Made by a program: the position numbers and the translations under genes. A stretch of 59,891 nt of DNA from a bacterium (GTDB lineage Bacteria; Joyebacterota; Joyebacteria; Joyebacterales; Joyebacteraceae): the NCBI GenBank assembly GCA_025782395.1, contig JALGZD010000063.1, positions 1-59,891 of the forward strand. The letters run 5' to 3'. Positions 1-59,891 of the stretch are shown here, one piece after another (positions within the stretch are counted from its first letter, which is position 1; every line of letters starts with the position of its first letter). The notes beneath the pieces are model-generated. The model saw only the letters and a program-made list of their open reading frames with translations, did no database searches and was not told the origin of the DNA.

Positions 1-167
1 TCCTGCACGAACGCGATCCCACACTTGACCCCAGGCTCTTCATGCTGTTACCGTGCGACCTCGATCGCACCTTCAGAGATGCCAAGGTGGGTCACCATCT
101 ACCGGGTTTGACCGTAAGTAATACAACCCGTACAGAACACAGCTCGAGGGCTATGCTCTGTGATGGT

Positions 168-207
168 CCCAAGCACTCCGCATGGCGGCGCATGCCCTAT
201 GCTTGGG
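168..207 (-). terminator. Hairpin at the end of the asparaginase gene
   Basis: CCCAAGCA at 168-175 pairs with TGCTTGGG at 200-207, and inside it GCATG at 180-184 pairs with CATGC at 191-195, with a 4 x 4 internal loop. The structure covers the asparaginase stop codon at 197-199. There is no clear T-run on the minus strand, so it may terminate transcription or protect the 3' end. Bases 1-167 hold no gene I can support on either strand. Confidence 0.35.
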
Positions 208-1228
208 GGATGTCCTTGTCGCGGCTGATCTCACCGCAGACGTTGGTATGCATGATCTTCCGCACGGCGTCGACAGAGTCGGCGCGCCTGAGGGCCCACA
301 TGAGCTTCGTCACGATACCCTCGGTGCTCATGTCATACCCCTGGATGGCGCCGAGATCGAGCAGCTTCCTTCCAAGATCGTAGAGGTGCATCATCGTGGC
401 ACCCTGTTGGCACTGCGTGGTGACGACAACAGGAATGCCCAGCTCCACCGCGCGCGCAACCGCGTCTTGGTACTCGTATGCGACATTGCCGGTCCCGAAG
501 CCTCGAAGCACGATCCCCTTGATGCCGCTTTCGACGATGCACATGAGGACGTCGGGCGGCATTCCGGGGACGAGCGTCACGATGATCACGTTCTCCTCGA
601 ACCCCTTCTGAAGATCCAGCCGGCTATCCGAGCGCCGCCGGTGATCGGTGCTGAGCCTCACATCCACGCGGATGTCTCCTACCACGCCGCGATTCACGGC
701 CACGAACGCATCCAGCCTCGACTCGGAGGCTTTCGTCGCGCGTGAGCCCCGGATGATCTTCCTGTCGAAAACAATGAAGACACCCGAGAGGTCCATCGTG
801 GCCACGCGCACGGCATTGACAAAGTTCCTGCGGGCGTCCGATTCGATTCTCGTGCCGGGGATCTGCGAACCAGTCAGTACGACCGGTTTGCCCAGACCCT
901 TGAGCACGAACGACAGCGCGCTCGCCGTGTAGGCCATCGTGTCCGTGCCGTGTGTCACCACGAACCCGTCGTAGTCGTCGTACTTCTCCGCGATGACGTC
1001 CGCCACACGGTCCCAGTGCTCCGGCCGGATGTTGCTGCTGTCGATATTGTCGATGTACGCGACCTCAAGACCGGCCAGCTCGTCAAGCCGCGTTTCCATG
1101 CTGAGGAGGTTCCTGATGGCCCTGTCGAGCGTGGGCGTCAGGAGACTTCCCCGCTCATCCTTTTCCATAACGAGCGTCCCGCCGCAGAAGAGGACGAGGA
1201 CCTGCTTGTTCGGTGCTGTCATGCTCAT
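197..1228 (-). CDS. ansA: Type I L-asparaginase
   Basis: Predicted cytoplasmic L-asparaginase (L-asparagine + H2O to L-aspartate + ammonia), 343 residues, normal length for the family. The first catalytic-threonine motif is FCGGTLVM near the N-terminus and the second is VVTHGTDTM around residue 80; the segment GSQIPGTRIESDARRN is also typical. Two ATGs (1228 and 1222) follow a GAGG ribosome site at about 4 and 10 bases. The reading frame is open further upstream, but that stretch is made of the 42-bp repeats and is probably not translated. It is divergent from the lipoprotein gene at 1435. The first motif has FCGGT where many family members have TTGGT, so a related amidohydrolase activity is possible, but the family assignment is firm. 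Confidence 0.9.
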   Translation of the reverse strand: MSMTAPNKQVLVLFCGGTLVMEKDERGSLLTPTLDRAIRNLLSMETRLDELAGLEVAYIDNIDSSNIRPEHWDRVADVIAEKYDDYDGFVVTHGTDTMAYTASALSFVLKGLGKPVVLTGSQIPGTRIESDARRNFVNAVRVATMDLSGVFIVFDRKIIRGSRATKASESRLDAFVAVNRGVVGDIRVDVRLSTDHRRRSDSRLDLQKGFEENVIIVTLVPGMPPDVLMCIVESGIKGIVLRGFGTGNVAYEYQDAVARAVELGIPVVVTTQCQQGATMMHLYDLGRKLLDLGAIQGYDMSTEGIVTKLMWALRRADSVDAVRKIMHTNVCGEISRDKDIPQA

Positions 1229-1239
1229 CCATCCTCGTT

Positions 1240-1340
1240 GTTCAGGGAACACCTTCATTCGCCGATCGCGTTCTCCGCTTCGTTCAGGGAACACCTTCGC
1301 TCACTGACCACATGCTCCGCATTGCTCAGGGAGCACCCTG
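1240..1340. repeat. Three direct repeats at 42-bp period
   Basis: A 17-bp core (GTTCAGGGAACACCTTC) occurs at 1240-1256 and 1282-1298 and, diverged, at 1324-1340. Each is preceded by a partly conserved CTCCGC-like segment. The spacing is exactly 42 bp both times. The repeats lie in the divergent spacer between the asparaginase and lipoprotein genes, just upstream of both starts. Confidence 0.75.
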
Positions 1341-1434
1341 GCCGCGACCTCCCACACGCCACTTGATTTCAGCCGTTCACGTGACGCACAATGAGTGTAG
1401 TCGTAGCAGGTGCCTCTGACAAGGCGGTCGGTCG

Positions 1435-2589
1435 ATGAAACAGCTCTCCGGAAGGACATCTCCACGGACTCCGGCGCTCCACAGTTCCACGCGGGGGGCC
1501 GGCATCCTCATCCTGGCGCTCTGTGGGCTCCTATTCCTGACCTCCTGTGGTGATATCGTCGGAGGCGGAGCGGGTTCGCGCACGTACGTCATGGGATTCA
1601 CCGGGTTCCCACACGCGAACTCGATGGCCGCTGTTCTCGCAGCATGGGACGTGATCGCAAGCGATGGTGATCTCGCTGTCATACACGAGGACGGAGGGAT
1701 CCCATGGCAGGAGGCGCTCGATGGAACGGCGTACCCAGCTTCCTACGCATCGTGGCTCGAGTACGTCCGCAGTCTGATCCCTCCGGGGCACGCGAAATAC
1801 CTGGCCGTCACTCCCATATCATCCTCCCGCGACGGTCTCGCATTGTACCGCGGCGACGGTTCGGACGAGCCACTCCCCCCACCCTGGAACACGTACATGT
1901 TCGATGAGCCGGATGTCATGGAGGCGTTCGCGAATCACTGCCTCAATATGATAGCCATCTACGATCCCGACTACTTCGCCTTTGCCATAGAAGCCAACAT
2001 GCTCGCTGAGCTCTCGCCCGGAGAATGGCAGGCCTTCATGACACTCGTTGACCAGGTCTACGCTGACATCAGGAGCGTGCACCCGTTCCTGCCCATCTTC
2101 GCTACCATCCAGGCCGACTACTACTACAATGATGTGGGCAGTCAGATCGTGCCCGTCTCGGAGCTCCTCTTCTACTGCGACGTAGTCGCTGTCAGTTCCT
2201 ATGCGTTCAGCCGCTTCGACGGCGAACCGGGCGACATGCCAGGGGACTATTTCACGGCCTTCGCGAACCTGTCCCCTGGAAAGCCCTTTGCCATCGCAGA
2301 AACGGCCTGGCCTGCCGAGCCGGTCGACCTTCCGTACCCCATCTACATCCCTGCGACGGAAGCCACGCAACAGGATTACGTCGAGCGACTGCTCGCTGAC
2401 TGTGACGAGCTCTCAGCCGCATTCATCTGCTGGTTCTTGACGAGGGACTTCGATGACTACTGGGAGAGTGACTTCCAGTACCTCCCCGATGCCGGCACGG
2501 TCCGGTACTGGAAGGACTGCGGGCTGTACGATGGTGTCGGCCTCGAGAGACCGGCGCTCGCAAGCTGGAGGGAAGCGCTGGAGAACTAG
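1435..2589 (+). CDS. Lipoprotein with glycoside hydrolase-like (alpha/beta)8 fold
   Basis: A 384-residue predicted lipoprotein. A long basic N-region is followed by a hydrophobic stretch and the lipobox LTSC with Cys38, so it should be acylated and membrane-anchored. The body looks like a clan GH-A or GH53-like TIM barrel: a strand ending AIEANML (possible acid/base Glu) and a later strand ending IAETAWP (possible nucleophile Glu), followed by the aromatic strand FICWFLT. No specific family can be assigned by eye and no substrate can be named. ATG 1435 is the only reasonable start; the AAGG ribosome site is weak. Its stop overlaps the stop of the convergent remnant at 2586 through a shared CTAG. 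A non-enzymatic barrel protein is possible. Confidence 0.72.
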   Translation: MKQLSGRTSPRTPALHSSTRGAGILILALCGLLFLTSCGDIVGGGAGSRTYVMGFTGFPHANSMAAVLAAWDVIASDGDLAVIHEDGGIPWQEALDGTAYPASYASWLEYVRSLIPPGHAKYLAVTPISSSRDGLALYRGDGSDEPLPPPWNTYMFDEPDVMEAFANHCLNMIAIYDPDYFAFAIEANMLAELSPGEWQAFMTLVDQVYADIRSVHPFLPIFATIQADYYYNDVGSQIVPVSELLFYCDVVAVSSYAFSRFDGEPGDMPGDYFTAFANLSPGKPFAIAETAWPAEPVDLPYPIYIPATEATQQDYVERLLADCDELSAAFICWFLTRDFDDYWESDFQYLPDAGTVRYWKDCGLYDGVGLERPALASWREALEN

Positions 2590-2843
2590 CGCAACAACAC
2601 GAGCTTCCCTTCTGCGCTTTCACGCCCCGTGACCAGTCTCACAAAGTAGATGCCGGACGGAAGAAGGCGCCCGTACGCGTGCTCGTAGGGGTCCGCATAC
2701 CACGTGGAAGCATCCGGCCAGTAGATAGGCTGATGCATGTGCCAGAGATAGGTCGTGTGGATGGGTGCGGCCGCTGCAGCTCCGGCCGCCAGCCAGAGTG
2801 CCACAAGAACACAGATCGCCGTCCGGGCGTGGTATCGCGTCAT
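2586..2843 (-). pseudogene. Internally deleted secreted GH57-type protein with FlgD-like tail
   Basis: An 85-codon open frame joining two ends of what must once have been a much larger protein. Residues 1-26 are a signal peptide (VLVALWLAAGAAAAA). Then comes HTTYLWHMHQPIYWPD, the start of GH57-type amylase domains, up to about YEHAYG. It then jumps without a frame break to RLLPSGIYFVRLVTG and ends in KLVLLR, the last two strands of the FlgD-like sorting domain used by other exported proteins here. The catalytic core and most of the sorting domain are missing. ATG 2843 follows GGAGG at 8 bases; a second ATG and ribosome site lie 39 bp upstream in a tandem copy. A functional small secreted protein cannot be excluded. 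Confidence 0.7.
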
Positions 2844-2895
2844 CGGTCTGGCCTCCGTTCTCCGGACGTCGTGTCGCGTCATTGGTCTGGCTTCC
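2818..2895 (-). repeat. 39-bp tandem duplication carrying ribosome site and start codon
   Basis: Two adjacent 39-bp copies (2895-2857 and 2856-2818 on the minus strand) differ at a few positions. Each has a GGARGCCAGACC ribosome-site region followed by ATGACGCGA, so the gene has two in-frame starts 13 codons apart (2882 and 2843). The inner copy keeps the better site (GGAGG against GGAAG). Confidence 0.7.
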
Positions 2896-3009
2896 TGATG
2901 TATGAATTCTGCCTCTATATGTAGCATCTATGCGTGGCGATTGCACGAGGCCGGCCTTCTGTCACAGTCACCAATCCCTTGCACATTACCGCCTCGCTCT
3001 GATAGATGA

Positions 3010-3038
3010 TTGACAATCAGCCAGTTGGCATGTATAAT
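3010..3038 (+). promoter_or_regulatory. Consensus sigma-70 promoter for the CARDB gene
   Basis: TTGACA at 3010-3015, a 17-base spacer and TATAAT at 3033-3038: both hexamers match the consensus exactly. Transcription should start near 3045, giving a leader of about 250 bases before the ATG at 3293. Confidence 0.85.
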
Positions 3039-3066
3039 CCAGCTGCTTGAAGCAGGCAGTCTTTTC

Positions 3067-3110
3067 CCTCCTACTGAAAGGAGGTGATGTATCTGACGCT
3101 TGTGCTATGA
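3067..3110 (+). promoter_or_regulatory. Leader hairpin pairing a near-perfect Shine-Dalgarno, with a 7-codon ORF
   Basis: CCTCCT at 3067-3072 is the exact complement of AGGAGG at 3079-3084 across a 6-base loop. The right arm is part of GAAAGGAGGTGAT, which complements the usual bacterial 16S rRNA 3' tail over about 13 bases. ATG 3087 begins a frame of seven codons ending TGA at 3108-3110, overlapping ATG 3107 as ATGA. The structure lies about 20 bases after the predicted transcription start. A regulatory or coupling role is inference. Confidence 0.5.
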
Positions 3111-3292
3111 CCAATGCGGCGGTTGCCTCCATCCGGATTGAAGCAGACCGCCGGACTCTCCCAGTTCCTCACACTCCGAGTACGAGGGCGGATGCCCGGC
3201 TACAGCTCCAGCCCTACCGCCAGCACGGAAGCGCAACAGCCGCTTGTCACGTGATTCTCTACCTCCACACCCGGAAACAATGGAGGTTCGTG

Positions 3293-4306
3293 ATGAGTAC
3301 TGGAACACAACTCAAGACTGCGTTCTCGATCGCGATCGCTTTAGGGTTCGTCATGGCCCCGGCAGTCGCCTGCGGCAGCGTCGACCTCGCCATCACCAAT
3401 GTTGAGATCGAGTGGGCAGGTGCTCAGTATTTCGTGCACGCGGAGGTCACTCTCCAGGGCACCGGTGACACCGGCACCGTCACAACCCAAGTCAACTACT
3501 ATGCCGACGGTGCACCGACCGGCTCAGAACCGTACAGCGCGGAGATGACCACCGCCGTTTCATGTGAGGGATCCTATCCAGACTGTGACGGAAACTGCCC
3601 GGCTATCATCATCGATTATCAGCTGGTCCCCGGATCCTGCTCCAACTGGGTCGATCCGGGAAGCTGCGCGTGTGTGTACGTCACCGTCTCACTGGATCCC
3701 GGTCCCATAATGTACGGTGGGGAGAGTTCCTGCACCGTCGTGATCGATGAGGAAGAGCAGATCGAGGAGACCGACGAGATGAACAACTCGATGACGGTCC
3801 CACTCACTCCGCCCAACATCGACCTCTCGATCGAGCACATGGACATCGTGTGGGATGGCGGGGACTTCGTCATCGAGGCGATGGTTAAGGCCTCCGTGCA
3901 GGGCGAGCACGACGGCTTCGTCTCAGACGTGACCTTCTATGTCGACGGTGCGTTCGTCGGAAGCATAGTCTATGACGCTGAGCACTTCGGCCCCAATCCG
4001 TCGATCAAGTGTGAGGACACCTATCCTGCGTGCAACGGCCTCTGCAAGCCGACAATCATCAACGGAAACCTGATAAGCGGGAACTGCACGGACTGGTTCT
4101 TCGAGAACAAGTGCTCCTGCATCTACCTGGTCCTCAAGTGCTCCGACCCGCAGCCGTACAGCGGCCAGATGATCGCACACGGCGTTGTCGACGACACCCA
4201 ATCGGTCGAAGAAGCTGATGAAACGAACAACGACATGTACGCCGAGATCTCCGGCACACCGGCAGAGCCGCTGTCCTGGACGCTGATCAAGGCGCTCTAC
4301 AAGTAG
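3293..4306 (+). CDS. Secreted protein with two CARDB-like, cysteine-rich repeats
   Basis: A 337-residue exported protein. ATG 3293 follows GGAGG at 6 bases and opens a signal peptide (IAIALGFVMAPAVA). Two homologous repeats follow, about residues 29-165 and 166-315. Each begins with a CARDB-like strand (VDLAITNVEIEW; IDLSIEHMDIVW) and ends ETDEMNNSM or EADETNNDM, the acidic-NN signature of CARDB/APHP domains. Each contains an extra cysteine-rich loop with the same pattern (CEGSYPDCDGNC...CSNW...CAC; CEDTYPACNGLC...CTDW...CSC), probably disulfide-bonded. The protein ends SWTLIKALYK. Role unknown; adhesion or cell-surface function is a guess from the domain type. Confidence 0.8.
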   Translation: MSTGTQLKTAFSIAIALGFVMAPAVACGSVDLAITNVEIEWAGAQYFVHAEVTLQGTGDTGTVTTQVNYYADGAPTGSEPYSAEMTTAVSCEGSYPDCDGNCPAIIIDYQLVPGSCSNWVDPGSCACVYVTVSLDPGPIMYGGESSCTVVIDEEEQIEETDEMNNSMTVPLTPPNIDLSIEHMDIVWDGGDFVIEAMVKASVQGEHDGFVSDVTFYVDGAFVGSIVYDAEHFGPNPSIKCEDTYPACNGLCKPTIINGNLISGNCTDWFFENKCSCIYLVLKCSDPQPYSGQMIAHGVVDDTQSVEEADETNNDMYAEISGTPAEPLSWTLIKALYK

Positions 4307-4370
4307 CGTCGAGCCGAGCGATGCCGAGGCACCCACGCCACGCGCGGCCACGGCACACGAGAACAACAGC

Positions 4371-4402
4371 AACGGGCCATCTTGAGAAGTAGATGGCCCG
4401 TT
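4371..4402. terminator. Bidirectional terminator-like hairpin
   Basis: A 12-bp perfect stem (AACGGGCCATCT at 4371-4382 with AGATGGCCCGTT at 4391-4402) and an 8-base loop, between the convergent CARDB gene and groEL. The flanks are only moderately T/A-rich, but position and stem strength fit termination for both genes. Confidence 0.7.
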
Positions 4403-4485
4403 CTCTGTATCTGATGTCAGTCCGGTCCGCACCGCTGTCCACTCATGCAGACGGGCGGTCGTGACGCGCGGAACCGGAACCGACA

Positions 4486-6458
<1,973 letters not shown>

Positions 6459-6501
6459 CCGTTCCCTCCTTAGCAGGTTAGGATATGAGCCCACACTCGT
6501 G

Positions 6502-6528
6502 CTAGCACTCGTATTCACAGAGTGCTAA
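6502..6528. promoter_or_regulatory. CIRCE operator (HrcA binding site)
   Basis: CTAGCACTC at 6502-6510, a 9-base spacer and GAGTGCTAA at 6520-6528: one mismatch from the TTAGCACTC-N9-GAGTGCTAA inverted repeat. It overlaps the -10 hexamer of groESL, so the HrcA repressor should block transcription in the absence of heat stress. hrcA is not in this window. Confidence 0.96.
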
Positions 6529-6555
6529 TCTAGTCGAACGACGATCTTGATGCAA
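6527..6555 (-). promoter_or_regulatory. groESL promoter
   Basis: Read on the minus strand: TTGCAT (6555-6550), a 17-base spacer, TAGATT (6532-6527). The -10 overlaps the first arm of CIRCE, as expected for HrcA-repressed promoters. Confidence 0.75.
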
Positions 6556-6624
6556 GGGGTTTTTCTACACTTGCAGGCAAAGGAGGACTGCCTCTCAGGG
6601 GTCGGTCGACCACAGAGGTTCCTT

Positions 6625-7398
6625 CTACTCGCCAGTCACTCTCCGGTAGATGATCCCCAACCCTTTGAGGGTCAGGTCGGGCTCCACACGAGTGATTGTT
6701 CTCGACAGAGGCGCAATCGTCTCGGCCAACCCCCCAGTAGCGATGACGACGGGCTCTTCCAGCAACTCCGCGGTCATTCGTGTCACCAGCTCATCCACCT
6801 GGCCGACGGCACCGTAGAGTATGCCGGCCCTGAGTGACTCGTCCGTCGAACGACCAATCACTCTGTCCGGCGCTTCCATCCCCACTCCGTGAAGAAGTGC
6901 TGCGCGTCGGAAGAGGTTCTCGCTCGAAGTCCGGATGCCTGGTGCAATCGCGCCTCCACGGTAGTGACCCTCGGCTGTGATCACGTCGAAAGTCGTCGCC
7001 GTTCCGAAGTCGACCACGATGACCGGCCCACCTACCAGTTCGTGAACCGCCACCGCGTTCGCCAACCGATCGGCTCCGACCTCCGTCGGATCGTAGTAGT
7101 CGATCGTGATGTCCATCTCAGTGTCGGATCTCACGACGACCGGCGGAAGCTTCAGGAACTCCTTCGACATCCGGACGTACGCCGAGGTAAGCGGTGGAAC
7201 GACGGAGCAGATCACGACGCCCGAAATCTCCTCGAGTAGTCCACCACATGCTATGTCGCAGAGCTCCTTCACCCGAAATCCGAGTTCGTCGGGAGTCTGC
7301 ATCCGATTCGTGCTCACTCGCCAGCTGCCGAGCACTTCGGTGCCGCGAAGGAACCCGAGGACTGTGTTCGTATTTCCAACGTCGATTGCCAGAAGCAT
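6625..7398 (-). CDS. coaX: Type III pantothenate kinase
   Basis: A 257-residue CoaX enzyme that phosphorylates pantothenate in the first step of coenzyme A synthesis. ASKHA-fold signatures are present: DVGNTNTVLGF at residues 6-16, GADRLANAVAVHE around 108 and VDFGTATTFDVI around 125. Length is typical. The ATG overlaps the stop of a small upstream frame (TGATG). It is the last gene of a nadC-birA-small ORF-coaX operon, linking NAD, biotin and CoA functions. Confidence 0.96.
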   Translation of the reverse strand: MLLAIDVGNTNTVLGFLRGTEVLGSWRVSTNRMQTPDELGFRVKELCDIACGGLLEEISGVVICSVVPPLTSAYVRMSKEFLKLPPVVVRSDTEMDITIDYYDPTEVGADRLANAVAVHELVGGPVIVVDFGTATTFDVITAEGHYRGGAIAPGIRTSSENLFRRAALLHGVGMEAPDRVIGRSTDESLRAGILYGAVGQVDELVTRMTAELLEEPVVIATGGLAETIAPLSRTITRVEPDLTLKGLGIIYRRVTGE

Positions 7399-7517
7399 CA
7401 GTCATGTCCTCTCAACCAGGTGACGGCGCTCACGAGAATCCCTGCCACTATCGCGGAGAACACGCTCGCCAGCGTTCCCATGAGATAGTAGTCCGCGAAC
7501 GACAGACTCTTAGCCAA
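7398..7517 (-). CDS. Possible 39-residue membrane peptide, TTG start
   Basis: A short frame exactly filling the 142-base gap between birA and coaX. It starts at TTG 7517 (MAKSLSFADYYLMG), has one hydrophobic segment (LASVFSAIVAGILVSAVTW) and ends RGHD with a TGA sharing its A with the coaX ATG. The composition (aromatic and acidic N-part, helix, positive end) looks like a single-pass membrane peptide. Against it: the ribosome site is weak and I recognise no family. If real, it would be translationally coupled to coaX. Confidence 0.45.
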   Translation of the reverse strand: MAKSLSFADYYLMGTLASVFSAIVAGILVSAVTWLRGHD

Positions 7518-7540
7518 AACTCAGCAACTCGCCGTCAGTG

Positions 7541-8296
7541 TCAAGACCAATCCTCCAGTCCCAGGCTGACGCCCGCACGCGGCTCGAAGCGCCGCCGCGT
7601 CCCATCCGGGAGTCTAACGACGATGCCGCCACGCTTGTCGAGTTCGACCGCGGTCCCCTTGAGAACGCTCCCGCCGCACTCCACGCGCACACGCTTCCCG
7701 AGCACAACAGACAGTTCGCGCCACTCTTCGAGAAGGGCGACGAACCCCCACTCCACCAGGAGCCCGTATCGATCGCTCAGCTCCGAGAGGATCCCGTCGA
7801 GCAACGTGCTCGGATCAACGTCCTCGCTGCCCTCAACAAGAAGTGATGTAACCGGGTACCACTCGACGCTCGGCAGATCCGCGGACCCGACATTCGCATT
7901 GAGGCCAATTCCGACGACGACGGCTCCCCCGGAGGACTCGGCCATGATTCCCCCCAGTTTCTTCCCGTCCAGGTAGAGATCGTTGGGCCACTTGATCCCG
8001 GCCGAAAGCCCCGTCAGGTCGCGAATGCCTCCAGCTGCGGACAATGCGGCCACCGCCGTGAGTCCCCACAGTTCGTCCTCTTTGAGCTCCGGCCTGAGAA
8101 CGAGCGAGCACCAGAGGCCACCGTTTGGAGAGTGCCACGCATTCCCGCGGCGCCCGCGCCCTCTCGTCTGCGTCTTGGCCACGATCACCGTACCGTCGCG
8201 GCAGCCGGACTTCGCGGCAGCCAGCGCAGCGTCGCTCGTCGAGGTGACCTCATCCAGCCACGTGATGTCCCAGTCAATCTCCGGGCGCGGTTTCAT
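7541..8296 (-). CDS. birA: Biotin--[acetyl-CoA-carboxylase] ligase (no repressor domain)
   Basis: A 251-residue biotin protein ligase that activates biotin to biotinyl-AMP and attaches it to biotin carboxyl carrier protein. It has VTSTSDAALAAA, the biotin/ATP loop RGRGRRGNAWHSPNGGLWCSLVLRP, and KWPNDLYLDGKKLGGIMAES. It lacks the N-terminal winged helix of the E. coli type, so it cannot act as the bio-operon repressor. The start at 8296 overlaps the end of nadC by 23 bases, indicating coupling. Confidence 0.95.
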   Translation of the reverse strand: MKPRPEIDWDITWLDEVTSTSDAALAAAKSGCRDGTVIVAKTQTRGRGRRGNAWHSPNGGLWCSLVLRPELKEDELWGLTAVAALSAAGGIRDLTGLSAGIKWPNDLYLDGKKLGGIMAESSGGAVVVGIGLNANVGSADLPSVEWYPVTSLLVEGSEDVDPSTLLDGILSELSDRYGLLVEWGFVALLEEWRELSVVLGKRVRVECGGSVLKGTAVELDKRGGIVVRLPDGTRRRFEPRAGVSLGLEDWS

Positions 8297-9146
8297 CTTC
8301 GGCGTCTTCCACGAGAAGGCTTAGATCGAGAGCCGGAGCGGAGTGTGTCAGTACCCCCACAGAGATGAAGGTCGGACCGAGTTCGGCGATCGCCGTCAGG
8401 TTCTCGAGGGTCACGCCTCCGGAGATCTCGACATCAGCCGGGTGTTCGTGCTCGCGGGCAGTCCGGATGGCCTGACGCATTTCATCGATCGACATGTTGT
8501 CGAGCATTACACGGTCGATGTCCGACTCGAGCGCCTCGTTGAGTTCGTCAAGGTTGCGCACCTCGACCTCTATCGCGAGATCGGGATACCTGCTCCGCAC
8601 ACTCGATATGGCGGGAGTGATACCGCCGGTGGCGATGATGTGGTTCTCTTTGATGAGAGCCATCTCCCAGAGACCGATCCTGTGGTTCGCCCCTCCCCCC
8701 ACCCCAACCGCGTACTTTTCCAACAGTCTCATGCCGGGTGTCGTCTTGCGCGTATCCAGCAGGATCACGCCGGTACCTCTGAGCACGTCTGCGTATTTCG
8801 CAGTCATCGTAGCTACGCCCGACAACCTCTGCAGGAAATTCAGCGCAACGCGCTCGCCCGTGAGAATTGCGCGCGTTCTTCCCTTGAGCTCGGCGACCAG
8901 GTCCCCGGGCACCACGCGCTCACCATCGATCACACGGAGCTTCACCTCGACATCGGAATCGAGTTCACGAAAAACCGCTTCGGCCACCTTGAGACCCGCG
9001 ATGACCCCTTTCTCCTTCGCCACGATCCTCGCCCGCGAGCACTGCCCCTCGGGCACCGTGGATTCCGTCGTAACGTCGCCGCTTCCTACATCCTCGGCGA
9101 GGGCCGTCCGAACCACGGCACGCATGCCATCTTCCACTGATATCAT
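8274..9146 (-). CDS. nadC: Nicotinate-nucleotide pyrophosphorylase (quinolinate phosphoribosyltransferase)
   Basis: A 290-residue enzyme converting quinolinate and PRPP to nicotinate mononucleotide, CO2 and PPi in de novo NAD synthesis. Family motifs are visible: FLQRLSGVATMT, DTRKTTPGMRLLEKYAVGVGGGANHRIGL (PRPP and quinolinate contacts), KENHI, EVEVRNLDE, VMLDNMS and ISGGV. ATG 9146 follows GGAGAAG. It is the first gene of the operon. nadA and nadB are not in the window. Confidence 0.97.
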   Translation of the reverse strand: MISVEDGMRAVVRTALAEDVGSGDVTTESTVPEGQCSRARIVAKEKGVIAGLKVAEAVFRELDSDVEVKLRVIDGERVVPGDLVAELKGRTRAILTGERVALNFLQRLSGVATMTAKYADVLRGTGVILLDTRKTTPGMRLLEKYAVGVGGGANHRIGLWEMALIKENHIIATGGITPAISSVRSRYPDLAIEVEVRNLDELNEALESDIDRVMLDNMSIDEMRQAIRTAREHEHPADVEISGGVTLENLTAIAELGPTFISVGVLTHSAPALDLSLLVEDAEDETAPGD

Positions 9147-9186
9147 CTGTTCTTCTCCAGTCCGGAATCACGCAGGAAGGCGGCGG

Positions 9187-11325
9187 CTACGTCCCCTTCT
9201 CCCGCTCGTGCCTGCCGTGGAGGATGCTGTCCTTCTTTGAGCCTTTCGTGCGGCCCCGCGCTTTCGTCACCGAGCCACTGGAGCCGGGCGCGATGGCCCG
9301 CTTCACAGCATCCTGTCCCTTGCCTCCCCCACCCAGGCCGATGCTGTGCGTCATCTTCAGTTCATCGATCCTGTCGCGAATGCTGGCCGCCTTCTCAAAG
9401 TCCATTTCAGCAGCGGCCTGCATCATCTGCTCGTGCATGATCTCGATCATCTGCTCTACATTGAGCCCGGGGTCGAGAGTTGCCAGCTGGATATCCTGAT
9501 CGAAATCGGACCTGGCATCGGCGACGGCCGTCGCGCGCATTATTTCCTCAACGGACTTGATGATGCTCTTCGGCGTGATTCCGTGCTTCTCGTTGTACTT
9601 CATCTGGATCGTGCGCCTGCGATTCATCTCTCCAATGGCGCGTTCCATCGACCCAGTCATCTTGTCCGCGTAGAAAATCACTCTGCCGCCGAGATTTCTG
9701 GCTGCGCGGCCGGATGTCTGAATGAGTGAAGTATCCGATCTGAGGAAGCCTTCCTTATCGGCATCAAGAACAGCGACAAGCGAGACCTCAGGAAGGTCCA
9801 GGCCCTCGCGGAGCAGGTTTATGCCGACGATCACGTCGAACTCGCCGAGACGCAGCCCGCGGATGATCTCGATACGCTCCAGAGCGGCTATGTCGGAGTG
9901 AAGGTATCTCACGCGGATACCCAACCCGTGCAGGTAGTCCGTGAGATCTTCGGACATGCGTTTGGTCAGCGTGGTGACGAGTACTCTCCCACCTTCACCC
10001 GTCACCTTTCTGATCTCCTCAAGAAGGTCGTCCACCTGGCTGGAGACAGGCCTGAGAACGATCTTGGGGTCAACGAGGCCGGTCGGCCGGATGACCTGTT
10101 CGACGATCACACCATCGGACGCATCGAGTTCGAAGCTGCCGGGCGTCGCGGAAACGAAGATGACGTGCTGCATGAACTCCTTGAACTCGTCGAACATAAG
10201 CGGCCTGTTGTCGAGTGCGGACGGCAACCGGAACCCGTACTTGACCAGTGTCTCCTTCCGCGCTCGGTCGCCCTTGTACATACCACGAATCTGAGGCACG
10301 GAGACGTGTGACTCATCGATGAAAAGGAGAAAATCGTCCGGGAAGTAGTCCACAAGCACCGCCGGCCGCTCGCCGGGCGCACGCTCAGTCAGGTGGCGCG
10401 AGTAGTTCTCGATACCCGAGCAGTAGCCCATCTCGCGGAGCATCTCGATGTCGTAGCGCGTTCTGCTTCCGATGCGCTGCGCCTCAAGGAGCTTGTTCTC
10501 GCTCCTGAATCGCGCAACCTGTTCCTTTGCTTCCTTCTCAATGGCCTCGATGGCACGCTCGATGTTCTCCTGCGTCGTCACGAAGTGCTTCGCCGGATAG
10601 ACCGCGATGCGTGTCAGCGATTCCAGAGTCTTCCTCGTCACGAGGTCTACTGTGGAGAGCCTCTCAATCTCATCACCGAAGAACTCGATACGGACAGCCC
10701 TTTCTTCATAGGACGGCCGTATCTCAATGACGTCACCTCTGACCCGGAATGTGCCGCGACCGAACTCATAGTCATTGCGCTCATACCGTATGTCCACAAG
10801 ATCTCTGAGAAGCGTGTTGCGGTCGTACGACTCACCTACTGCCAGCTCGACGAGCATCTCCCTGTAGGCCTTGGGAGACCCGATCCCGTAGATGCACGAG
10901 ACGGATGCGACGATAATGACATCTCTTCGTTCGAGCAACGACGCCGTGGCTCTGAGCCTCAGACGATCGATCTCTTCGTTGATGTCGGCGTCTTTCTCGA
11001 TGTACGTGTCGGTGACAGGAACGTACGCCTCGGGCTGGTAGTAGTCGTAGTAGCTGACGAAGTACTCTACGGCATTGTCGGGAAAAAACGAGCGGAACTC
11101 CGCGTAGAGCTGCGCGGCGAGCGTCTTGTTGTGGGTCAGGATCAGGGCCGGCCGGTTGGCCCGCGCGATGACGTTCGCCATCGTGAAGGTCTTGCCGGAC
11201 CCCGTCACACCAAGAAGAGTCTGAAAACGATCGTCGCGCTCAATTCCCTGAACGAGTTCCTTGATCGCCCTCGCCTGATCTCCCCTCGGCTCAAAAGCTG
11301 AAACAAGCCTGAACGACTGTGACAT
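9187..11325 (-). CDS. uvrB: UvrABC system protein B
   Basis: A 712-residue DNA-damage recognition subunit of the excision nuclease. In order: Walker [13 protein letters not shown] at about 39-50, the beta-hairpin [12 protein letters not shown] around 92-103, [45 protein letters not shown], and a C-terminal UVR motif ([20 protein letters not shown]) that binds UvrC. A roughly 45-residue basic, glycine-rich tail follows the UVR motif and is longer than usual. ATG 11325 follows GAGG. It stands alone between nadC and rodZ; uvrA and uvrC are not in this window. Confidence 0.98.
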
Positions 11326-11437
11326 CCTGCCTCAACTCGCTTGCGGCCAACGCGCATGACCGCACGCGGGCTGCGCTTTCCATTGGCGCTGCATACCGGC
11401 ATCGTGAGCCGCCGGCGCGGCTTCCACACGTCCCCGG

Positions 11438-12160
11438 CTAGCGCGACATTCCATCTTCGTCGACAACGAGCCCCTCAACCAGCCTTGTCCCGGCACCGGC
11501 GGTGCCGAGAAAAACGCCGTCAAGATAGAGCTCCAGTCCCCCGCCGTTACCAACGTCGAGTACGAACCTCTCGTCGGCCTGCCAGGTTCTCTGGTCACCG
11601 GCGTCGAGTGTGACATCCGCTGTGGGAGTGCCGTCCGCGACAACCCTGAGCCATGTCCGCTCGCGCGCCACAGCCGTGAGTTCGAGCTTGTGCCACTCGA
11701 TGAGGGTGTCCTGCGCGGCGGCTTCCTGGAGTTGCTGGGCGGGCGTGGGTTCCGGCGGCGGAATCTCCACCGGCTCTCTCCCGGTCCACCAGACAGCAGC
11801 GATCACGATTATCCCAACCGCTATGAGCGCGATTGCGATCCAGAGCGCGAGTCTGTTTGAACGTTCCGTCTGTTCGTGGAGCTCCAGTTCGACTGCCTCC
11901 CACTCGTCCGGTTCGACGTCCTCCTGCTGCTGCGTGAACCGGAGGTACTTCTGTATGATCTCCTCCTCGTCAAGACCCAGATAGCGCGCGTAGGTCCGGA
12001 GGTGGCCCTTCACATAGACCGCAGCGGGCATCGCGCTGAAACGGTCCTCCTCGAGCGCCGCTACAACCACTTCACTCATGCGCGTTGCCCTGACGACGTC
12101 GTCGATCGTCTTCTCCAGCGCTTCGCGCTCTTTTCTCAGGAGCTCACCAACGGACTCCAT
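11438..12160 (-). CDS. rodZ: RodZ-like cytoskeletal membrane protein
   Basis: A 240-residue single-pass protein with a cytoplasmic N-terminal helix-turn-helix domain (ESVGELLRKEREALEKTIDDVVRATRM, about residues 2-75), a transmembrane helix (LALWIAIALIAVGIIVIAAVWW, about 119-141) and a periplasmic beta-rich RodZ/DUF4115 domain (WLRVVADG, TWQADERFVLDVGNGGGLELYLDG). Family members anchor MreB and control cell shape. ATG 12160 follows GGAGGAG and matches the family N-terminus better than the ATG at 12202. It lies downstream of the uppP and DUF4139 genes in a cell-envelope run. Confidence 0.9.
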   Translation of the reverse strand: MESVGELLRKEREALEKTIDDVVRATRMSEVVVAALEEDRFSAMPAAVYVKGHLRTYARYLGLDEEEIIQKYLRFTQQQEDVEPDEWEAVELELHEQTERSNRLALWIAIALIAVGIIVIAAVWWTGREPVEIPPPEPTPAQQLQEAAAQDTLIEWHKLELTAVARERTWLRVVADGTPTADVTLDAGDQRTWQADERFVLDVGNGGGLELYLDGVFLGTAGAGTRLVEGLVVDEDGMSR

Positions 12161-12211
12161 TTGCTCCTCCGACGTGCTTGAACCGTCCGATGACGGTTCC
12201 ATGAACCGGCG

Positions 12212-13576
12212 CTAGTATTCGTAGCGAACAGTATACCTCACAATTGCTTCCCCGTCGGCCTCCACGGGCACGGAGAACTCTATGCGACCGGCATCTTTCT
12301 TCTCAAACTCGTGCGTTTTCTCGACAACCTTCCAGTAGCCGTGGAAGTGCTCAACCACGCGGACGACCACATCCTCATCCTTATGGTTCCGGATCGTAAT
12401 CTCATAATCCTCTTCGCGCACGCGCTTCGTTATCTTCCGCGAGTCCATCATCTTGCGCTCGGCTGCTATGTCGAAAGCATTCCCGAGGTAGAGCCTGACG
12501 TCCTCGTTCCTCGCCGTGTGATCTATCCTGTCCTCGCCGATGAACTGAAGGTCCATGGCGGAGTCTTCCTTGTACATCCTCACAGTACCGGCAGGCAGAG
12601 GCTGTCCCAACCCCAGCTCCTCCGAGTTCTCGAACTCCAGGAGGACCCGCACGTCGGTGCCCTGCCGACTGTCGAACTCAAGGATCTTCTCGACAGCGAC
12701 GGCCGTACTCGGGAAGAACGTAAGCTGCTTGATCTCGCGATCGGCAACGGTGGCCCTCGCGTCGAGCTTGTACAGATGGTACTCGAAGAGCTCCTCCTCG
12801 CGGAACTCCGGTGCTGCCGCCATACCCTCGCCCACCATCGCGCGGGCGCCCTTGTAGGCCCTGTCCATATCCGGCGCCGGAGCTCTGTGAACGTCTCCCG
12901 CAACCAGATCGAGCTTCGCATCTGTGTAGGTCGAGCCCGATCGGTTGTCTACGGAAACCCACGCCGCCAGATCTATTGCATCGTCCCTTTCGCTCACGAC
13001 ACCAACGTACTCCGCGTGCCAGTTGATGCTGGATGTCAGATAGGTCACCTCAACAAGGCGCTCTCCCGATTTCTCCGCCCCGATCCGCCAGACGAGCGAC
13101 GGCTTGGATATGAGTCCGCTCGGAAGCGACGGGAAGCGGATGTACGACAGTTTGTCTCGATTGAGCGTGATGATGGGACCGCTTCCCCTACCCTGATCGA
13201 GCACGATCATGCTCCCATCCACGCTGATGAGCGTGCCGGTAAACAGATCGGCGTCCTCGGTGACGACGTCGATCACCTTCTCGAGGTACTTCTCGAGGAT
13301 CTTCGACGAGCTGGCGAGGTCGAACCTGTAGTTCTGTTCCCAGACTGAAGCGTCCGGCCCCTCGAGCACCCGGAAGTGCACAGAGGTCGGGTCTATCCGC
13401 TGCGCGACATCGCTGAATCTCACCTCGGAGACGCCCGCATCGAGGTCGATCCGCCGCACATCCTTCACGAGCGCGAGATCCGTGTTGTAGACGGTTACAG
13501 CCACGTCTTCCTGCCCGGCCTGCGCCGCCGGCGCGAGTACCATGAGTATGAGCATTACTGCCGCTGTTGCTTTCAA
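12212..13576 (-). CDS. Exported DUF4139 protein
   Basis: A 454-residue secreted beta-rich protein of the DUF4139 type. The start is TTG 13576: it has GGGAGG at 6 bases and gives a clean signal peptide (MKATAAVMLILMVLAPAAQA), and the TTG overlaps the uppP stop as TTGA. After the signal come VAVTVYNTDLALVKDVRRIDL, typical of the N-terminus of this family, then repeats of beta strands and near the end EITIRNHKDEDVVVRVVEH, seen in DUF4139 domains. Biochemical role unknown. Position and coupling to uppP suggest an envelope function. Confidence 0.85.
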   Translation of the reverse strand: MKATAAVMLILMVLAPAAQAGQEDVAVTVYNTDLALVKDVRRIDLDAGVSEVRFSDVAQRIDPTSVHFRVLEGPDASVWEQNYRFDLASSSKILEKYLEKVIDVVTEDADLFTGTLISVDGSMIVLDQGRGSGPIITLNRDKLSYIRFPSLPSGLISKPSLVWRIGAEKSGERLVEVTYLTSSINWHAEYVGVVSERDDAIDLAAWVSVDNRSGSTYTDAKLDLVAGDVHRAPAPDMDRAYKGARAMVGEGMAAAPEFREEELFEYHLYKLDARATVADREIKQLTFFPSTAVAVEKILEFDSRQGTDVRVLLEFENSEELGLGQPLPAGTVRMYKEDSAMDLQFIGEDRIDHTARNEDVRLYLGNAFDIAAERKMMDSRKITKRVREEDYEITIRNHKDEDVVVRVVEHFHGYWKVVEKTHEFEKKDAGRIEFSVPVEADGEAIVRYTVRYEY

Positions 13577-14379
13577 AATGAGCCTCCCTTTGCTGATAAG
13601 ATGATACCGAGCACGCCCACCGCCCAGCAATAGTATGCGAAACGGTGCAGGCGCCCGACCGTCACGACCTTCATGAGTATGGCGATTGCCGGGAGCGCGC
13701 TTAGGAAGGCAGCTAGAGTGCCGGCCGCTGCTGCTACGCCCAGTTCACCCCTCATGGCGATCGCATCACCGATGCTCATGACAGTGGCCCCGAGAATCAC
13801 GGGTATGGAGAGGAGGAACGCGAACTCGGCCGCCTTCGTCCTGTCCATGCCGAGAGCCAACCCTGCAGAGATCGTCGCGCCCGAGCGAGAGATGCCCGGC
13901 AAGATCGCCGCCGCCTGCGCGATCCCGATGAGAATGGCGTCTTTCGTCCTCTCCTCTACACGCACGCCTTCCTCAAACAGCTTCGTGAGCCAGAGCACGC
14001 AGCCGGTCAGGAGCAGGAGGAACGAGACGACGATCGGGCTGCCGAAGAACCGGCCGACGACATCCTCAAGGAGAAAACCTATGATCGCTGCCGGGATCGT
14101 TGCCACCACCAGGTGAAAAGCAAGACGCGCCTCAGGCGCATCATATTCGCGTCGAACGAGGAAACCGAGGATTGCGATGAGAATCGATGCTACACGCCGC
14201 CGGAAGAACCAGATAACCGCAAGCGCCGTCCCGAAGTGAACGAGGACCTCGAACGTCACGCCCGGAGTTTCTATTCCGAAGAAGTACTCAGCGAGCGCCA
14301 GATGGCCCGAACTCGAGACCGGCAGGAACTCGGTGAGCCCCTGCAACACCCCGAGTACCATCCCCTGCAGTACACTCAT
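13573..14379 (-). CDS. uppP: Undecaprenyl-diphosphatase
   Basis: A 268-residue integral membrane BacA/UppP enzyme that dephosphorylates undecaprenyl diphosphate, recycling the lipid carrier for peptidoglycan synthesis; family members confer bacitracin resistance. It has the motifs QGLTEFLPVSSSGHLAL at about residues 11-27 and PGISRSGATISAGL, and about eight hydrophobic segments. ATG 14379 overlaps the stop of the UbiA gene (ATGA), and its own stop overlaps the TTG of the DUF4139 gene. The reading frame is open far upstream across the UbiA gene but that is non-coding. Confidence 0.97.
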   Translation of the reverse strand: MSVLQGMVLGVLQGLTEFLPVSSSGHLALAEYFFGIETPGVTFEVLVHFGTALAVIWFFRRRVASILIAILGFLVRREYDAPEARLAFHLVVATIPAAIIGFLLEDVVGRFFGSPIVVSFLLLLTGCVLWLTKLFEEGVRVEERTKDAILIGIAQAAAILPGISRSGATISAGLALGMDRTKAAEFAFLLSIPVILGATVMSIGDAIAMRGELGVAAAAGTLAAFLSALPAIAILMKVVTVGRLHRFAYYCWAVGVLGIILSAKGGSF

Positions 14380-15197
14380 GCACCCACTCCCCCAATCAGG
14401 AAGGCCACGAGACCCATCACCATAACAAGCTTGAGCGCCCCCGCGTGCAGTCTGAGATCGGCCGGCTCGGGACTGCGCGAGGGAAGGACCAGTTGCCAGA
14501 CAAGAATCAGTTCGATCGCACCGGCGACGACGGCGTACCCAAGGCCATAGAGCCGCGCGAAGCACGGAGCTGCGACCACGCCCATGAGCACTACCGTGAC
14601 GATGCGAGCGATCGTGTTGGCGCGTTCCGGACCGAATCGTGTCGCGAGCGTCACGACACCGGCCCGGGCGTCGCCCTCGACATCCTCGATGTCCTTTACT
14701 ATCTCCCGCCCGACGTTCGCCACAAGCGCCATGACAAACGGGATTGCAAGCGGTCCGATTTTCCCCTGTGTCACCCCACCCAGAACAACAATCGATGCGG
14801 TGAGCACGGCCGCCACCAGATTGCCGACGACGAGAACCCGCTTGAAACTTGCCGAGTAGAGAGCCGTCAAAGCAACGCAGGCCGCCACCATCAGAAACGA
14901 CCATCCGCCTGCCAGCGCCCCCAGAGCGAGCGCCAGAGCGTAGGCGATGCCGGATACCACTGCCGCCTCACCCACACTGACCCGGCCGCTCGGGATCGGC
15001 CGCATCGGCCGGTTCACAGTATCGGCTTCTATATCGAAGCAGTCGTTGAGCGCGTTCGCTCCCGAGACCGCCGCGAGAGCCGCGGCCGCTCCGAGCATCG
15101 CCGGAATCACCAGGACCGGGCGTCCGGCGATCAGCGCTCCGGCCATGACTGCTCCAGCTCCGATGAGACCGTTCAGAGGCCTTATCAGTTGGAGCAA
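14376..15197 (-). CDS. UbiA-family prenyltransferase (DGGGP synthase-like)
   Basis: A 273-residue membrane prenyltransferase with about eight transmembrane helices. The first Asp-rich motif is NALNDCFDIEAD followed by NRPMRPIPSGRVS; the second is DIEDVEGDARAGVVTLATRFG. These resemble the geranylgeranylglyceryl-phosphate geranylgeranyltransferase branch of the family (archaeal-type ether lipids) at least as much as MenA or UbiA; by eye I cannot separate the branches. TTG 15197 is chosen (MLQLIRPLNG, the usual N-terminus, with AGGA at about 8 bases). The open frame upstream overlaps the preceding gene. Coupled to uppP by ATGA. Confidence 0.85.
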   Translation of the reverse strand: MLQLIRPLNGLIGAGAVMAGALIAGRPVLVIPAMLGAAAALAAVSGANALNDCFDIEADTVNRPMRPIPSGRVSVGEAAVVSGIAYALALALGALAGGWSFLMVAACVALTALYSASFKRVLVVGNLVAAVLTASIVVLGGVTQGKIGPLAIPFVMALVANVGREIVKDIEDVEGDARAGVVTLATRFGPERANTIARIVTVVLMGVVAAPCFARLYGLGYAVVAGAIELILVWQLVLPSRSPEPADLRLHAGALKLVMVMGLVAFLIGGVGA

Positions 15198-15207
15198 GAC
15201 AGAGATC

Positions 15208-16974
15208 CTAGATCCTGAACCCGATTCCAGCGCGAATCTCCCATCCGTCAGTAGTGCAGCCGAAGGAATTGTACCACACGAGCTCAAGATTACCTCTCGT
15301 CCCTCCGTCGAAACCGTCGTAGGCGATGCTCAGGGACACCTCGTCCATTCGTTCGACGTCTCCCGATGGAAAGCGGGCGTCCGGGTTGTCAATGCCCTTG
15401 ATGAATGGGACGCGGATACTCCCTTCCCCACTCCTCCGACTCACGTAGCCAGCCCCGATCGACCACATGAGGGACGGGTGTACGATCGCCATGAGTGTCA
15501 CTTTGTCGGAATCCGGACCGAGCTCGAACCCCACTGGAACACCGTCGTGCTCAAGCCGGTGTGCAACGTGTTTGTGAGTATATGTCCACTTCCTGACCTG
15601 TGAGTACTCGGCCGTGAGTTCGAGATCGAACCGTCCTGCCGGCGCACCGTAGAAGGTGTAGCCGAGCGTCACCCCGTACTTGTCCGGATTCTCCGTGTAA
15701 CGCTCGTACTGCAGATCGTCGACCAGAAATTCACCGTAGAACTCGTGTCCGACTGCGGCGAGCCAGTCGAAGTCCATGAGCCAGAAGATGTTGTCGTCTT
15801 CTCGCTGATTGTGCTGCGCAAGGTAGTAGGGCACGAGAGGATTCAGATAGACCGGGTCGAAGGCAACGTCACTGTAGACCACCAACTCACTCAGGCCGAT
15901 GGTAAGACGGTCTCCCGCCACCACCATCCGGTGTCCCGCGATCAAGATACTGTCATCGTCGTCCAGGTTCTCTTCTGTCCCGGTCTCCGTGTATTCGACC
16001 AGCGCGTGAAGTGCATGGAACGAGAGGCGCCCCAGGCTGAAGCTTGCATCGAGTTGGTCGAAGGTCGGTGCGTTGCCCGATATGAGGAGGCGTCCATGGT
16101 TCGATCGCCCCCACGCCGGACCGCGTCTTCCGATTGCGACTGAGAGGTTAGGTCTCTCGAACTTGAAGTAGGCATGTTCGGCCTCGGCCGTGATGCCCCT
16201 CCAGGTCCGTGCCCGCCCCGAGACCCTCTCCACTCGCTCTCCCTCCTGCCCATGCAGGAGTATGTCGACGTCGGAGTAGAACCCGACAACGTCACCGATG
16301 CCACCCCACAGATCGTACGAGGCAAGGATTTCCACGCCCGTCCCATCGTCATCCGGAGACGGGAAGTGTGTCCGCCCCGGCACCGCGGCAACTGACGAAG
16401 CGGGCCCTCGGTCGCCCGGCACGCGGCCCCGGATCCGACAAGAATCGTTGCCGTCGGTTGCCACCGCGAGGATGGAGAGCTCCACGCCGAACCCCAGAGA
16501 AACCCCGCCGTCCGAGATGCTTGCCGCGGGTGCATCGACCTCCCCGCGGATGAACTCCGCCCTGAGTCTCTCAAGCATCCAGAGTTCGCGCGGTGTCAGA
16601 GCGGGGCGCCCATCTCCATCTATCGCACCTCTACCTGTCGCACCTCCATCTACCGCGCCCCAAGCTGATGCACCTTCGCCTCGCGCGTCGACTTGGGAAC
16701 CGTCCCCGGCCTCCTCAAGCGCTGCTCGCACCGCGCTCCTCGCGATCGGCCTGGTCGTCAGATCGATCTCAAGCAGACCGCGGGCCCTCAGCCGCTCCAG
16801 GAGAGGATATCCCCAGTGGTCCAGTGGAAGATCGGAAGGAGTGCGCTCAGGCACCGCCCCCGCTTGTTCGAGGGAACCTGTGACCACAAGCGCCGTCAGG
16901 AAGACCAGCACGATAACGCGTCCAGCAGGTACGTGGAGTGCGGAACCGATTCGCATTCGGCGACAGCTTGTCAT
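15208..16974 (-). CDS. Wzi-like outer-membrane beta-barrel protein
   Basis: A 588-residue exported protein. From ATG 16974 there is a basic N-region and a hydrophobic signal (VIVLVFLTALVVTGSLEQAGAV). Next is a helical part with a Gly/Ala/Asp-rich insertion (around GGATGRGAIDGDG), then a long alternation of amphipathic strands ending in an aromatic residue (IRAGIGFRI), as in outer-membrane barrels. Segments such as GRRGPAWGRSNHGRLLISGNAPTFDQL and NPLVPYYLAQ resemble the capsule-assembly Wzi/DUF6029-like group. The exact family needs a profile search. No capsule genes are nearby, so a specific capsule role is not supported. The start directly follows the TPR gene stop. Confidence 0.7.
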   Translation of the reverse strand: MTSCRRMRIGSALHVPAGRVIVLVFLTALVVTGSLEQAGAVPERTPSDLPLDHWGYPLLERLRARGLLEIDLTTRPIARSAVRAALEEAGDGSQVDARGEGASAWGAVDGGATGRGAIDGDGRPALTPRELWMLERLRAEFIRGEVDAPAASISDGGVSLGFGVELSILAVATDGNDSCRIRGRVPGDRGPASSVAAVPGRTHFPSPDDDGTGVEILASYDLWGGIGDVVGFYSDVDILLHGQEGERVERVSGRARTWRGITAEAEHAYFKFERPNLSVAIGRRGPAWGRSNHGRLLISGNAPTFDQLDASFSLGRLSFHALHALVEYTETGTEENLDDDDSILIAGHRMVVAGDRLTIGLSELVVYSDVAFDPVYLNPLVPYYLAQHNQREDDNIFWLMDFDWLAAVGHEFYGEFLVDDLQYERYTENPDKYGVTLGYTFYGAPAGRFDLELTAEYSQVRKWTYTHKHVAHRLEHDGVPVGFELGPDSDKVTLMAIVHPSLMWSIGAGYVSRRSGEGSIRVPFIKGIDNPDARFPSGDVERMDEVSLSIAYDGFDGGTRGNLELVWYNSFGCTTDGWEIRAGIGFRI

Positions 16975-16975
16975 C

Positions 16976-18079
16976 CTATCCCCGCGTTCCGACGTGCAGA
17001 CGGTCTGATTCCCGGTAGGCGGCGGCCGCTTCGACGCTTCGCCCCAGCCTGTCGAGAATGATGCCCATCTGGTAGTGGATCCGCGGATCGTCAGGCCGAT
17101 CACGAGCGGCCTTCTCAAGACATCGCTCCGCGTCCTCAAGACGGTCGAGTGAACCCAGCGCCAGACTCATCTGGTAGCACGACTCTGCGGTCTCGCCTTC
17201 GAGAGCCATGACGCGCTGGAAGGCCACTATCGAACGGGCGAACAGTCCCTTGCGCAGGAGCGCCACCCCGAGCTGGAAATGCGCCGCCGTGTTGTCGGCA
17301 GAGTACTTCACTGCAAGCTCGAGCTCAGGCAACGCCTCGTCGTTCCGGTCAAGAGCAGCGAGAGCAACACCGAGATTGAAGTGCGCTTCGGCGCTCGTCG
17401 GCTCGGCGGCCGTTGCCCTTTTGAACTCGTCCACCGCATCGGAGAGCGCCCCCCTCTCGCCGTAGATGGCGCCGAGGTTCAGGTGCATCTCCGCGTTGTC
17501 CGGGTCTATCTCGATGGCACGCTTGAATTCGAGTATCGCCTCATCTGCCCGATCCATCGCGTCAAGTACGAATCCGAGATTGGTGTGGGCCTTCGCACAC
17601 TCGTAGTCCGCTCCGACGGCCTTGCGGTACCAGCGCTCGGCCTCCTCCAACTCGTTCCTCCCGGCAAAGGTCACACCGAGTCGGTAGTACGGCTCCGCTG
17701 TGTCCGGCGCAAGACTGACGGCCTTCATGTGCTGTTCAACAGCCTCGTCGCTGCGCCCGCTCATGTCGTAGACTCTGCCGAGATTATAGTGCGCTGCCGC
17801 ACTGTCGGGATCGCTCCGCGCCGCGCGCTCGAACTCGGTAGCAGCGGCCTCCAGCAGCCCAAGCCTGCGGTAACAGGTGCCGCATGCCAGCATCGCATCC
17901 ACATCCATCGGACGCTTCGCCAGGAACTGCTGCAGAACCACGACGGCATCCGCATACCGCGCGGAACCGACGTACACGGCTGCGAGTTCCTTGAGGGCCA
18001 CGATGTCGTCGGGAGCGCTTCGAAGACGCTTTCTGATATCCAGGAGTTCCCGACTGAGCGGGGTCTTCAGAGACATCAT
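16976..18079 (-). CDS. Tetratricopeptide repeat protein
   Basis: A 367-residue soluble protein made almost wholly of about ten TPR units of 34 residues (for example AAAHYNLGRVYDMSGRSDEAVEQHMKAVSLAPD written in shorter pieces: HYNLGRVYDMSG, AHTNLGFVLDAMD, MHLNLGAIYGERG, AHFNLGVALAALD). No signal peptide or other domain is visible. TPR arrays bind proteins; the partner is unknown. It follows the response regulator gene by 34 bases and precedes the barrel gene by one base, so it is probably co-transcribed with a sensory system and an outer-membrane protein. Either of two adjacent ATGs (18079, 18076) could start it. Confidence 0.9.
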   Translation of the reverse strand: MMSLKTPLSRELLDIRKRLRSAPDDIVALKELAAVYVGSARYADAVVVLQQFLAKRPMDVDAMLACGTCYRRLGLLEAAATEFERAARSDPDSAAAHYNLGRVYDMSGRSDEAVEQHMKAVSLAPDTAEPYYRLGVTFAGRNELEEAERWYRKAVGADYECAKAHTNLGFVLDAMDRADEAILEFKRAIEIDPDNAEMHLNLGAIYGERGALSDAVDEFKRATAAEPTSAEAHFNLGVALAALDRNDEALPELELAVKYSADNTAAHFQLGVALLRKGLFARSIVAFQRVMALEGETAESCYQMSLALGSLDRLEDAERCLEKAARDRPDDPRIHYQMGIILDRLGRSVEAAAAYRESDRLHVGTRG

Positions 18080-18113
18080 CCGGCCGACATCCTTCCCGGT
18101 ATCTGTGAGAACC

Positions 18114-18479
18114 CTACAGCTTCCCCCGGCTCTCCAGAACCTCTTTGATCTTCGTCTTGAGTTCGGTCAGATCAGACGACTTCACAACATATGCATCCGC
18201 CATCCACGACGCGAAGTCCTGCTTATAGGTCGAATAGGCTGAGTTCAAGACGACAGGAAGATCCCGCCTCTTCTCCATGATTGTCCTCAGACAGTCTATG
18301 CCGTCCATACCTTCAAGGCGGATATCGAGAACAACGAGATCCGGCGGCGCCTTCGCAATCTTCTCGAGCGCTTCCTCGGCGCTCTCCGCGGTCTCAACCT
18401 CGTATCCTGCCCGGGTGAGTTCGCTCTCATAGAGCTTGCGGATGTTCCGCTCGTCATCAACGACGAGGATTTTCGACAT
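18114..18479 (-). CDS. Single-domain response regulator
   Basis: A 121-residue CheY-like receiver with no output domain. It has the acidic pair VVDDERN near residues 7-9, the phospho-acceptor Asp in LVVLDIRLEGMDG around residue 52, and a Lys in YVVKSSD. ATG 18479 follows GGAGGTGA and is clearly preferred to starts further upstream. It lies 31 bases after a histidine kinase gene, its probable phosphodonor. With no DNA-binding domain, it must act through a protein partner; the TPR protein next to it is one candidate, by inference only. Confidence 0.95.
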   Translation of the reverse strand: MSKILVVDDERNIRKLYESELTRAGYEVETAESAEEALEKIAKAPPDLVVLDIRLEGMDGIDCLRTIMEKRRDLPVVLNSAYSTYKQDFASWMADAYVVKSSDLTELKTKIKEVLESRGKL

Positions 18480-18510
18480 TTTCACCTCCACTCGTATCGT
18501 CCACGGCCTT

Positions 18511-19785
18511 TCATTGCCCGCCATCCCCGGATCCCTCACCACCTTCCGGGGCCATCTCGTCACCGGGCGCGCCGTACACGCGCTCATGCTCGAGTTCGGC
18601 TGTCGATCTCACTATCGGAAGGACAACCTGGAAGACTGTTCCCTCCCCTACCTTGCTCTCGACACTGATCTCGCCACCGTGATTCTCAACGATGCGACGC
18701 GTGACTGCGAGTCCCAGTCCTGACCCCGATTTCCTTGTCGTAAAGAACGGGACAAACATCTTGTTCATAACGTCTTCGGGAATCCCCGGACCGGTGTCGC
18801 GAACACGGACGACTATGGTATCACCCCTCTGCAGACTCGTTACGGTGATGGTCCCACCGTCCTCCGTGGACTGTATCGCGTTCCCAATGATGTTGAGGAA
18901 CACCTGCTTGAGCTGGTTGGCGTCCCCTACCGTCACAGGAAGGCCATCCTGCAGTTCTCCCATGAGGCTGATCTGTGAAGAGAGCACACCGTGGGAGAGG
19001 AGTTTTCTGACGTCACGGAGGATATCGTTGATGTCGACCGGACGAAGGACCGGCTGGAGATGCCGCTCAAGCGTGAGCTGCTCACGCAGGATCTGCTCGA
19101 GCCTTGTCACCTCCTCAACTATGATGAGCGTGAGTTCGCGCCGCGGGTCGTCCGGATCCATGTCCTCATGAAGCTGTCTGGCAAAGCCACCGACAGCTAT
19201 GAGCGGGTTGCGTATCTCGTGCGCGACGTTCGCCGCCATCTGCCCTATGCCTGAAAGCTGCTCGACCTCGCGGAGCTGCTCCTGCAGTTTTATCCGGTCG
19301 GCCACATCCTTGATGTACTGGATGGCCTGAATGGTCTCTCCGTTCTCATCTCTCACAGGAAACGTGTAGACGTCGACGCCTCTCCTGTGAAACCCCGTGG
19401 CGATCTTGAGCTGCGGCACAAGCGTGGCCGCACCGCTCTTGAATGTCGTATGCGCCGGACAGGCTTCGCAGGCGACCTCGCCGCGACAGTAGACTTCGAA
19501 GCAGGGACGCCCAACAATGTCCTGCGGCTCCATCCCAATGAAGGCGGCCTCGGCCTTGTTCACAGCCACGATCCGGAAATCCCGGTCCACTATGATGAGG
19601 CCATCCGTGATGCCGTCGAAAATGGCCTGGAGCTGCTGCTTACTCTTGAAGATATCACTGTGCGCGCGGTCGATCCGAATGCAGCGCCCCCCTCTCAGCC
19701 ACCAGCCGACCGCGAGGCCGACAGCAAGGAAGACACCTCCCCACAGGATGGGACTTGAGAAAACTGATGAGGTCGTATTGAGCAT
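18511..19785 (-). CDS. PAS-domain sensor histidine kinase
   Basis: A 424-residue membrane-anchored kinase. One transmembrane helix near the N-terminus (SPILWGGVFLAVGLAVGWWL) is followed by a PAS domain (about 45-165), a HisKA dimerisation domain with the phospho-accepting His in AANVAHEIRNPLIAVGGFARQ, and an HATPase domain (NIIGNAIQSTEDGG, VRDTGPGIPEDVMNKMFVPFFTTRKSGSGLGL written in shorter motifs: NAIQS, DTGPGIP, GSGLGL). The PAS domain carries four clustered cysteines (CFEVYCRGEVACEACPAH), a pattern that could bind metal or sense redox state. Partner of the downstream receiver. Start uncertain between ATG 19785 and TTG 19794. Confidence 0.95.
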   Translation of the reverse strand: MLNTTSSVFSSPILWGGVFLAVGLAVGWWLRGGRCIRIDRAHSDIFKSKQQLQAIFDGITDGLIIVDRDFRIVAVNKAEAAFIGMEPQDIVGRPCFEVYCRGEVACEACPAHTTFKSGAATLVPQLKIATGFHRRGVDVYTFPVRDENGETIQAIQYIKDVADRIKLQEQLREVEQLSGIGQMAANVAHEIRNPLIAVGGFARQLHEDMDPDDPRRELTLIIVEEVTRLEQILREQLTLERHLQPVLRPVDINDILRDVRKLLSHGVLSSQISLMGELQDGLPVTVGDANQLKQVFLNIIGNAIQSTEDGGTITVTSLQRGDTIVVRVRDTGPGIPEDVMNKMFVPFFTTRKSGSGLGLAVTRRIVENHGGEISVESKVGEGTVFQVVLPIVRSTAELEHERVYGAPGDEMAPEGGEGSGDGGQ

Positions 19786-19880
19786 CCTCGACAACCCCAG
19801 AAGAGCTTGACGGTAACTCAGGCTGGCTCCGGCTATGCCCCCGGGACTTCCGGAACACAGCCGGTCGCGAATTCGCCGTC

Positions 19881-19909
19881 ATGGTAGCCCCGCAGATGTC
19901 GGGTGTCAA
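19881..19909 (-). promoter_or_regulatory. Probable promoter of the kinase-regulator run
   Basis: On the minus strand, TTGACA (19909-19904), a 17-base spacer and TACCAT (19886-19881), about 95 bases upstream of the kinase start. It may drive kinase, receiver, TPR and barrel genes. Confidence 0.5.
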
Positions 19910-20202
19910 GGTCAATTGCCCCGTGGTAGGCCACTTCGGGAGGGTTGAACCGATCCGAAACCATCTCCCCTCGCGAAAGAGCAGATCACCTTCAAGAGCA
20001 GGCTCTCGGTGTTTGCGGCGCTCTGGAACTCGGAGTCGGACACATTCGAGAACCACGACTCGAGAACCACGACTGGATATCTCCTGACGGTGACTCTCAC
20101 TCCTGACGCGCCGTGGCTGCAGGGAGTTCCGTTCCTTCCCGTAGGTTCTTATGCTATCCCGCAAGCATCCGGTCGATGACGTCGTCCAGGACGACGCGAC
20201 TG

Positions 20203-20231
20203 TTGACAGCTCTGATGAGTACCCGTATATT
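20203..20231 (+). promoter_or_regulatory. Promoter of the M23 peptidase gene
   Basis: TTGACA at 20203-20208, a 17-base spacer and TATATT at 20226-20231. The predicted transcription start, near 20238, is only about seven bases before the most likely ATG at 20245, so the mRNA would be almost leaderless. Confidence 0.7.
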
Positions 20232-20244
20232 GCTTATTCAATAT

Positions 20245-21498
20245 ATGAACCGTGATAACAACATAGGTGCTTGGCGCACGACCAGACTGGTCGAGCGATT
20301 CAGACAGCTGCCGGACGGAGCGCGATTCTACTCGGTTCTCTCCACGCTGATACTGATGCTGGCCGTTGCCTCCGGGCTGACGGTAAGCCATGCAATCGAC
20401 ACTCCTTCTCTCTCGCTCAACCCCCGGACACCCATGTTCAGCCAGCTTTCACCCTGGGGACATGTCATCAGCACGCCCGGCAACAGATTGCTCAAGTCCG
20501 GCTTCGACGTCATAGGCGTCATGACCCCCATCCCTGAAGAGGTCCAGAGCTATGACTACATCGCATCCGCTGGAGAAGGACTCGAGGCGATAGCGGCCGC
20601 GAACGGTGTCGACCTCGATCTTCTGGCCTGTGCGAACGGGGCGAGCTACGTGCGCGTGCCGAGACGCGAGACGGACGTTCGGCTTCCATTGCTTTACTCA
20701 AGAGAGCGAAGCTGGGACCGGTCGATGGAATTCCTCTATCCGATCTCAAGCCGGATGCCGCTGGGCGGAAACGGCAGGGCGAAGCGCGGCGCGCCGACGA
20801 TAGTCAGACACGCTGTCGCGCGCGGTGAGTGTCTCTGGAATATCGCAAGGAAGTACCACGTGCGCATGGAAACCATAATAGGCATGAACGACCTCCCGAG
20901 CGCGCGCTACCTCAGGCCCGGCCAGATACTCGAGATACCGGACACAGATGGCACATACTCCATGGTGAAAAAGGGTGACACAGTAAGCGGCATCTGCAAG
21001 AAGTATGAGGTTGAGCTGGCCGAACTCGTTAACGCGAACCCGGGGCTGGATGTCAAGAACCTCCGGATAGGCCAGAGGATCTTCGTGCCCGGCACCGGGG
21101 CACTGGAGCAGCTGTTCCGGATGGCCTGGCCGGTCCACGGCAGGATCTCCAGCCGCTACGGGTACAGGTTTCACCCTGTCCACAAGCGCAGGATGATGCA
21201 CACGGGGCTCGACATCGCCGCCAGACACGGAAGTCCGATCAGGGCGGCGCTCGCCGGCCGTGTGACCTTCGTCGGTTGGAAGGGTGGCTACGGGAATACC
21301 GTCGTCATCGAGCATCCGAACGGTTGCAAGACGCTGTACGGCCACTGCTCGAGGATTCTTGTCAGCAGGGGTGAAACCGTGAAGAGGAGTCAGCAGATAG
21401 CCAAGGTGGGAAGCACAGGCATCTCTACCGGTCCGCACGTGCACTTCGAAGTGAGGGAGCACAACAAGCGAGTCAACCCCGAGAAGCTACTCTACTGA
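20245..21498 (+). CDS. LysM and M23 metallopeptidase (cell-wall hydrolase)
   Basis: A 417-residue membrane-anchored peptidoglycan peptidase. A cytoplasmic N-part and one transmembrane segment (VLSTLILMLAVASGLTV, about residues 31-48) are followed by a degenerate LysM-like region, two clear LysM modules (VARGECLWNIARKYHV; VKKGDTVSGICKKYEV) and a C-terminal M23 domain. Zn ligands are visible in MHTGLDIAA (HxxxD) and HVHFEV (HxH); the segment SSRYGYRFHPV is typical. Domain order matches envelope hydrolases or NlpD/EnvC-type activators; intact zinc ligands favour an active enzyme. ATG 20245 has no ribosome site but sits just after its promoter. The frame is open upstream without support. Confidence 0.93.
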   Translation: MNRDNNIGAWRTTRLVERFRQLPDGARFYSVLSTLILMLAVASGLTVSHAIDTPSLSLNPRTPMFSQLSPWGHVISTPGNRLLKSGFDVIGVMTPIPEEVQSYDYIASAGEGLEAIAAANGVDLDLLACANGASYVRVPRRETDVRLPLLYSRERSWDRSMEFLYPISSRMPLGGNGRAKRGAPTIVRHAVARGECLWNIARKYHVRMETIIGMNDLPSARYLRPGQILEIPDTDGTYSMVKKGDTVSGICKKYEVELAELVNANPGLDVKNLRIGQRIFVPGTGALEQLFRMAWPVHGRISSRYGYRFHPVHKRRMMHTGLDIAARHGSPIRAALAGRVTFVGWKGGYGNTVVIEHPNGCKTLYGHCSRILVSRGETVKRSQQIAKVGSTGISTGPHVHFEVREHNKRVNPEKLLY

Positions 21499-21525
21499 CA
21501 GCAGACCCTGCCACGAGCATGCTGG

Positions 21526-21625
21526 TGCAAACCAAGCTCGTCGCTCTCGCTACAGACCAAGCTCGTCGCCCACGCTACAAACCAGACTCGTCGCTCTCGC
21601 TACAGACCAAGCTCGTCGCTTATCC
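21526..21625. repeat. Four tandem 25-bp units reaching into the HD gene
   Basis: Units at 21526-21550, 21551-21575, 21576-21600 and 21601-21625 share TACARACCARRCTCGTCGC. The last unit encodes the final SDELGL of the HD protein on the minus strand, and its stop codon (21602-21600) spans the unit boundary. The other three lie in the short spacer before the convergent M23 gene stop. The period is not a multiple of three. Confidence 0.85.
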
Positions 21626-22145
21626 CCTGCATTGCCACAAGTGCAATGCCGATGAACTCCTCAAGCTCGATGCCCAAATCAGTTATGGTCTCCATCTGCT
21701 CGCGGCTCGCGCCCGCGGCAAAGCGCTTTTCCTTGTAGCGCCGCATGACAAACGGGACATCCACGAAGGCTAGCTTTTTCTCCGGATGCATGAGCGTGGC
21801 CGCGACAATGAGTCCTGTGAGGGGGTCGCCCGCGTAGAGTGCCCGATCCATCCCGCTCTCCCGCGGCACGTGGTCGTTGTGCGCCTTGACCGCATGGATA
21901 ATCTCGTCTGAGAAGCCCATCCCCTCCAGTTTCTCAGCCGATACCAGACCGTGTGTCTCCGGCGTGTCGGCAGTCTCCTCGACATCGAGATCGTGCATGA
22001 GACCAGCCAGCCCCCACGACTCCGTGTCCTCTCCCAACCGCTCGGCGAGTCCCTTCATGACGGCTTCCGTGGCGAACATGTGCTTGAGTAGGTTCCTGTT
22101 CCCACAATTCTGTCTGAGCACCGCAACACACTCATCTCTCGTCAT
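21600..22145 (-). CDS. HD-domain (HDIG type) protein
   Basis: A 181-residue soluble protein with an HD phosphohydrolase-like domain: NRNLLKHMFATEAVM (first His), GLMHDLDVEETADTPETHGLVSAEKL (the HD pair and a further His) and VKAHNDH. Small HDIG proteins of this type are metal-dependent phosphohydrolases, probably acting on nucleotides; the substrate here is unknown. ATG 22145 follows a GGAGGGAGCAGGGAAG purine stretch. Its last six codons lie in the 25-bp tandem repeat. It is convergent with the M23 gene and follows recG in the same direction. Confidence 0.85.
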   Translation of the reverse strand: MTRDECVAVLRQNCGNRNLLKHMFATEAVMKGLAERLGEDTESWGLAGLMHDLDVEETADTPETHGLVSAEKLEGMGFSDEIIHAVKAHNDHVPRESGMDRALYAGDPLTGLIVAATLMHPEKKLAFVDVPFVMRRYKEKRFAAGASREQMETITDLGIELEEFIGIALVAMQGISDELGL

Positions 22146-22215
22146 CTTCCCTGCTCCCTCCGCCTGAATCCCTGCGCGCTCACCCCACGTTCGCAGACCG
22201 CGTGAGGGTGCCTGC

Positions 22216-24312
22216 CTATCCCACGTCAATCAGCGCGCCCCGACCCTTGAACCGGCGTTCAATGGCCTCTACCACGGCGCGGCTCTCCGGCCCCTCGAGC
22301 GCTCCGTCTCTTTCCAGAAGCTCGAACGCGTCCTCTCGCGCTCTGACAAGAAGTCGCGTGTCCGTCGCGAGATCGGCGACCGCGAACCTCGGGATCCCGT
22401 GCTGTCTCACACCCAGGAACTCGCCGGGCCCCCTGAGTTTGAGATCTCTCTCCGCGATGACGAAACCGTCATTGGTGTCCGCGAGCACCTGAATTCGCTC
22501 CCTCGCGTCATCCGAGGCTCCGCGGCCGATCATGAGAATGCAGTACGAGCGATGCTCTCCACGTCCTACGCGTCCTCTGAGCTGATGGAGCTGCGCCAGT
22601 CCGAACCGCTCGGCGTGCTCTATGACCATAACCGTCGCGTTCGGGATGTCGACACCTACCTCCACCACCGTGGTGGAGACGAGAATGCTGATCTCTCCGG
22701 ATGAGAAGGAGACCATGACGGCCCCCTTCTCCTCGGGCTTCATGCGGCCGTGCACCAGCCCCACGGAGATCTCGGGAAAGACCTTCTCTTTGAGTTCCTC
22801 GTGCATCTTAGTCGCGGCGGCGACCTCTATCTTGTCCGACTCCTCAACGAGTGGGTAGACGATGAAGACCTGATGGCCATCCTCCACTTCGGACCGCAGG
22901 AAATCATAGACTCGCTTGCGGCTTGACTCGTCCCGAACCGCTGTCGTGATCGGCGTCCTGCCTGGTGGAAGTTCATCGATCACTGAAACATCCAGATCCC
23001 CATAGACCGTAAGCGAGAGAGTTCGCGGTATCGGCGTCGCCGTCATGACGAGCACGTCCGGCGAACGGCCTTTTTTCTTGAGGGCCGCTCTCTGCACGAC
23101 GCCGAATCGGTGCTGCTCATCGACGATCACGAGCCCCAGACGGTGAAACCCGATCCCCTCCTGAATGAGAGCGTGGGTTCCCACGACCACTGCCGCTGCC
23201 CCACTTGATATGGACTCGAGCACCTCGGCCCTCTCTTCACTCCTCATTCCGCCGCGCAGGAGCACGACTCTGTCACCGAGGACACTGAGAAGCGATGAGA
23301 TGTTGGCGTAGTGCTGCTCCGCAAGGATCTCGGTGGGAGCCATGATCGCCGCCTGGAAACCGGCGACGGCCGCCTGGTGCATCGCCGCGGCAGCCACAAC
23401 GGTCTTGCCCGAACCGACGTCACCCTGAAGCAGACGGTTCATAGTGCCGGGGCCTTCGATATCCACCCTGATCTCCGAGATGACTCGTTTCTGGGCGTCC
23501 GTCAGGTCGAACGGCAGCAAGGCGAGGAGCTTTTCGTGTTCACTTCTGTTCCACGTGTACCCCTTGATGCCCGCTTCCCGCGCCTTGAGCCGCTTCCGTC
23601 TCAAGGCAACCACGACCTGAAAGAGAAAGAACTCCTCGTAGGCGAGACGCATCCGGGCGCGTCCCGCGGTCTCCAGTGACGGCGCAAAGTGAACGTCGCG
23701 AAAAGCATCCTTGAGGGCCGGCAACGACCTCTTCTTCACGACCCAGGCCGGCAGCGGCTCCGCGACCTCATCAAGATAGCGATCGAGCGCGGTTTTCACG
23801 AAACGCCTGATTCGCTTCCCGGAAAGATCCCCTATCTGCGAGTACTCGGGAACTATCCTCCCCGCGTGAACCAGCTCGGTCACATCTTTTTCGCCCATCA
23901 GCTCGAAGGCAGGGTTTATGAACTCCTTCCGGCGAGCGTGCCGATCGAATCGCACCTCCCCGCTGAGGACGATTCTCGAACCATTCTTGAGACTCGTCTT
24001 CAGATACGGCTGATTGTACCATCGCGCGAAGATGGCGCCCGTGTCGTCCTCCAGCGCCGCCATGAACACGGTCCGACCACCCCGCCGCCTGCTTAGCTCC
24101 GACGAGAGCACTTTGACGATCACGGTGACTCGGTCGCCGACCCTGAGCCGGTCTACATCGGAGACTTCAGACCAGTCCGTGTATGCCCTGGGAACGTAGT
24201 AGAAGAGGTCTTCTATGGTCTCCACGCCTGCCTTCGCAAGGAGTCCAGCGAACTTGGGACCGACGCCCTTGAGGAATCTGACAGGCGACAGTATGGTGGT
24301 CTCCGCGGCTAT
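22216..24312 (-). CDS. recG: ATP-dependent DNA helicase RecG, apparently with an ATA start
   Basis: Reverses stalled forks and processes recombination intermediates. It has the wedge/OB domain, then helicase motifs GDVGSGKTVVAAAAM, VIVDEQHRFGVVQR, MTATPIPRTL, STTVVEVGVDIPNAT and QLRGRVGRG. The first standard start in frame is GTG 24225, which would give 669 residues. However, the conserved helix-hairpin-helix start of RecG (VRFLKGVGPKFAGLLAKAGVETIEDLF) is encoded upstream of it in the same frame. No ATG, GTG or TTG occurs between that sequence and the stop at 24351-24349. ATA 24312 has AGGAGG at 5 bases and gives 698 residues, the usual length. CTG 24291 is the alternative. Confidence 0.93.
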   Translation of the reverse strand: MAAETTILSPVRFLKGVGPKFAGLLAKAGVETIEDLFYYVPRAYTDWSEVSDVDRLRVGDRVTVIVKVLSSELSRRRGGRTVFMAALEDDTGAIFARWYNQPYLKTSLKNGSRIVLSGEVRFDRHARRKEFINPAFELMGEKDVTELVHAGRIVPEYSQIGDLSGKRIRRFVKTALDRYLDEVAEPLPAWVVKKRSLPALKDAFRDVHFAPSLETAGRARMRLAYEEFFLFQVVVALRRKRLKAREAGIKGYTWNRSEHEKLLALLPFDLTDAQKRVISEIRVDIEGPGTMNRLLQGDVGSGKTVVAAAAMHQAAVAGFQAAIMAPTEILAEQHYANISSLLSVLGDRVVLLRGGMRSEERAEVLESISSGAAAVVVGTHALIQEGIGFHRLGLVIVDEQHRFGVVQRAALKKKGRSPDVLVMTATPIPRTLSLTVYGDLDVSVIDELPPGRTPITTAVRDESSRKRVYDFLRSEVEDGHQVFIVYPLVEESDKIEVAAATKMHEELKEKVFPEISVGLVHGRMKPEEKGAVMVSFSSGEISILVSTTVVEVGVDIPNATVMVIEHAERFGLAQLHQLRGRVGRGEHRSYCILMIGRGASDDARERIQVLADTNDGFVIAERDLKLRGPGEFLGVRQHGIPRFAVADLATDTRLLVRAREDAFELLERDGALEGPESRAVVEAIERRFKGRGALIDVG

Positions 24313-24400
24313 GGCACCCTCCTGGGAGAATCCTGCAACACCCGCATCTTAGACCAGCACGCAGCGAGGGTCAACCCGCCCTCTCAAGTGATGAAAGTCC

Positions 24401-24429
24401 TTGCGGGGCATTCCGGCGTATGCTAGATT
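24401..24429 (+). promoter_or_regulatory. rpmB promoter
   Basis: TTGCGG at 24401-24406, a 17-base spacer and TAGATT at 24424-24429, about 35 bases upstream of the rpmB ATG. Confidence 0.6.
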
Positions 24430-24463
24430 ATTAGTTCGACTGATATCCGGATGGAGGAGAAAT

Positions 24464-24667
24464 ATGTCACGTAGATGCGACATCTGCGGAAAGCACCCGC
24501 GAGTAGGAAGCAACGTCAGTCACGCGCACAATGTCACCAAGCGCAGGTGGCTTCCCAATCTGCAGCGCGTGAAGGTCGTGATCAACGGCACCCCCAAGAG
24601 GCTCAATGTCTGCACAAGCTGCATACGCTCAGGGGCAATAGACAAGTACAAGAAGACAGCAGCCTGA
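24464..24667 (+). CDS. rpmB: 50S ribosomal protein L28
   Basis: A 67-residue L28 of the large ribosomal subunit. It is the cysteine-containing form: CDICGKHP near the N-terminus and CTSC near the C-terminus form a likely zinc ribbon. The core [19 protein letters not shown] is diagnostic. ATG 24464 follows GGAGGAG. It is a single-gene unit with its own promoter and terminator, divergent from recG. Confidence 0.97.
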
Positions 24668-24690
24668 CGAGCGCGGTACCAGATGTGAGA

Positions 24691-24718
24691 GGGGCCCTCA
24701 GCCGAGGGCCCCTTCTTC
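24691..24718 (+). terminator. rpmB terminator
   Basis: A 9-bp perfect GC-rich stem (GGGGCCCTC at 24691-24699 with GAGGGCCCC at 24704-24712), loop AGCC, then TTCTTC. It lies just after rpmB and before the convergent anti-sigma gene. Confidence 0.85.
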
Positions 24719-24746
24719 ACGTCGCTCTCCAGTCATTCCCGCTCTG

Positions 24747-25169
24747 TCAGATGGCCTTCTTGAGCGTGACGGTCGTGCCCTCACCCTTTCCCATCTCGAA
24801 CACCACCGAGTCCATCACCTCCCGCATGATGTAAATGCCCCGACCCGATGTCCCCATGCGCCGTTCGGGGTCGGTCGGGTCGCACACGCGATCGATGTCG
24901 AACCCGCCTCCCTCGTCGTGGACGGCCACTTCGAACACGCCTGGTGACCACTCGAACCTGACGGTGACCTTCTTGTCCTCACTCATGTCGTTCCCGTGAA
25001 CGACGGCGTTGGTCACCGCTTCGACAACGGCGATCGCAATCTCCATGAGAGAACTGTCGTTGAAGCCCGCCAGCTTCCCATACTTGCCCGTCAATGAGTC
25101 TATGCGTTCCAGCACGTCGAGTTCGCTCGGAAGGACGAACTCCTCAACTCCTGATGCTGCGTCAGACAT
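24747..25169 (-). CDS. Anti-sigma factor serine kinase (RsbW/SpoIIAB-like)
   Basis: A 140-residue GHKL-type ATPase. The N box EAVTNAVVHGN is at about 50-60, then DEGGGFD around 92 and GTSGRGIYIMREVMD around 112. Proteins of this class bind a sigma factor, or another target, and phosphorylate a STAS antagonist. ATG 25169 follows GGAG at 5 bases. It lies 25 bases downstream of a STAS gene, forming a partner-switching pair. No sigma factor or PP2C phosphatase is encoded nearby. Confidence 0.9.
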   Translation of the reverse strand: MSDAASGVEEFVLPSELDVLERIDSLTGKYGKLAGFNDSSLMEIAIAVVEAVTNAVVHGNDMSEDKKVTVRFEWSPGVFEVAVHDEGGGFDIDRVCDPTDPERRMGTSGRGIYIMREVMDSVVFEMGKGEGTTVTLKKAI

Positions 25170-25194
25170 CCCGTCTCCCACGCAGAGGCCTCTA

Positions 25195-25530
25195 TCAGAA
25201 GCTGTCCAGGGCTTCCGGCTCTGTCGGATAAGTATCGAAGATGGTCAGGAGCTTCGTGATCATGAAGAGGCTTCTGATCCTGTCGGAGACGTGCGCAAGT
25301 TTGAGAACGCCCTCTTCGCGCTGAATACTCGTGTAGATGGCCATGAGGCTTCCGAGTCCTGTACTGTTGATCCACGGCACGCCCTTGAGATCGATGATGA
25401 ACTTGCGACTTCCATTCTCGAGCAACCGTTTGATCTCGTCCCTCACGTTGTCGGTTTCCCCTCCGCCCATGAGGTTTCCAGAGACATGAACGATTGCGAC
25501 ATCTCCCTCCATCTTGGTCTTGAACTTCAA
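25195..25530 (-). CDS. STAS-domain anti-anti-sigma factor
   Basis: A 111-residue SpoIIAA/RsbV-like STAS protein. The phosphorylation loop reads LKGVPWINSTGLGSL, with Ser56 at the usual acceptor position, so this copy should be regulated by phosphorylation. TTG 25530 is used as start because GGAGGTG lies about 7 bases before it. Probably co-transcribed with the kinase gene that follows. Confidence 0.93.
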   Translation of the reverse strand: MKFKTKMEGDVAIVHVSGNLMGGGETDNVRDEIKRLLENGSRKFIIDLKGVPWINSTGLGSLMAIYTSIQREEGVLKLAHVSDRIRSLFMITKLLTIFDTYPTEPEALDSF

Positions 25531-25838
25531 CCCACACCTCCAGGACAGGGTTTCCCTTCATGTACCCGCTCTCGGCCCCGCTGAACAGCGCCAAGCGCGA
25601 TCCCGACCGGGTCTGTCGTGTACATGGAAGCTACCACAACACCCTTGTCAGGAAAAGAGAAGATACGCCACCAGAAGAGAGACCGGGGTTCCCACGGGCA
25701 GGAATACTGGTACGACTTGTGCAATCATCTAGGACGAATCCGGGGCGATCGGACCGCCCCGCGTGGGGTGTCTGTGCTGTTACCCGCACAACGTCGTAGA
25801 GTGCCCTATCCATGGGCCATTCCTGTGATGGAGAGCGC
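25531..25838. other. Divergent spacer, no feature seen
   Basis: About 300 bases between the divergent STAS and hybrid-kinase genes. I found no coding frame, hairpin or consensus promoter that I would defend. It must contain two start regions. Confidence 0.4.
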
Positions 25839-28800
25839 ATGAGCACAAGACGGAAAATCGCTCTATTGAGCCTCGGCCTCGCGGCCGCGCTGTGGATCGT
25901 CTATTCTGCCATGCTCGTTGCTTTCTACGACATCACCTTCACCCAGGCCGTCATCACTGGAATAACGCCGCTGGGCTGGGTCTTTCGCCTCATTCTCACG
26001 GCCTTCACGCTCGGTATCGGGCTCCTGCTCAGCTACTTCGTCGAACAGCGGTCACGCACCGGGTTGAGCGCTCGCGTCATGGAGGCCCTGAGCGAACAGA
26101 CCAACTGCGGTTTTGTGGCCACCGATATCCACGGCACGATCACCTACATCAATGACTACTTCGCCGACGCACACGGGTATGAACCCGGTGAACTGACGGG
26201 GAAGAACGTCTCAATGCTGCAATCGAAGTTCCAGCCGTCCCAGACCCGGACCGTGCTGGACTCGCTCGCCACCGTGGGCGGTTTCAGCGCACTCGAGGTG
26301 CGGCACGTCCACAGATCGGGCTCGCTCTTCTCGATGCTCGTCAACGCAAGACTGCTGACCGACTCGAGTGGCAAGCCGGGTGTCATCACGATGACGGCGA
26401 CTGACCTCAGAGCGCATTTGGACGCTACCCACGCTCTCGAACACAGACGGGCGCTCGACCGCGCCGTCGCCGACTTCTCCCGCGCTCTCGTGCGGGACGT
26501 CTCTGTCGACATCGGGGAGATACTCAAGGACCTGGCGACCGCCCTCTCAGTCGACCGCGCCGGTATCTACAGGTTCCGCAACGAAGGCAGGATAGACAAA
26601 ACCCACGAGTGGAATCGCTATGACACATCCACGGCCGCTGAGAGCCAGCAGGATCTCGGTATCGCGCTCCTTCCCTGGTGCACGACCGAACTCCGCGCCG
26701 GGAGAAACGCCATCATCGAAGATGTCAGAAGCCTGCCGCAGGAGGCTGAGACCGACCAGGGAACGTTCGACATGTTGGGCGTGCGGTCGGCGCTGATGGT
26801 ACCCATCCACTCCGCAACGGAAGTGATCGGTTTTCTCTCGTTCGACCAGGCCTCTTCAATGAGAACCCCTCCGCCCGAGGACCTGGGACCGATAGCGGCG
26901 GCAGCGGAGATGCTGGCGGCGGCTCTTCTCCGATTCGAGGCAGTCGAAAAGATGAAGATCGCGCGCGATCGCGCCCAGGGCTACCTCGATCTGGCCGAGG
27001 CGACATTCGTCGCTTTGGGACGCGACGGCCGGGTCACGATGATAAACACCCGCGGCTGCGAGATGCTGGAGTCGAGCGAGGACGAGATAGTCGGGCAGAA
27101 CTGGTTTGATCGATTCTTGCCGGAGGACGTCCACGAGCAGACGAGAGAGGTATTTGAGCAGCTCATGGATGGCAAAGCCGCAGCTGTAGAGCACTACGAG
27201 AACAAGATACTGACGGCCAATGGCAACATCCGCGTGGTGGCCTGGCACAATACGATGATGTATGACGCTGACGGGCACGTTGCGGGAACTCTCAGCTCCG
27301 GCATGGATGTTACCGAAACGAGGCGTGCCGAAGCAATGCAGCAGGTCGCCTACGCAGTCGCGAGCGCTGCGCACACAACGCAGGACATGAACGAGCTTTA
27401 CGAGACGATCCACAGGGAATTGGGCAAGGTCCTGAACACCGAGAATTTCTTCATCGCGCAATACGACAGCGACACCGACACAATCACCCTTCCCTACTTT
27501 GTGGACCAGCACGACCAGAGTATCTACGGGTCGTTCCCGGCAGGAAGGAGCCTCACCGCCAACGTCATACACAATGACAGGCCGCTCCTGCTCGACCGGA
27601 CCACGGGCGACGTCATGGTGGCAAGCGGAGAGGTCGACATGATCGGAACTCCCAGCGACATCTGGCTGGGAGTTCCGCTCCACGCCCGAGGCGAGGTCAT
27701 CGGCGCGATCGTGGTCCAGAGCTACGATAACGAGGACGAGTTCGATGAGAATGATCTGGAGATGCTCAAGTTCGTGTCCGGGCAGATCGGCACTTCGATC
27801 GAACGGCGGCGGGCCGATGATCAGCTGCGCTTCTTGAGTTCGATCCCGACCCAGGTGTCCGACGGTATCATGGTGATGGACCTCGATTTCAAGATCACGT
27901 ACGTCAACAGGGCGGCCGAGCTGATCTACGGCTACGACCGGGATGAGCTCCTGGGCCTGGTTCCCGACACTCTCAATGCAGAACCCTCTGCATCCGACAT
28001 CCATGCAGAAATGGTCGAGGCCGTGACCTCCGGCGGAATCTGGCACGGAGTCCACCTCAACAGACGTCTCGATGGCACAACGTTCGACTGCGAGATGACG
28101 GTTTCACCGATGACGGATCCCGGTGGCAAGCCGTCCTCGTACGTTCTGATTCTGAGAGACATCACTGACCGGAAGCGAGCCGAGAAGCTGCTCCACGCTG
28201 TGAATTCGACAGCGCTTGCGATGGCTCGCGCGTTGACACCGGAGCAGGTTCTCGACACGGCTGCCACCTCGCTTGGGGATCTGAACGCCTGCACCAGAGC
28301 CCTGATGCTGGACGATTCGACCGAAGCAGCGATGCTCATAGAACCCCTGCCGGCGAAGTCCACGACCTCCCACGACGAGCTCGACAGCGACGGAGCGCCG
28401 TCCTCCGTGGGCGGTTCGAGTGAGATCATTGGCCCCGTGGGAATCCGTATCCGCATGCAGGAGTTCGGTCCGTCGCGGATCGCGCTCCTCGAGGGACACA
28501 GCGTCTTCATCGAGGACGCACTGAGCGTCATCGGGGACTCGTTCAGAGATACAGCCACGCGCCCATCAGGTGCGGGTTGCGATGAGAAGGCCAAGCATCT
28601 CATCGCGGCTCCACTTGTCGCCGAGGGAGAGATGTTCGGCGCTCTGGTGGTACTGTCGTCCGATCTCCGAAGAACCGATGTGGCAATCCTGACGGCGCTT
28701 GCGAACCAGATAGCGGCGTCGTGGCGGAAGGTCAACATCCTCGGTGAGCTCGAGAAGAGCCTGCTGGATCTCTCCGAAGCTCAGGGGCAACTCTTGCAGG

Positions 28801-29933
28801 CACAGAAGATGGAGGCCGTCGGACGGCTCGCGGGAGGCGTCGCTCACGACTTTAACAACCTCCTTACCGCCATCACCGGGTACTCGGATCTTGCACTTGC
28901 GAAGATGGAAGACGACAGCCCGCTCAGATCCTACATCAGCGAGGTCAAGAAGGGTGCCGACCGAGCAGCCAACCTCACAGGTCAGCTGCTTGCGTTCAGC
29001 CGCAGGCAGCCGCTCGAACCGAAGATCGTGGACCCAGGCAGCATCATCGCGGACCTCGAGAAGATGATGAACCGGCTCATCGGAGAGGACATCGCACTCC
29101 AAACGGCCATTGCCGACGGGCTCCCCCGCATCAAGGCGGACACTGGGCAGATCGAGCAGGTGCTCATCAACATGGTCGTCAACGCGCGCGATGCAATGCC
29201 ACACGGAGGGCGTCTGACCGTGAGCGCCAAGTGCGTCCACGTCAAAGAGGGCGAGTGCCCATCCCGGGGCGAGTGCCCATCCGGAGACTACATCCGCATC
29301 TCGATCACGGATTCCGGATCCGGCATATCCCCCGAGGTCAGGGACAGGATCTTCGAGCCGTTCTTCACAACCAAGGGACGCGGCAAGGGCACGGGCCTCG
29401 GGCTTGCGGGCGCCTACGGTATCATCCGTCAGCACGAGGGATGGATCGACGTTGAGTCGGAGGTCGGCCACGGCACAGCTTTCCACATCTACATCCCGAC
29501 AACGGACGCCGAACGCGACGTTCCGCTGGAGGATGTGCCCCAAGAGACGGCACAATCAGGACGCGGTGAACGCATCCTGCTCGTAGAGGACGAACCTTCG
29601 GTGAGGGAGTTCGCAGTGGGTGCGCTGGAGGACAACGGCTATCACATCGTTGCCGCCGAAAGCGCAGAGCAGGCACTTGAGCTGTTCGACCGGGAAGAAG
29701 GAGGATTTGATCTCGTCTTCAGTGACGTCGTCCTGCCCGGCAAGAGCGGTGTTGTGCTTGTGGACGAGCTTCTGACTCGCGCCCCGGATCTCGGCGTCCT
29801 TCTGAGCAGCGGCTACACGGACCAGAAGTCACAGTGGCCGCAGATCCGCGACCGCGGGTACGCGTTCCTCCAGAAGCCATACGAGCTCAAGAGCCTGCTC
29901 GAAACCATCCGGAAGTGCATCGATCCGAACTAA
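25839..29933 (+). CDS. Hybrid sensor histidine kinase with three PAS/GAF pairs and a receiver
   Basis: A 1364-residue membrane kinase. Two N-terminal transmembrane helices (about 7-29 and 45-66) are followed by PAS (about 85-195), GAF (205-380), PAS (385-500), GAF (505-660), PAS (665-790), GAF (795-985), HisKA with His1003 in [19 protein letters not shown], HATPase ([20 protein letters not shown]) and a C-terminal receiver with Asp1296 in [13 protein letters not shown]. No output domain is present, so phosphate is probably passed to an unlinked regulator. ATG 25839 follows GGAG. An 18-bp in-frame tandem duplication ([12 protein letters not shown]) lies in the ATPase domain. Its end faces a C25 peptidase gene 15 bases away. 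Domain limits are by eye. Confidence 0.93.
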
Positions 29934-29948
29934 CGCCTGCGGATGCGC

Positions 29949-32294
29949 CTACTTCAGAAGCACCATCGATCTCTTCTCAGAGAACTCTCCTGCCTCCATT
30001 CCGAAGAAATAGACGCCGCTCGCAACCGTCCGCCCGAGATCGTCTCGACCGTCCCAGATCACGCTGTGCCAGCCGGAATCCTCAAGGCGATCGGCGAGCG
30101 TGCGAACCAGCGCGCCCGAGACGTCATACACCCGCACACTGACGTGCGTGTGCTCAGGAAGCGCATAGCGGATCGCCGTCACGGGATTGAACGGATTCGG
30201 CTCATTCTGTGCCAGAATGAAGCGTCCGGAGATTCCCGCTTCGGGATCGTCCGGCACGCCTGTTGACGTACTCGTGGCAGTAGTTTCACTGTGATAGAAA
30301 TCGTGCTTCGTCACCGTGACATCGAGCGTTCCGGGCGACGCGATCGGTGGCGTGAGAGGAATCGAAATGAACCCGGCGGCGTCCGTGTAGGAGGCTTCCG
30401 TGACACCGTCGTCGGCCTTCTCGACGTGTACGAGCGCGTACTCAACTGGATCGCCTCCTGACACGTTCACCGTGACGTCGAAGCTCGTAGCTCCGACCGG
30501 CACTTCGGCGGCGTGACTCACGTCGAAGGTGGCCGGCACGTCCGTCCAGATATCGACTGATGGATCGCCGAGAATGTTGTACATCTCAAAATACCTGTGG
30601 GTGCTTCCACCGCCGCTGTAGTGCTGATAGAGGTGGTAGAGTGCCCGATGACTGATCCCGCAGGCCCAGGTATAGCCTTCACCGAAGCAAGCTTCGAAGG
30701 CCCCCTTCTCGAGAACGTCGTCCTGATCCCAGTACGATGTCGCGGAGGATCCCCAGAACACGAGGGCGCCCTTCCCCGAAGCGTTGATCCATGTCTCGCC
30801 GAAGCACGATGAGCTGTACAGTCCGGTCAAACAGGAGTAACTGTGAACGAGCGGAAGCATCTCCTCGTTGGTGAGGTTGTTGACGTCCGTAGCGGTGAAC
30901 CGCGGACCGTCGTCCCAGTAGGTCACTGATCCGTGACCGGAGAAGATGCCGAGCGACCGACCGTCGTTGAAAGCATCCCTGACTTGCTGGGTGGTTGCAT
31001 GGTACGTATGGCAGTAAAGCCTCTGCGAATAGTACCCCAACCTGTCGAGGTACTGTCGGATGACGTAGTCGTGCGTACCCTCCGAGACCTCGTAGTTGTC
31101 GTTGGATGCCATGAAGACGGCCTTCTTGATCCAGGCGGTCCCACTCGAGAGATTGAACTTCTCGTAGTCGACGGTCTTGTCGACAAGGTTCGTGACCTGG
31201 AAAGCCGTCGTGCAGGAGAACCTCCCGATCCAGATGTCAGGCTGCCAGTCGAATTCCCCATCCATGGTCACGTAGTAGAGGTCGGTCGACGGGTTGCTCG
31301 ACTCTGTGCCGACCCAGTGACTGACGTAACCGGTGTCTCCGACCAGGAGGACGAAAGTCGGGGGCACGTCCCAGTTGTCGTATGCATCCTGGATGTAGGC
31401 CTTGATGTTCTCCTTGGTATTGCCGCCGGGAATGTCCGATGTCCGGACGACCGTCACATCAAAGCCCTTCTGCAACTTCCAGTCGGCCAGCGGCTGGATG
31501 GCATCATAAAAACTGTCATGGGTGACGATGAGATAACCTATCGGAAGTGGGATTGTATAGCGGCCCGCGAAGTCGGCGTGATTCACGAACATGTCCGACG
31601 CCAGCTTCTCGGAGTAGCGGTTGTTGTACCTCTCGATGAGTCGCCGCGTCTCCGAGAGATCTCCGCCGGTGAACTCGACCTCGAGCGTGATCCGCGTGCA
31701 GTACTCGATCTCACCCAGAACCGGGCTGTATCTGACCGGATTCATCTCAAGCAGCACGAAGTTGTGACCACGTACCGTCCCCCCCTCACCGATACGGGCG
31801 AGAGCAGCGGGCATGAAGGAAGAACCCGCGTAGTACTCCTCGGAGAACGCGAAGTCGGCATCCGCGACGGCTCCCGGGATCTTCTCGATGGGTGCCTGGA
31901 GGGGAAACAACCGGTGATCAATTCCCAGCGAAGTGAGCGTGGCCGTGCGCGTCTCTGCATCCAGCACCCGAACCGTCGCCTCAGCCCCGCACGGAACCTC
32001 CACGAGTTCGCGGATCGCCGGAAGCGCAGCCTCACTGACCACTGCGGTCGAACCGTAGCCGGGGAGACGCAAGTAAGCGTAAATACCGCCGTCCGTTGTC
32101 ATCTCCTCAGCATTCACCCCGGAGATCTCGATCTCGAGCACAACGTGATTCATATCGGAGGCAACTACGCTGACCAGCGGCGGCGACTCCGACCCGCCAT
32201 CGAAGGCGATCCACCGGCCGCCATCGGCGAACGAAACAGAAACAAGAAGGGCGAGCATAGCTATCGTGAGAAGGAACCCATTCGCGAGCTTCAT
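29949..32294 (-). CDS. Secreted C25 (gingipain-like) cysteine peptidase with FlgD-like sorting domain
   Basis: A 781-residue exported protease. ATG 32294 follows GGGGGAAAG and opens a signal peptide (LLTIAMLALLVSVSFA). A propeptide-like region leads to the caspase-fold C25 domain. The catalytic dyad is probably His454 in FSGHGSVTYWDD and Cys488 in VHSYSCLTGLYSSS. After an Ig-like segment comes a C-terminal module with NEPNPFNPVTAIRYALP, VYDVSGALVRTL, WDGRDDLGRTVASGVYF and the tail MVLLK, as on type IX-like secretion cargo in the FCB group. No type IX secretion genes are in the window. It has its own consensus promoter. Confidence 0.92.
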   Translation of the reverse strand: MKLANGFLLTIAMLALLVSVSFADGGRWIAFDGGSESPPLVSVVASDMNHVVLEIEISGVNAEEMTTDGGIYAYLRLPGYGSTAVVSEAALPAIRELVEVPCGAEATVRVLDAETRTATLTSLGIDHRLFPLQAPIEKIPGAVADADFAFSEEYYAGSSFMPAALARIGEGGTVRGHNFVLLEMNPVRYSPVLGEIEYCTRITLEVEFTGGDLSETRRLIERYNNRYSEKLASDMFVNHADFAGRYTIPLPIGYLIVTHDSFYDAIQPLADWKLQKGFDVTVVRTSDIPGGNTKENIKAYIQDAYDNWDVPPTFVLLVGDTGYVSHWVGTESSNPSTDLYYVTMDGEFDWQPDIWIGRFSCTTAFQVTNLVDKTVDYEKFNLSSGTAWIKKAVFMASNDNYEVSEGTHDYVIRQYLDRLGYYSQRLYCHTYHATTQQVRDAFNDGRSLGIFSGHGSVTYWDDGPRFTATDVNNLTNEEMLPLVHSYSCLTGLYSSSCFGETWINASGKGALVFWGSSATSYWDQDDVLEKGAFEACFGEGYTWACGISHRALYHLYQHYSGGGSTHRYFEMYNILGDPSVDIWTDVPATFDVSHAAEVPVGATSFDVTVNVSGGDPVEYALVHVEKADDGVTEASYTDAAGFISIPLTPPIASPGTLDVTVTKHDFYHSETTATSTSTGVPDDPEAGISGRFILAQNEPNPFNPVTAIRYALPEHTHVSVRVYDVSGALVRTLADRLEDSGWHSVIWDGRDDLGRTVASGVYFFGMEAGEFSEKRSMVLLK

Positions 32295-32373
32295 TTCTTT
32301 CCCCCAATGGACGTGGCGAGCTTCAGGCTTGTCCTTCCGCCGTCCAGGCTCAGTCGGGACAAACCAATATAAT

Positions 32374-32402
32374 AGTTTAGCACATAAGTCTATATGTGTC
32401 AA
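32374..32402 (-). promoter_or_regulatory. Promoter of the C25 peptidase gene
   Basis: On the minus strand, TTGACA (32402-32397), a 17-base spacer and TAAACT (32379-32374), giving a leader of about 75 bases to ATG 32294. Confidence 0.75.
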
Positions 32403-32406
32403 CCAA

Positions 32407-32484
32407 TTGCACGGGGAGTGTGTAAGCTAAGCACAAATGTCCTCTGTAACTGCAAAGCGAAAATGTCCTCTTGCACGGGGAGTG
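32407..32484. repeat. Two interleaved direct-repeat pairs upstream of the C25 promoter
   Basis: TTGCACGGGGAGTG occurs at 32407-32420 and 32471-32484. Between them AAATGTCCTCT occurs at 32435-32445 and 32461-32471. No transposase or intact inverted repeat is present; it resembles the end of a lost insertion sequence or a regulatory repeat. Confidence 0.55.
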
Positions 32485-32546
32485 AAGTGGTGTTGTGAAC
32501 GTCCGGAGGCGACCGCGCCGGGCAGGTTATCCACTCACTGTCTCCC

Positions 32547-34202
32547 TCACGGCAGCGGCAGAATCTTTTCGTAGATCAGCCTTAGAGCATCCTTCCGAGG
32601 CCCCGAATCAACGGTCTCCCACGGGAACAGCTCGCCGGCATCGTACTCCCTTCCGGCGATCCGTTCAGCGTCCACGCCGGCCCGCTTGAGCGCTGCCTTC
32701 CACGGCACGCCCTGAACGGCAACCGCCACGATCGGACCCGCCAGCTCACGTCCGCCGCGGGCCAGCACAGCTTCTCTCCTCGCCTCCCGCGGCCCGGCGC
32801 TCGTGAACTGCACGCGCGGTTTCGCGGAAAGCAGACGGCGAACTGTAGCGAGCTTCTCGCGGAGCTCCCGCTCACCTGCCGCAGGCACCCACTGCAGCGG
32901 CGTTCTCGGCTTGGGCACGAATGGAGAGAGGCTGACGGTGATTCTGGTCCTGCCCTCGCGGGACGTCGCCGACTGAGCTCGCCGGACAAGTCCGGCTATC
33001 GCTTCCACATCCTCGTCCGTCTCACCCGGAAGCCCCAGCATAAAGTAGAGCCTCACCGTCTTCATCCCGGCGGCCGAGGCTGCAGCAACTGCACGGAGTA
33101 TCGCCGCGTCGCTCGTCCCCTTCCCTATTCGCCGGCGCAGCAGCTCTGTCCCGGCTTCGGGTGCGAGCGTAGCCGTTCTCACACCACAGTCGGCAAGGAG
33201 ACCGGCCAGCTCGGCGTCAACGCTCTCTATTCTCAGGGACGCTACGTTCACCTCGACACCCATCGAAAGAAGCTCACGGAGTATCCGGCGGATCTCCGGA
33301 TGGTCACCCAGCGACGCGCTTACCAGACCGATGCGCTTCGCGAACGGCAGAGCTCCTCGCACCCGTTCGATGACCTGCTCCGCTGATCTGTGTCGAACGG
33401 CGCCGTAGACGTGACCGGCGGCACAGAAGCGACATCCCCTGCGGCAACCGCGAGAGATCTCGATCAGGAACATGTTGCTGAAGTAGGCGTCGCGAGAGAG
33501 AACAATGCTCTCAGCGAGCTTGCCCGAGCCGCATGCACAGCGAACCGGCAGGGAAACACCCTCTTGAGGCGAGAAGCTCACCAGCCTGCCGGCTTCATCG
33601 CGCTCCACATCGATGAGAGCCGGAACGTAGATACCGGGCACTCGAGCAAGCGAACGGACGATTACCTCCCGCCCATTCCCGCGCTCTGCCAAGAGCGTTC
33701 TCAGAAACGGAGGAAGCAGCTCGTCGGCTTCGCCGACCAGCACCGCGTCAACGATCGGCGCAATGGGTTCCGCGTTGAGGTACGCACAGATGCCCCCGAA
33801 GACGACGAGGGGATCACGCTCTCCTCTCTCAGCGGCGAACGGCGCAATCCCGGCCGCGTCAAGCACGCGGACAACATTGAAATAGTCATCTTCAAACGAG
33901 ATGGAGAACGCGATGACGTCGAAATCGCCGAGTGGAGTTCCGGTCTCATAGCTTCTGCCCAAGCGCCCGGAGTTCTCGTCCCAGAAGACCCGCTCGCAGC
34001 GGACCGCGTCCTCTGAGATGAGAAGCCCGAGAGCGAAGTGGAAACCGAGATTGCTCATGCCGAGCGAGTAGTCGGCGGGATAGCAGAAAGCGACGGAGAG
34101 CTCTCGCCCTCCGCCGCTAATCGGTCTGGGTTGGTCCGTCAGCCACGTCTCCCGCCTGCCGTCGGCGGATCCGCCCTTGTGCCGACGCCGTCCGCGAGAC
34201 AT
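32547..34202 (-). CDS. B12-binding-like radical SAM protein of unknown function
   Basis: A 551-residue radical SAM enzyme. The N-terminal part (CYPADYSLGMSNLGFHFALG, then VVFGGICAYLNAEPIAPIVDAVLVGEAD in pieces) resembles the cobalamin-binding half of B12-dependent radical SAM proteins. The 4Fe-4S motif is SRGCRRGCRFCAAG (CxxxCxxC), followed by a TIM-barrel with APEAGTELLRRRIGKG and FMLGLPGETDED. It resembles the uncharacterised TIGR03960/YgiQ-like group. Its ATG shares one base with the stop of the TPR gene (TGATG), so it is coupled to the gene that follows ftsZ. Substrate unknown. Confidence 0.88.
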   Translation of the reverse strand: MSRGRRRHKGGSADGRRETWLTDQPRPISGGGRELSVAFCYPADYSLGMSNLGFHFALGLLISEDAVRCERVFWDENSGRLGRSYETGTPLGDFDVIAFSISFEDDYFNVVRVLDAAGIAPFAAERGERDPLVVFGGICAYLNAEPIAPIVDAVLVGEADELLPPFLRTLLAERGNGREVIVRSLARVPGIYVPALIDVERDEAGRLVSFSPQEGVSLPVRCACGSGKLAESIVLSRDAYFSNMFLIEISRGCRRGCRFCAAGHVYGAVRHRSAEQVIERVRGALPFAKRIGLVSASLGDHPEIRRILRELLSMGVEVNVASLRIESVDAELAGLLADCGVRTATLAPEAGTELLRRRIGKGTSDAAILRAVAAASAAGMKTVRLYFMLGLPGETDEDVEAIAGLVRRAQSATSREGRTRITVSLSPFVPKPRTPLQWVPAAGERELREKLATVRRLLSAKPRVQFTSAGPREARREAVLARGGRELAGPIVAVAVQGVPWKAALKRAGVDAERIAGREYDAGELFPWETVDSGPRKDALRLIYEKILPLP

Positions 34203-35863
34203 CAGAGTCTGATCTTCCTGAGCTCTCCATGACTCGGCGTCCAGTCTGAGAGCTGTGCTCTGGCTACGGGATTGCGGGAGTCGATTCTGAGCACTTCGCG
34301 GAATTGCTCGTCTGATTCATCGGCCCGGTCAACTCGTCTGTACGTGAGCCCCAGCGTCAGCCTGGCCTCCACGTAGTCTGAGTTGATCTCGACAGCCTTT
34401 TCGAGCTCATCTATGGCTTCATTGTACCGCTCGCTCGCAATGTAGCGGTCGGCCAGCTCACGGTGCAGATCCGCGTAGCCGGGCTTGAACTGAAGGGCCT
34501 TCGACAGATGCTCTATCGCTTCCTCCTCGCGTCCCAGAGCGGCCTTCGCCCTGCCCAAGTACGCGTGCGCCTCAGCATATTCGGGGTTGATGCTGACGGC
34601 ACGCTCCAGTTCGTCGGCGGCTTCCTTGTGCTTTCCACGGGCCATGTACGCCACGCCAAGGCCGCACCTCAGATCCGCGTAGTCTCCGTTCTGAGCAACC
34701 GCCATCTTGTAGCGCTCGATTGCCGCGTCGTAGTCGCCGCTCTCAAGAAGCACCTCCGCGGGTATCCCGGGCGCGTCGCTCCAGAACCCTGCGTCATCGA
34801 ATGCCAGCTTGAACGACGCAATGGCCTTCTCGGTCTCGCCCTCCGAGTGATATCCCATTCCAAGGTAGTAGTTGGCAAGTGAACAGGAGGGACACGCCTC
34901 GACGACCGGCAAGAGCTCCTCGCCCGATTCCTTCAGCATCCCGCGCTTGAAGTAGGCAATGCCCAGATAGCATTTGAGATCCCAGTAGTCCGGTTTCAGT
35001 TCGACCGCGCGCTTGAGGCTTTCTGCAGCATCCCGATAGCGACCGGCTTTGAGACAGAATACACCCCGGTAGAAGAGCGCATCGACATAGTTGGGATTGA
35101 TGTTGAGTGCCTCATCCAGCTCAGTCACTGCCCCGTCGTAGCGCTCGAGCTCGCCGTACGCTATCGCCAGACGAGCTCGGATATCGGGGTACTTCGGCTT
35201 GAGTTTGATTGCGCGCTCGAACCCTCGCGCTGCCTCCTCCACCTGCCCTGTGTTGTAGGCGGTGATGGCATCATTGAGGAGTGTTCGGAACTCCTCCTTC
35301 CCGACTGTCGCTCCCCGAAGCTCCTCGAAGGGAGGACTCAGAAATCGTTCATAGGCCTCCGTGAGGTGCGGCGTTTCCGGAACCGGGATATCCAGCCCCA
35401 GCTTCATCGCCTTCTCGAAGGCCCGCACGGCATCTTCGTGCCGCCCGCCTTCCGAGAGCGTTATGGCCAGATAGCAATACGCTTCCATGTAGTCAGGGTT
35501 GATCTCGACGGCACGCTGCAGGGATTCCACTGCCTCCTCGAAGCGCTTCTGCCTCTCGCAGATCATTCCGAGATAGTAGTGGAGATCGGGGTAGCGGTTG
35601 TTCTCCTCCACGGCCTTTCGGAACTCTTTCTCCGCCTCCTCCGGATTCCCCTGCTTGTAGAACGTGAAACCGAGATGCGCGTGCGTCTCTGCGGCGTAGA
35701 ACATGCCGAGCTGATAGTAGGGATCGGACTTGTTCGTAGTCTCCGCGATGACGCGTTCGAATTCCACGACGGCGCTATCGTAGTCGCCGCGGTTGTAGTA
35801 CTCGATTCCCTTGTTGTAGTGATCGCTCTCACCTAGTCCGAACAGCTTGGTGAAGAGTGACAC
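34202..35863 (-). CDS. Long tetratricopeptide repeat protein
   Basis: A 553-residue soluble protein built of about fourteen TPR units, some with the hallmark spacing of Trp/Leu-Gly-Tyr-Ala-Pro positions (ALNINPNYVDALFYRG; AVSINPEYAEAHAYLG; AVEINSDYVEARLTLG). There is no signal peptide. GTG 35863 follows GAGGAGGAAA and encodes MSLFTKLFGLGES. It lies 48 bases downstream of ftsZ in the same direction, which suggests, but does not prove, a scaffold role in division. Confidence 0.9.
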   Translation of the reverse strand: MSLFTKLFGLGESDHYNKGIEYYNRGDYDSAVVEFERVIAETTNKSDPYYQLGMFYAAETHAHLGFTFYKQGNPEEAEKEFRKAVEENNRYPDLHYYLGMICERQKRFEEAVESLQRAVEINPDYMEAYCYLAITLSEGGRHEDAVRAFEKAMKLGLDIPVPETPHLTEAYERFLSPPFEELRGATVGKEEFRTLLNDAITAYNTGQVEEAARGFERAIKLKPKYPDIRARLAIAYGELERYDGAVTELDEALNINPNYVDALFYRGVFCLKAGRYRDAAESLKRAVELKPDYWDLKCYLGIAYFKRGMLKESGEELLPVVEACPSCSLANYYLGMGYHSEGETEKAIASFKLAFDDAGFWSDAPGIPAEVLLESGDYDAAIERYKMAVAQNGDYADLRCGLGVAYMARGKHKEAADELERAVSINPEYAEAHAYLGRAKAALGREEEAIEHLSKALQFKPGYADLHRELADRYIASERYNEAIDELEKAVEINSDYVEARLTLGLTYRRVDRADESDEQFREVLRIDSRNPVARAQLSDWTPSHGELRKIRL

Positions 35864-35911
35864 GGCTTTCCTCCTCGCTCAACATGTGCTATCCGCACGA
35901 ACTCATTATAC

Positions 35912-37150
35912 TCAGTCCATCTGCCGGCGCAAGAACGCAGGTATCTCGAGTTCCCGCCTCGAACCCCTGCGAGAGCCGCCCTTGGCGCACATGACAAACC
36001 TATGGGCGGACTCCCTGCGCTTGCGCGCCGGCTCGGGGGACTCGGTTCCTCCCGGGGTCGGTCTGGAGCGCTCCGGCGCGCTCGTAGCGGTCTGCGCCAT
36101 GACTACACTTCGGGCAGCCGGTCGGGCAGCCGGTCGTGCGGCCGGTCGTGCAGCACGCTCCGGCCTGACTCCTGTCGTTGCGCTCTTCGGCCCGAGACCG
36201 ATTCCTGTGGCAATGACAGTGATCATGATCTTGTCCTTCAATGACTCGTCGATCACCGCCCCGAAGATCATGTTCGTCTCGGCCCCGATGGCTTCGTTGA
36301 TCACCATCGCAGCCTCACTGATCTCGTGGAGGGAGAGATCTCCCCCGCCCGTCACATTCACGAGAACGCCCTTCGCGCCCTTGATCGTGGCATCTTCGAG
36401 AAGCGGACTCGATATCGATTGCTGAGCGGCCTCGACAGCCCTGTTCTTGCCGGCGCTGACGCCGGTACCCATCACCGCATCTCCCATCTCCAGCATCACT
36501 GACTTCACATCGGCGAAGTCCAGGTTGATGAGCCCGGGAACCATGATGAGATCGGTGACGCCCTTGGTCGCACGGAGCAGGACTTCGTCCGCGGTGCGGA
36601 AGGCCTCGCGCACCGGCGTGTTTTTGCTCGCGATAGCCAGAAGCCGCTGATTCGGGATCACGATGACGGTGTCGACCTCCTGCTTGAGCGTGTTCAGCCC
36701 CACGATGGCCTGACGCATTCTGTACTGGCCCTCGAAGAGAAACGGCTTGGTGGCGACCCCTACGACCAGAGCCCCCATCTTCTTCGCCATCTGAGCCACG
36801 ACGGGGCCGGCGCCCGTACCGGTGCCCCCGCCCATCCCGACGGTGACGAACACCATGTCCGCACCCTTGAGGGCGTTGACGACGTGTTCCTGATCTTCCT
36901 CGATCGCCTTCTTGCCGATTTCCGGATTGCCGCCGGATCCCAGCCCGTGCGTCAACTTGCGGCCGATCTGGATCCGGGTGGCGGCGAGTGAACCATCAAG
37001 CGCCTGCGCGTCCGTATTGATGGCGATGAAGTCCACGCCGGTGAAACCCGACTCGATCATCCTGTTGATCGCGTTGCCCCCTGCACCACCCACGCCCACA
37101 ACCTTGATCGAAGCACTCATCTCCGGATCGGCGTCGAACTGGAACCGCAT
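35912..37150 (-). CDS. ftsZ: Cell division protein FtsZ
   Basis: A 412-residue tubulin-like GTPase forming the Z ring. Motifs: [20 protein letters not shown], the signature [11 protein letters not shown], and the T7 region [13 protein letters not shown]. After the globular part comes a linker of four 12-bp repeat units (Ala-Arg-Pro-Ala) and the conserved C-terminal peptide [10 protein letters not shown] that binds FtsA. ATG 37150 follows AAAGGAGG; the frame open upstream is not needed. Last classical gene of the dcw cluster. Confidence 0.98.
36111..36158 (-). repeat. Four 12-bp units in the ftsZ linker
   Basis: CGGGCAGCCGGT at 36111-36122 and 36123-36134, then CGTGCGGCCGGT at 36135-36146 and a diverged copy at 36147-36158. 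They encode an Ala-Arg-Pro-Ala run in the disordered linker of FtsZ, so length change would be tolerated. Confidence 0.85.
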
Positions 37151-37310
37151 CGTTCCTCCTTTCAGGCCGCTGCCCTCGAGCCGCGATCCTGTCTGCCCAC
37201 GCTGTGTTTTCCTTCTCTTCCCCATTTGTAGCTCCTCAGATCCCAATCCCTGACGACCCACCGGGTTGTTGTCCCATTCAGGCGCAGCGCCGCGGGATCC
37301 GACACACTTC

Positions 37311-38534
37311 CTAGAGGAGGCTGTCGACCCACTGCCTTACTTTGCGGACGGTTCCAAAGACCGCTCCATCGCTTCGTCTGCGCCGTTTTCTCGGTGCGCG
37401 GGACGCCGCCATGACAACGCCCACAGCCGCAGCGTAAGACGGATCCGCAATCGCATCGAAAAGCCCTGACACTCTGTCGGGAAGCCCGACTCGCGCGGGC
37501 AATCCGAAGACGTCCTCGGCCACCTCGGGCACACCTCTGAGCTTTGCCCCTCCGCCTGTCAAGACAACACCGGCCGCCGTCCGCCCCCAGTATTCCGTAT
37601 CCCGGACCTCAGCCAGCGCCAGTTCGAGGATCTCCCGAACCCTGGGCTCAATTATGGCCGACAGCATGTGTGTAGAACTCTCCCGTGGCGATCGCCCGCC
37701 CACGCTCGGGATCTCGAGGACCGAGTTCTCGACCATGGACAGCTTGGCGCAGCCTGATTCGCGTTTCAGGAATTCCGCCTTGACGAGCGGCATTCTGAAT
37801 CCCACGGCAATGTCGCTCGTAATGCTTGAAGCTCCCCATCCCACGATCCCAATGTACCGAATCGACTCACCGTGGTGGAGAGCAACACCGGTCGTGTCGG
37901 CACCGATGTTGACGAGGAGAACGCCGAGTTCGCGCTCATCATCGGAAAGCGACGAGAGCCCCGCTGCGACCGGCTTGGCAGTCACGATGCTCTCCCTCAG
38001 CCCGGCCATCCGCACCGCTCTGATGGCGCTGTCTATCACCTGCTCTTCGGCCGTGACGATATGGACCTTGGATCCAAGGCGCACGCCCGACATGCCGACG
38101 GGATTCCGGATCCCTCGCTGCCCATCGACGAAAAACTCCTGAGGAAGCACGTCCACGACCGATCGACCGACCGGCAGCGCCAGGGTTCTGGCCGCCTCGA
38201 GTACGGTGGCCACCTCAGACGCCGTGATCTCACCGTTCGCTCCCGAGACGGCAATCACGCCCCGGCTGTCGATGCCCTTGATGTGCTCCCCGTTGAGCGA
38301 GATCGCCGCGGCGCCGATTTCGACATCGGTGCTCTCCTCGGCTTTCACGATCGCCTCGCGAATGGAGTCAGCCGCCCTCTCCATGCTTACGATGACGCCG
38401 GCCTCTATCCCGACGGAACGCGACTCACCGATACCGAGTATCTCAGGGATCTCGCGATCCCTGACGTCCGCGACAATTGCCTTGGTCCTGCTCGAGCCCA
38501 GGTCGAGGCCGACAATGATCTCGCCATGCTTCAA
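37311..38534 (-). CDS. ftsA: Cell division protein FtsA
   Basis: A 407-residue actin-like protein that anchors FtsZ to the membrane. Motifs: [17 protein letters not shown] (phosphate 1), the SHS2 domain around residues 85-165, [17 protein letters not shown] (phosphate 2), and [21 protein letters not shown] (adenosine). The C-terminal amphipathic helix is [12 protein letters not shown]. Between ftsQ and ftsZ, as in most dcw clusters. Confidence 0.97.
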
Positions 38535-38549
38535 GTGGGGCCTCCCGTC

Positions 38550-39380
38550 CTACGCGCGTCCCCGAGATCCGCCTCCGGCGGTCCTCACGACAATCTGGCT
38601 CCTGAACCTCATATCTATGGTCTCAGCCGTCACGCCTCTCGTCCTGAGATCGCTCAGAACCGCCCAGAGTTGTGACAGCTCCATCCTGTCGCAAGCGCCG
38701 GAGCCAAATCTGATCTCTGCCCCGTCGGCTACCGTGTAGATAACCAGACCCGACCCCGGCGCAATATGCACTTCGGATATCTCCATCCAGAGCGAAGGTG
38801 AAAGCTCCCTCGCCGTCCTCAAAAGGCTCAGAGCCGTTCTGAGGTTCTCCGAATCAAATACCTCGCCTCCCGAAGGAGGTTCACCAAGACCACTGATAAG
38901 AGGAATGTCAACGAACGCCGTTCGTTCGGCGACGGGCAGCACGCTCCCGTCGTCCGCGATCTCCACAAACCCGGAGGAGCCGAACGGAACAATGGCGGCC
39001 GGCAGCTTCTCATCAAGCCGGATGAGCACGTGATCTGGCAGCAGACGCGCCACGTATGCTCGCTCGATCCTCGGACTCGAGATGACTGCCGCTTCGACAC
39101 GTCCGAGGTCGATCGAGAGAAGATCCATTCCTGGCTCGATTCCCGCGAGCTCGACAACTTCCTCCTCGGTCAGGACGACATTCCCGCTGATCTCCAGCAG
39201 AGACAGCGGAAACCGCCCCGCCTCATCGCCCCAGGCGGACGCCTTGTAGGCGGAGAATCCTATCCCTGCCAGGAGCAGCACCGCGCACGCCGCGATGGCG
39301 ATTCGCTTCACACCCCCGCCTTCGCGCCGCGACCTGTCGCAGTCATGTCGCTCTGTGCGCATCTGTTTCCCGGCCTTCAA
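38550..39380 (-). CDS. ftsQ: Cell division protein FtsQ
   Basis: A 276-residue bitopic divisome protein. A cytoplasmic N-part and a transmembrane helix (IAIAACAVLLLAGIGFSAY) are followed by a POTRA domain (LLEISGNVVLTEEEVVELAGIEPGMDLLSIDLGRVEAAV in pieces: LEISGNV, VVELAGI, SPRIERAYV) and the FtsQ C-terminal domain (FVDIPLISGLGEPPSGG). TTG 39380 has AGGAGG at 5 bases and overlaps the murB stop (TTGA); a GTG further in (KRIAIAAC) is a possible alternative. Confidence 0.93.
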   Translation of the reverse strand: MKAGKQMRTERHDCDRSRREGGGVKRIAIAACAVLLLAGIGFSAYKASAWGDEAGRFPLSLLEISGNVVLTEEEVVELAGIEPGMDLLSIDLGRVEAAVISSPRIERAYVARLLPDHVLIRLDEKLPAAIVPFGSSGFVEIADDGSVLPVAERTAFVDIPLISGLGEPPSGGEVFDSENLRTALSLLRTARELSPSLWMEISEVHIAPGSGLVIYTVADGAEIRFGSGACDRMELSQLWAVLSDLRTRGVTAETIDMRFRSQIVVRTAGGGSRGRA

Positions 39381-40288
39381 TGCGCCCTCCTGCCTACGAT
39401 TTCCACCTCGGTCACAAGATCACGTCCTGTGCGATCGCTGACTCGCTCACGGATCAGGTTGATCAGTTCCTCGACGTCATCGGGAGTCGCCCCACGGTCG
39501 TTCAGTATAAAATTGGCGTGCACGTCGGACACGACGGCTCCACCGATGCGCGCTCCAACAAGACCGGCCGAGTCGATGAGCGCCCACGCAGCCTTGTCAG
39601 GGAAATTGCGAAAGACGCACCCCGCACTGCGCATTCCGACCGGCTGCGTCCGCCACTTCCGTTCGATAATCTCCTGCAACCGTGCCGTGACGGCCGAGGG
39701 GTCATCCTCATCAAGAGCCAAGACGACTCCCTCAACAACGTGACCCTCCGGAATGCCCATCCGTCTGTAGGAGGCATCGAGCTCGCTTCCGGCGACCTCC
39801 ACGGAGCTCTTCCCCGGTTCGAAGACCGCTACCGATTCGAGACGGTCGGCAAACCAGATGCCGTAGCTTCCGGCGTTCATGATGGCCGCTCCACCAACGC
39901 TTCCAGGTATCCCGGCCAGAGGCTCAAGCCCGGTGAGACCGGACTCGGCACAGAAGTTCAAAAGCCCGCTCAGCGGGACCCCACTGCCTACGGTCACGGT
40001 TCCACCATCCGCCAGCAGCGTGCTGAACGCCTGCTCGGTTGAAAGGACGGCCCCTTCGATGCCCCCGCTTCTCACGAGCATATTCGTGCCTCTACCGAGG
40101 ACCTTGATCGTCACACCAGCATCCTTGAGAAGCGCCGCACATTCCTTGAGGCTCCCCTCGTCGGGCGGCTCGACGTAGACATCGGCAGGACCACCCAGAC
40201 CGAATGACGTGTGCTTCGCCATCGGCTCATCCGGATGCACGCATCCCGGAGCAATCGCCTTCAGTTCTGTGATGATGCCAGGGTTCAT
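39377..40288 (-). CDS. murB: UDP-N-acetylenolpyruvoylglucosamine reductase
   Basis: A 303-residue FAD enzyme that reduces UDP-GlcNAc-enolpyruvate to UDP-MurNAc. It has HTSFGLGGPADVYVEP, VLGRGTNMLVRSGG (FAD site), IPGSVGGAAIMNAGSYG, YRRMGIPEGHVV and GCVFRNFPDKAAWALID. It is the shorter, Gram-positive type (type II) judged by length. It overlaps ftsQ by 4 bases. Confidence 0.97.
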   Translation of the reverse strand: MNPGIITELKAIAPGCVHPDEPMAKHTSFGLGGPADVYVEPPDEGSLKECAALLKDAGVTIKVLGRGTNMLVRSGGIEGAVLSTEQAFSTLLADGGTVTVGSGVPLSGLLNFCAESGLTGLEPLAGIPGSVGGAAIMNAGSYGIWFADRLESVAVFEPGKSSVEVAGSELDASYRRMGIPEGHVVEGVVLALDEDDPSAVTARLQEIIERKWRTQPVGMRSAGCVFRNFPDKAAWALIDSAGLVGARIGGAVVSDVHANFILNDRGATPDDVEELINLIRERVSDRTGRDLVTEVEIVGRRAH

Positions 40289-40322
40289 CTTCGTAGCCTC
40301 ATCCTGCTCCGCATCCGGAACG

Positions 40323-41714
40323 TCAGGATATCCCTCGCTTGCCGATGGCTGAGAGAAGCCGATCCCCCACTTTGTAGATGTCGCCGGCTCCGAGTGTCAC
40401 GACGACATCGCCTGGACGTATGATCTCAACAACGTGAGCGAACAGCTCGTCCATGTCCTCGATGTATGTCGCGTCTCTGTGGCCGTATCGTATTGCGGCG
40501 TCAGCGATGTCGGCTCCGCTCACCCCCTCAATGGGCGTTTCGCTGGCGGCGTAGATACCAGTGACCACAAGTACGTCGGCGTCGTAGAATGATCTCCCGA
40601 ACTGGTCAGCCAGCTTCTGGGTTCGGGTGTATCTGTGAGGCTGGAAGAGGACGACGAGTCTTCTGTTCCAACGCGCAGCCGCTGCCGCGAGAGTCGTTCC
40701 AATCTCGGCTGGGTGGTGGCCGTAATCATCCAGTATAAGCACATCGTTGACCTCCCCTTTGATCTCGAACCTGCGGGCGATTCCTTCAAACTCCCTCAAG
40801 GACTCAGCGATATCCCCGAACTCCACACCGAGCTCGAGACCGACCGTGACTGCGGCGAGACAGTTGTAGATGTTGTGGAGCCCCGGCATTGATATCTCGA
40901 GCCTGCCCATCTTCTCTCCGTGCGCCACGACCGTGACCGCCGTTATGTTTTCCGACGACTCGATGTCATGCCCCTGTACGTCCGACTGACCGGTCAGGCC
41001 GTAGCTCACAACCCTGCGATGTATGTCGGTGATAATGGACTGGATGTTGTGCTGATCAAGACAGACCACCGAGCAGCCGTAGAACGGAACGCTGTTGGCG
41101 AACAGAGTGAATGCGGACTTGATCTCGTCTATCCCCTTGTAGAAATCGAGGTGCTCCTCATCGATGGTCGTAATGACGGCTATCGTTGGTGAGAGCTTCA
41201 GAAACGACCCGTCGCTCTCGTCGGCCTCGGCCACGATGTACTCGCTGGCGCCAAGTCGAGCGCCTGTCCCCATTGTCTTTACGGTTCCACCAACGACGAC
41301 TGTGGGATCCAGCCCACCGGCCCCCAGTACGGTCGCGATGAGCGACGTGACCGTTGTCTTGCCGTGTGTTCCTCCAACGGCCACCGAGTACTTCATGCGC
41401 ATCAGTTCGGCGAGCATCTCAACTCGCGGGATGACCGGGATCATCGCCGCTCCGGCGGCCAGAACCTCGGGGTTGCCGGGCGGAATCGCGGTTGAGGTGA
41501 CCACAACCTCCGCTCCCTCGATGTTGGCGGCGTCATGGCCGTAGTGGATTCTGCCGCCCAGGCGTTCCAGTCTGTCGGTAATCTCTCCGCGATGAAGATC
41601 GGAGCCGGACACGTCGAAGCCAAGAGTGAGAAGGATCTCCGCGATCCCTCCCATTCCGACGCCGCCTATCCCCACAAGATGGACGCGCTTGACTCTGCCG
41701 AACATAGTTACCAT
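40323..41714 (-). CDS. murC: UDP-N-acetylmuramate--L-alanine ligase
   Basis: A 463-residue Mur ligase adding L-Ala to UDP-MurNAc. It has HLVGIGGVGMGGIAEIL, the ATP loop GGTHGKTTVTSLIATVL, AEADESDGSFLKL, TTIDEEHLDFY, DDYGHHPAEI and FQPHRYTRTQ. ATG 41714 is chosen; a second ATG three codons in is possible. The frame open upstream to 41882 overlaps murG and is not coding. Confidence 0.97.
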   Translation of the reverse strand: MVTMFGRVKRVHLVGIGGVGMGGIAEILLTLGFDVSGSDLHRGEITDRLERLGGRIHYGHDAANIEGAEVVVTSTAIPPGNPEVLAAGAAMIPVIPRVEMLAELMRMKYSVAVGGTHGKTTVTSLIATVLGAGGLDPTVVVGGTVKTMGTGARLGASEYIVAEADESDGSFLKLSPTIAVITTIDEEHLDFYKGIDEIKSAFTLFANSVPFYGCSVVCLDQHNIQSIITDIHRRVVSYGLTGQSDVQGHDIESSENITAVTVVAHGEKMGRLEISMPGLHNIYNCLAAVTVGLELGVEFGDIAESLREFEGIARRFEIKGEVNDVLILDDYGHHPAEIGTTLAAAAARWNRRLVVLFQPHRYTRTQKLADQFGRSFYDADVLVVTGIYAASETPIEGVSGADIADAAIRYGHRDATYIEDMDELFAHVVEIIRPGDVVVTLGAGDIYKVGDRLLSAIGKRGIS

Positions 41715-41823
41715 GTTCTCTTCTCTGCTCCCGGCGGATCGACCCGCCTTCCGCTGCTGCCGGCAGACCCCGCCCTCTGCTGCAACCGCCGGCCCCATCC
41801 ACGCGGGGCTCGGCATGGGCCAG

Positions 41824-42924
41824 TCAGTGCCTGGTCCGCGATGCCACCACCAGAACGTCCCGCGCGACCCGGTCAGCCGCATCGGGCCGCGCGAGAGCTC
41901 TGGCTGCGCTTGACATACTAGTCAGCCGCGTGCGATCGCGAAGGAGACCTTCGATGGTGTCGGCGAGCCGATCTCCAGTGAACTCGCCGTCGGGAATCAC
42001 TACAGCCGCTCCGGTGTTCTCCACCGAGCGAGCGTTCTTCATCTGATGGTCATCGGTCGCGTGTGGGTACGGAACGAGAACGGCAGGCCGCCCGACGATG
42101 GCCGTCTCAGCCAGCGTTGTGGCCCCGGCGCGAGAGACAACGATGTCGCACGCCGCGTAGACCCGGGCGATCTCCTCGAAAAACACGTCCACGACCGCCC
42201 GTGCTCCGACCGACGCCGCCCGATCACGAACATGCTCGAGTTCTTCCGCGCCGGTCTGGATAACGAACTCGACCCCGGCCGCCGACAGCCGTGGCATGGC
42301 ATCGGCCACTGCAAGGCTCAAACGCCTGGCCCCCCGACTTCCACCCATGACCATCACAACATTTGCTTCCTGAGTGAGACCGAGAGCACGACGCGCGGCG
42401 GCGCGATCTATCTCATCGAATCCGCGCCGGACAGGGTTTCCCGAGTGCTCGATCCTCTTGGCGCGCGGGAGGTGCTTCTCGGACTCCGAAAAGGTCACGT
42501 GCACGACCTCCGCGAATCTCGAAAGGACCCTCGTGGCGAGCCCCGGCCACGAGTTCTGCTCCTGGAGAATGATCGGAACGCCCAGGGCGCAGGCCGCAAG
42601 CACGGGCGGAAGACTGGCGAACCCCCCCGTCCCGACGGCGGCATCCGGTCGCTTCATCGCGAGAGCTGAGACCGCCTTCAGGCAGCCGGCGGCCACCACG
42701 AACGGGACCGCCACGTTTCTGATGACAGCTCCCCGGATAACCCCCATCGAAGGCACAGTCACGAACCGCCTTCTGGTTCCTGACACGACGCGCTCTTCGA
42801 TCGATCCCCTGCGTCCCATGAAGAAGACCTCCGCTTCCGGGGAAAGCTCCTCGATCGCCTCAGCGATCGCGATCCCTGGAAATATGTGTCCCCCTGTGCC
42901 TCCGCCGGCGATCATGATCCTCAC
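41824..42924 (-). CDS. murG: Undecaprenyl-PP-MurNAc-pentapeptide-UDPGlcNAc transferase
   Basis: A 366-residue GT28 glycosyltransferase that makes lipid II from lipid I. It has IAGGGTGGHIFPGIAIAEA, GGFASLPPVLAA, EQNSWPG and SRAGATTLAETAIVGRPAVLVPYPHATDDHQMKNA (given in part). The GTG 42924 start overlaps the ftsW stop as GTGA; an ATG three codons in is the alternative. Confidence 0.97.
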   Translation of the reverse strand: MRIMIAGGGTGGHIFPGIAIAEAIEELSPEAEVFFMGRRGSIEERVVSGTRRRFVTVPSMGVIRGAVIRNVAVPFVVAAGCLKAVSALAMKRPDAAVGTGGFASLPPVLAACALGVPIILQEQNSWPGLATRVLSRFAEVVHVTFSESEKHLPRAKRIEHSGNPVRRGFDEIDRAAARRALGLTQEANVVMVMGGSRGARRLSLAVADAMPRLSAAGVEFVIQTGAEELEHVRDRAASVGARAVVDVFFEEIARVYAACDIVVSRAGATTLAETAIVGRPAVLVPYPHATDDHQMKNARSVENTGAAVVIPDGEFTGDRLADTIEGLLRDRTRLTSMSSAARALARPDAADRVARDVLVVASRTRH

Positions 42925-44063
42925 GACCTCTTCCCTCTTCGATTCCCGCGTGACCGGGCACCGGCTGTCTCGAAGACCCTGCGACGCGATATGTTTATCA
43001 GAATACCGATGGCGGCCATGTTCACGACGAGTGACGTGCCCCCGTAGCTCACGAACGGGAGCGGAAGGCCGGTTGTCGGTATGGTGGCGGTAACAACCCC
43101 GATGTTGATCGCTGCGTAGATCACGATCATCATCGTGAGCCCGCCGGCCAGGATGGATCCGTAGAGATCCTGTGATCTGGCGGCGATCTTCAGTCCACGC
43201 ATCATCAGAAACACGAAGAGAGCAATGAGAACCAGTGTTCCGGCAAGCCCGAGCTCCTCGCCCCATATCGAGAACGCGAAGTCCGTGTGCGAATCCGGGA
43301 TGAACGCTCGCTGGCGACTCGCTCCGATTCCTCGGCCGATTATCCCGCCCGAGCCTAAGGCGATGAGAGACTGGTAGACTTGGTAGACGGGCCCTTGTGT
43401 GTTCACTCCCGCAAGCGACAGATCGTAGGTCGACTGCCAGATGCCGACGCGCTCAGTAATGCGAGGGACCATCTTGTATGCCAGAAATCCCAACGGCGCG
43501 GCGACGAGGCCGAGCACCGAGATGTGCGACAGCCTGGCGCCTCCGAGAAAGAGCATTGTCAGCGCGAGGATCAGAATGGCGAGAGCGCTTCCGTAATCCT
43601 GCTGTCCGGCTATGAGAACCACTGTGAGCGCAACCAGCACGAGCCGTGGAGCGAGCCCGTGCGCGAAGTCAGCAAGGTCCTGCTGTCTGCGATCAAGGAC
43701 ATCGGCGAGGTAGAGTACGAGGACCAGCTTCGCCACCTCGCCCGTCTGAATGATCACGAGCGTCGAGGTCGCCCCCTTGATGGTCTTGCCGGAAGTGAGC
43801 GTGAGCACGAGGAGCATCAGCGACATCAGCATCGCCTGCTTCGCGGATTTCCGATACCATCTGTAGTCAATGAAGGCGAACGCACCCATGGCGGCGAATC
43901 CGATCAGGAGCCTCAGAATCTGCCTCTGCACCATGACATTCTCCCCCCCGAGCTTGATACTCGAGAAGTAGATGCTGGCCGTGTAGACGGTCATGGTGCC
44001 GACCAGGACGAGCAGAAGCACCGTCCAGATGAGAGGCTTGTCGTATCTGATCGCTCCTCTCAC
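42921..44063 (-). CDS. ftsW: Peptidoglycan glycosyltransferase FtsW
   Basis: A 380-residue SEDS-family polymerase with about ten transmembrane helices. Signatures: KPLIWTVLLLVLVG, QQDYGSALAILILALTMLFLGG, SRQRAFIPDSHTDFAFSIWGEELGL, and PTTGLPLPFVSYGGTSLVVNM. It polymerises lipid II with its partner FtsI. GTG 44063 overlaps the murD stop (GTGA). The C-terminus is basic (RSRGNRRGKRS). Confidence 0.97.
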   Translation of the reverse strand: MRGAIRYDKPLIWTVLLLVLVGTMTVYTASIYFSSIKLGGENVMVQRQILRLLIGFAAMGAFAFIDYRWYRKSAKQAMLMSLMLLVLTLTSGKTIKGATSTLVIIQTGEVAKLVLVLYLADVLDRRQQDLADFAHGLAPRLVLVALTVVLIAGQQDYGSALAILILALTMLFLGGARLSHISVLGLVAAPLGFLAYKMVPRITERVGIWQSTYDLSLAGVNTQGPVYQVYQSLIALGSGGIIGRGIGASRQRAFIPDSHTDFAFSIWGEELGLAGTLVLIALFVFLMMRGLKIAARSQDLYGSILAGGLTMMIVIYAAINIGVVTATIPTTGLPLPFVSYGGTSLVVNMAAIGILINISRRRVFETAGARSRGNRRGKRS

Positions 44064-45466
44064 GTCTTGTTCCCCTTCCTGCCCGGCGTCGCGGCCGCGT
44101 TCTTGAGCCGCGCTACCTCATCCTTGAATCTGCGCCCTCGATCCTCGAAATCCTCAAACATGTCGAAGCTCGCGCAAGCCGGTGACAGGAGAACAACATC
44201 TCCACGCTCGGCCATAGTTCCGGCCAACTCGACCGCTTCCCTGAGCGATTCCGCAAGCGTGACGGGCACCGTCCCCTCGAGCGCCGCCGTCATCTTGGCT
44301 GCGGCCTCTCCAATGAAAATCGCCTCCCTCACACTGCGGGCTGCCGGTTCCTTCAACAGCTCGAAGCTGGAACCCTTGTCCTTGCCCCCTGCTATCCAGA
44401 TGATCGGGACACCGTAGCTCATGAGGGCGTACTTGACAGAGTCGACATTGGTTGCCTTCGAGTCGTTCACGTAGCGCACGCCGTCTATCTCTGCTACGTC
44501 TTCAAGCCGATGCTCCAGCGACCTGAACGTCCTGAGCACGTCCGAGGCATCCACGAAATCGATATCGACCAGGAGCGCCGCAGCCAGCGCCGCCAGCGAA
44601 TTCCAGAGATTGTGCGGCCCAGGAAGGCCGAGTTCGCTCACGGGCATGATTTCAATCTCACCACCACCGATCTGCGACACTATCTGTCCATCCCGCACGA
44701 AGACGCCGCCATCTACTTCTCTGAACCTGCTCACGGGAACAACAAGTCCCGGTATTTCATCTGCCGCGGCCTCGAGAAGCTCATCGTCGACGTTCAGAAC
44801 CGCGTAATCCCCGGATGTCTGGTTTTCGAACATCCTGAACTTCGCGGCGATGTAGTCCTGGTACGAGTCGTACCGGTCAAGGTGGTCCTCTGTGATATTG
44901 AGAACGACACCGACATGCGGCCGAAAGGTGTCGATCGTGTCCAGTTGGAAGCTCGACACTTCCGCGACCACGAGCCCGTCGGACGGCAGACCGGCTATTT
45001 CTCCGGAGATCGCCGCGCCGATGTTCCCACCGACAGCAACGTGGCGTCCGGAGCTTCTCACGAGTTCCCCTATGAGGGCAGTGGTTGTCGTCTTTCCGTT
45101 CGTTCCCGTCACTGCCACCCACTCCGCATCTGAGCGCGAATACGCGAGCTCGAGTTCTCCGATGACAGGTACCCCGCGTTCGCGCGCCTCGGACAAGAGA
45201 GGAGCCGTAAGCGGCACGCCGGGACTTGCGACCACCAGATCGATGCCGTTCATGAGTCCCGGTGGATGCTCACCAAGCACGAGTTCAACTCCTCTCTCGC
45301 GCCAGCCCTCGCAAGAGAGACAAAGCTCGACCTGGCCTCTGCGATCGGCCGCCACCACCCTGCTTCCCGAGCGCAGGAGCAGATCGATGGCTGCCTTTCC
45401 GCTTCTCGCCAGACCGACCACGAGCACTCTCTTCCCTGCCAGCTCTCGCTGTGCCCGAGTTACCAC
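44060..45466 (-). CDS. murD: UDP-N-acetylmuramoylalanine--D-glutamate ligase
   Basis: A 468-residue Mur ligase adding D-Glu. It has VLVVGLARSGKAAIDLLL, VTGTNGKTTTTALIGELV, GNIGAAI, NITEDHLDRYDSYQDYIAAK and NDSKATNVDS. GTG 45466 follows AGGAGGT. A gap of about 130 bases separates it from mraY. Confidence 0.97.
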   Translation of the reverse strand: MVTRAQRELAGKRVLVVGLARSGKAAIDLLLRSGSRVVAADRRGQVELCLSCEGWRERGVELVLGEHPPGLMNGIDLVVASPGVPLTAPLLSEARERGVPVIGELELAYSRSDAEWVAVTGTNGKTTTTALIGELVRSSGRHVAVGGNIGAAISGEIAGLPSDGLVVAEVSSFQLDTIDTFRPHVGVVLNITEDHLDRYDSYQDYIAAKFRMFENQTSGDYAVLNVDDELLEAAADEIPGLVVPVSRFREVDGGVFVRDGQIVSQIGGGEIEIMPVSELGLPGPHNLWNSLAALAAALLVDIDFVDASDVLRTFRSLEHRLEDVAEIDGVRYVNDSKATNVDSVKYALMSYGVPIIWIAGGKDKGSSFELLKEPAARSVREAIFIGEAAAKMTAALEGTVPVTLAESLREAVELAGTMAERGDVVLLSPACASFDMFEDFEDRGRRFKDEVARLKNAAATPGRKGNKT

Positions 45467-45600
45467 GGAGTACCGACCTCCTCCTGCTTCGCTTTTTGCC
45501 TCCCCACCAACCGGTCTTCATGAAGTCACGCTGCGCTTTCCGGTTAGAGTCCTCCGTCCGATTCCGCGGCTCCCCTTCTCGAACGGTGTCGCAGCTCCCG

Positions 45601-46683
45601 TCACTGGAGCTTCAGCGTCGAGAGTGAGAGGAGCGCGAAGAGCGCCCCGACGATCCAGAATCGAACGACTATCTTGCTCTCCGGCCACCCCAGTTTCTGG
45701 AAGTGGTGATGGAGAGGAGCCATGAGGAATATCCGTTTGCCTCGCATCTTGTATGAGGCAACCTGGATGATGACCGAAGCGGCGATGATGACGAACAGCC
45801 CGCCGACGATCAGCAGCCACATCTCCTTCTTGATGAGAACCGCCAGTGTTCCGAGTGCACCGCCGACGGCCAGCGATCCTGTGTCACCCATGAAAATCTC
45901 AGCGGGGTGCGCGTTGAACCACAGGAACCCAAGCCCGGCGCCTATGAGCGCAGAGCAATAGACCGTGAGTTCCCCGGCTCCCGATATGTAGGGAATGTTC
46001 AGGTAATCGCTGAATCTGACGTGTCCCGTGACGTAGCTCATGGCGGCGAACGCGAGCGCGCAGAAGACGACCAGGCCTATCGCGAGACCGTCGAGACCGT
46101 CGGTCAGATTTACCGCGTTGGAGCTGGCAGTGATGACGATCATCACGAAAACCACGTAGGCCGGGCCGAGCGACAGGAACGCGTCCTTCAGGAAGGGAAC
46201 CTCGACGTCGGCCGGGTTCGCGATGAATTCGCTGCGGTAGATGAGCAGTCCGACGACGAGTCCCAGCATGAACTGTCCAGCAAGCTTGTAGCGCGCGACC
46301 AGCCCCTTCCTCTGTCTCTTGACCACCTTGAGGTAGTCATCGGTGAAGCCGACGACCCCAAGCCAAATCGTGGCCATCACCATAAGCCAGACAAACTCGT
46401 TGTCGAGGCGGGCCCAGAGAAGCGTGGGAACGATGGTCGCGACGAGAATAAGAAGTCCACCCATCGTCGGTGTGCCGGCTTTGTCGACGTGCGACTCCGG
46501 GGTGTATTCGCGCACGCCATCGGTGAGCCGGCGGCGCTTGAGCATACGGATGAAGAAGGGGCCCAGGAGGAAGCTTATGAGCAGGGCTGTCATGGCCGCG
46601 TACGCCGAACGGAAGGTGATGTATCGGAAGACATTGAAGGCAGATATGTAGTCCCTCAAGGGGTACAACCAGTGATACAACAT
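45601..46683 (-). CDS. mraY: Phospho-N-acetylmuramoyl-pentapeptide-transferase
   Basis: A 360-residue membrane enzyme forming lipid I on undecaprenyl phosphate. It has about ten transmembrane helices. Motifs: DKAGTPTMGGLLIL, GFTDDYLKVVKRQRKGL, NAVNLTDGLDGLAIGL, NAHPAEIFMGDTGSLAVGGAL and MAPLHHHFQKLGWPE. ATG 46683 fits the family N-terminus (MLYHWLYPLRDYI). Confidence 0.98.
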   Translation of the reverse strand: MLYHWLYPLRDYISAFNVFRYITFRSAYAAMTALLISFLLGPFFIRMLKRRRLTDGVREYTPESHVDKAGTPTMGGLLILVATIVPTLLWARLDNEFVWLMVMATIWLGVVGFTDDYLKVVKRQRKGLVARYKLAGQFMLGLVVGLLIYRSEFIANPADVEVPFLKDAFLSLGPAYVVFVMIVITASSNAVNLTDGLDGLAIGLVVFCALAFAAMSYVTGHVRFSDYLNIPYISGAGELTVYCSALIGAGLGFLWFNAHPAEIFMGDTGSLAVGGALGTLAVLIKKEMWLLIVGGLFVIIAASVIIQVASYKMRGKRIFLMAPLHHHFQKLGWPESKIVVRFWIVGALFALLSLSTLKLQ

Positions 46684-46723
46684 GTCAGCCCTTTTCCGAT
46701 AGGGAACCAAGTGGTCCCCCCGG

Positions 46724-48118
46724 CTAGGAGACGGGCGTCTCCTTCACCAGCAACTCAACCACTTCCTCCATGCGCATTCCGCGCGACCCCTTCACCAACA
46801 GGACGCCATCTGGTGCGAGGTCTCTATCGAGGTCCCGTACCAGCGCGCCTTTGTCTCTATACGTTCTCACCCGATCGGGTGACATCCCCCTGTCCGTCGC
46901 TCCGTCCCGAAGAGCCTCGACCTCACTCCCGTAAAGATAGAGCCTCTCGACCCCGAGTTCTGCCGCGGCGACCCCCGCCTCACGATGGACCTCCTCGCTC
47001 CTCTCGCCCATCTCCAGCATGTCGCCTATCGCTGCGGCGGTCGCCCTCCCACGGCCCACGGACACGAGAGTCTCGAGCGCGGCGCGAAGCGATCCCGGAT
47101 TGCAGTTGTACGCGTCATTGATAACTGTTCTTCCTCCGACGGTCAGGACGGTCATCCTCATCGGGCTCGGTTCGAAACCCGACAGCGCGTCAGCCGCCTC
47201 GCCGACGGGAACGCCGAGGGCCGCACCTGCGGCTATGGCAGCCAGGGCGTTCATCACGTTGTGCCGCCCCGGAACCGGGAGCTCGATGGTCGCAGACGAG
47301 TCTGTGATGTCGCTCTTCTCGACCCGGAAAGACACGCCGGACTCGCTCACCTCTATCCCAACGGCTCTCACGTCAGCGTCCTCCGACAGACCGAACGTGG
47401 ACACGTTTGCCGGAGCTCTCCCGACCTGCGACATGACGCGAGGATCATCGGCATTCAGGATGGCGCTTCCGCCGCGGTCGAGGACGTCCAGAAGCTCCCC
47501 CTTCGCCTGCGTCACCGTCTCTATGTCATGCATCGTCTCGATGTGTGCCTCGGAAACATTCGTTATGACGCCCACGAGCGGCTTCACCGCTGCCCCGAGC
47601 CGTGCTATCTCGCCCGGATGGTTCATGCCGATCTCGACGACGGCTGCCGTGTGCCGATTTTCTATTCCGAAGAGAGTGAGCGGAACTCCGATGTGATTGT
47701 TGTAGTTGCCTTGCGTCTTGGCCACGCACCACTGCCTGGCCAGCACAGCAGCAGTCATGTCTTTGGTCGTCGTCTTGCCGTTCGTTCCCGTAACAGCTAC
47801 GACGCGGACTGCAGATCTGTCCCTGTACCAGCCGCTCAGAGTCAGGAGAGCATCGGTCGTGTCCGACACGCGAACGAGCGGTCCGGGGGCCGACTGGATT
47901 CCGGCCGACTCGGCAACCACGGCGGCGACGGCGCCCCTATCGAACGCCGCACCGACAAACTCGTGTCCGTCGTGGCAATCCCCACAGATGGCAACGAAGA
48001 GCTCGCCCGCTCGTATGGTCCGTGAGTCGATCGAGACTCCCGTCACTGCCACAGCCGGAAGGCTGTCGCTGACCACACCCAGGGCCTGTGCCATCTCGGT
48101 CAAGAGCACCCTCTCCAT
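46724..48118 (-). CDS. murF: UDP-N-acetylmuramoyl-tripeptide--D-alanyl-D-alanine ligase
   Basis: A 464-residue Mur ligase adding D-Ala-D-Ala. It has VTGTNGKTTTKDMTAAVLA, IGMNHPGEIARL, ITNVSEAHIETM, INDAYNCNPGSLRAAL and KGSRGMRMEEVVE. Its start follows the murE stop directly (48118/48119). No ddl gene is present in the cluster, so D-Ala-D-Ala must be made elsewhere in the genome. Confidence 0.97.
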   Translation of the reverse strand: MERVLLTEMAQALGVVSDSLPAVAVTGVSIDSRTIRAGELFVAICGDCHDGHEFVGAAFDRGAVAAVVAESAGIQSAPGPLVRVSDTTDALLTLSGWYRDRSAVRVVAVTGTNGKTTTKDMTAAVLARQWCVAKTQGNYNNHIGVPLTLFGIENRHTAAVVEIGMNHPGEIARLGAAVKPLVGVITNVSEAHIETMHDIETVTQAKGELLDVLDRGGSAILNADDPRVMSQVGRAPANVSTFGLSEDADVRAVGIEVSESGVSFRVEKSDITDSSATIELPVPGRHNVMNALAAIAAGAALGVPVGEAADALSGFEPSPMRMTVLTVGGRTVINDAYNCNPGSLRAALETLVSVGRGRATAAAIGDMLEMGERSEEVHREAGVAAAELGVERLYLYGSEVEALRDGATDRGMSPDRVRTYRDKGALVRDLDRDLAPDGVLLVKGSRGMRMEEVVELLVKETPVS

Positions 48119-49687
48119 TCAGTGCGCCTCTGGTTGCCTGGCAGCGATCGCCGCCCGGGCCTCTTCACGATCATCGAAGTGGAGCCTCTCGTTGCCGATG
48201 ATCTGGTAGTCCTCGTGCCCCTTCCCAGCGATGACGACGATGTCACCTGCCGCGGCCGCCGCGACGGCAGCCGTGATCGCCTTGCGCCGGTCCTCTATGA
48301 CGTCGACGCCGGCATGCCGAGTGACGCGACCGCTTCCACCCGAGCTGGTCTCCACGTCACGCACACCCTCGAGTATCTCAGCGATGATGGCGCCGGGCTC
48401 CTCGGTTCGCGGGTTGTCTGAGGTGATCACGACCAGATCCGACATACGGGCGGCTATGCGGCCCATCATCGGGCGCTTCCCCCGATCACGGTCGCCACCA
48501 CATCCGAATACCGTTATGACACGAGTCGGATTCAGATCCCGGACCGACGTCAGGACCTTCTCGAGGGCGTCCGGCGTATGCGCGTAATCCACAAGAACCG
48601 AGAACCCGCGGGCCCCGTGGACAAGTTCCAGTCTTCCGGCGACCCGCTCCACCTTGCCCAACCCCGCCCGAATGGACTCGAGCGGCACGCTCTGTGTCAC
48701 GGCCACTGCAGTGGCCGCCAGGGCGTTCATGACGTTGAAGCCGGCAATGAGGTTGAGATGTACGTCGATCTCGCCGGCGGGCGTGTGGAAGATGGCCGTC
48801 GTGCCCTCGGGATCCATCTCAACATTCGAGGCGTAGACGTCTCCATCGGTCATTCCGTAGGAAAGCACCGCGATTCGCTCCGCAGCCGACAGCGATTCCA
48901 GGAGTTCCCGGCCAAAGGCATCGTCGCGGTTCACGATCGCCGATGCTCCCGGCTTGCCGGCGTCTCCGGCAATGAGGTCGAACAATTTTCTCTTGGCCGC
49001 TCCGTACTCCGCCATAGAGCCGTGAAAATCGAGGTGATCACGCGAGAGATTCGTGAATGTTGCCGTGTCCATCTTCATGCCGAGCACGCGTCCGAGAGAG
49101 AGCGCGTGCGACGACACCTCCATCGTAACAGCCTCCACACCACCATCCAGCATCAAGGCCAGGAGTCTGGCCAGATCGACGGCTTCCGGACTCGTCCGCT
49201 CTGCGCTCGTCCGCTCTGCAATCGCGCTCGTCCCTGCCGCACGATACCCGAGGGTCCCGACGACACCCGTCTTGATGCCGTTCTCCTGCAGAATCGAGTC
49301 GATGAGGTGAAGCGTTGTCGTCTTGCCGTTCGTTCCTGTGATCGTATGGACCTTGAGATGCTCTGACGGGCTTCCGTAGAACTCGTGCGCCACGGGACCC
49401 ATCGCGGCCCGCGTGTCGGCGACTACGACCTCTGTGATCCCCGCGGTGCCGGTCGGCTCCTCGACCAGAGCGGCAACAGCTCCCCGCCGCGCGGCGTCCG
49501 CAACGTGCGTGTGCCCGTCGGTGACGAACCCCTTGACGGCGACAAAGAGGCCGTTCTCTTTCACCATCCGCGAGTCATACTCGACCGCGCTCACCTCGAT
49601 TTCATCGATCGAGCTCTTCGCATATATGTCGGCAATCTGAAACTGCACGCCGCTTCCTTTAAGAATCTCCTCGAGTCTCTTAAGCAC
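48119..49687 (-). CDS. murE: UDP-MurNAc-L-Ala-D-Glu--meso-diaminopimelate ligase
   Basis: A 522-residue Mur ligase adding the third stem residue. It has ITGTNGKTTTLHLIDSIL, MEVSSHALSLGRV, FTNLSRDHLDFHG, DYAHTPDALEKVL and SDNPRTEEP. The DNPR motif is diagnostic of meso-diaminopimelate as substrate, so this organism should have DAP-type peptidoglycan. GTG 49687 follows AGAGGG. A 15-bp tandem duplication (49191-49220) gives a repeated ERTSA in a surface loop. Confidence 0.96.
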   Translation of the reverse strand: MLKRLEEILKGSGVQFQIADIYAKSSIDEIEVSAVEYDSRMVKENGLFVAVKGFVTDGHTHVADAARRGAVAALVEEPTGTAGITEVVVADTRAAMGPVAHEFYGSPSEHLKVHTITGTNGKTTTLHLIDSILQENGIKTGVVGTLGYRAAGTSAIAERTSAERTSPEAVDLARLLALMLDGGVEAVTMEVSSHALSLGRVLGMKMDTATFTNLSRDHLDFHGSMAEYGAAKRKLFDLIAGDAGKPGASAIVNRDDAFGRELLESLSAAERIAVLSYGMTDGDVYASNVEMDPEGTTAIFHTPAGEIDVHLNLIAGFNVMNALAATAVAVTQSVPLESIRAGLGKVERVAGRLELVHGARGFSVLVDYAHTPDALEKVLTSVRDLNPTRVITVFGCGGDRDRGKRPMMGRIAARMSDLVVITSDNPRTEEPGAIIAEILEGVRDVETSSGGSGRVTRHAGVDVIEDRRKAITAAVAAAAAGDIVVIAGKGHEDYQIIGNERLHFDDREEARAAIAARQPEAH

Positions 49688-49695
49688 AGATCCCT

Positions 49696-51828
49696 CTAGC
49701 CGGGAGCGCAGGTCAGAACGACCCGATCCCCCGGTCCAATTTCTGATCCGGGTCTTGGTGACTGCGTCTGAACCAAGCCGTTTCCCTCGAAGACCACAGC
49801 GAGGCCGAGACTTGAAGCGAGTCTGCGGGCGGCTCTCACGCTCATTCCCCGAAGCTCCGGCATCCGCGCCGGATCTCTGATGCCCGCGTCGGAAGAAGCC
49901 GGCGAGATGGTGGCGGACACAGCGCCGCGTGCGTTGACCAGGTTGTGCAACGGAACCGCCGGCAGAATGCCCCTCGCTCCGGCCGGCACGACCAGATCGG
50001 AGCTGGAATCTCCGGAGCCGAAGCCGGACGCAACACTCATGACTGGAACGGCGTTCTCACCGCCGGCACAGTAGAGAGAACTCCCATCTGCGTCTCTGCG
50101 AAGCCGCTGCCTTCCGAACACCAGATCGTGACCGGACCCTCTGACGAGCCGCTCGACGATGCGACGGAAGACCGGCGCCGCTACCTGTCCGCCCAAACCT
50201 CTTCCCCGCGGCTCGTCTATCACGACGAGGCAGACGATCCCTGCATCCTCAGCCGGGGCGAAACCGACGAACGACGAGACCCACCTCCCGGGCGCGTACC
50301 CTCGAATACCCGGCACAACCTTCTGGGCAGTTCCCGTCTTGCCGGCCACGGTCACCTCGTTGAGCGAGGCCTTTGTCCCGGTCCCGCGCTCCGTTACCTC
50401 AACCATGATCTTGCGCACAGCAGCAGCGACCTCCGGCTCGATAGCGCGCCGGACGACGCACGGCCCGGCCTCTTCCACGACCCGCCCGTCACCATCGAGA
50501 ACAGCCTTCACGACGTGCGGTTCCATCAGGTAGCCGCCGTTCGCGATGGCGGAATAGGCAGTGGTGAGCTGGAGCGCTGTCACCGCGATCTCCTGACCGA
50601 TGCCGATCGTGTGAACCGAGCGCGAACTCCATTCAGTCGGTTCCCTGAGCGTTCCACGCACTTCACCAGGGAGATTGACGGCCGTGAGGCAGCCGAAGCC
50701 CAAATCCCTCGCGTACGAATAGAGAGGACTCTCTCCAACTTCGCCCGCAATCTGCGCGAAGCAGACGTTCGATGACTTCACGAGCGCCGTCTCGAAGTCC
50801 ATCCAGCCGTGCGGCTTGACGTCTCGAATCGTAAAGCTCCCGAACCGCCCCATGCCCTGGAAGGCGTAGTAGACGGATGTCGTATCAGCGGCGCCTGTGG
50901 CGAGGGCGGCGCACGCTGTGAAGACCTTGAAGGTTGATCCCGGCTCGAACTGGTCGGTGACCGCTCTGTTGCGCCAGTTCTCCTCGGCGAAGCGCTCCGG
51001 CCGGCTACAGTCGAACGACGGCCAGTTGGCCATCGCGAGTATCTCGCCGGTCCACGGGTCCTGTACAATCACAGTTCCGCTCTTCGCCTCGTACTCCCGC
51101 ACGGTGCGTTCGAGTTCAACCTCGACGATTTCCTGCAGATCCATGTCGATGGTGAGGACAACCGACATGCCGTCGTCCGGCGTTGTTCGTGTGCTGGCCG
51201 GCGCGGGGGTACGCTGCCGCCTGCTGTCCATGTAGTAGTAGACGGTCGCCTCAGACCCGGTAAGCAGATCGTCCATGCGACTCTCCATTCCGGAGATGCC
51301 GTGCCCGTCGATATCGGTGTACCCGATCACATGGCACGCGCCCCTGCCGAACGGATAGACCCGCTTCGTTTCAGCGAGGAACTCAACGCCCGGCAGATTC
51401 ATCGCCGCCAGGACCTCGGCCCTCGCCGGTTCGACCTGCCGCTCAATCCATACAAAACCCGTCTTCTTCCTGAGCCGGGCCTCGTACGACGCCGCGGAGC
51501 CGCCGAGCGCTCTCGACAGTCCTCGTGCCACAGTCCTCGGAGATGCGATCTCCCCGGGGTAGGCACAGATAGAATTGACTGTGAGGTTGTCAGTGAGACG
51601 GACCATATTCCTGTCGAAGATCTGGCCCCTCTCCGGAGCCAATTTGACTTCCACCACCTGCTGACGCTCGGCCAGACCGGCCAGACGAGGCGCATGCACC
51701 ACCTGGATCAGGATCAGACGGAGCACAATGAATGCCCACACACCCAGACCCATGAGGAGCGTGGCGGCAAACCGCTTCGCGTGAACCCGCCCAGGCACCG
51801 TGTGTCTAACCGTTGGTCCGTGCATCAT
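49696..51828 (-). CDS. ftsI: Class B penicillin-binding protein with PASTA domain (FtsI/SpoVD-like)
   Basis: A 710-residue transpeptidase that cross-links septal peptidoglycan. A transmembrane helix (LLMGLGVWAFIVLRLILIQVV, about 22-42) is followed by a PBP dimerisation domain and a transpeptidase domain with Ser298 and Lys301 in EPGSTFKVF, SSN in VKSSNVCFAQ and KTG in AGKTGTAQKV. A single C-terminal PASTA domain (MPELRGMSVRAARRLASSLGLAV) ends the protein, after a linker of about 80 residues. ATG 51828 follows GAGG and overlaps ftsL by 23 bases. Confidence 0.96.
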   Translation of the reverse strand: MMHGPTVRHTVPGRVHAKRFAATLLMGLGVWAFIVLRLILIQVVHAPRLAGLAERQQVVEVKLAPERGQIFDRNMVRLTDNLTVNSICAYPGEIASPRTVARGLSRALGGSAASYEARLRKKTGFVWIERQVEPARAEVLAAMNLPGVEFLAETKRVYPFGRGACHVIGYTDIDGHGISGMESRMDDLLTGSEATVYYYMDSRRQRTPAPASTRTTPDDGMSVVLTIDMDLQEIVEVELERTVREYEAKSGTVIVQDPWTGEILAMANWPSFDCSRPERFAEENWRNRAVTDQFEPGSTFKVFTACAALATGAADTTSVYYAFQGMGRFGSFTIRDVKPHGWMDFETALVKSSNVCFAQIAGEVGESPLYSYARDLGFGCLTAVNLPGEVRGTLREPTEWSSRSVHTIGIGQEIAVTALQLTTAYSAIANGGYLMEPHVVKAVLDGDGRVVEEAGPCVVRRAIEPEVAAAVRKIMVEVTERGTGTKASLNEVTVAGKTGTAQKVVPGIRGYAPGRWVSSFVGFAPAEDAGIVCLVVIDEPRGRGLGGQVAAPVFRRIVERLVRGSGHDLVFGRQRLRRDADGSSLYCAGGENAVPVMSVASGFGSGDSSSDLVVPAGARGILPAVPLHNLVNARGAVSATISPASSDAGIRDPARMPELRGMSVRAARRLASSLGLAVVFEGNGLVQTQSPRPGSEIGPGDRVVLTCAPG

Positions 51829-52225
51829 CGTTCCTCGCGGCCAGATCCTCCGGCCGAACTGCGGGACTGAGCGCCCCATCCTCCAAGTGGATGATCTCAC
51901 CCCGCTTCGGATAGCGCATGCGGAGGCGCTCCTGAGCATATTTCTGAATCCGCTCTCGGCTCGAGAGCGTCACACACTCCATTTTCAGAAAGCCGATCTC
52001 CGTCTCGAGATGTTCTTGCTTGTCCTGGAGCTCCTCGATCTCGGATGCGAGTCTCGTCGCGTAGACCTGTTCCCAGATGCAGAGAACACCTGTCACCAAC
52101 GCGGCGCTCCAGATCAGGAGTCCCTTTGCGTGAAGCGGTCCACCCACCCTGTTCACTAGTCGTGTGAGGAGCCGCAGTTGCTTCACTCCGTAGAGTAGTC
52201 GCTTCACGATCCGTTGAGTCTCCAT
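51806..52225 (-). CDS. ftsL: FtsL-like cell division protein
   Basis: A 139-residue bitopic protein. One transmembrane segment (LLIWSAALVTGVLCIWEQVYA, about 36-56) is followed by a leucine-zipper-like coiled coil (SEIEELQDKQEHLETEIGFLKME) and a short tail including RMRYPKRGEIIHLEDG, as in FtsL/DivIC proteins. The assignment rests on topology and its place between rsmH and ftsI; sequence identity in this family is always low. Confidence 0.85.
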   Translation of the reverse strand: METQRIVKRLLYGVKQLRLLTRLVNRVGGPLHAKGLLIWSAALVTGVLCIWEQVYATRLASEIEELQDKQEHLETEIGFLKMECVTLSSRERIQKYAQERLRMRYPKRGEIIHLEDGALSPAVRPEDLAARNDDARTNG

Positions 52226-52323
52226 CCATTCCCCGACTGAGCCCCGCGCCTCCCATCCCCCAGGTTCTTCCCGGGCTGACCGGTTGCCGGCGCCTCATGG
52301 CCTCCGGCAGACCGGTGGCCCGG

Positions 52324-53268
52324 TCAGTTGCTGCTGTTCGGAGCCAGCTTCTCAGCGGCCCTGAGCTTCGCCGACCTTGCCCTCGGATTCCTTTCGATCT
52401 CGACGTCGCGCGGACGGACCACACGACGCGTGAGAATGCGCAGAGTGGGCTTGCGCCCGCACGCGCAGACCGGAAGTTCCCTGGGACAAATGCATGGCCG
52501 TTCAGCCGTGGCGAAGTCCTGTTTCACGATGCGATCTTCGAGCGAGTGATATGAGATAACGACTATCCTGCCACCCGGACGCAGGAGCGCTTCCGCTTGT
52601 GCGAGACCGGAGCGCAGGTTCTCGAGTTCGGAGTTGACGGCAATCCTGAGCGCCTGGAACACACGAGCCAGCGTCTTGGTGCGGTTCCGTGGCTTCGTGC
52701 TCACCACGGCCTCAGCCAGCTCCGTCGTTGTCCGGCATCGCCCGGCGTCTCGAGCCGCAATGATTGCCCGCGCGATGGGGCGCGCACGATGCTCCTCTCC
52801 GAAGCTGTAGAGGATTCCGGCCAGCGACCGCTGGTCGCTCTTCGCGATGAGGTCCTTTGCGCTCGGCCCGTACCCTCCGTCCAAGCGCATATCGATCGGT
52901 CCCTCCTTGCTGTAGCTGAAGCCGCGCCCTGGATCGTCGAGCTGCATAGAGGAGAAGCCGAGATCGAAGAGGACTCCGTCTACACCGGCGAGTCCTCGCT
53001 CACCAGCGAGCATGGACAGATCTGCGAAATTGCCGTAGGCGATTTCCACTCTATCTCCGAACGGCCTGAGCACCCTCTTGGCCTCGTCGCGTGCCGCATC
53101 GTCCAGGTCCAGACACAGGAGCCTGCCGGCGGGAGCGTTGTTGAGAATCTGGCTCGCATGGCCCCCCGCGCCCACGGTGCAATCGATGTACTGACCGTCC
53201 GTGCGGGTAACGAGGTATTCGACAACCTCGGCAGCCATGACCGGCAGATGTGCAGCGTGCACTATCAC
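52324..53268 (-). CDS. rsmH: 16S rRNA (cytosine1402-N4)-methyltransferase
   Basis: A SAM-dependent methyltransferase of about 314 residues (MraW). It has HLPVMAAEVVEYL, DCTVGAGGHASQIL (SAM site), DGVLFDLGFSSMQLDDPGRGFSYSKEGPIDMRLD in pieces (LGFSSMQLD, GRGFSY, DMRLD), FQALRIAVNSEL, and ISYHSLEDRIVKQDF. The start is unclear: GTG 53268 is taken, but no ribosome site is visible for it, for GTG 53262 or for TTG 53304. It lies downstream of the STAS gene. Confidence 0.95.
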   Translation of the reverse strand: MIVHAAHLPVMAAEVVEYLVTRTDGQYIDCTVGAGGHASQILNNAPAGRLLCLDLDDAARDEAKRVLRPFGDRVEIAYGNFADLSMLAGERGLAGVDGVLFDLGFSSMQLDDPGRGFSYSKEGPIDMRLDGGYGPSAKDLIAKSDQRSLAGILYSFGEEHRARPIARAIIAARDAGRCRTTTELAEAVVSTKPRNRTKTLARVFQALRIAVNSELENLRSGLAQAEALLRPGGRIVVISYHSLEDRIVKQDFATAERPCICPRELPVCACGRKPTLRILTRRVVRPRDVEIERNPRARSAKLRAAEKLAPNSSN

Positions 53269-53332
53269 TTCGCTTTGTTTCAGATACGCGGCGTTGTACT
53301 GCAAACGACGAGAACGGGACGGGCGAGTACGG

Positions 53333-53692
53333 TCAGCTCGCTCGAAGATGGTGTGAAGATGCCGGCCCCATGCGTGTGTCCGCGTCGTATGAATTCGTAT
53401 CGAGGAAACCGTGGAGTCCAGCGAGGAGCAAGATATCCCTCACATACGGACTCAGACCGGCAATCCTCAGCTCTCCTGCGTATGAGTGAACTAACTCGAA
53501 CTCCCGGGCGAGCTGTGCTGCGTTCTGGTAGTTCACGTGATCCACGTCGGAGAAATCGAGGACGATTCGCGTCCGTCGCGCGGTCAGAAGACCGATGAGG
53601 TGCCGGTGCAGCTGACTGAGGTCGCGCGCTCCCATGGACCCGGCCATAAGGAGTACGGTCGCTCTCTCTGCCTCTCTCGGGAGGATGGTCAT
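53333..53692 (-). CDS. STAS-domain protein inside the dcw cluster, no phospho-acceptor Ser
   Basis: A 119-residue STAS-like protein. The order of elements matches the fold: a first strand (ATVLLMAGSM), helix, strand LDFSDVDHV, helix NAAQLAREFELVHSY, then LRIAGLSPYVRDILLLAGLHGFL. At the loop where SpoIIAA-type proteins have D-S-S-G-L-G it reads NYQNAAQL (residues 54-61), with no Ser or Thr at the acceptor position. ATG 53692 follows GGAGTAG and sits 4 bases after the mraZ stop, so it is coupled to mraZ. mraZ and rsmH are normally adjacent, so this is an insertion in the usual order. Function unknown. Confidence 0.82.
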   Translation of the reverse strand: MTILPREAERATVLLMAGSMGARDLSQLHRHLIGLLTARRTRIVLDFSDVDHVNYQNAAQLAREFELVHSYAGELRIAGLSPYVRDILLLAGLHGFLDTNSYDADTRMGPASSHHLRAS

Positions 53693-53696
53693 GTTT

Positions 53697-54161
53697 CTAC
53701 TCCTCCCCTCCGTTGCCGGTCACATCGGTCGGATTCTCCCAGAGGGTCTCTGCGACCTCCTCGTAGGAGAGACCGAACTCCTCCTTGTACTTCCGGTATT
53801 GCTCGGGATCCCAGAATTCCACGCGCTCTATCGCCCCGATCACGAGCACATCCTTCTGGAGTCTCGCAAGCTCTCTCAGATTCTGAGGGATGACAATGCG
53901 GCCATGGCTATCCACGCTTACTTCGCACGCTCGTGACGCCATCTCCCGTGTGAAGAACCTCGATTTGCCCGAGGTGAAGGAGAGCGAGCGCAGCTTGCCC
54001 TCAAGGCGTCGCCACTCATCCTGCGGATAGAAGAAGAGACACCCGTCGAGTCCGAGGGTCAGAACAAAGACCTCCCCCGTAGCCTTCCTGAACTTCGAGG
54101 GAATCGAAAGACGCCCCTTCGCGTCGAGCGTGTGTGTGTATGTTCCTAGAAAAGAGGTCAC
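53697..54161 (-). CDS. mraZ: Transcriptional regulator MraZ
   Basis: A 154-residue MraZ with two SpoVT/AbrB-like halves: FLGTYTHTLDAKGRLSIPSKFR at the N-terminus and ACEVSVDSHGRIVIPQNLRELA in the middle, each with the DxKGR- or DSxGR-type motif. It represses its own dcw operon by binding GTGGG repeats. GTG 54161 is the start. It is the first gene of the cluster. Confidence 0.96.
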   Translation of the reverse strand: MTSFLGTYTHTLDAKGRLSIPSKFRKATGEVFVLTLGLDGCLFFYPQDEWRRLEGKLRSLSFTSGKSRFFTREMASRACEVSVDSHGRIVIPQNLRELARLQKDVLVIGAIERVEFWDPEQYRKYKEEFGLSYEEVAETLWENPTDVTGNGGEE

Positions 54162-54185
54162 ATGGACACCTGGAGCAAGAATTAG

Positions 54186-54210
54186 CCCACTTCATCCCAC
54201 TTCAACCCAC
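54186..54210 (-). promoter_or_regulatory. MraZ operator: three GTGGG boxes
   Basis: On the minus strand, GTGGG at 54210-54206, 54200-54196 and 54190-54186, each 10 bp apart (GTGGG plus 5 bases). This is the direct-repeat site bound by MraZ in other bacteria. It lies between the -10 hexamer and the mraZ start. Confidence 0.9.
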
Positions 54211-54217
54211 TCGCGGG

Positions 54218-54247
54218 ATACTAGCCGTCCTCCCTAGATGCTGTCAA
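54218..54247 (-). promoter_or_regulatory. dcw cluster promoter
   Basis: On the minus strand, TTGACA (54247-54242), an 18-base spacer and TAGTAT (54223-54218). The start should fall close to the first GTGGG box, so MraZ binding would block it. Confidence 0.8.
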
Positions 54248-54406
54248 GTGAAAAAGACGCCTGTGCTATGGGATGTTCACAGGTTTTTCGACACTCTGAG
54301 AGCCGGTGGAATGACCCGACCGCATCCCACCGAATTAGGCAGGCGAACCGGGCAATGTGGAGGAGAGAATGCGTGGATGCAGCGAAGCAGAGGAGCCGCA
54401 TGCGGC

Positions 54407-54438
54407 GAAGCGCCTGGGATTATCATCCCGGGCGCTTC
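54407..54438 (-). terminator. Hairpin after the large C25 gene
   Basis: GAAGCGCCTGGGAT at 54407-54420 pairs with ATCCCGGGCGCTTC at 54425-54438 (one wobble pair) around a TATC loop. It lies about 75 bases past the stop of the C25 gene and before the dcw promoter. No T-run follows. Confidence 0.6.
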
Positions 54439-54514
54439 GCTTCAGATCAGTCCGAACCCAATCCCCGGCCGGCACATTGCAGCCGACTAGCAGAACGTGC
54501 CCTTGGCTGGGCAC

Positions 54515-57500
54515 TCACTTGATGAGCAGCATTTTTCTCGACTCGCTCGCGGCATCGACGGTAAGTCTATAGAAGTAGACGCCCGATGCGACCGATCTCC
54601 CGTCTCCGTCGCGGCCATCCCAGACGGCCGAGCGCCGTCCGGGCTCCACCCGCGAGTTCAGAAGAGTGCGAACAAGCGATCCTCGAACCGTGTAGATGGA
54701 GAGGCTCACCGGTGCACCGTCACCGGCGGCTGGCACAACGAATTCGATCGTCGTGAGCGGGTTGAACGGATTCGGGACGTTTTGTTCCAGAAGCCGCCCG
54801 GCTGAATCTGCGACATCATCATCGGAAACACCAACGGGCATTTCGAAGCCATAGAACTGGGTCCGCCACAGATCATGAAGGAAGCATCCCCATTCGATAC
54901 CGGCTCCATCATCGTAGGCGCCTTCACAGTCCCAGACATATACTCCGGTGTCCATCCCGCCAATCACGACTTCCAGATCGCCGTCTCCGTCAACATCGGC
55001 CACGGTCGGGGACCCATAAAGATCGGCTCCGGTCTGGATAGGCCACCCATCCACAATCGTGCCGTCAAGATTTAGGGCAAACAGCTTGCCCGAATCACTG
55101 CCGACGATCAGCTCGAGATCAGGATCAGCATCGATATTGGCGATCGCCGGACTTGATTTCACGCTCGTGCCCAGAAACTGCGGCCACCCGGCTATAGTGT
55201 TGCCCTGGTAGTCCCATATCCTGATCTCACCATCCGAGCCCACTTGGACGAGTTCGAGAAAGCCATCACCCGTTATGTCTGCAAGGACAGGCGAGGGCGG
55301 GAAATCCCCGCTGCTCGCTATCAACTGCGGCCACCCGGCGAGCGCGTTCCCCTCGTGGTCAAACAGCCAGACATACCACGACAGGGACATGATGGCGATC
55401 TCTAGATCACCGTCCCCGTCGACGTCTCCGACGGCGGGCGAGCCGTACGCCTTAACCCCGATGGATATCGGCCAGCCAGGCACATTGGAGCCATCCGCAT
55501 TGAAGCAGTAGACGCTCTCTGTGGCGGCCGGCTGCAGGATCTCGAGATCACCATCACCGTCTATGTCTGCAATCGCTGGAGAAGCATAGACCCACGGGGT
55601 TCCGAGATCAGCAAAGACGCCGACCGTGAGCGGGTCATCGTCCCCGTCAATGAACTCGGATCCATTGTAGCTCCAGCAGTAGAGCTTGCCGTCCGCGCAC
55701 GGGATTATCACTTCGTTTCGTCCATCGTTGTCGAGATCGGCCAGGGCCGGACTGGCCCAGCAGAACTTTCCGGTGGTGACGGGCCACCCCGAAACGACGC
55801 TGCCGTCCTCCCCATTCCACACGAACACCTCGTAAGCGGCTCCCCCTCCGGTTCCCACGTCGGCCCAGGCGGCCGCGACTATTTCCACACCGCTGTCGCC
55901 GTCTACTTCGCCGACCGCCGGAGTAGAGCGGTATCCACCCTGACCATCCACGATGAAGATGCCGCCGGTCCTGGGGTCGCCGTCCCCATCCCGCACCTCC
56001 ATGCCGTCGGCGTGCCACGCATAGAGCTCTTCCGAAGCAACCAGGATCTCGTTTGAGCCGTCACCGTCCAGATCAACGACCACGGCACTCGAATAGATGG
56101 CTGCGGATGTCGCAAGCGGCCAACCGGTGAGGCTCGGCGGATTGGTGCTGATACTGAGTACGGGTGATGAGAGGCTCGCATTCCCGGATGAGTCCACTGC
56201 GACAACGTAGTAGTAGTAGCGCGTCCTATCCTCCAATCCAGCATCGGCGAAATACGATACGCCCTCAACGATCGCCGTGTTAGCTACCGCATAGGGTCCG
56301 GATTGGTCCTCGCTTCTCCACACATCGTATCCCCGGATGTCGGGCTCGAGAGCCTGCTTCCAGTGGAGATTGATCGTCGTTCCCACTACGTCGCCCCAGA
56401 GTGAGTCAGACGGATCGGGTCTGTGCACGTCGAGATGCTTCGTCCAGATCTTGCCGTACTCATCGACCAGCATGAGCTGAAACCGGTCTGTGATATCCCC
56501 GAGTACGGTGAACTCGAACCCGTCGGAGCCTGTCGCGGCCACGCCGGCTGAGATATCTCCCCACACATCGGTGCTGTCTGAGAAGCCGACCTGCAGAGGA
56601 TCTCCGTAGCTCAGCACACCGGTAACCCCGTCGGCGTCACCGTTGCCTTCGTTGATGACATCGAAAAGAAGTGTGACGGTCTCCCCCGTCTCAGGAACGC
56701 CGTCACCGTCACCACCGTAGGAGTCATCGATCTGAGTGTGGATGTGGACCAGATCCGGAGCATAGACGCGAATCGTGAATTCTTCCTGCCACGCGGATCT
56801 CGCGCCCTCCGAAAAATCGATGGTTAGCTCGGCATCGTAGTTGTTGGGACAGTCGGATGTGACAAACAGCCGGAAGGCAGCCAGAGATTCCACGGTCGCC
56901 GCCGGTTCCAGATCACCGAGAAGCACCGTGTCTGTCTCGATCACAATGTAAGGATCCGTTGAGGATATGACTGCCGTGACTGCGGCAGCTGTTGCGATCC
57001 CGGCGTTCCGGACCGTGACATCGAGTTCCAGGGTTTCGTCCGGCTCCGGCTTGCCGTTGCTGTTCCCGGAGCTTCCTCCGGTGCTGTCGTCGTCGATCGT
57101 CACGTCCGTGAGATGCACATAAGCTCCGGCGGCCATGACAACATTGATGTTGGATTCGAAAACGTAGTAGTCGGCGTGCGTGACGGTCACTTGGAGTACG
57201 CCTGTCAGCGTCGGAGTAAAATCAAGGTGAACATGGCCGGTGCCATCAGTGATCCCGTACGTGTACACGTCCCCTGATGAAGAGGAGACACAGACCTTCG
57301 CGCCCTCCACGAAGCCGGGGTCGGTCACGTTGAACGTCATTCCGTCTTCCCCAACCGACATGGCGCCGGAAAAGGCGACGGAGAGGTCACTCGGACGTTG
57401 CGTTCTCATAGCTATCTCGGGGTCGCCCAGCAGAATCGTGGCGAACTGCGTCCACCTGTCGGTGTTGTCACGACCTGATTCCCCAAAACTCGCGTGAAGT

Positions 57501-59251
57501 GCCAGTGTCATCCCCAACAGTGGTCCTATCTCCTGGCATCCAGAGACGTACAGGAGATCCAGCCAGTCCCAGTAGTAGTCGCGGCACGTCGTCGGGAAAG
57601 CGTATCGGGTCGGCCCCAGCGCTGCGAAAGCCCCTCCATTCGGGTTGGTGACGGCTCGCTCTGCGATGCAGTCGTAGTCAATGGCCGCAGACGTACAATT
57701 GAGCAGCCAGAGAAACCCGGCCTTGTCGATACCGTTTGTGAGCCCCGAGATGTCGTTCATCCCGATGTAGTTGTTGAGCCCCACTCTCATGGCATCCTTG
57801 TTCCCGTGACCAACGTGGGCCACGAGATTGTATCCCTGCTCAAGCGAATCCACTGACGCTACGTCACTGATAGGATAGGCGTCGGGAAACGGAACGATGT
57901 TGGCGTACAGCCTGATATCGGAAATATGGGCGGGAACAAACGGGAGTCCCGGCTCGACGATGTCGACCGCGCCATCAAGACTGTACGGTCCGTTCTCCCA
58001 ATCGTATGGAAAAAGCACCTCTCCCAAGTACAGGTTGCGATCGGTGAAGTGTGGTACGGGGCTCTCCCGGTATGCTTCGCACTTAGCCAGGAACGCCTCC
58101 ACTTCGACTACGTTGCTCACCGGGGCGCGGCCAACGAAAACGTCGGCATAGAGATCGACGCCGTCACCCACGCTCTCCTCGCTCCTGTAGCCCTCCCCGA
58201 ATATCCCGTCACCGTCGCCGTTCCAGTTGCCGTCGAGGTCCGAATAGTAGAGGTCCGTAGGGATATCCAAACCGCCGTAGTAGGAGGTGCGCCCATACCG
58301 CGTCGGCACAATCTCGGTGTCGCCTCCCAGCAGCACGTATGTTGTTCCCCAGGAGGCGTATGCATCCTTGAGAAAGAATCGTATGCGCTCGGCAGTGTCG
58401 CATCCCCCCGGGTAGTTCGCATCGATCCACGACACCGTCCGAACGACGGCCGGCACGCCTTTCCGGGTCTTCCAGTCCGCGAGCTCCTGGAAATACGGCT
58501 CCAATGCGTTGCTCGTGACTATGACGTACTCAACGGGGCTGCCCTCGAGTGAAGGCGTGTATCGGGGCGCGAACCCTCCCGTTACCCAACCGGAGACTAC
58601 ATCGGTCTCCACGTTTCTGAGCGCGTCGACATCTTCAGGGTTGGCGACGATGCCGCGCACGAGACGACGATAAAGCTCGTCCGAGCCCGCGGTGACCCTC
58701 ATTCGATCGGCCGCTCGCCTGCCGGACGATTCCAGACTCAGTTCCACGGTGAGTTCAGGCGCCAGCACAAGTCTGCCGGACGCGGGCTTCAGCTGCACGG
58801 GATACAGAGCCACGGTCGCGATGCGGTACCCACCGAGGAATCCATCTCCGAGGTAGACCGCACGCTCCGGAGGATAGGGAAGATCACTGGCGTAGATGCG
58901 TTCGTCCGGCTCGACCCACGGCGCGCTCTCGCCGATCGGCACCTCGAGCTGGACCGGTTGGATTGTGTGTTCGCCCTCGAGTACGACCTCATCGCCCTCC
59001 AGGATCATGAGTTCCCCCACCGTCATTCCATCTGGAATCACAAAGTGGACGATGTGAGCTGGAATGTCCGGCTCCCCCACTACTCCTAGCCCTCTCCCGC
59101 CGGCGAAGCTCAGGGTCTCGTACCCTCTTGTCTGTCGAAGTGTGATATCGTCTGCGGAAAGCTCGGTGTGCGCGACGGGTCCGGCCACAGCCGTCATCGT
59201 CGCCGCAGTTGTCGCCAAGGCAAGCAGTGTAACAACGAGTGCCGATCGCAT
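54515..59251 (-). CDS. Giant secreted C25 peptidase with FG-GAP-like repeats and FlgD-like sorting domain
   Basis: A 1578-residue exported protein. Signal peptide (LVVTLLALATTAATMTAVA), a propeptide-like region to about 230, then a C25 domain to about 640 with the dyad His482 (VAHVGHGNKDAMR) and Cys519 (LLNCTSAAIDYDC). Ig-like segments and a fibronectin-like segment (WKQALEPDIRGYDVWRS) follow. From about residue 1050 there are seven or so beta-propeller-like repeats with calcium-loop patterns (DLDGDGSNEILVAS; DIDGDGDLEILQP; DVDGDGDLEIAI). The end is a sorting module with NVPNPFNPLTTIEFVVP, WDGRDGDGRSVASGVYFYR and KMLLIK. ATG 59251 follows GGGGGAG. Probably a cell-surface or secreted protease with a binding propeller; substrate unknown. 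Confidence 0.92.
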   Translation of the reverse strand: MRSALVVTLLALATTAATMTAVAGPVAHTELSADDITLRQTRGYETLSFAGGRGLGVVGEPDIPAHIVHFVIPDGMTVGELMILEGDEVVLEGEHTIQPVQLEVPIGESAPWVEPDERIYASDLPYPPERAVYLGDGFLGGYRIATVALYPVQLKPASGRLVLAPELTVELSLESSGRRAADRMRVTAGSDELYRRLVRGIVANPEDVDALRNVETDVVSGWVTGGFAPRYTPSLEGSPVEYVIVTSNALEPYFQELADWKTRKGVPAVVRTVSWIDANYPGGCDTAERIRFFLKDAYASWGTTYVLLGGDTEIVPTRYGRTSYYGGLDIPTDLYYSDLDGNWNGDGDGIFGEGYRSEESVGDGVDLYADVFVGRAPVSNVVEVEAFLAKCEAYRESPVPHFTDRNLYLGEVLFPYDWENGPYSLDGAVDIVEPGLPFVPAHISDIRLYANIVPFPDAYPISDVASVDSLEQGYNLVAHVGHGNKDAMRVGLNNYIGMNDISGLTNGIDKAGFLWLLNCTSAAIDYDCIAERAVTNPNGGAFAALGPTRYAFPTTCRDYYWDWLDLLYVSGCQEIGPLLGMTLALHASFGESGRDNTDRWTQFATILLGDPEIAMRTQRPSDLSVAFSGAMSVGEDGMTFNVTDPGFVEGAKVCVSSSSGDVYTYGITDGTGHVHLDFTPTLTGVLQVTVTHADYYVFESNINVVMAAGAYVHLTDVTIDDDSTGGSSGNSNGKPEPDETLELDVTVRNAGIATAAAVTAVISSTDPYIVIETDTVLLGDLEPAATVESLAAFRLFVTSDCPNNYDAELTIDFSEGARSAWQEEFTIRVYAPDLVHIHTQIDDSYGGDGDGVPETGETVTLLFDVINEGNGDADGVTGVLSYGDPLQVGFSDSTDVWGDISAGVAATGSDGFEFTVLGDITDRFQLMLVDEYGKIWTKHLDVHRPDPSDSLWGDVVGTTINLHWKQALEPDIRGYDVWRSEDQSGPYAVANTAIVEGVSYFADAGLEDRTRYYYYVVAVDSSGNASLSSPVLSISTNPPSLTGWPLATSAAIYSSAVVVDLDGDGSNEILVASEELYAWHADGMEVRDGDGDPRTGGIFIVDGQGGYRSTPAVGEVDGDSGVEIVAAAWADVGTGGGAAYEVFVWNGEDGSVVSGWPVTTGKFCWASPALADLDNDGRNEVIIPCADGKLYCWSYNGSEFIDGDDDPLTVGVFADLGTPWVYASPAIADIDGDGDLEILQPAATESVYCFNADGSNVPGWPISIGVKAYGSPAVGDVDGDGDLEIAIMSLSWYVWLFDHEGNALAGWPQLIASSGDFPPSPVLADITGDGFLELVQVGSDGEIRIWDYQGNTIAGWPQFLGTSVKSSPAIANIDADPDLELIVGSDSGKLFALNLDGTIVDGWPIQTGADLYGSPTVADVDGDGDLEVVIGGMDTGVYVWDCEGAYDDGAGIEWGCFLHDLWRTQFYGFEMPVGVSDDDVADSAGRLLEQNVPNPFNPLTTIEFVVPAAGDGAPVSLSIYTVRGSLVRTLLNSRVEPGRRSAVWDGRDGDGRSVASGVYFYRLTVDAASESRKMLLIK

Positions 59252-59488
59252 TCAATCTCCCCCACTAACGGCCATGCAGCAGATACGAAGCAGACCTCTA
59301 CCGCAGAACAAAACAGGAGTCAGCTACTACTCTTCCCGACTGCCCCTTTGCGCCGCGCTCGTCCCCCCCGGGCGAGCGCCGGTACAACATCCATTGCGCT
59401 CAAGAACAGTAGCAGTCTGAGTAGATGCGAACTCCTGTTGCTGACCTGCCGTTCATATACCTGCAGACTCGCTTGACTCTACATGCTT

Positions 59489-59517
59489 ATGATAACATTC
59501 TGTGATTAGGATGTCAA
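59489..59517 (-). promoter_or_regulatory. Promoter of the large C25 gene
   Basis: On the minus strand, TTGACA (59517-59512), a 17-base spacer and TATCAT (59494-59489). Transcription should begin near 59482. Confidence 0.75.
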
Positions 59518-59562
59518 GCTAACGTACACCGTAATCAGCACATCCGCACCCATCCAAAGCAT

Positions 59563-59591
59563 CGCCGGGTAACCTTATGGGCCACCCGGCG
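59563..59591 (-). terminator. Hairpin downstream of tRNA-Ala
   Basis: CGCCGGGT at 59563-59570 pairs with ACCCGGCG at 59584-59591, 13-base loop, about 35 bases past the 3' end of the tRNA on the minus strand. No T-run. Confidence 0.5.
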
Positions 59592-59626
59592 CGACTGAAT
59601 CACTCACCTATGAGCTCATCTATGAG

Positions 59627-59703
59627 TGGTGGAGCCAGGGGGGATCGAACCCCCGACCTCCTGACTGCCAGTCAGGCGCTCATCCCAACTGAGCTATGGC
59701 CCC
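59627..59703 (-). tRNA. tRNA-Ala (anticodon GGC)
   Basis: A 77-base cloverleaf with encoded CCA. Acceptor stem GGGGCCA/TGGCTCC includes the G3-U70 pair that identifies alanine tRNA. The anticodon stem CCTGA/TCAGG holds loop CTGGCAG, anticodon GGC, reading GCC. The T arm contains GGTTCGATC. The sequence from 59704 to the window end has no feature I can support. Confidence 0.98.
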
Positions 59704-59891
59704 ACGCATCTTCTCCCAATTCAGGAAGGAGATACTAACACTCTTGAGCGCACAGTCAAGCGCAATCTCGCTCAGTAGTGGCAAAGCATGGGTACATCGT
59801 GACCCACCGAGCCGGGTGAGGAAGCTGGCCTGCTTCGGCCCCAGGACCCATAGGCAGTTGAAGAAGATCCTGGCCTCTGAGAGCTTCAGAC

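Follow-up and report, generated by a model that had tools for sequence, protein, structure and literature searches.

In the dcw cluster, the first genes, mraZ and rsmH, are regarded as an invariable pair, and to our knowledge the reason for the strong conservation of MraZ is still unclear. In the window analysed here, i.e., the whole stretch of 59,891 nucleotides, a gene for a small STAS protein, which we call dcw-STAS, lies between the two. It shares operon, promoter and MraZ boxes with mraZ and rsmH, but a published dcw synteny survey does not count it among its 17 dcw genes, and STAS is absent from the text of that survey (PMC8871954). SpoIIAA and RsbV resemble dcw-STAS in fold, length, profile and stand-alone STAS architecture, and SpoIIAA is retrieved from the PDB with the family profile at E=9e-11. 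The differences are a tyrosine in place of Ser58, the location in the dcw cluster, the lack of a neighbouring kinase or sigma factor gene, and the occurrence in two complete genomes that have no convincing RsbW-like kinase. With MlaB the protein has in common a stand-alone STAS fold, which in MlaB does a job unrelated to sigma factors, and a weak match to STAS_2, which we take to be the Pfam STAS family covering MlaB. However, dcw-STAS is encoded outside the mla operon, the window protein has no match to the NCBIfam mlaB model at E<=1, and some carriers of dcw-STAS have no MlaE. The stressosome proteins RsbS and RsbR share the STAS fold as well (RsbS, 6jhk, E=6e-5), but dcw-STAS has neither an N-terminal sensor domain nor a Ser/Thr acceptor, and no stressosome genes are seen next to it in the dcw loci.

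On the minus strand of the window the genes follow each other in the order mraZ, dcw-STAS, rsmH, ftsL and ftsI (Table 1). Only 4 nt (53693-53696) separate the mraZ stop from the dcw-STAS ATG, which is preceded by a purine-rich sequence resembling a ribosome binding site (GGAGGGGAGGAGTAGAAAC), whereas the start codon of rsmH is uncertain and may be TTG at 53304 or a GTG slightly downstream. The protein matches Pfam STAS (PF01740) with E=2.1e-8 and 34.3 bits against a gathering cut-off of 22.6. In a profile search of its own genome it is found with E=5.6e-8, together with one other STAS only, which lies next to an RsbW-like kinase. NCBIfam covers dcw-STAS by the generic anti-sigma antagonist model only (TIGR00377, ant_ant_sig); the window protein stays below its cut-off (32.5 versus 53.45 bits), and some relatives exceed it. 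AlphaFold2, run with the family alignment, predicts a STAS fold with pLDDT >90 across most of residues 1-98 and a disordered tail, and the best PDB matches of the predicted fold (Foldseek) are SpoIIAA and RsbV with E about 1e-6 to 1e-5. Within the genus, dN/dS amounts to 0.20-0.35 for the whole protein and 0.17-0.30 for the domain, from which it follows that the frame is translated and under selection. An artefact or untranslated frame is thus ruled out by the homologues, the dN/dS values and the fold, and with the open reading frame and the Pfam matches of the gene and its neighbours, the STAS gene 4 nt from mraZ that the preliminary description had placed between mraZ and rsmH is real.

Table 1. 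Features of the dcw head and of the kinase locus used for comparison in the window.
Feature	Position	Strand	Remarks
Sigma-70-like promoter TTGACA-18-TAGTAT	54218..54247	-	just upstream of the MraZ boxes
Three MraZ boxes TGGGTTGAAGTGGGATGAAGTGGG	54186..54209	-	TGGG-N6-TGGG-N6-TGGG, 10-bp period
mraZ	53697..54161	-	154 aa; Pfam MraZ E=2e-35, TIGR00242 5e-38
dcw-STAS gene	53333..53692	-	119 aa, ATG start; STAS domain ~1-98, Tyr55, Tyr83, tail 101-117 disordered
rsmH (mraW)	52324..53304	-	Methyltransf_5 1e-99, TIGR00006 2e-91
ftsL	51806..52225	-	Pfam FtsL 1.8e-8
ftsI with C-terminal PASTA domain	49696..51939	-	Transpeptidase 3e-71, PASTA 1e-10
RsbW-like kinase (comparison)	24747..25181	-	Pfam HATPase_c_2 1e-22
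Canonical Ser-type STAS, WINSTGLG (comparison)	25195..25530	-	adjoins the kinase; STAS match 25210-25518

The MraZ-box pattern occurs once in the window, with 0 matches expected by chance, and MraZ boxes are present in all 18 phylum members examined, as three boxes in 17 and as two in the remaining one. Between 52000 and 54600 the only promoter-like match is the one upstream of mraZ (0.4 expected in shuffles). The proposal that the STAS protein is produced under MraZ control together with the division genes therefore agrees with the layout: three MraZ boxes and a single promoter-like site upstream of mraZ place the gene for co-expression.

Some further features of the locus were observed. Directly upstream of the dcw operon, at 54515-59251 on the minus strand, lies a gene for a 1578-aa gingipain-like protein with a Peptidase_C25 domain, FG-GAP repeats and a FlgD Ig-like end. 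The gap between dcw-STAS and rsmH (about 53305-53332; L008-L016) contains a CACCGCGTAC-like motif before rsmH that is conserved in many members of the phylum, and the C-terminal PASTA domain on FtsI is likewise seen in this phylum. The tail of dcw-STAS ends with xRAS or xQAS in most members, and its codons (53333-53384 in the window) display low synonymous change compared to the domain in some genus pairs; this low synonymous change and the conserved end of the tail are possibly a signal at the DNA level. In family f162 (L242, L243) the protein is shorter than elsewhere, because part of the helix 2/strand 4 region is missing.

The phylum of the window comprises 20 genomes of one family, and dcw-STAS lies between mraZ and rsmH in all 18 that have an assembled dcw head, so that the comparison with the dcw clusters of relatives, proposed in the preliminary description as a check, came out in favour of the gene. 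The genomes G011 and G014 of genus g8 were considered as counter-evidence and dropped, as neither assembly contains a match to mraZ or rsmH. The window belongs to a metagenome-assembled genome (MAG), and a contig scan for relatives returned MAGs labelled Candidatus Eisenbacteria and others, plus two non-dcw matches. In a survey of 386 genomes, in which STAS profile matches were joined with the coordinates of rsmH, a STAS gene was located directly upstream of rsmH in at least 12 further families (at least 18 genomes), and all 18 regions retrieved from those 12 families display the order mraZ-STAS-rsmH-ftsI. Three further phyla were searched. The G148 phylum has dcw-STAS in 10/10 genomes, the G295 phylum at 30/30 retrieved loci, one of them lying at a contig edge without mraZ, and the G047 phylum at all of the 30 best-scoring loci. 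Of 18 spot checks in other families of the G047 phylum, 14 gave dcw-STAS, the remaining 4 being Ser-type STAS genes elsewhere. The loci of these phylum searches are the best-scoring ones, so that the penetration of dcw-STAS in these phyla is not estimated without bias.

After removal of duplicates, 115 dcw loci from 27 families remain, 18 from the phylum of the window and 97 from 26 other families. The STAS gene lies between mraZ and rsmH in 114 of them, and the remaining one is at a contig edge. Eight of the families (f7, f25, f65, f132, f159, f174, f183 and f245) belong to none of the four searched phyla, and therefore at least five phyla carry dcw-STAS. A phylum-specific insertion is ruled out by this presence in other phyla. 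The position between mraZ and rsmH was thus described correctly, but the word "inserted" gives the wrong picture, as the gene belongs permanently to the dcw cluster, both in the phylum of the window and in several others. One of the carriers, G579, encodes a PilQ with a near-identical, full-length match to PDB 3jc8, which is presumably the PilQ of M. xanthus. Because of this match we tentatively assign G579 to Myxococcus, and dcw-STAS apparently occurs in that genus.

At the position of the regulatory serine the preliminary description had seen no phospho-acceptor, and this is borne out by the alignments. Both in the HMM and in the MAFFT alignment Tyr55 aligns with phospho-Ser58 of SpoIIAA, the first serine after the aspartate, and the phosphorylation site Ser56 of SypA is at the same position (PMC10120452). 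In the 115 dcw loci the equivalent column contains Tyr in 108, Phe in 3, Val in 2, Leu in 1 and His in 1, and Ser or Thr in none. In contrast, 45 STAS matches from other places, in these genomes or in different ones, have Ser (43) or Thr (2) there, and as these controls were picked for scoring best against the dcw profile, the contrast is a conservative one. Column 55 is the most class-specific of all, followed by column 83, where the controls mostly have Lys or Arg. In a first set of 72 proteins Tyr55 is present in 66, Tyr83 in 64 and both in 59. In the AlphaFold2 model, Tyr55 stands at the start of helix 2 and Tyr83 at that of helix 3, and they are expected to share one face of the modelled protein. 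Judged from the sequences, dcw-STAS would not be switchable by a serine kinase of the RsbW type; phosphorylation of Tyr55 by a tyrosine kinase is conceivable in principle and would render the protein switchable.

On sequence grounds dcw-STAS is a distinct STAS subfamily, set by its dcw position and the loss of the acceptor. It evolves fast, with about 20% identity between phyla, and a quick tree of 114 rows, calculated after removal of the Tyr column, is poorly resolved; most dcw rows stand apart from the controls, and 3 changes are needed. A single dcw clade is not rejected (p-AU 0.92) and has a higher likelihood than the free tree, and the alignment is compatible with one origin. The STAS fold and domain are already known. 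A dcw-located STAS subfamily with a lost acceptor is not described in the mostly open-access literature that was searched. That the family exists and is conserved is firm; the same does not hold for its function.

As to this function, we favour the reading that dcw-STAS is an adaptor, independent of phosphorylation, that is made and used within the MraZ-RsmH circuit, and we hold it to be about evenly poised between right and wrong. We place the adaptor inside this circuit because the dcw head is what all carriers share. The face that once docked the kinase would have turned into one that binds a protein constitutively. The cell would produce dcw-STAS in constant proportion to MraZ and RsmH, and the protein would likely act as a cytoplasmic adaptor inside the mraZ-rsmH division circuit. 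As a guess, MraZ comes first among the candidate partners, with dcw-STAS tuning its DNA binding, followed by RsmH or another cytoplasmic dcw product. In a more specific version, which we consider possible but rather unlikely, dcw-STAS would belong to the core of the division operon in several phyla and would have been overlooked there; as the third component of the circuit it would bind MraZ (or RsmH) and determine the output of the mraZ operon. The fixed position may also reflect co-regulation alone. A third gene between mraZ and rsmH in many lineages, with its switch removed, provides a handle on the conservation of MraZ; dcw-STAS is a conserved and apparently unstudied operon member that is now open to testing, and its apparent presence in Myxococcus makes it testable by deletion in a standard model.

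STAS domains, e.g., of some SulP proteins or of YtvA, bind nucleotide, acyl carrier protein or lipid ligands. The two class-specific tyrosines could likewise form a pocket by which dcw-STAS binds such a ligand and reports the metabolic state to the division operon, but no ligand residue was identified in dcw-STAS, and we regard a ligand sensor as improbable. Much the same degree of doubt applies to an MlaB-like role, in which dcw-STAS would serve the lipid transporter MlaFED as its STAS subunit, bind MlaF and be encoded outside the mla operon. For the genome of the window this role, suggested in the preliminary description, is possible: it has a MlaE-MlaF-MlaD operon with no mlaB adjacent and only two PF01740 STAS proteins, and the weak STAS_2 match points in the same direction. 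MlaE is present in 32 of 35 dcw-STAS carriers tested, including every Tyr-type genome tested. However, three carriers that are 97-100% complete (G083, G191 and G354) have no MlaE, and a general MlaB role is therefore disfavoured. Moreover, G043 has a separate Ser-type STAS beside MlaE in addition to its Tyr-type dcw-STAS, the MlaB structures of E. coli rank below SpoIIAA and RsbV in the fold search, and a role in lipid transport leaves the dcw position unexplained. Position 55 of the dcw-STAS proteins of G083, G191 and G354 (L092, L097 and L102) is V, F and V, respectively, so that the carriers without MlaE are of the non-Tyr type, whereas all Tyr-type genomes tested have MlaE; as the independent lineages are few, this is a lead only.

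The low identity between phyla would also suit a passenger, i.e., a non-essential and harmless gene kept in a conserved operon, but the same slot at 115 loci in 27 families, the purifying selection seen in dN/dS, and the persistence of both the acceptor loss and Tyr83 from one phylum to another make this very unlikely.

No RsbW-type kinase is encoded in the dcw locus of the window. In G148 and G285, both 100% complete carriers of dcw-STAS, no convincing RsbW-like kinase was found, the best RsbW/HATPase_c_2 matches being weak (E 1.9e-5 and 1.8e-6) and in frames of >1,000 residues, and dcw-STAS is their only STAS match with the profiles used. That an unphosphorylatable dcw-STAS always holds the RsbW-like kinase at 24747 and keeps a sigma factor free, as had been considered in the preliminary description, is hardly credible and the least probable of all readings, even if the fold is nearest to SpoIIAA and RsbV, the kinase lies within the window and a Ser-to-Ala variant of SypA is constitutively active (PMC10120452), because the docking site is filled by a bulky Tyr and not by Ala, the kinase adjoins its own Ser-type STAS partner, and the two complete carriers have no convincing kinase. 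At two other loci (L164, G043:C144:21932-23440, and G190:C13:39754-41265) genes for MlaE, a Ser-type STAS and an RsbW-like kinase are mutually adjacent, which suggests a putative kinase-regulated Mla transporter.
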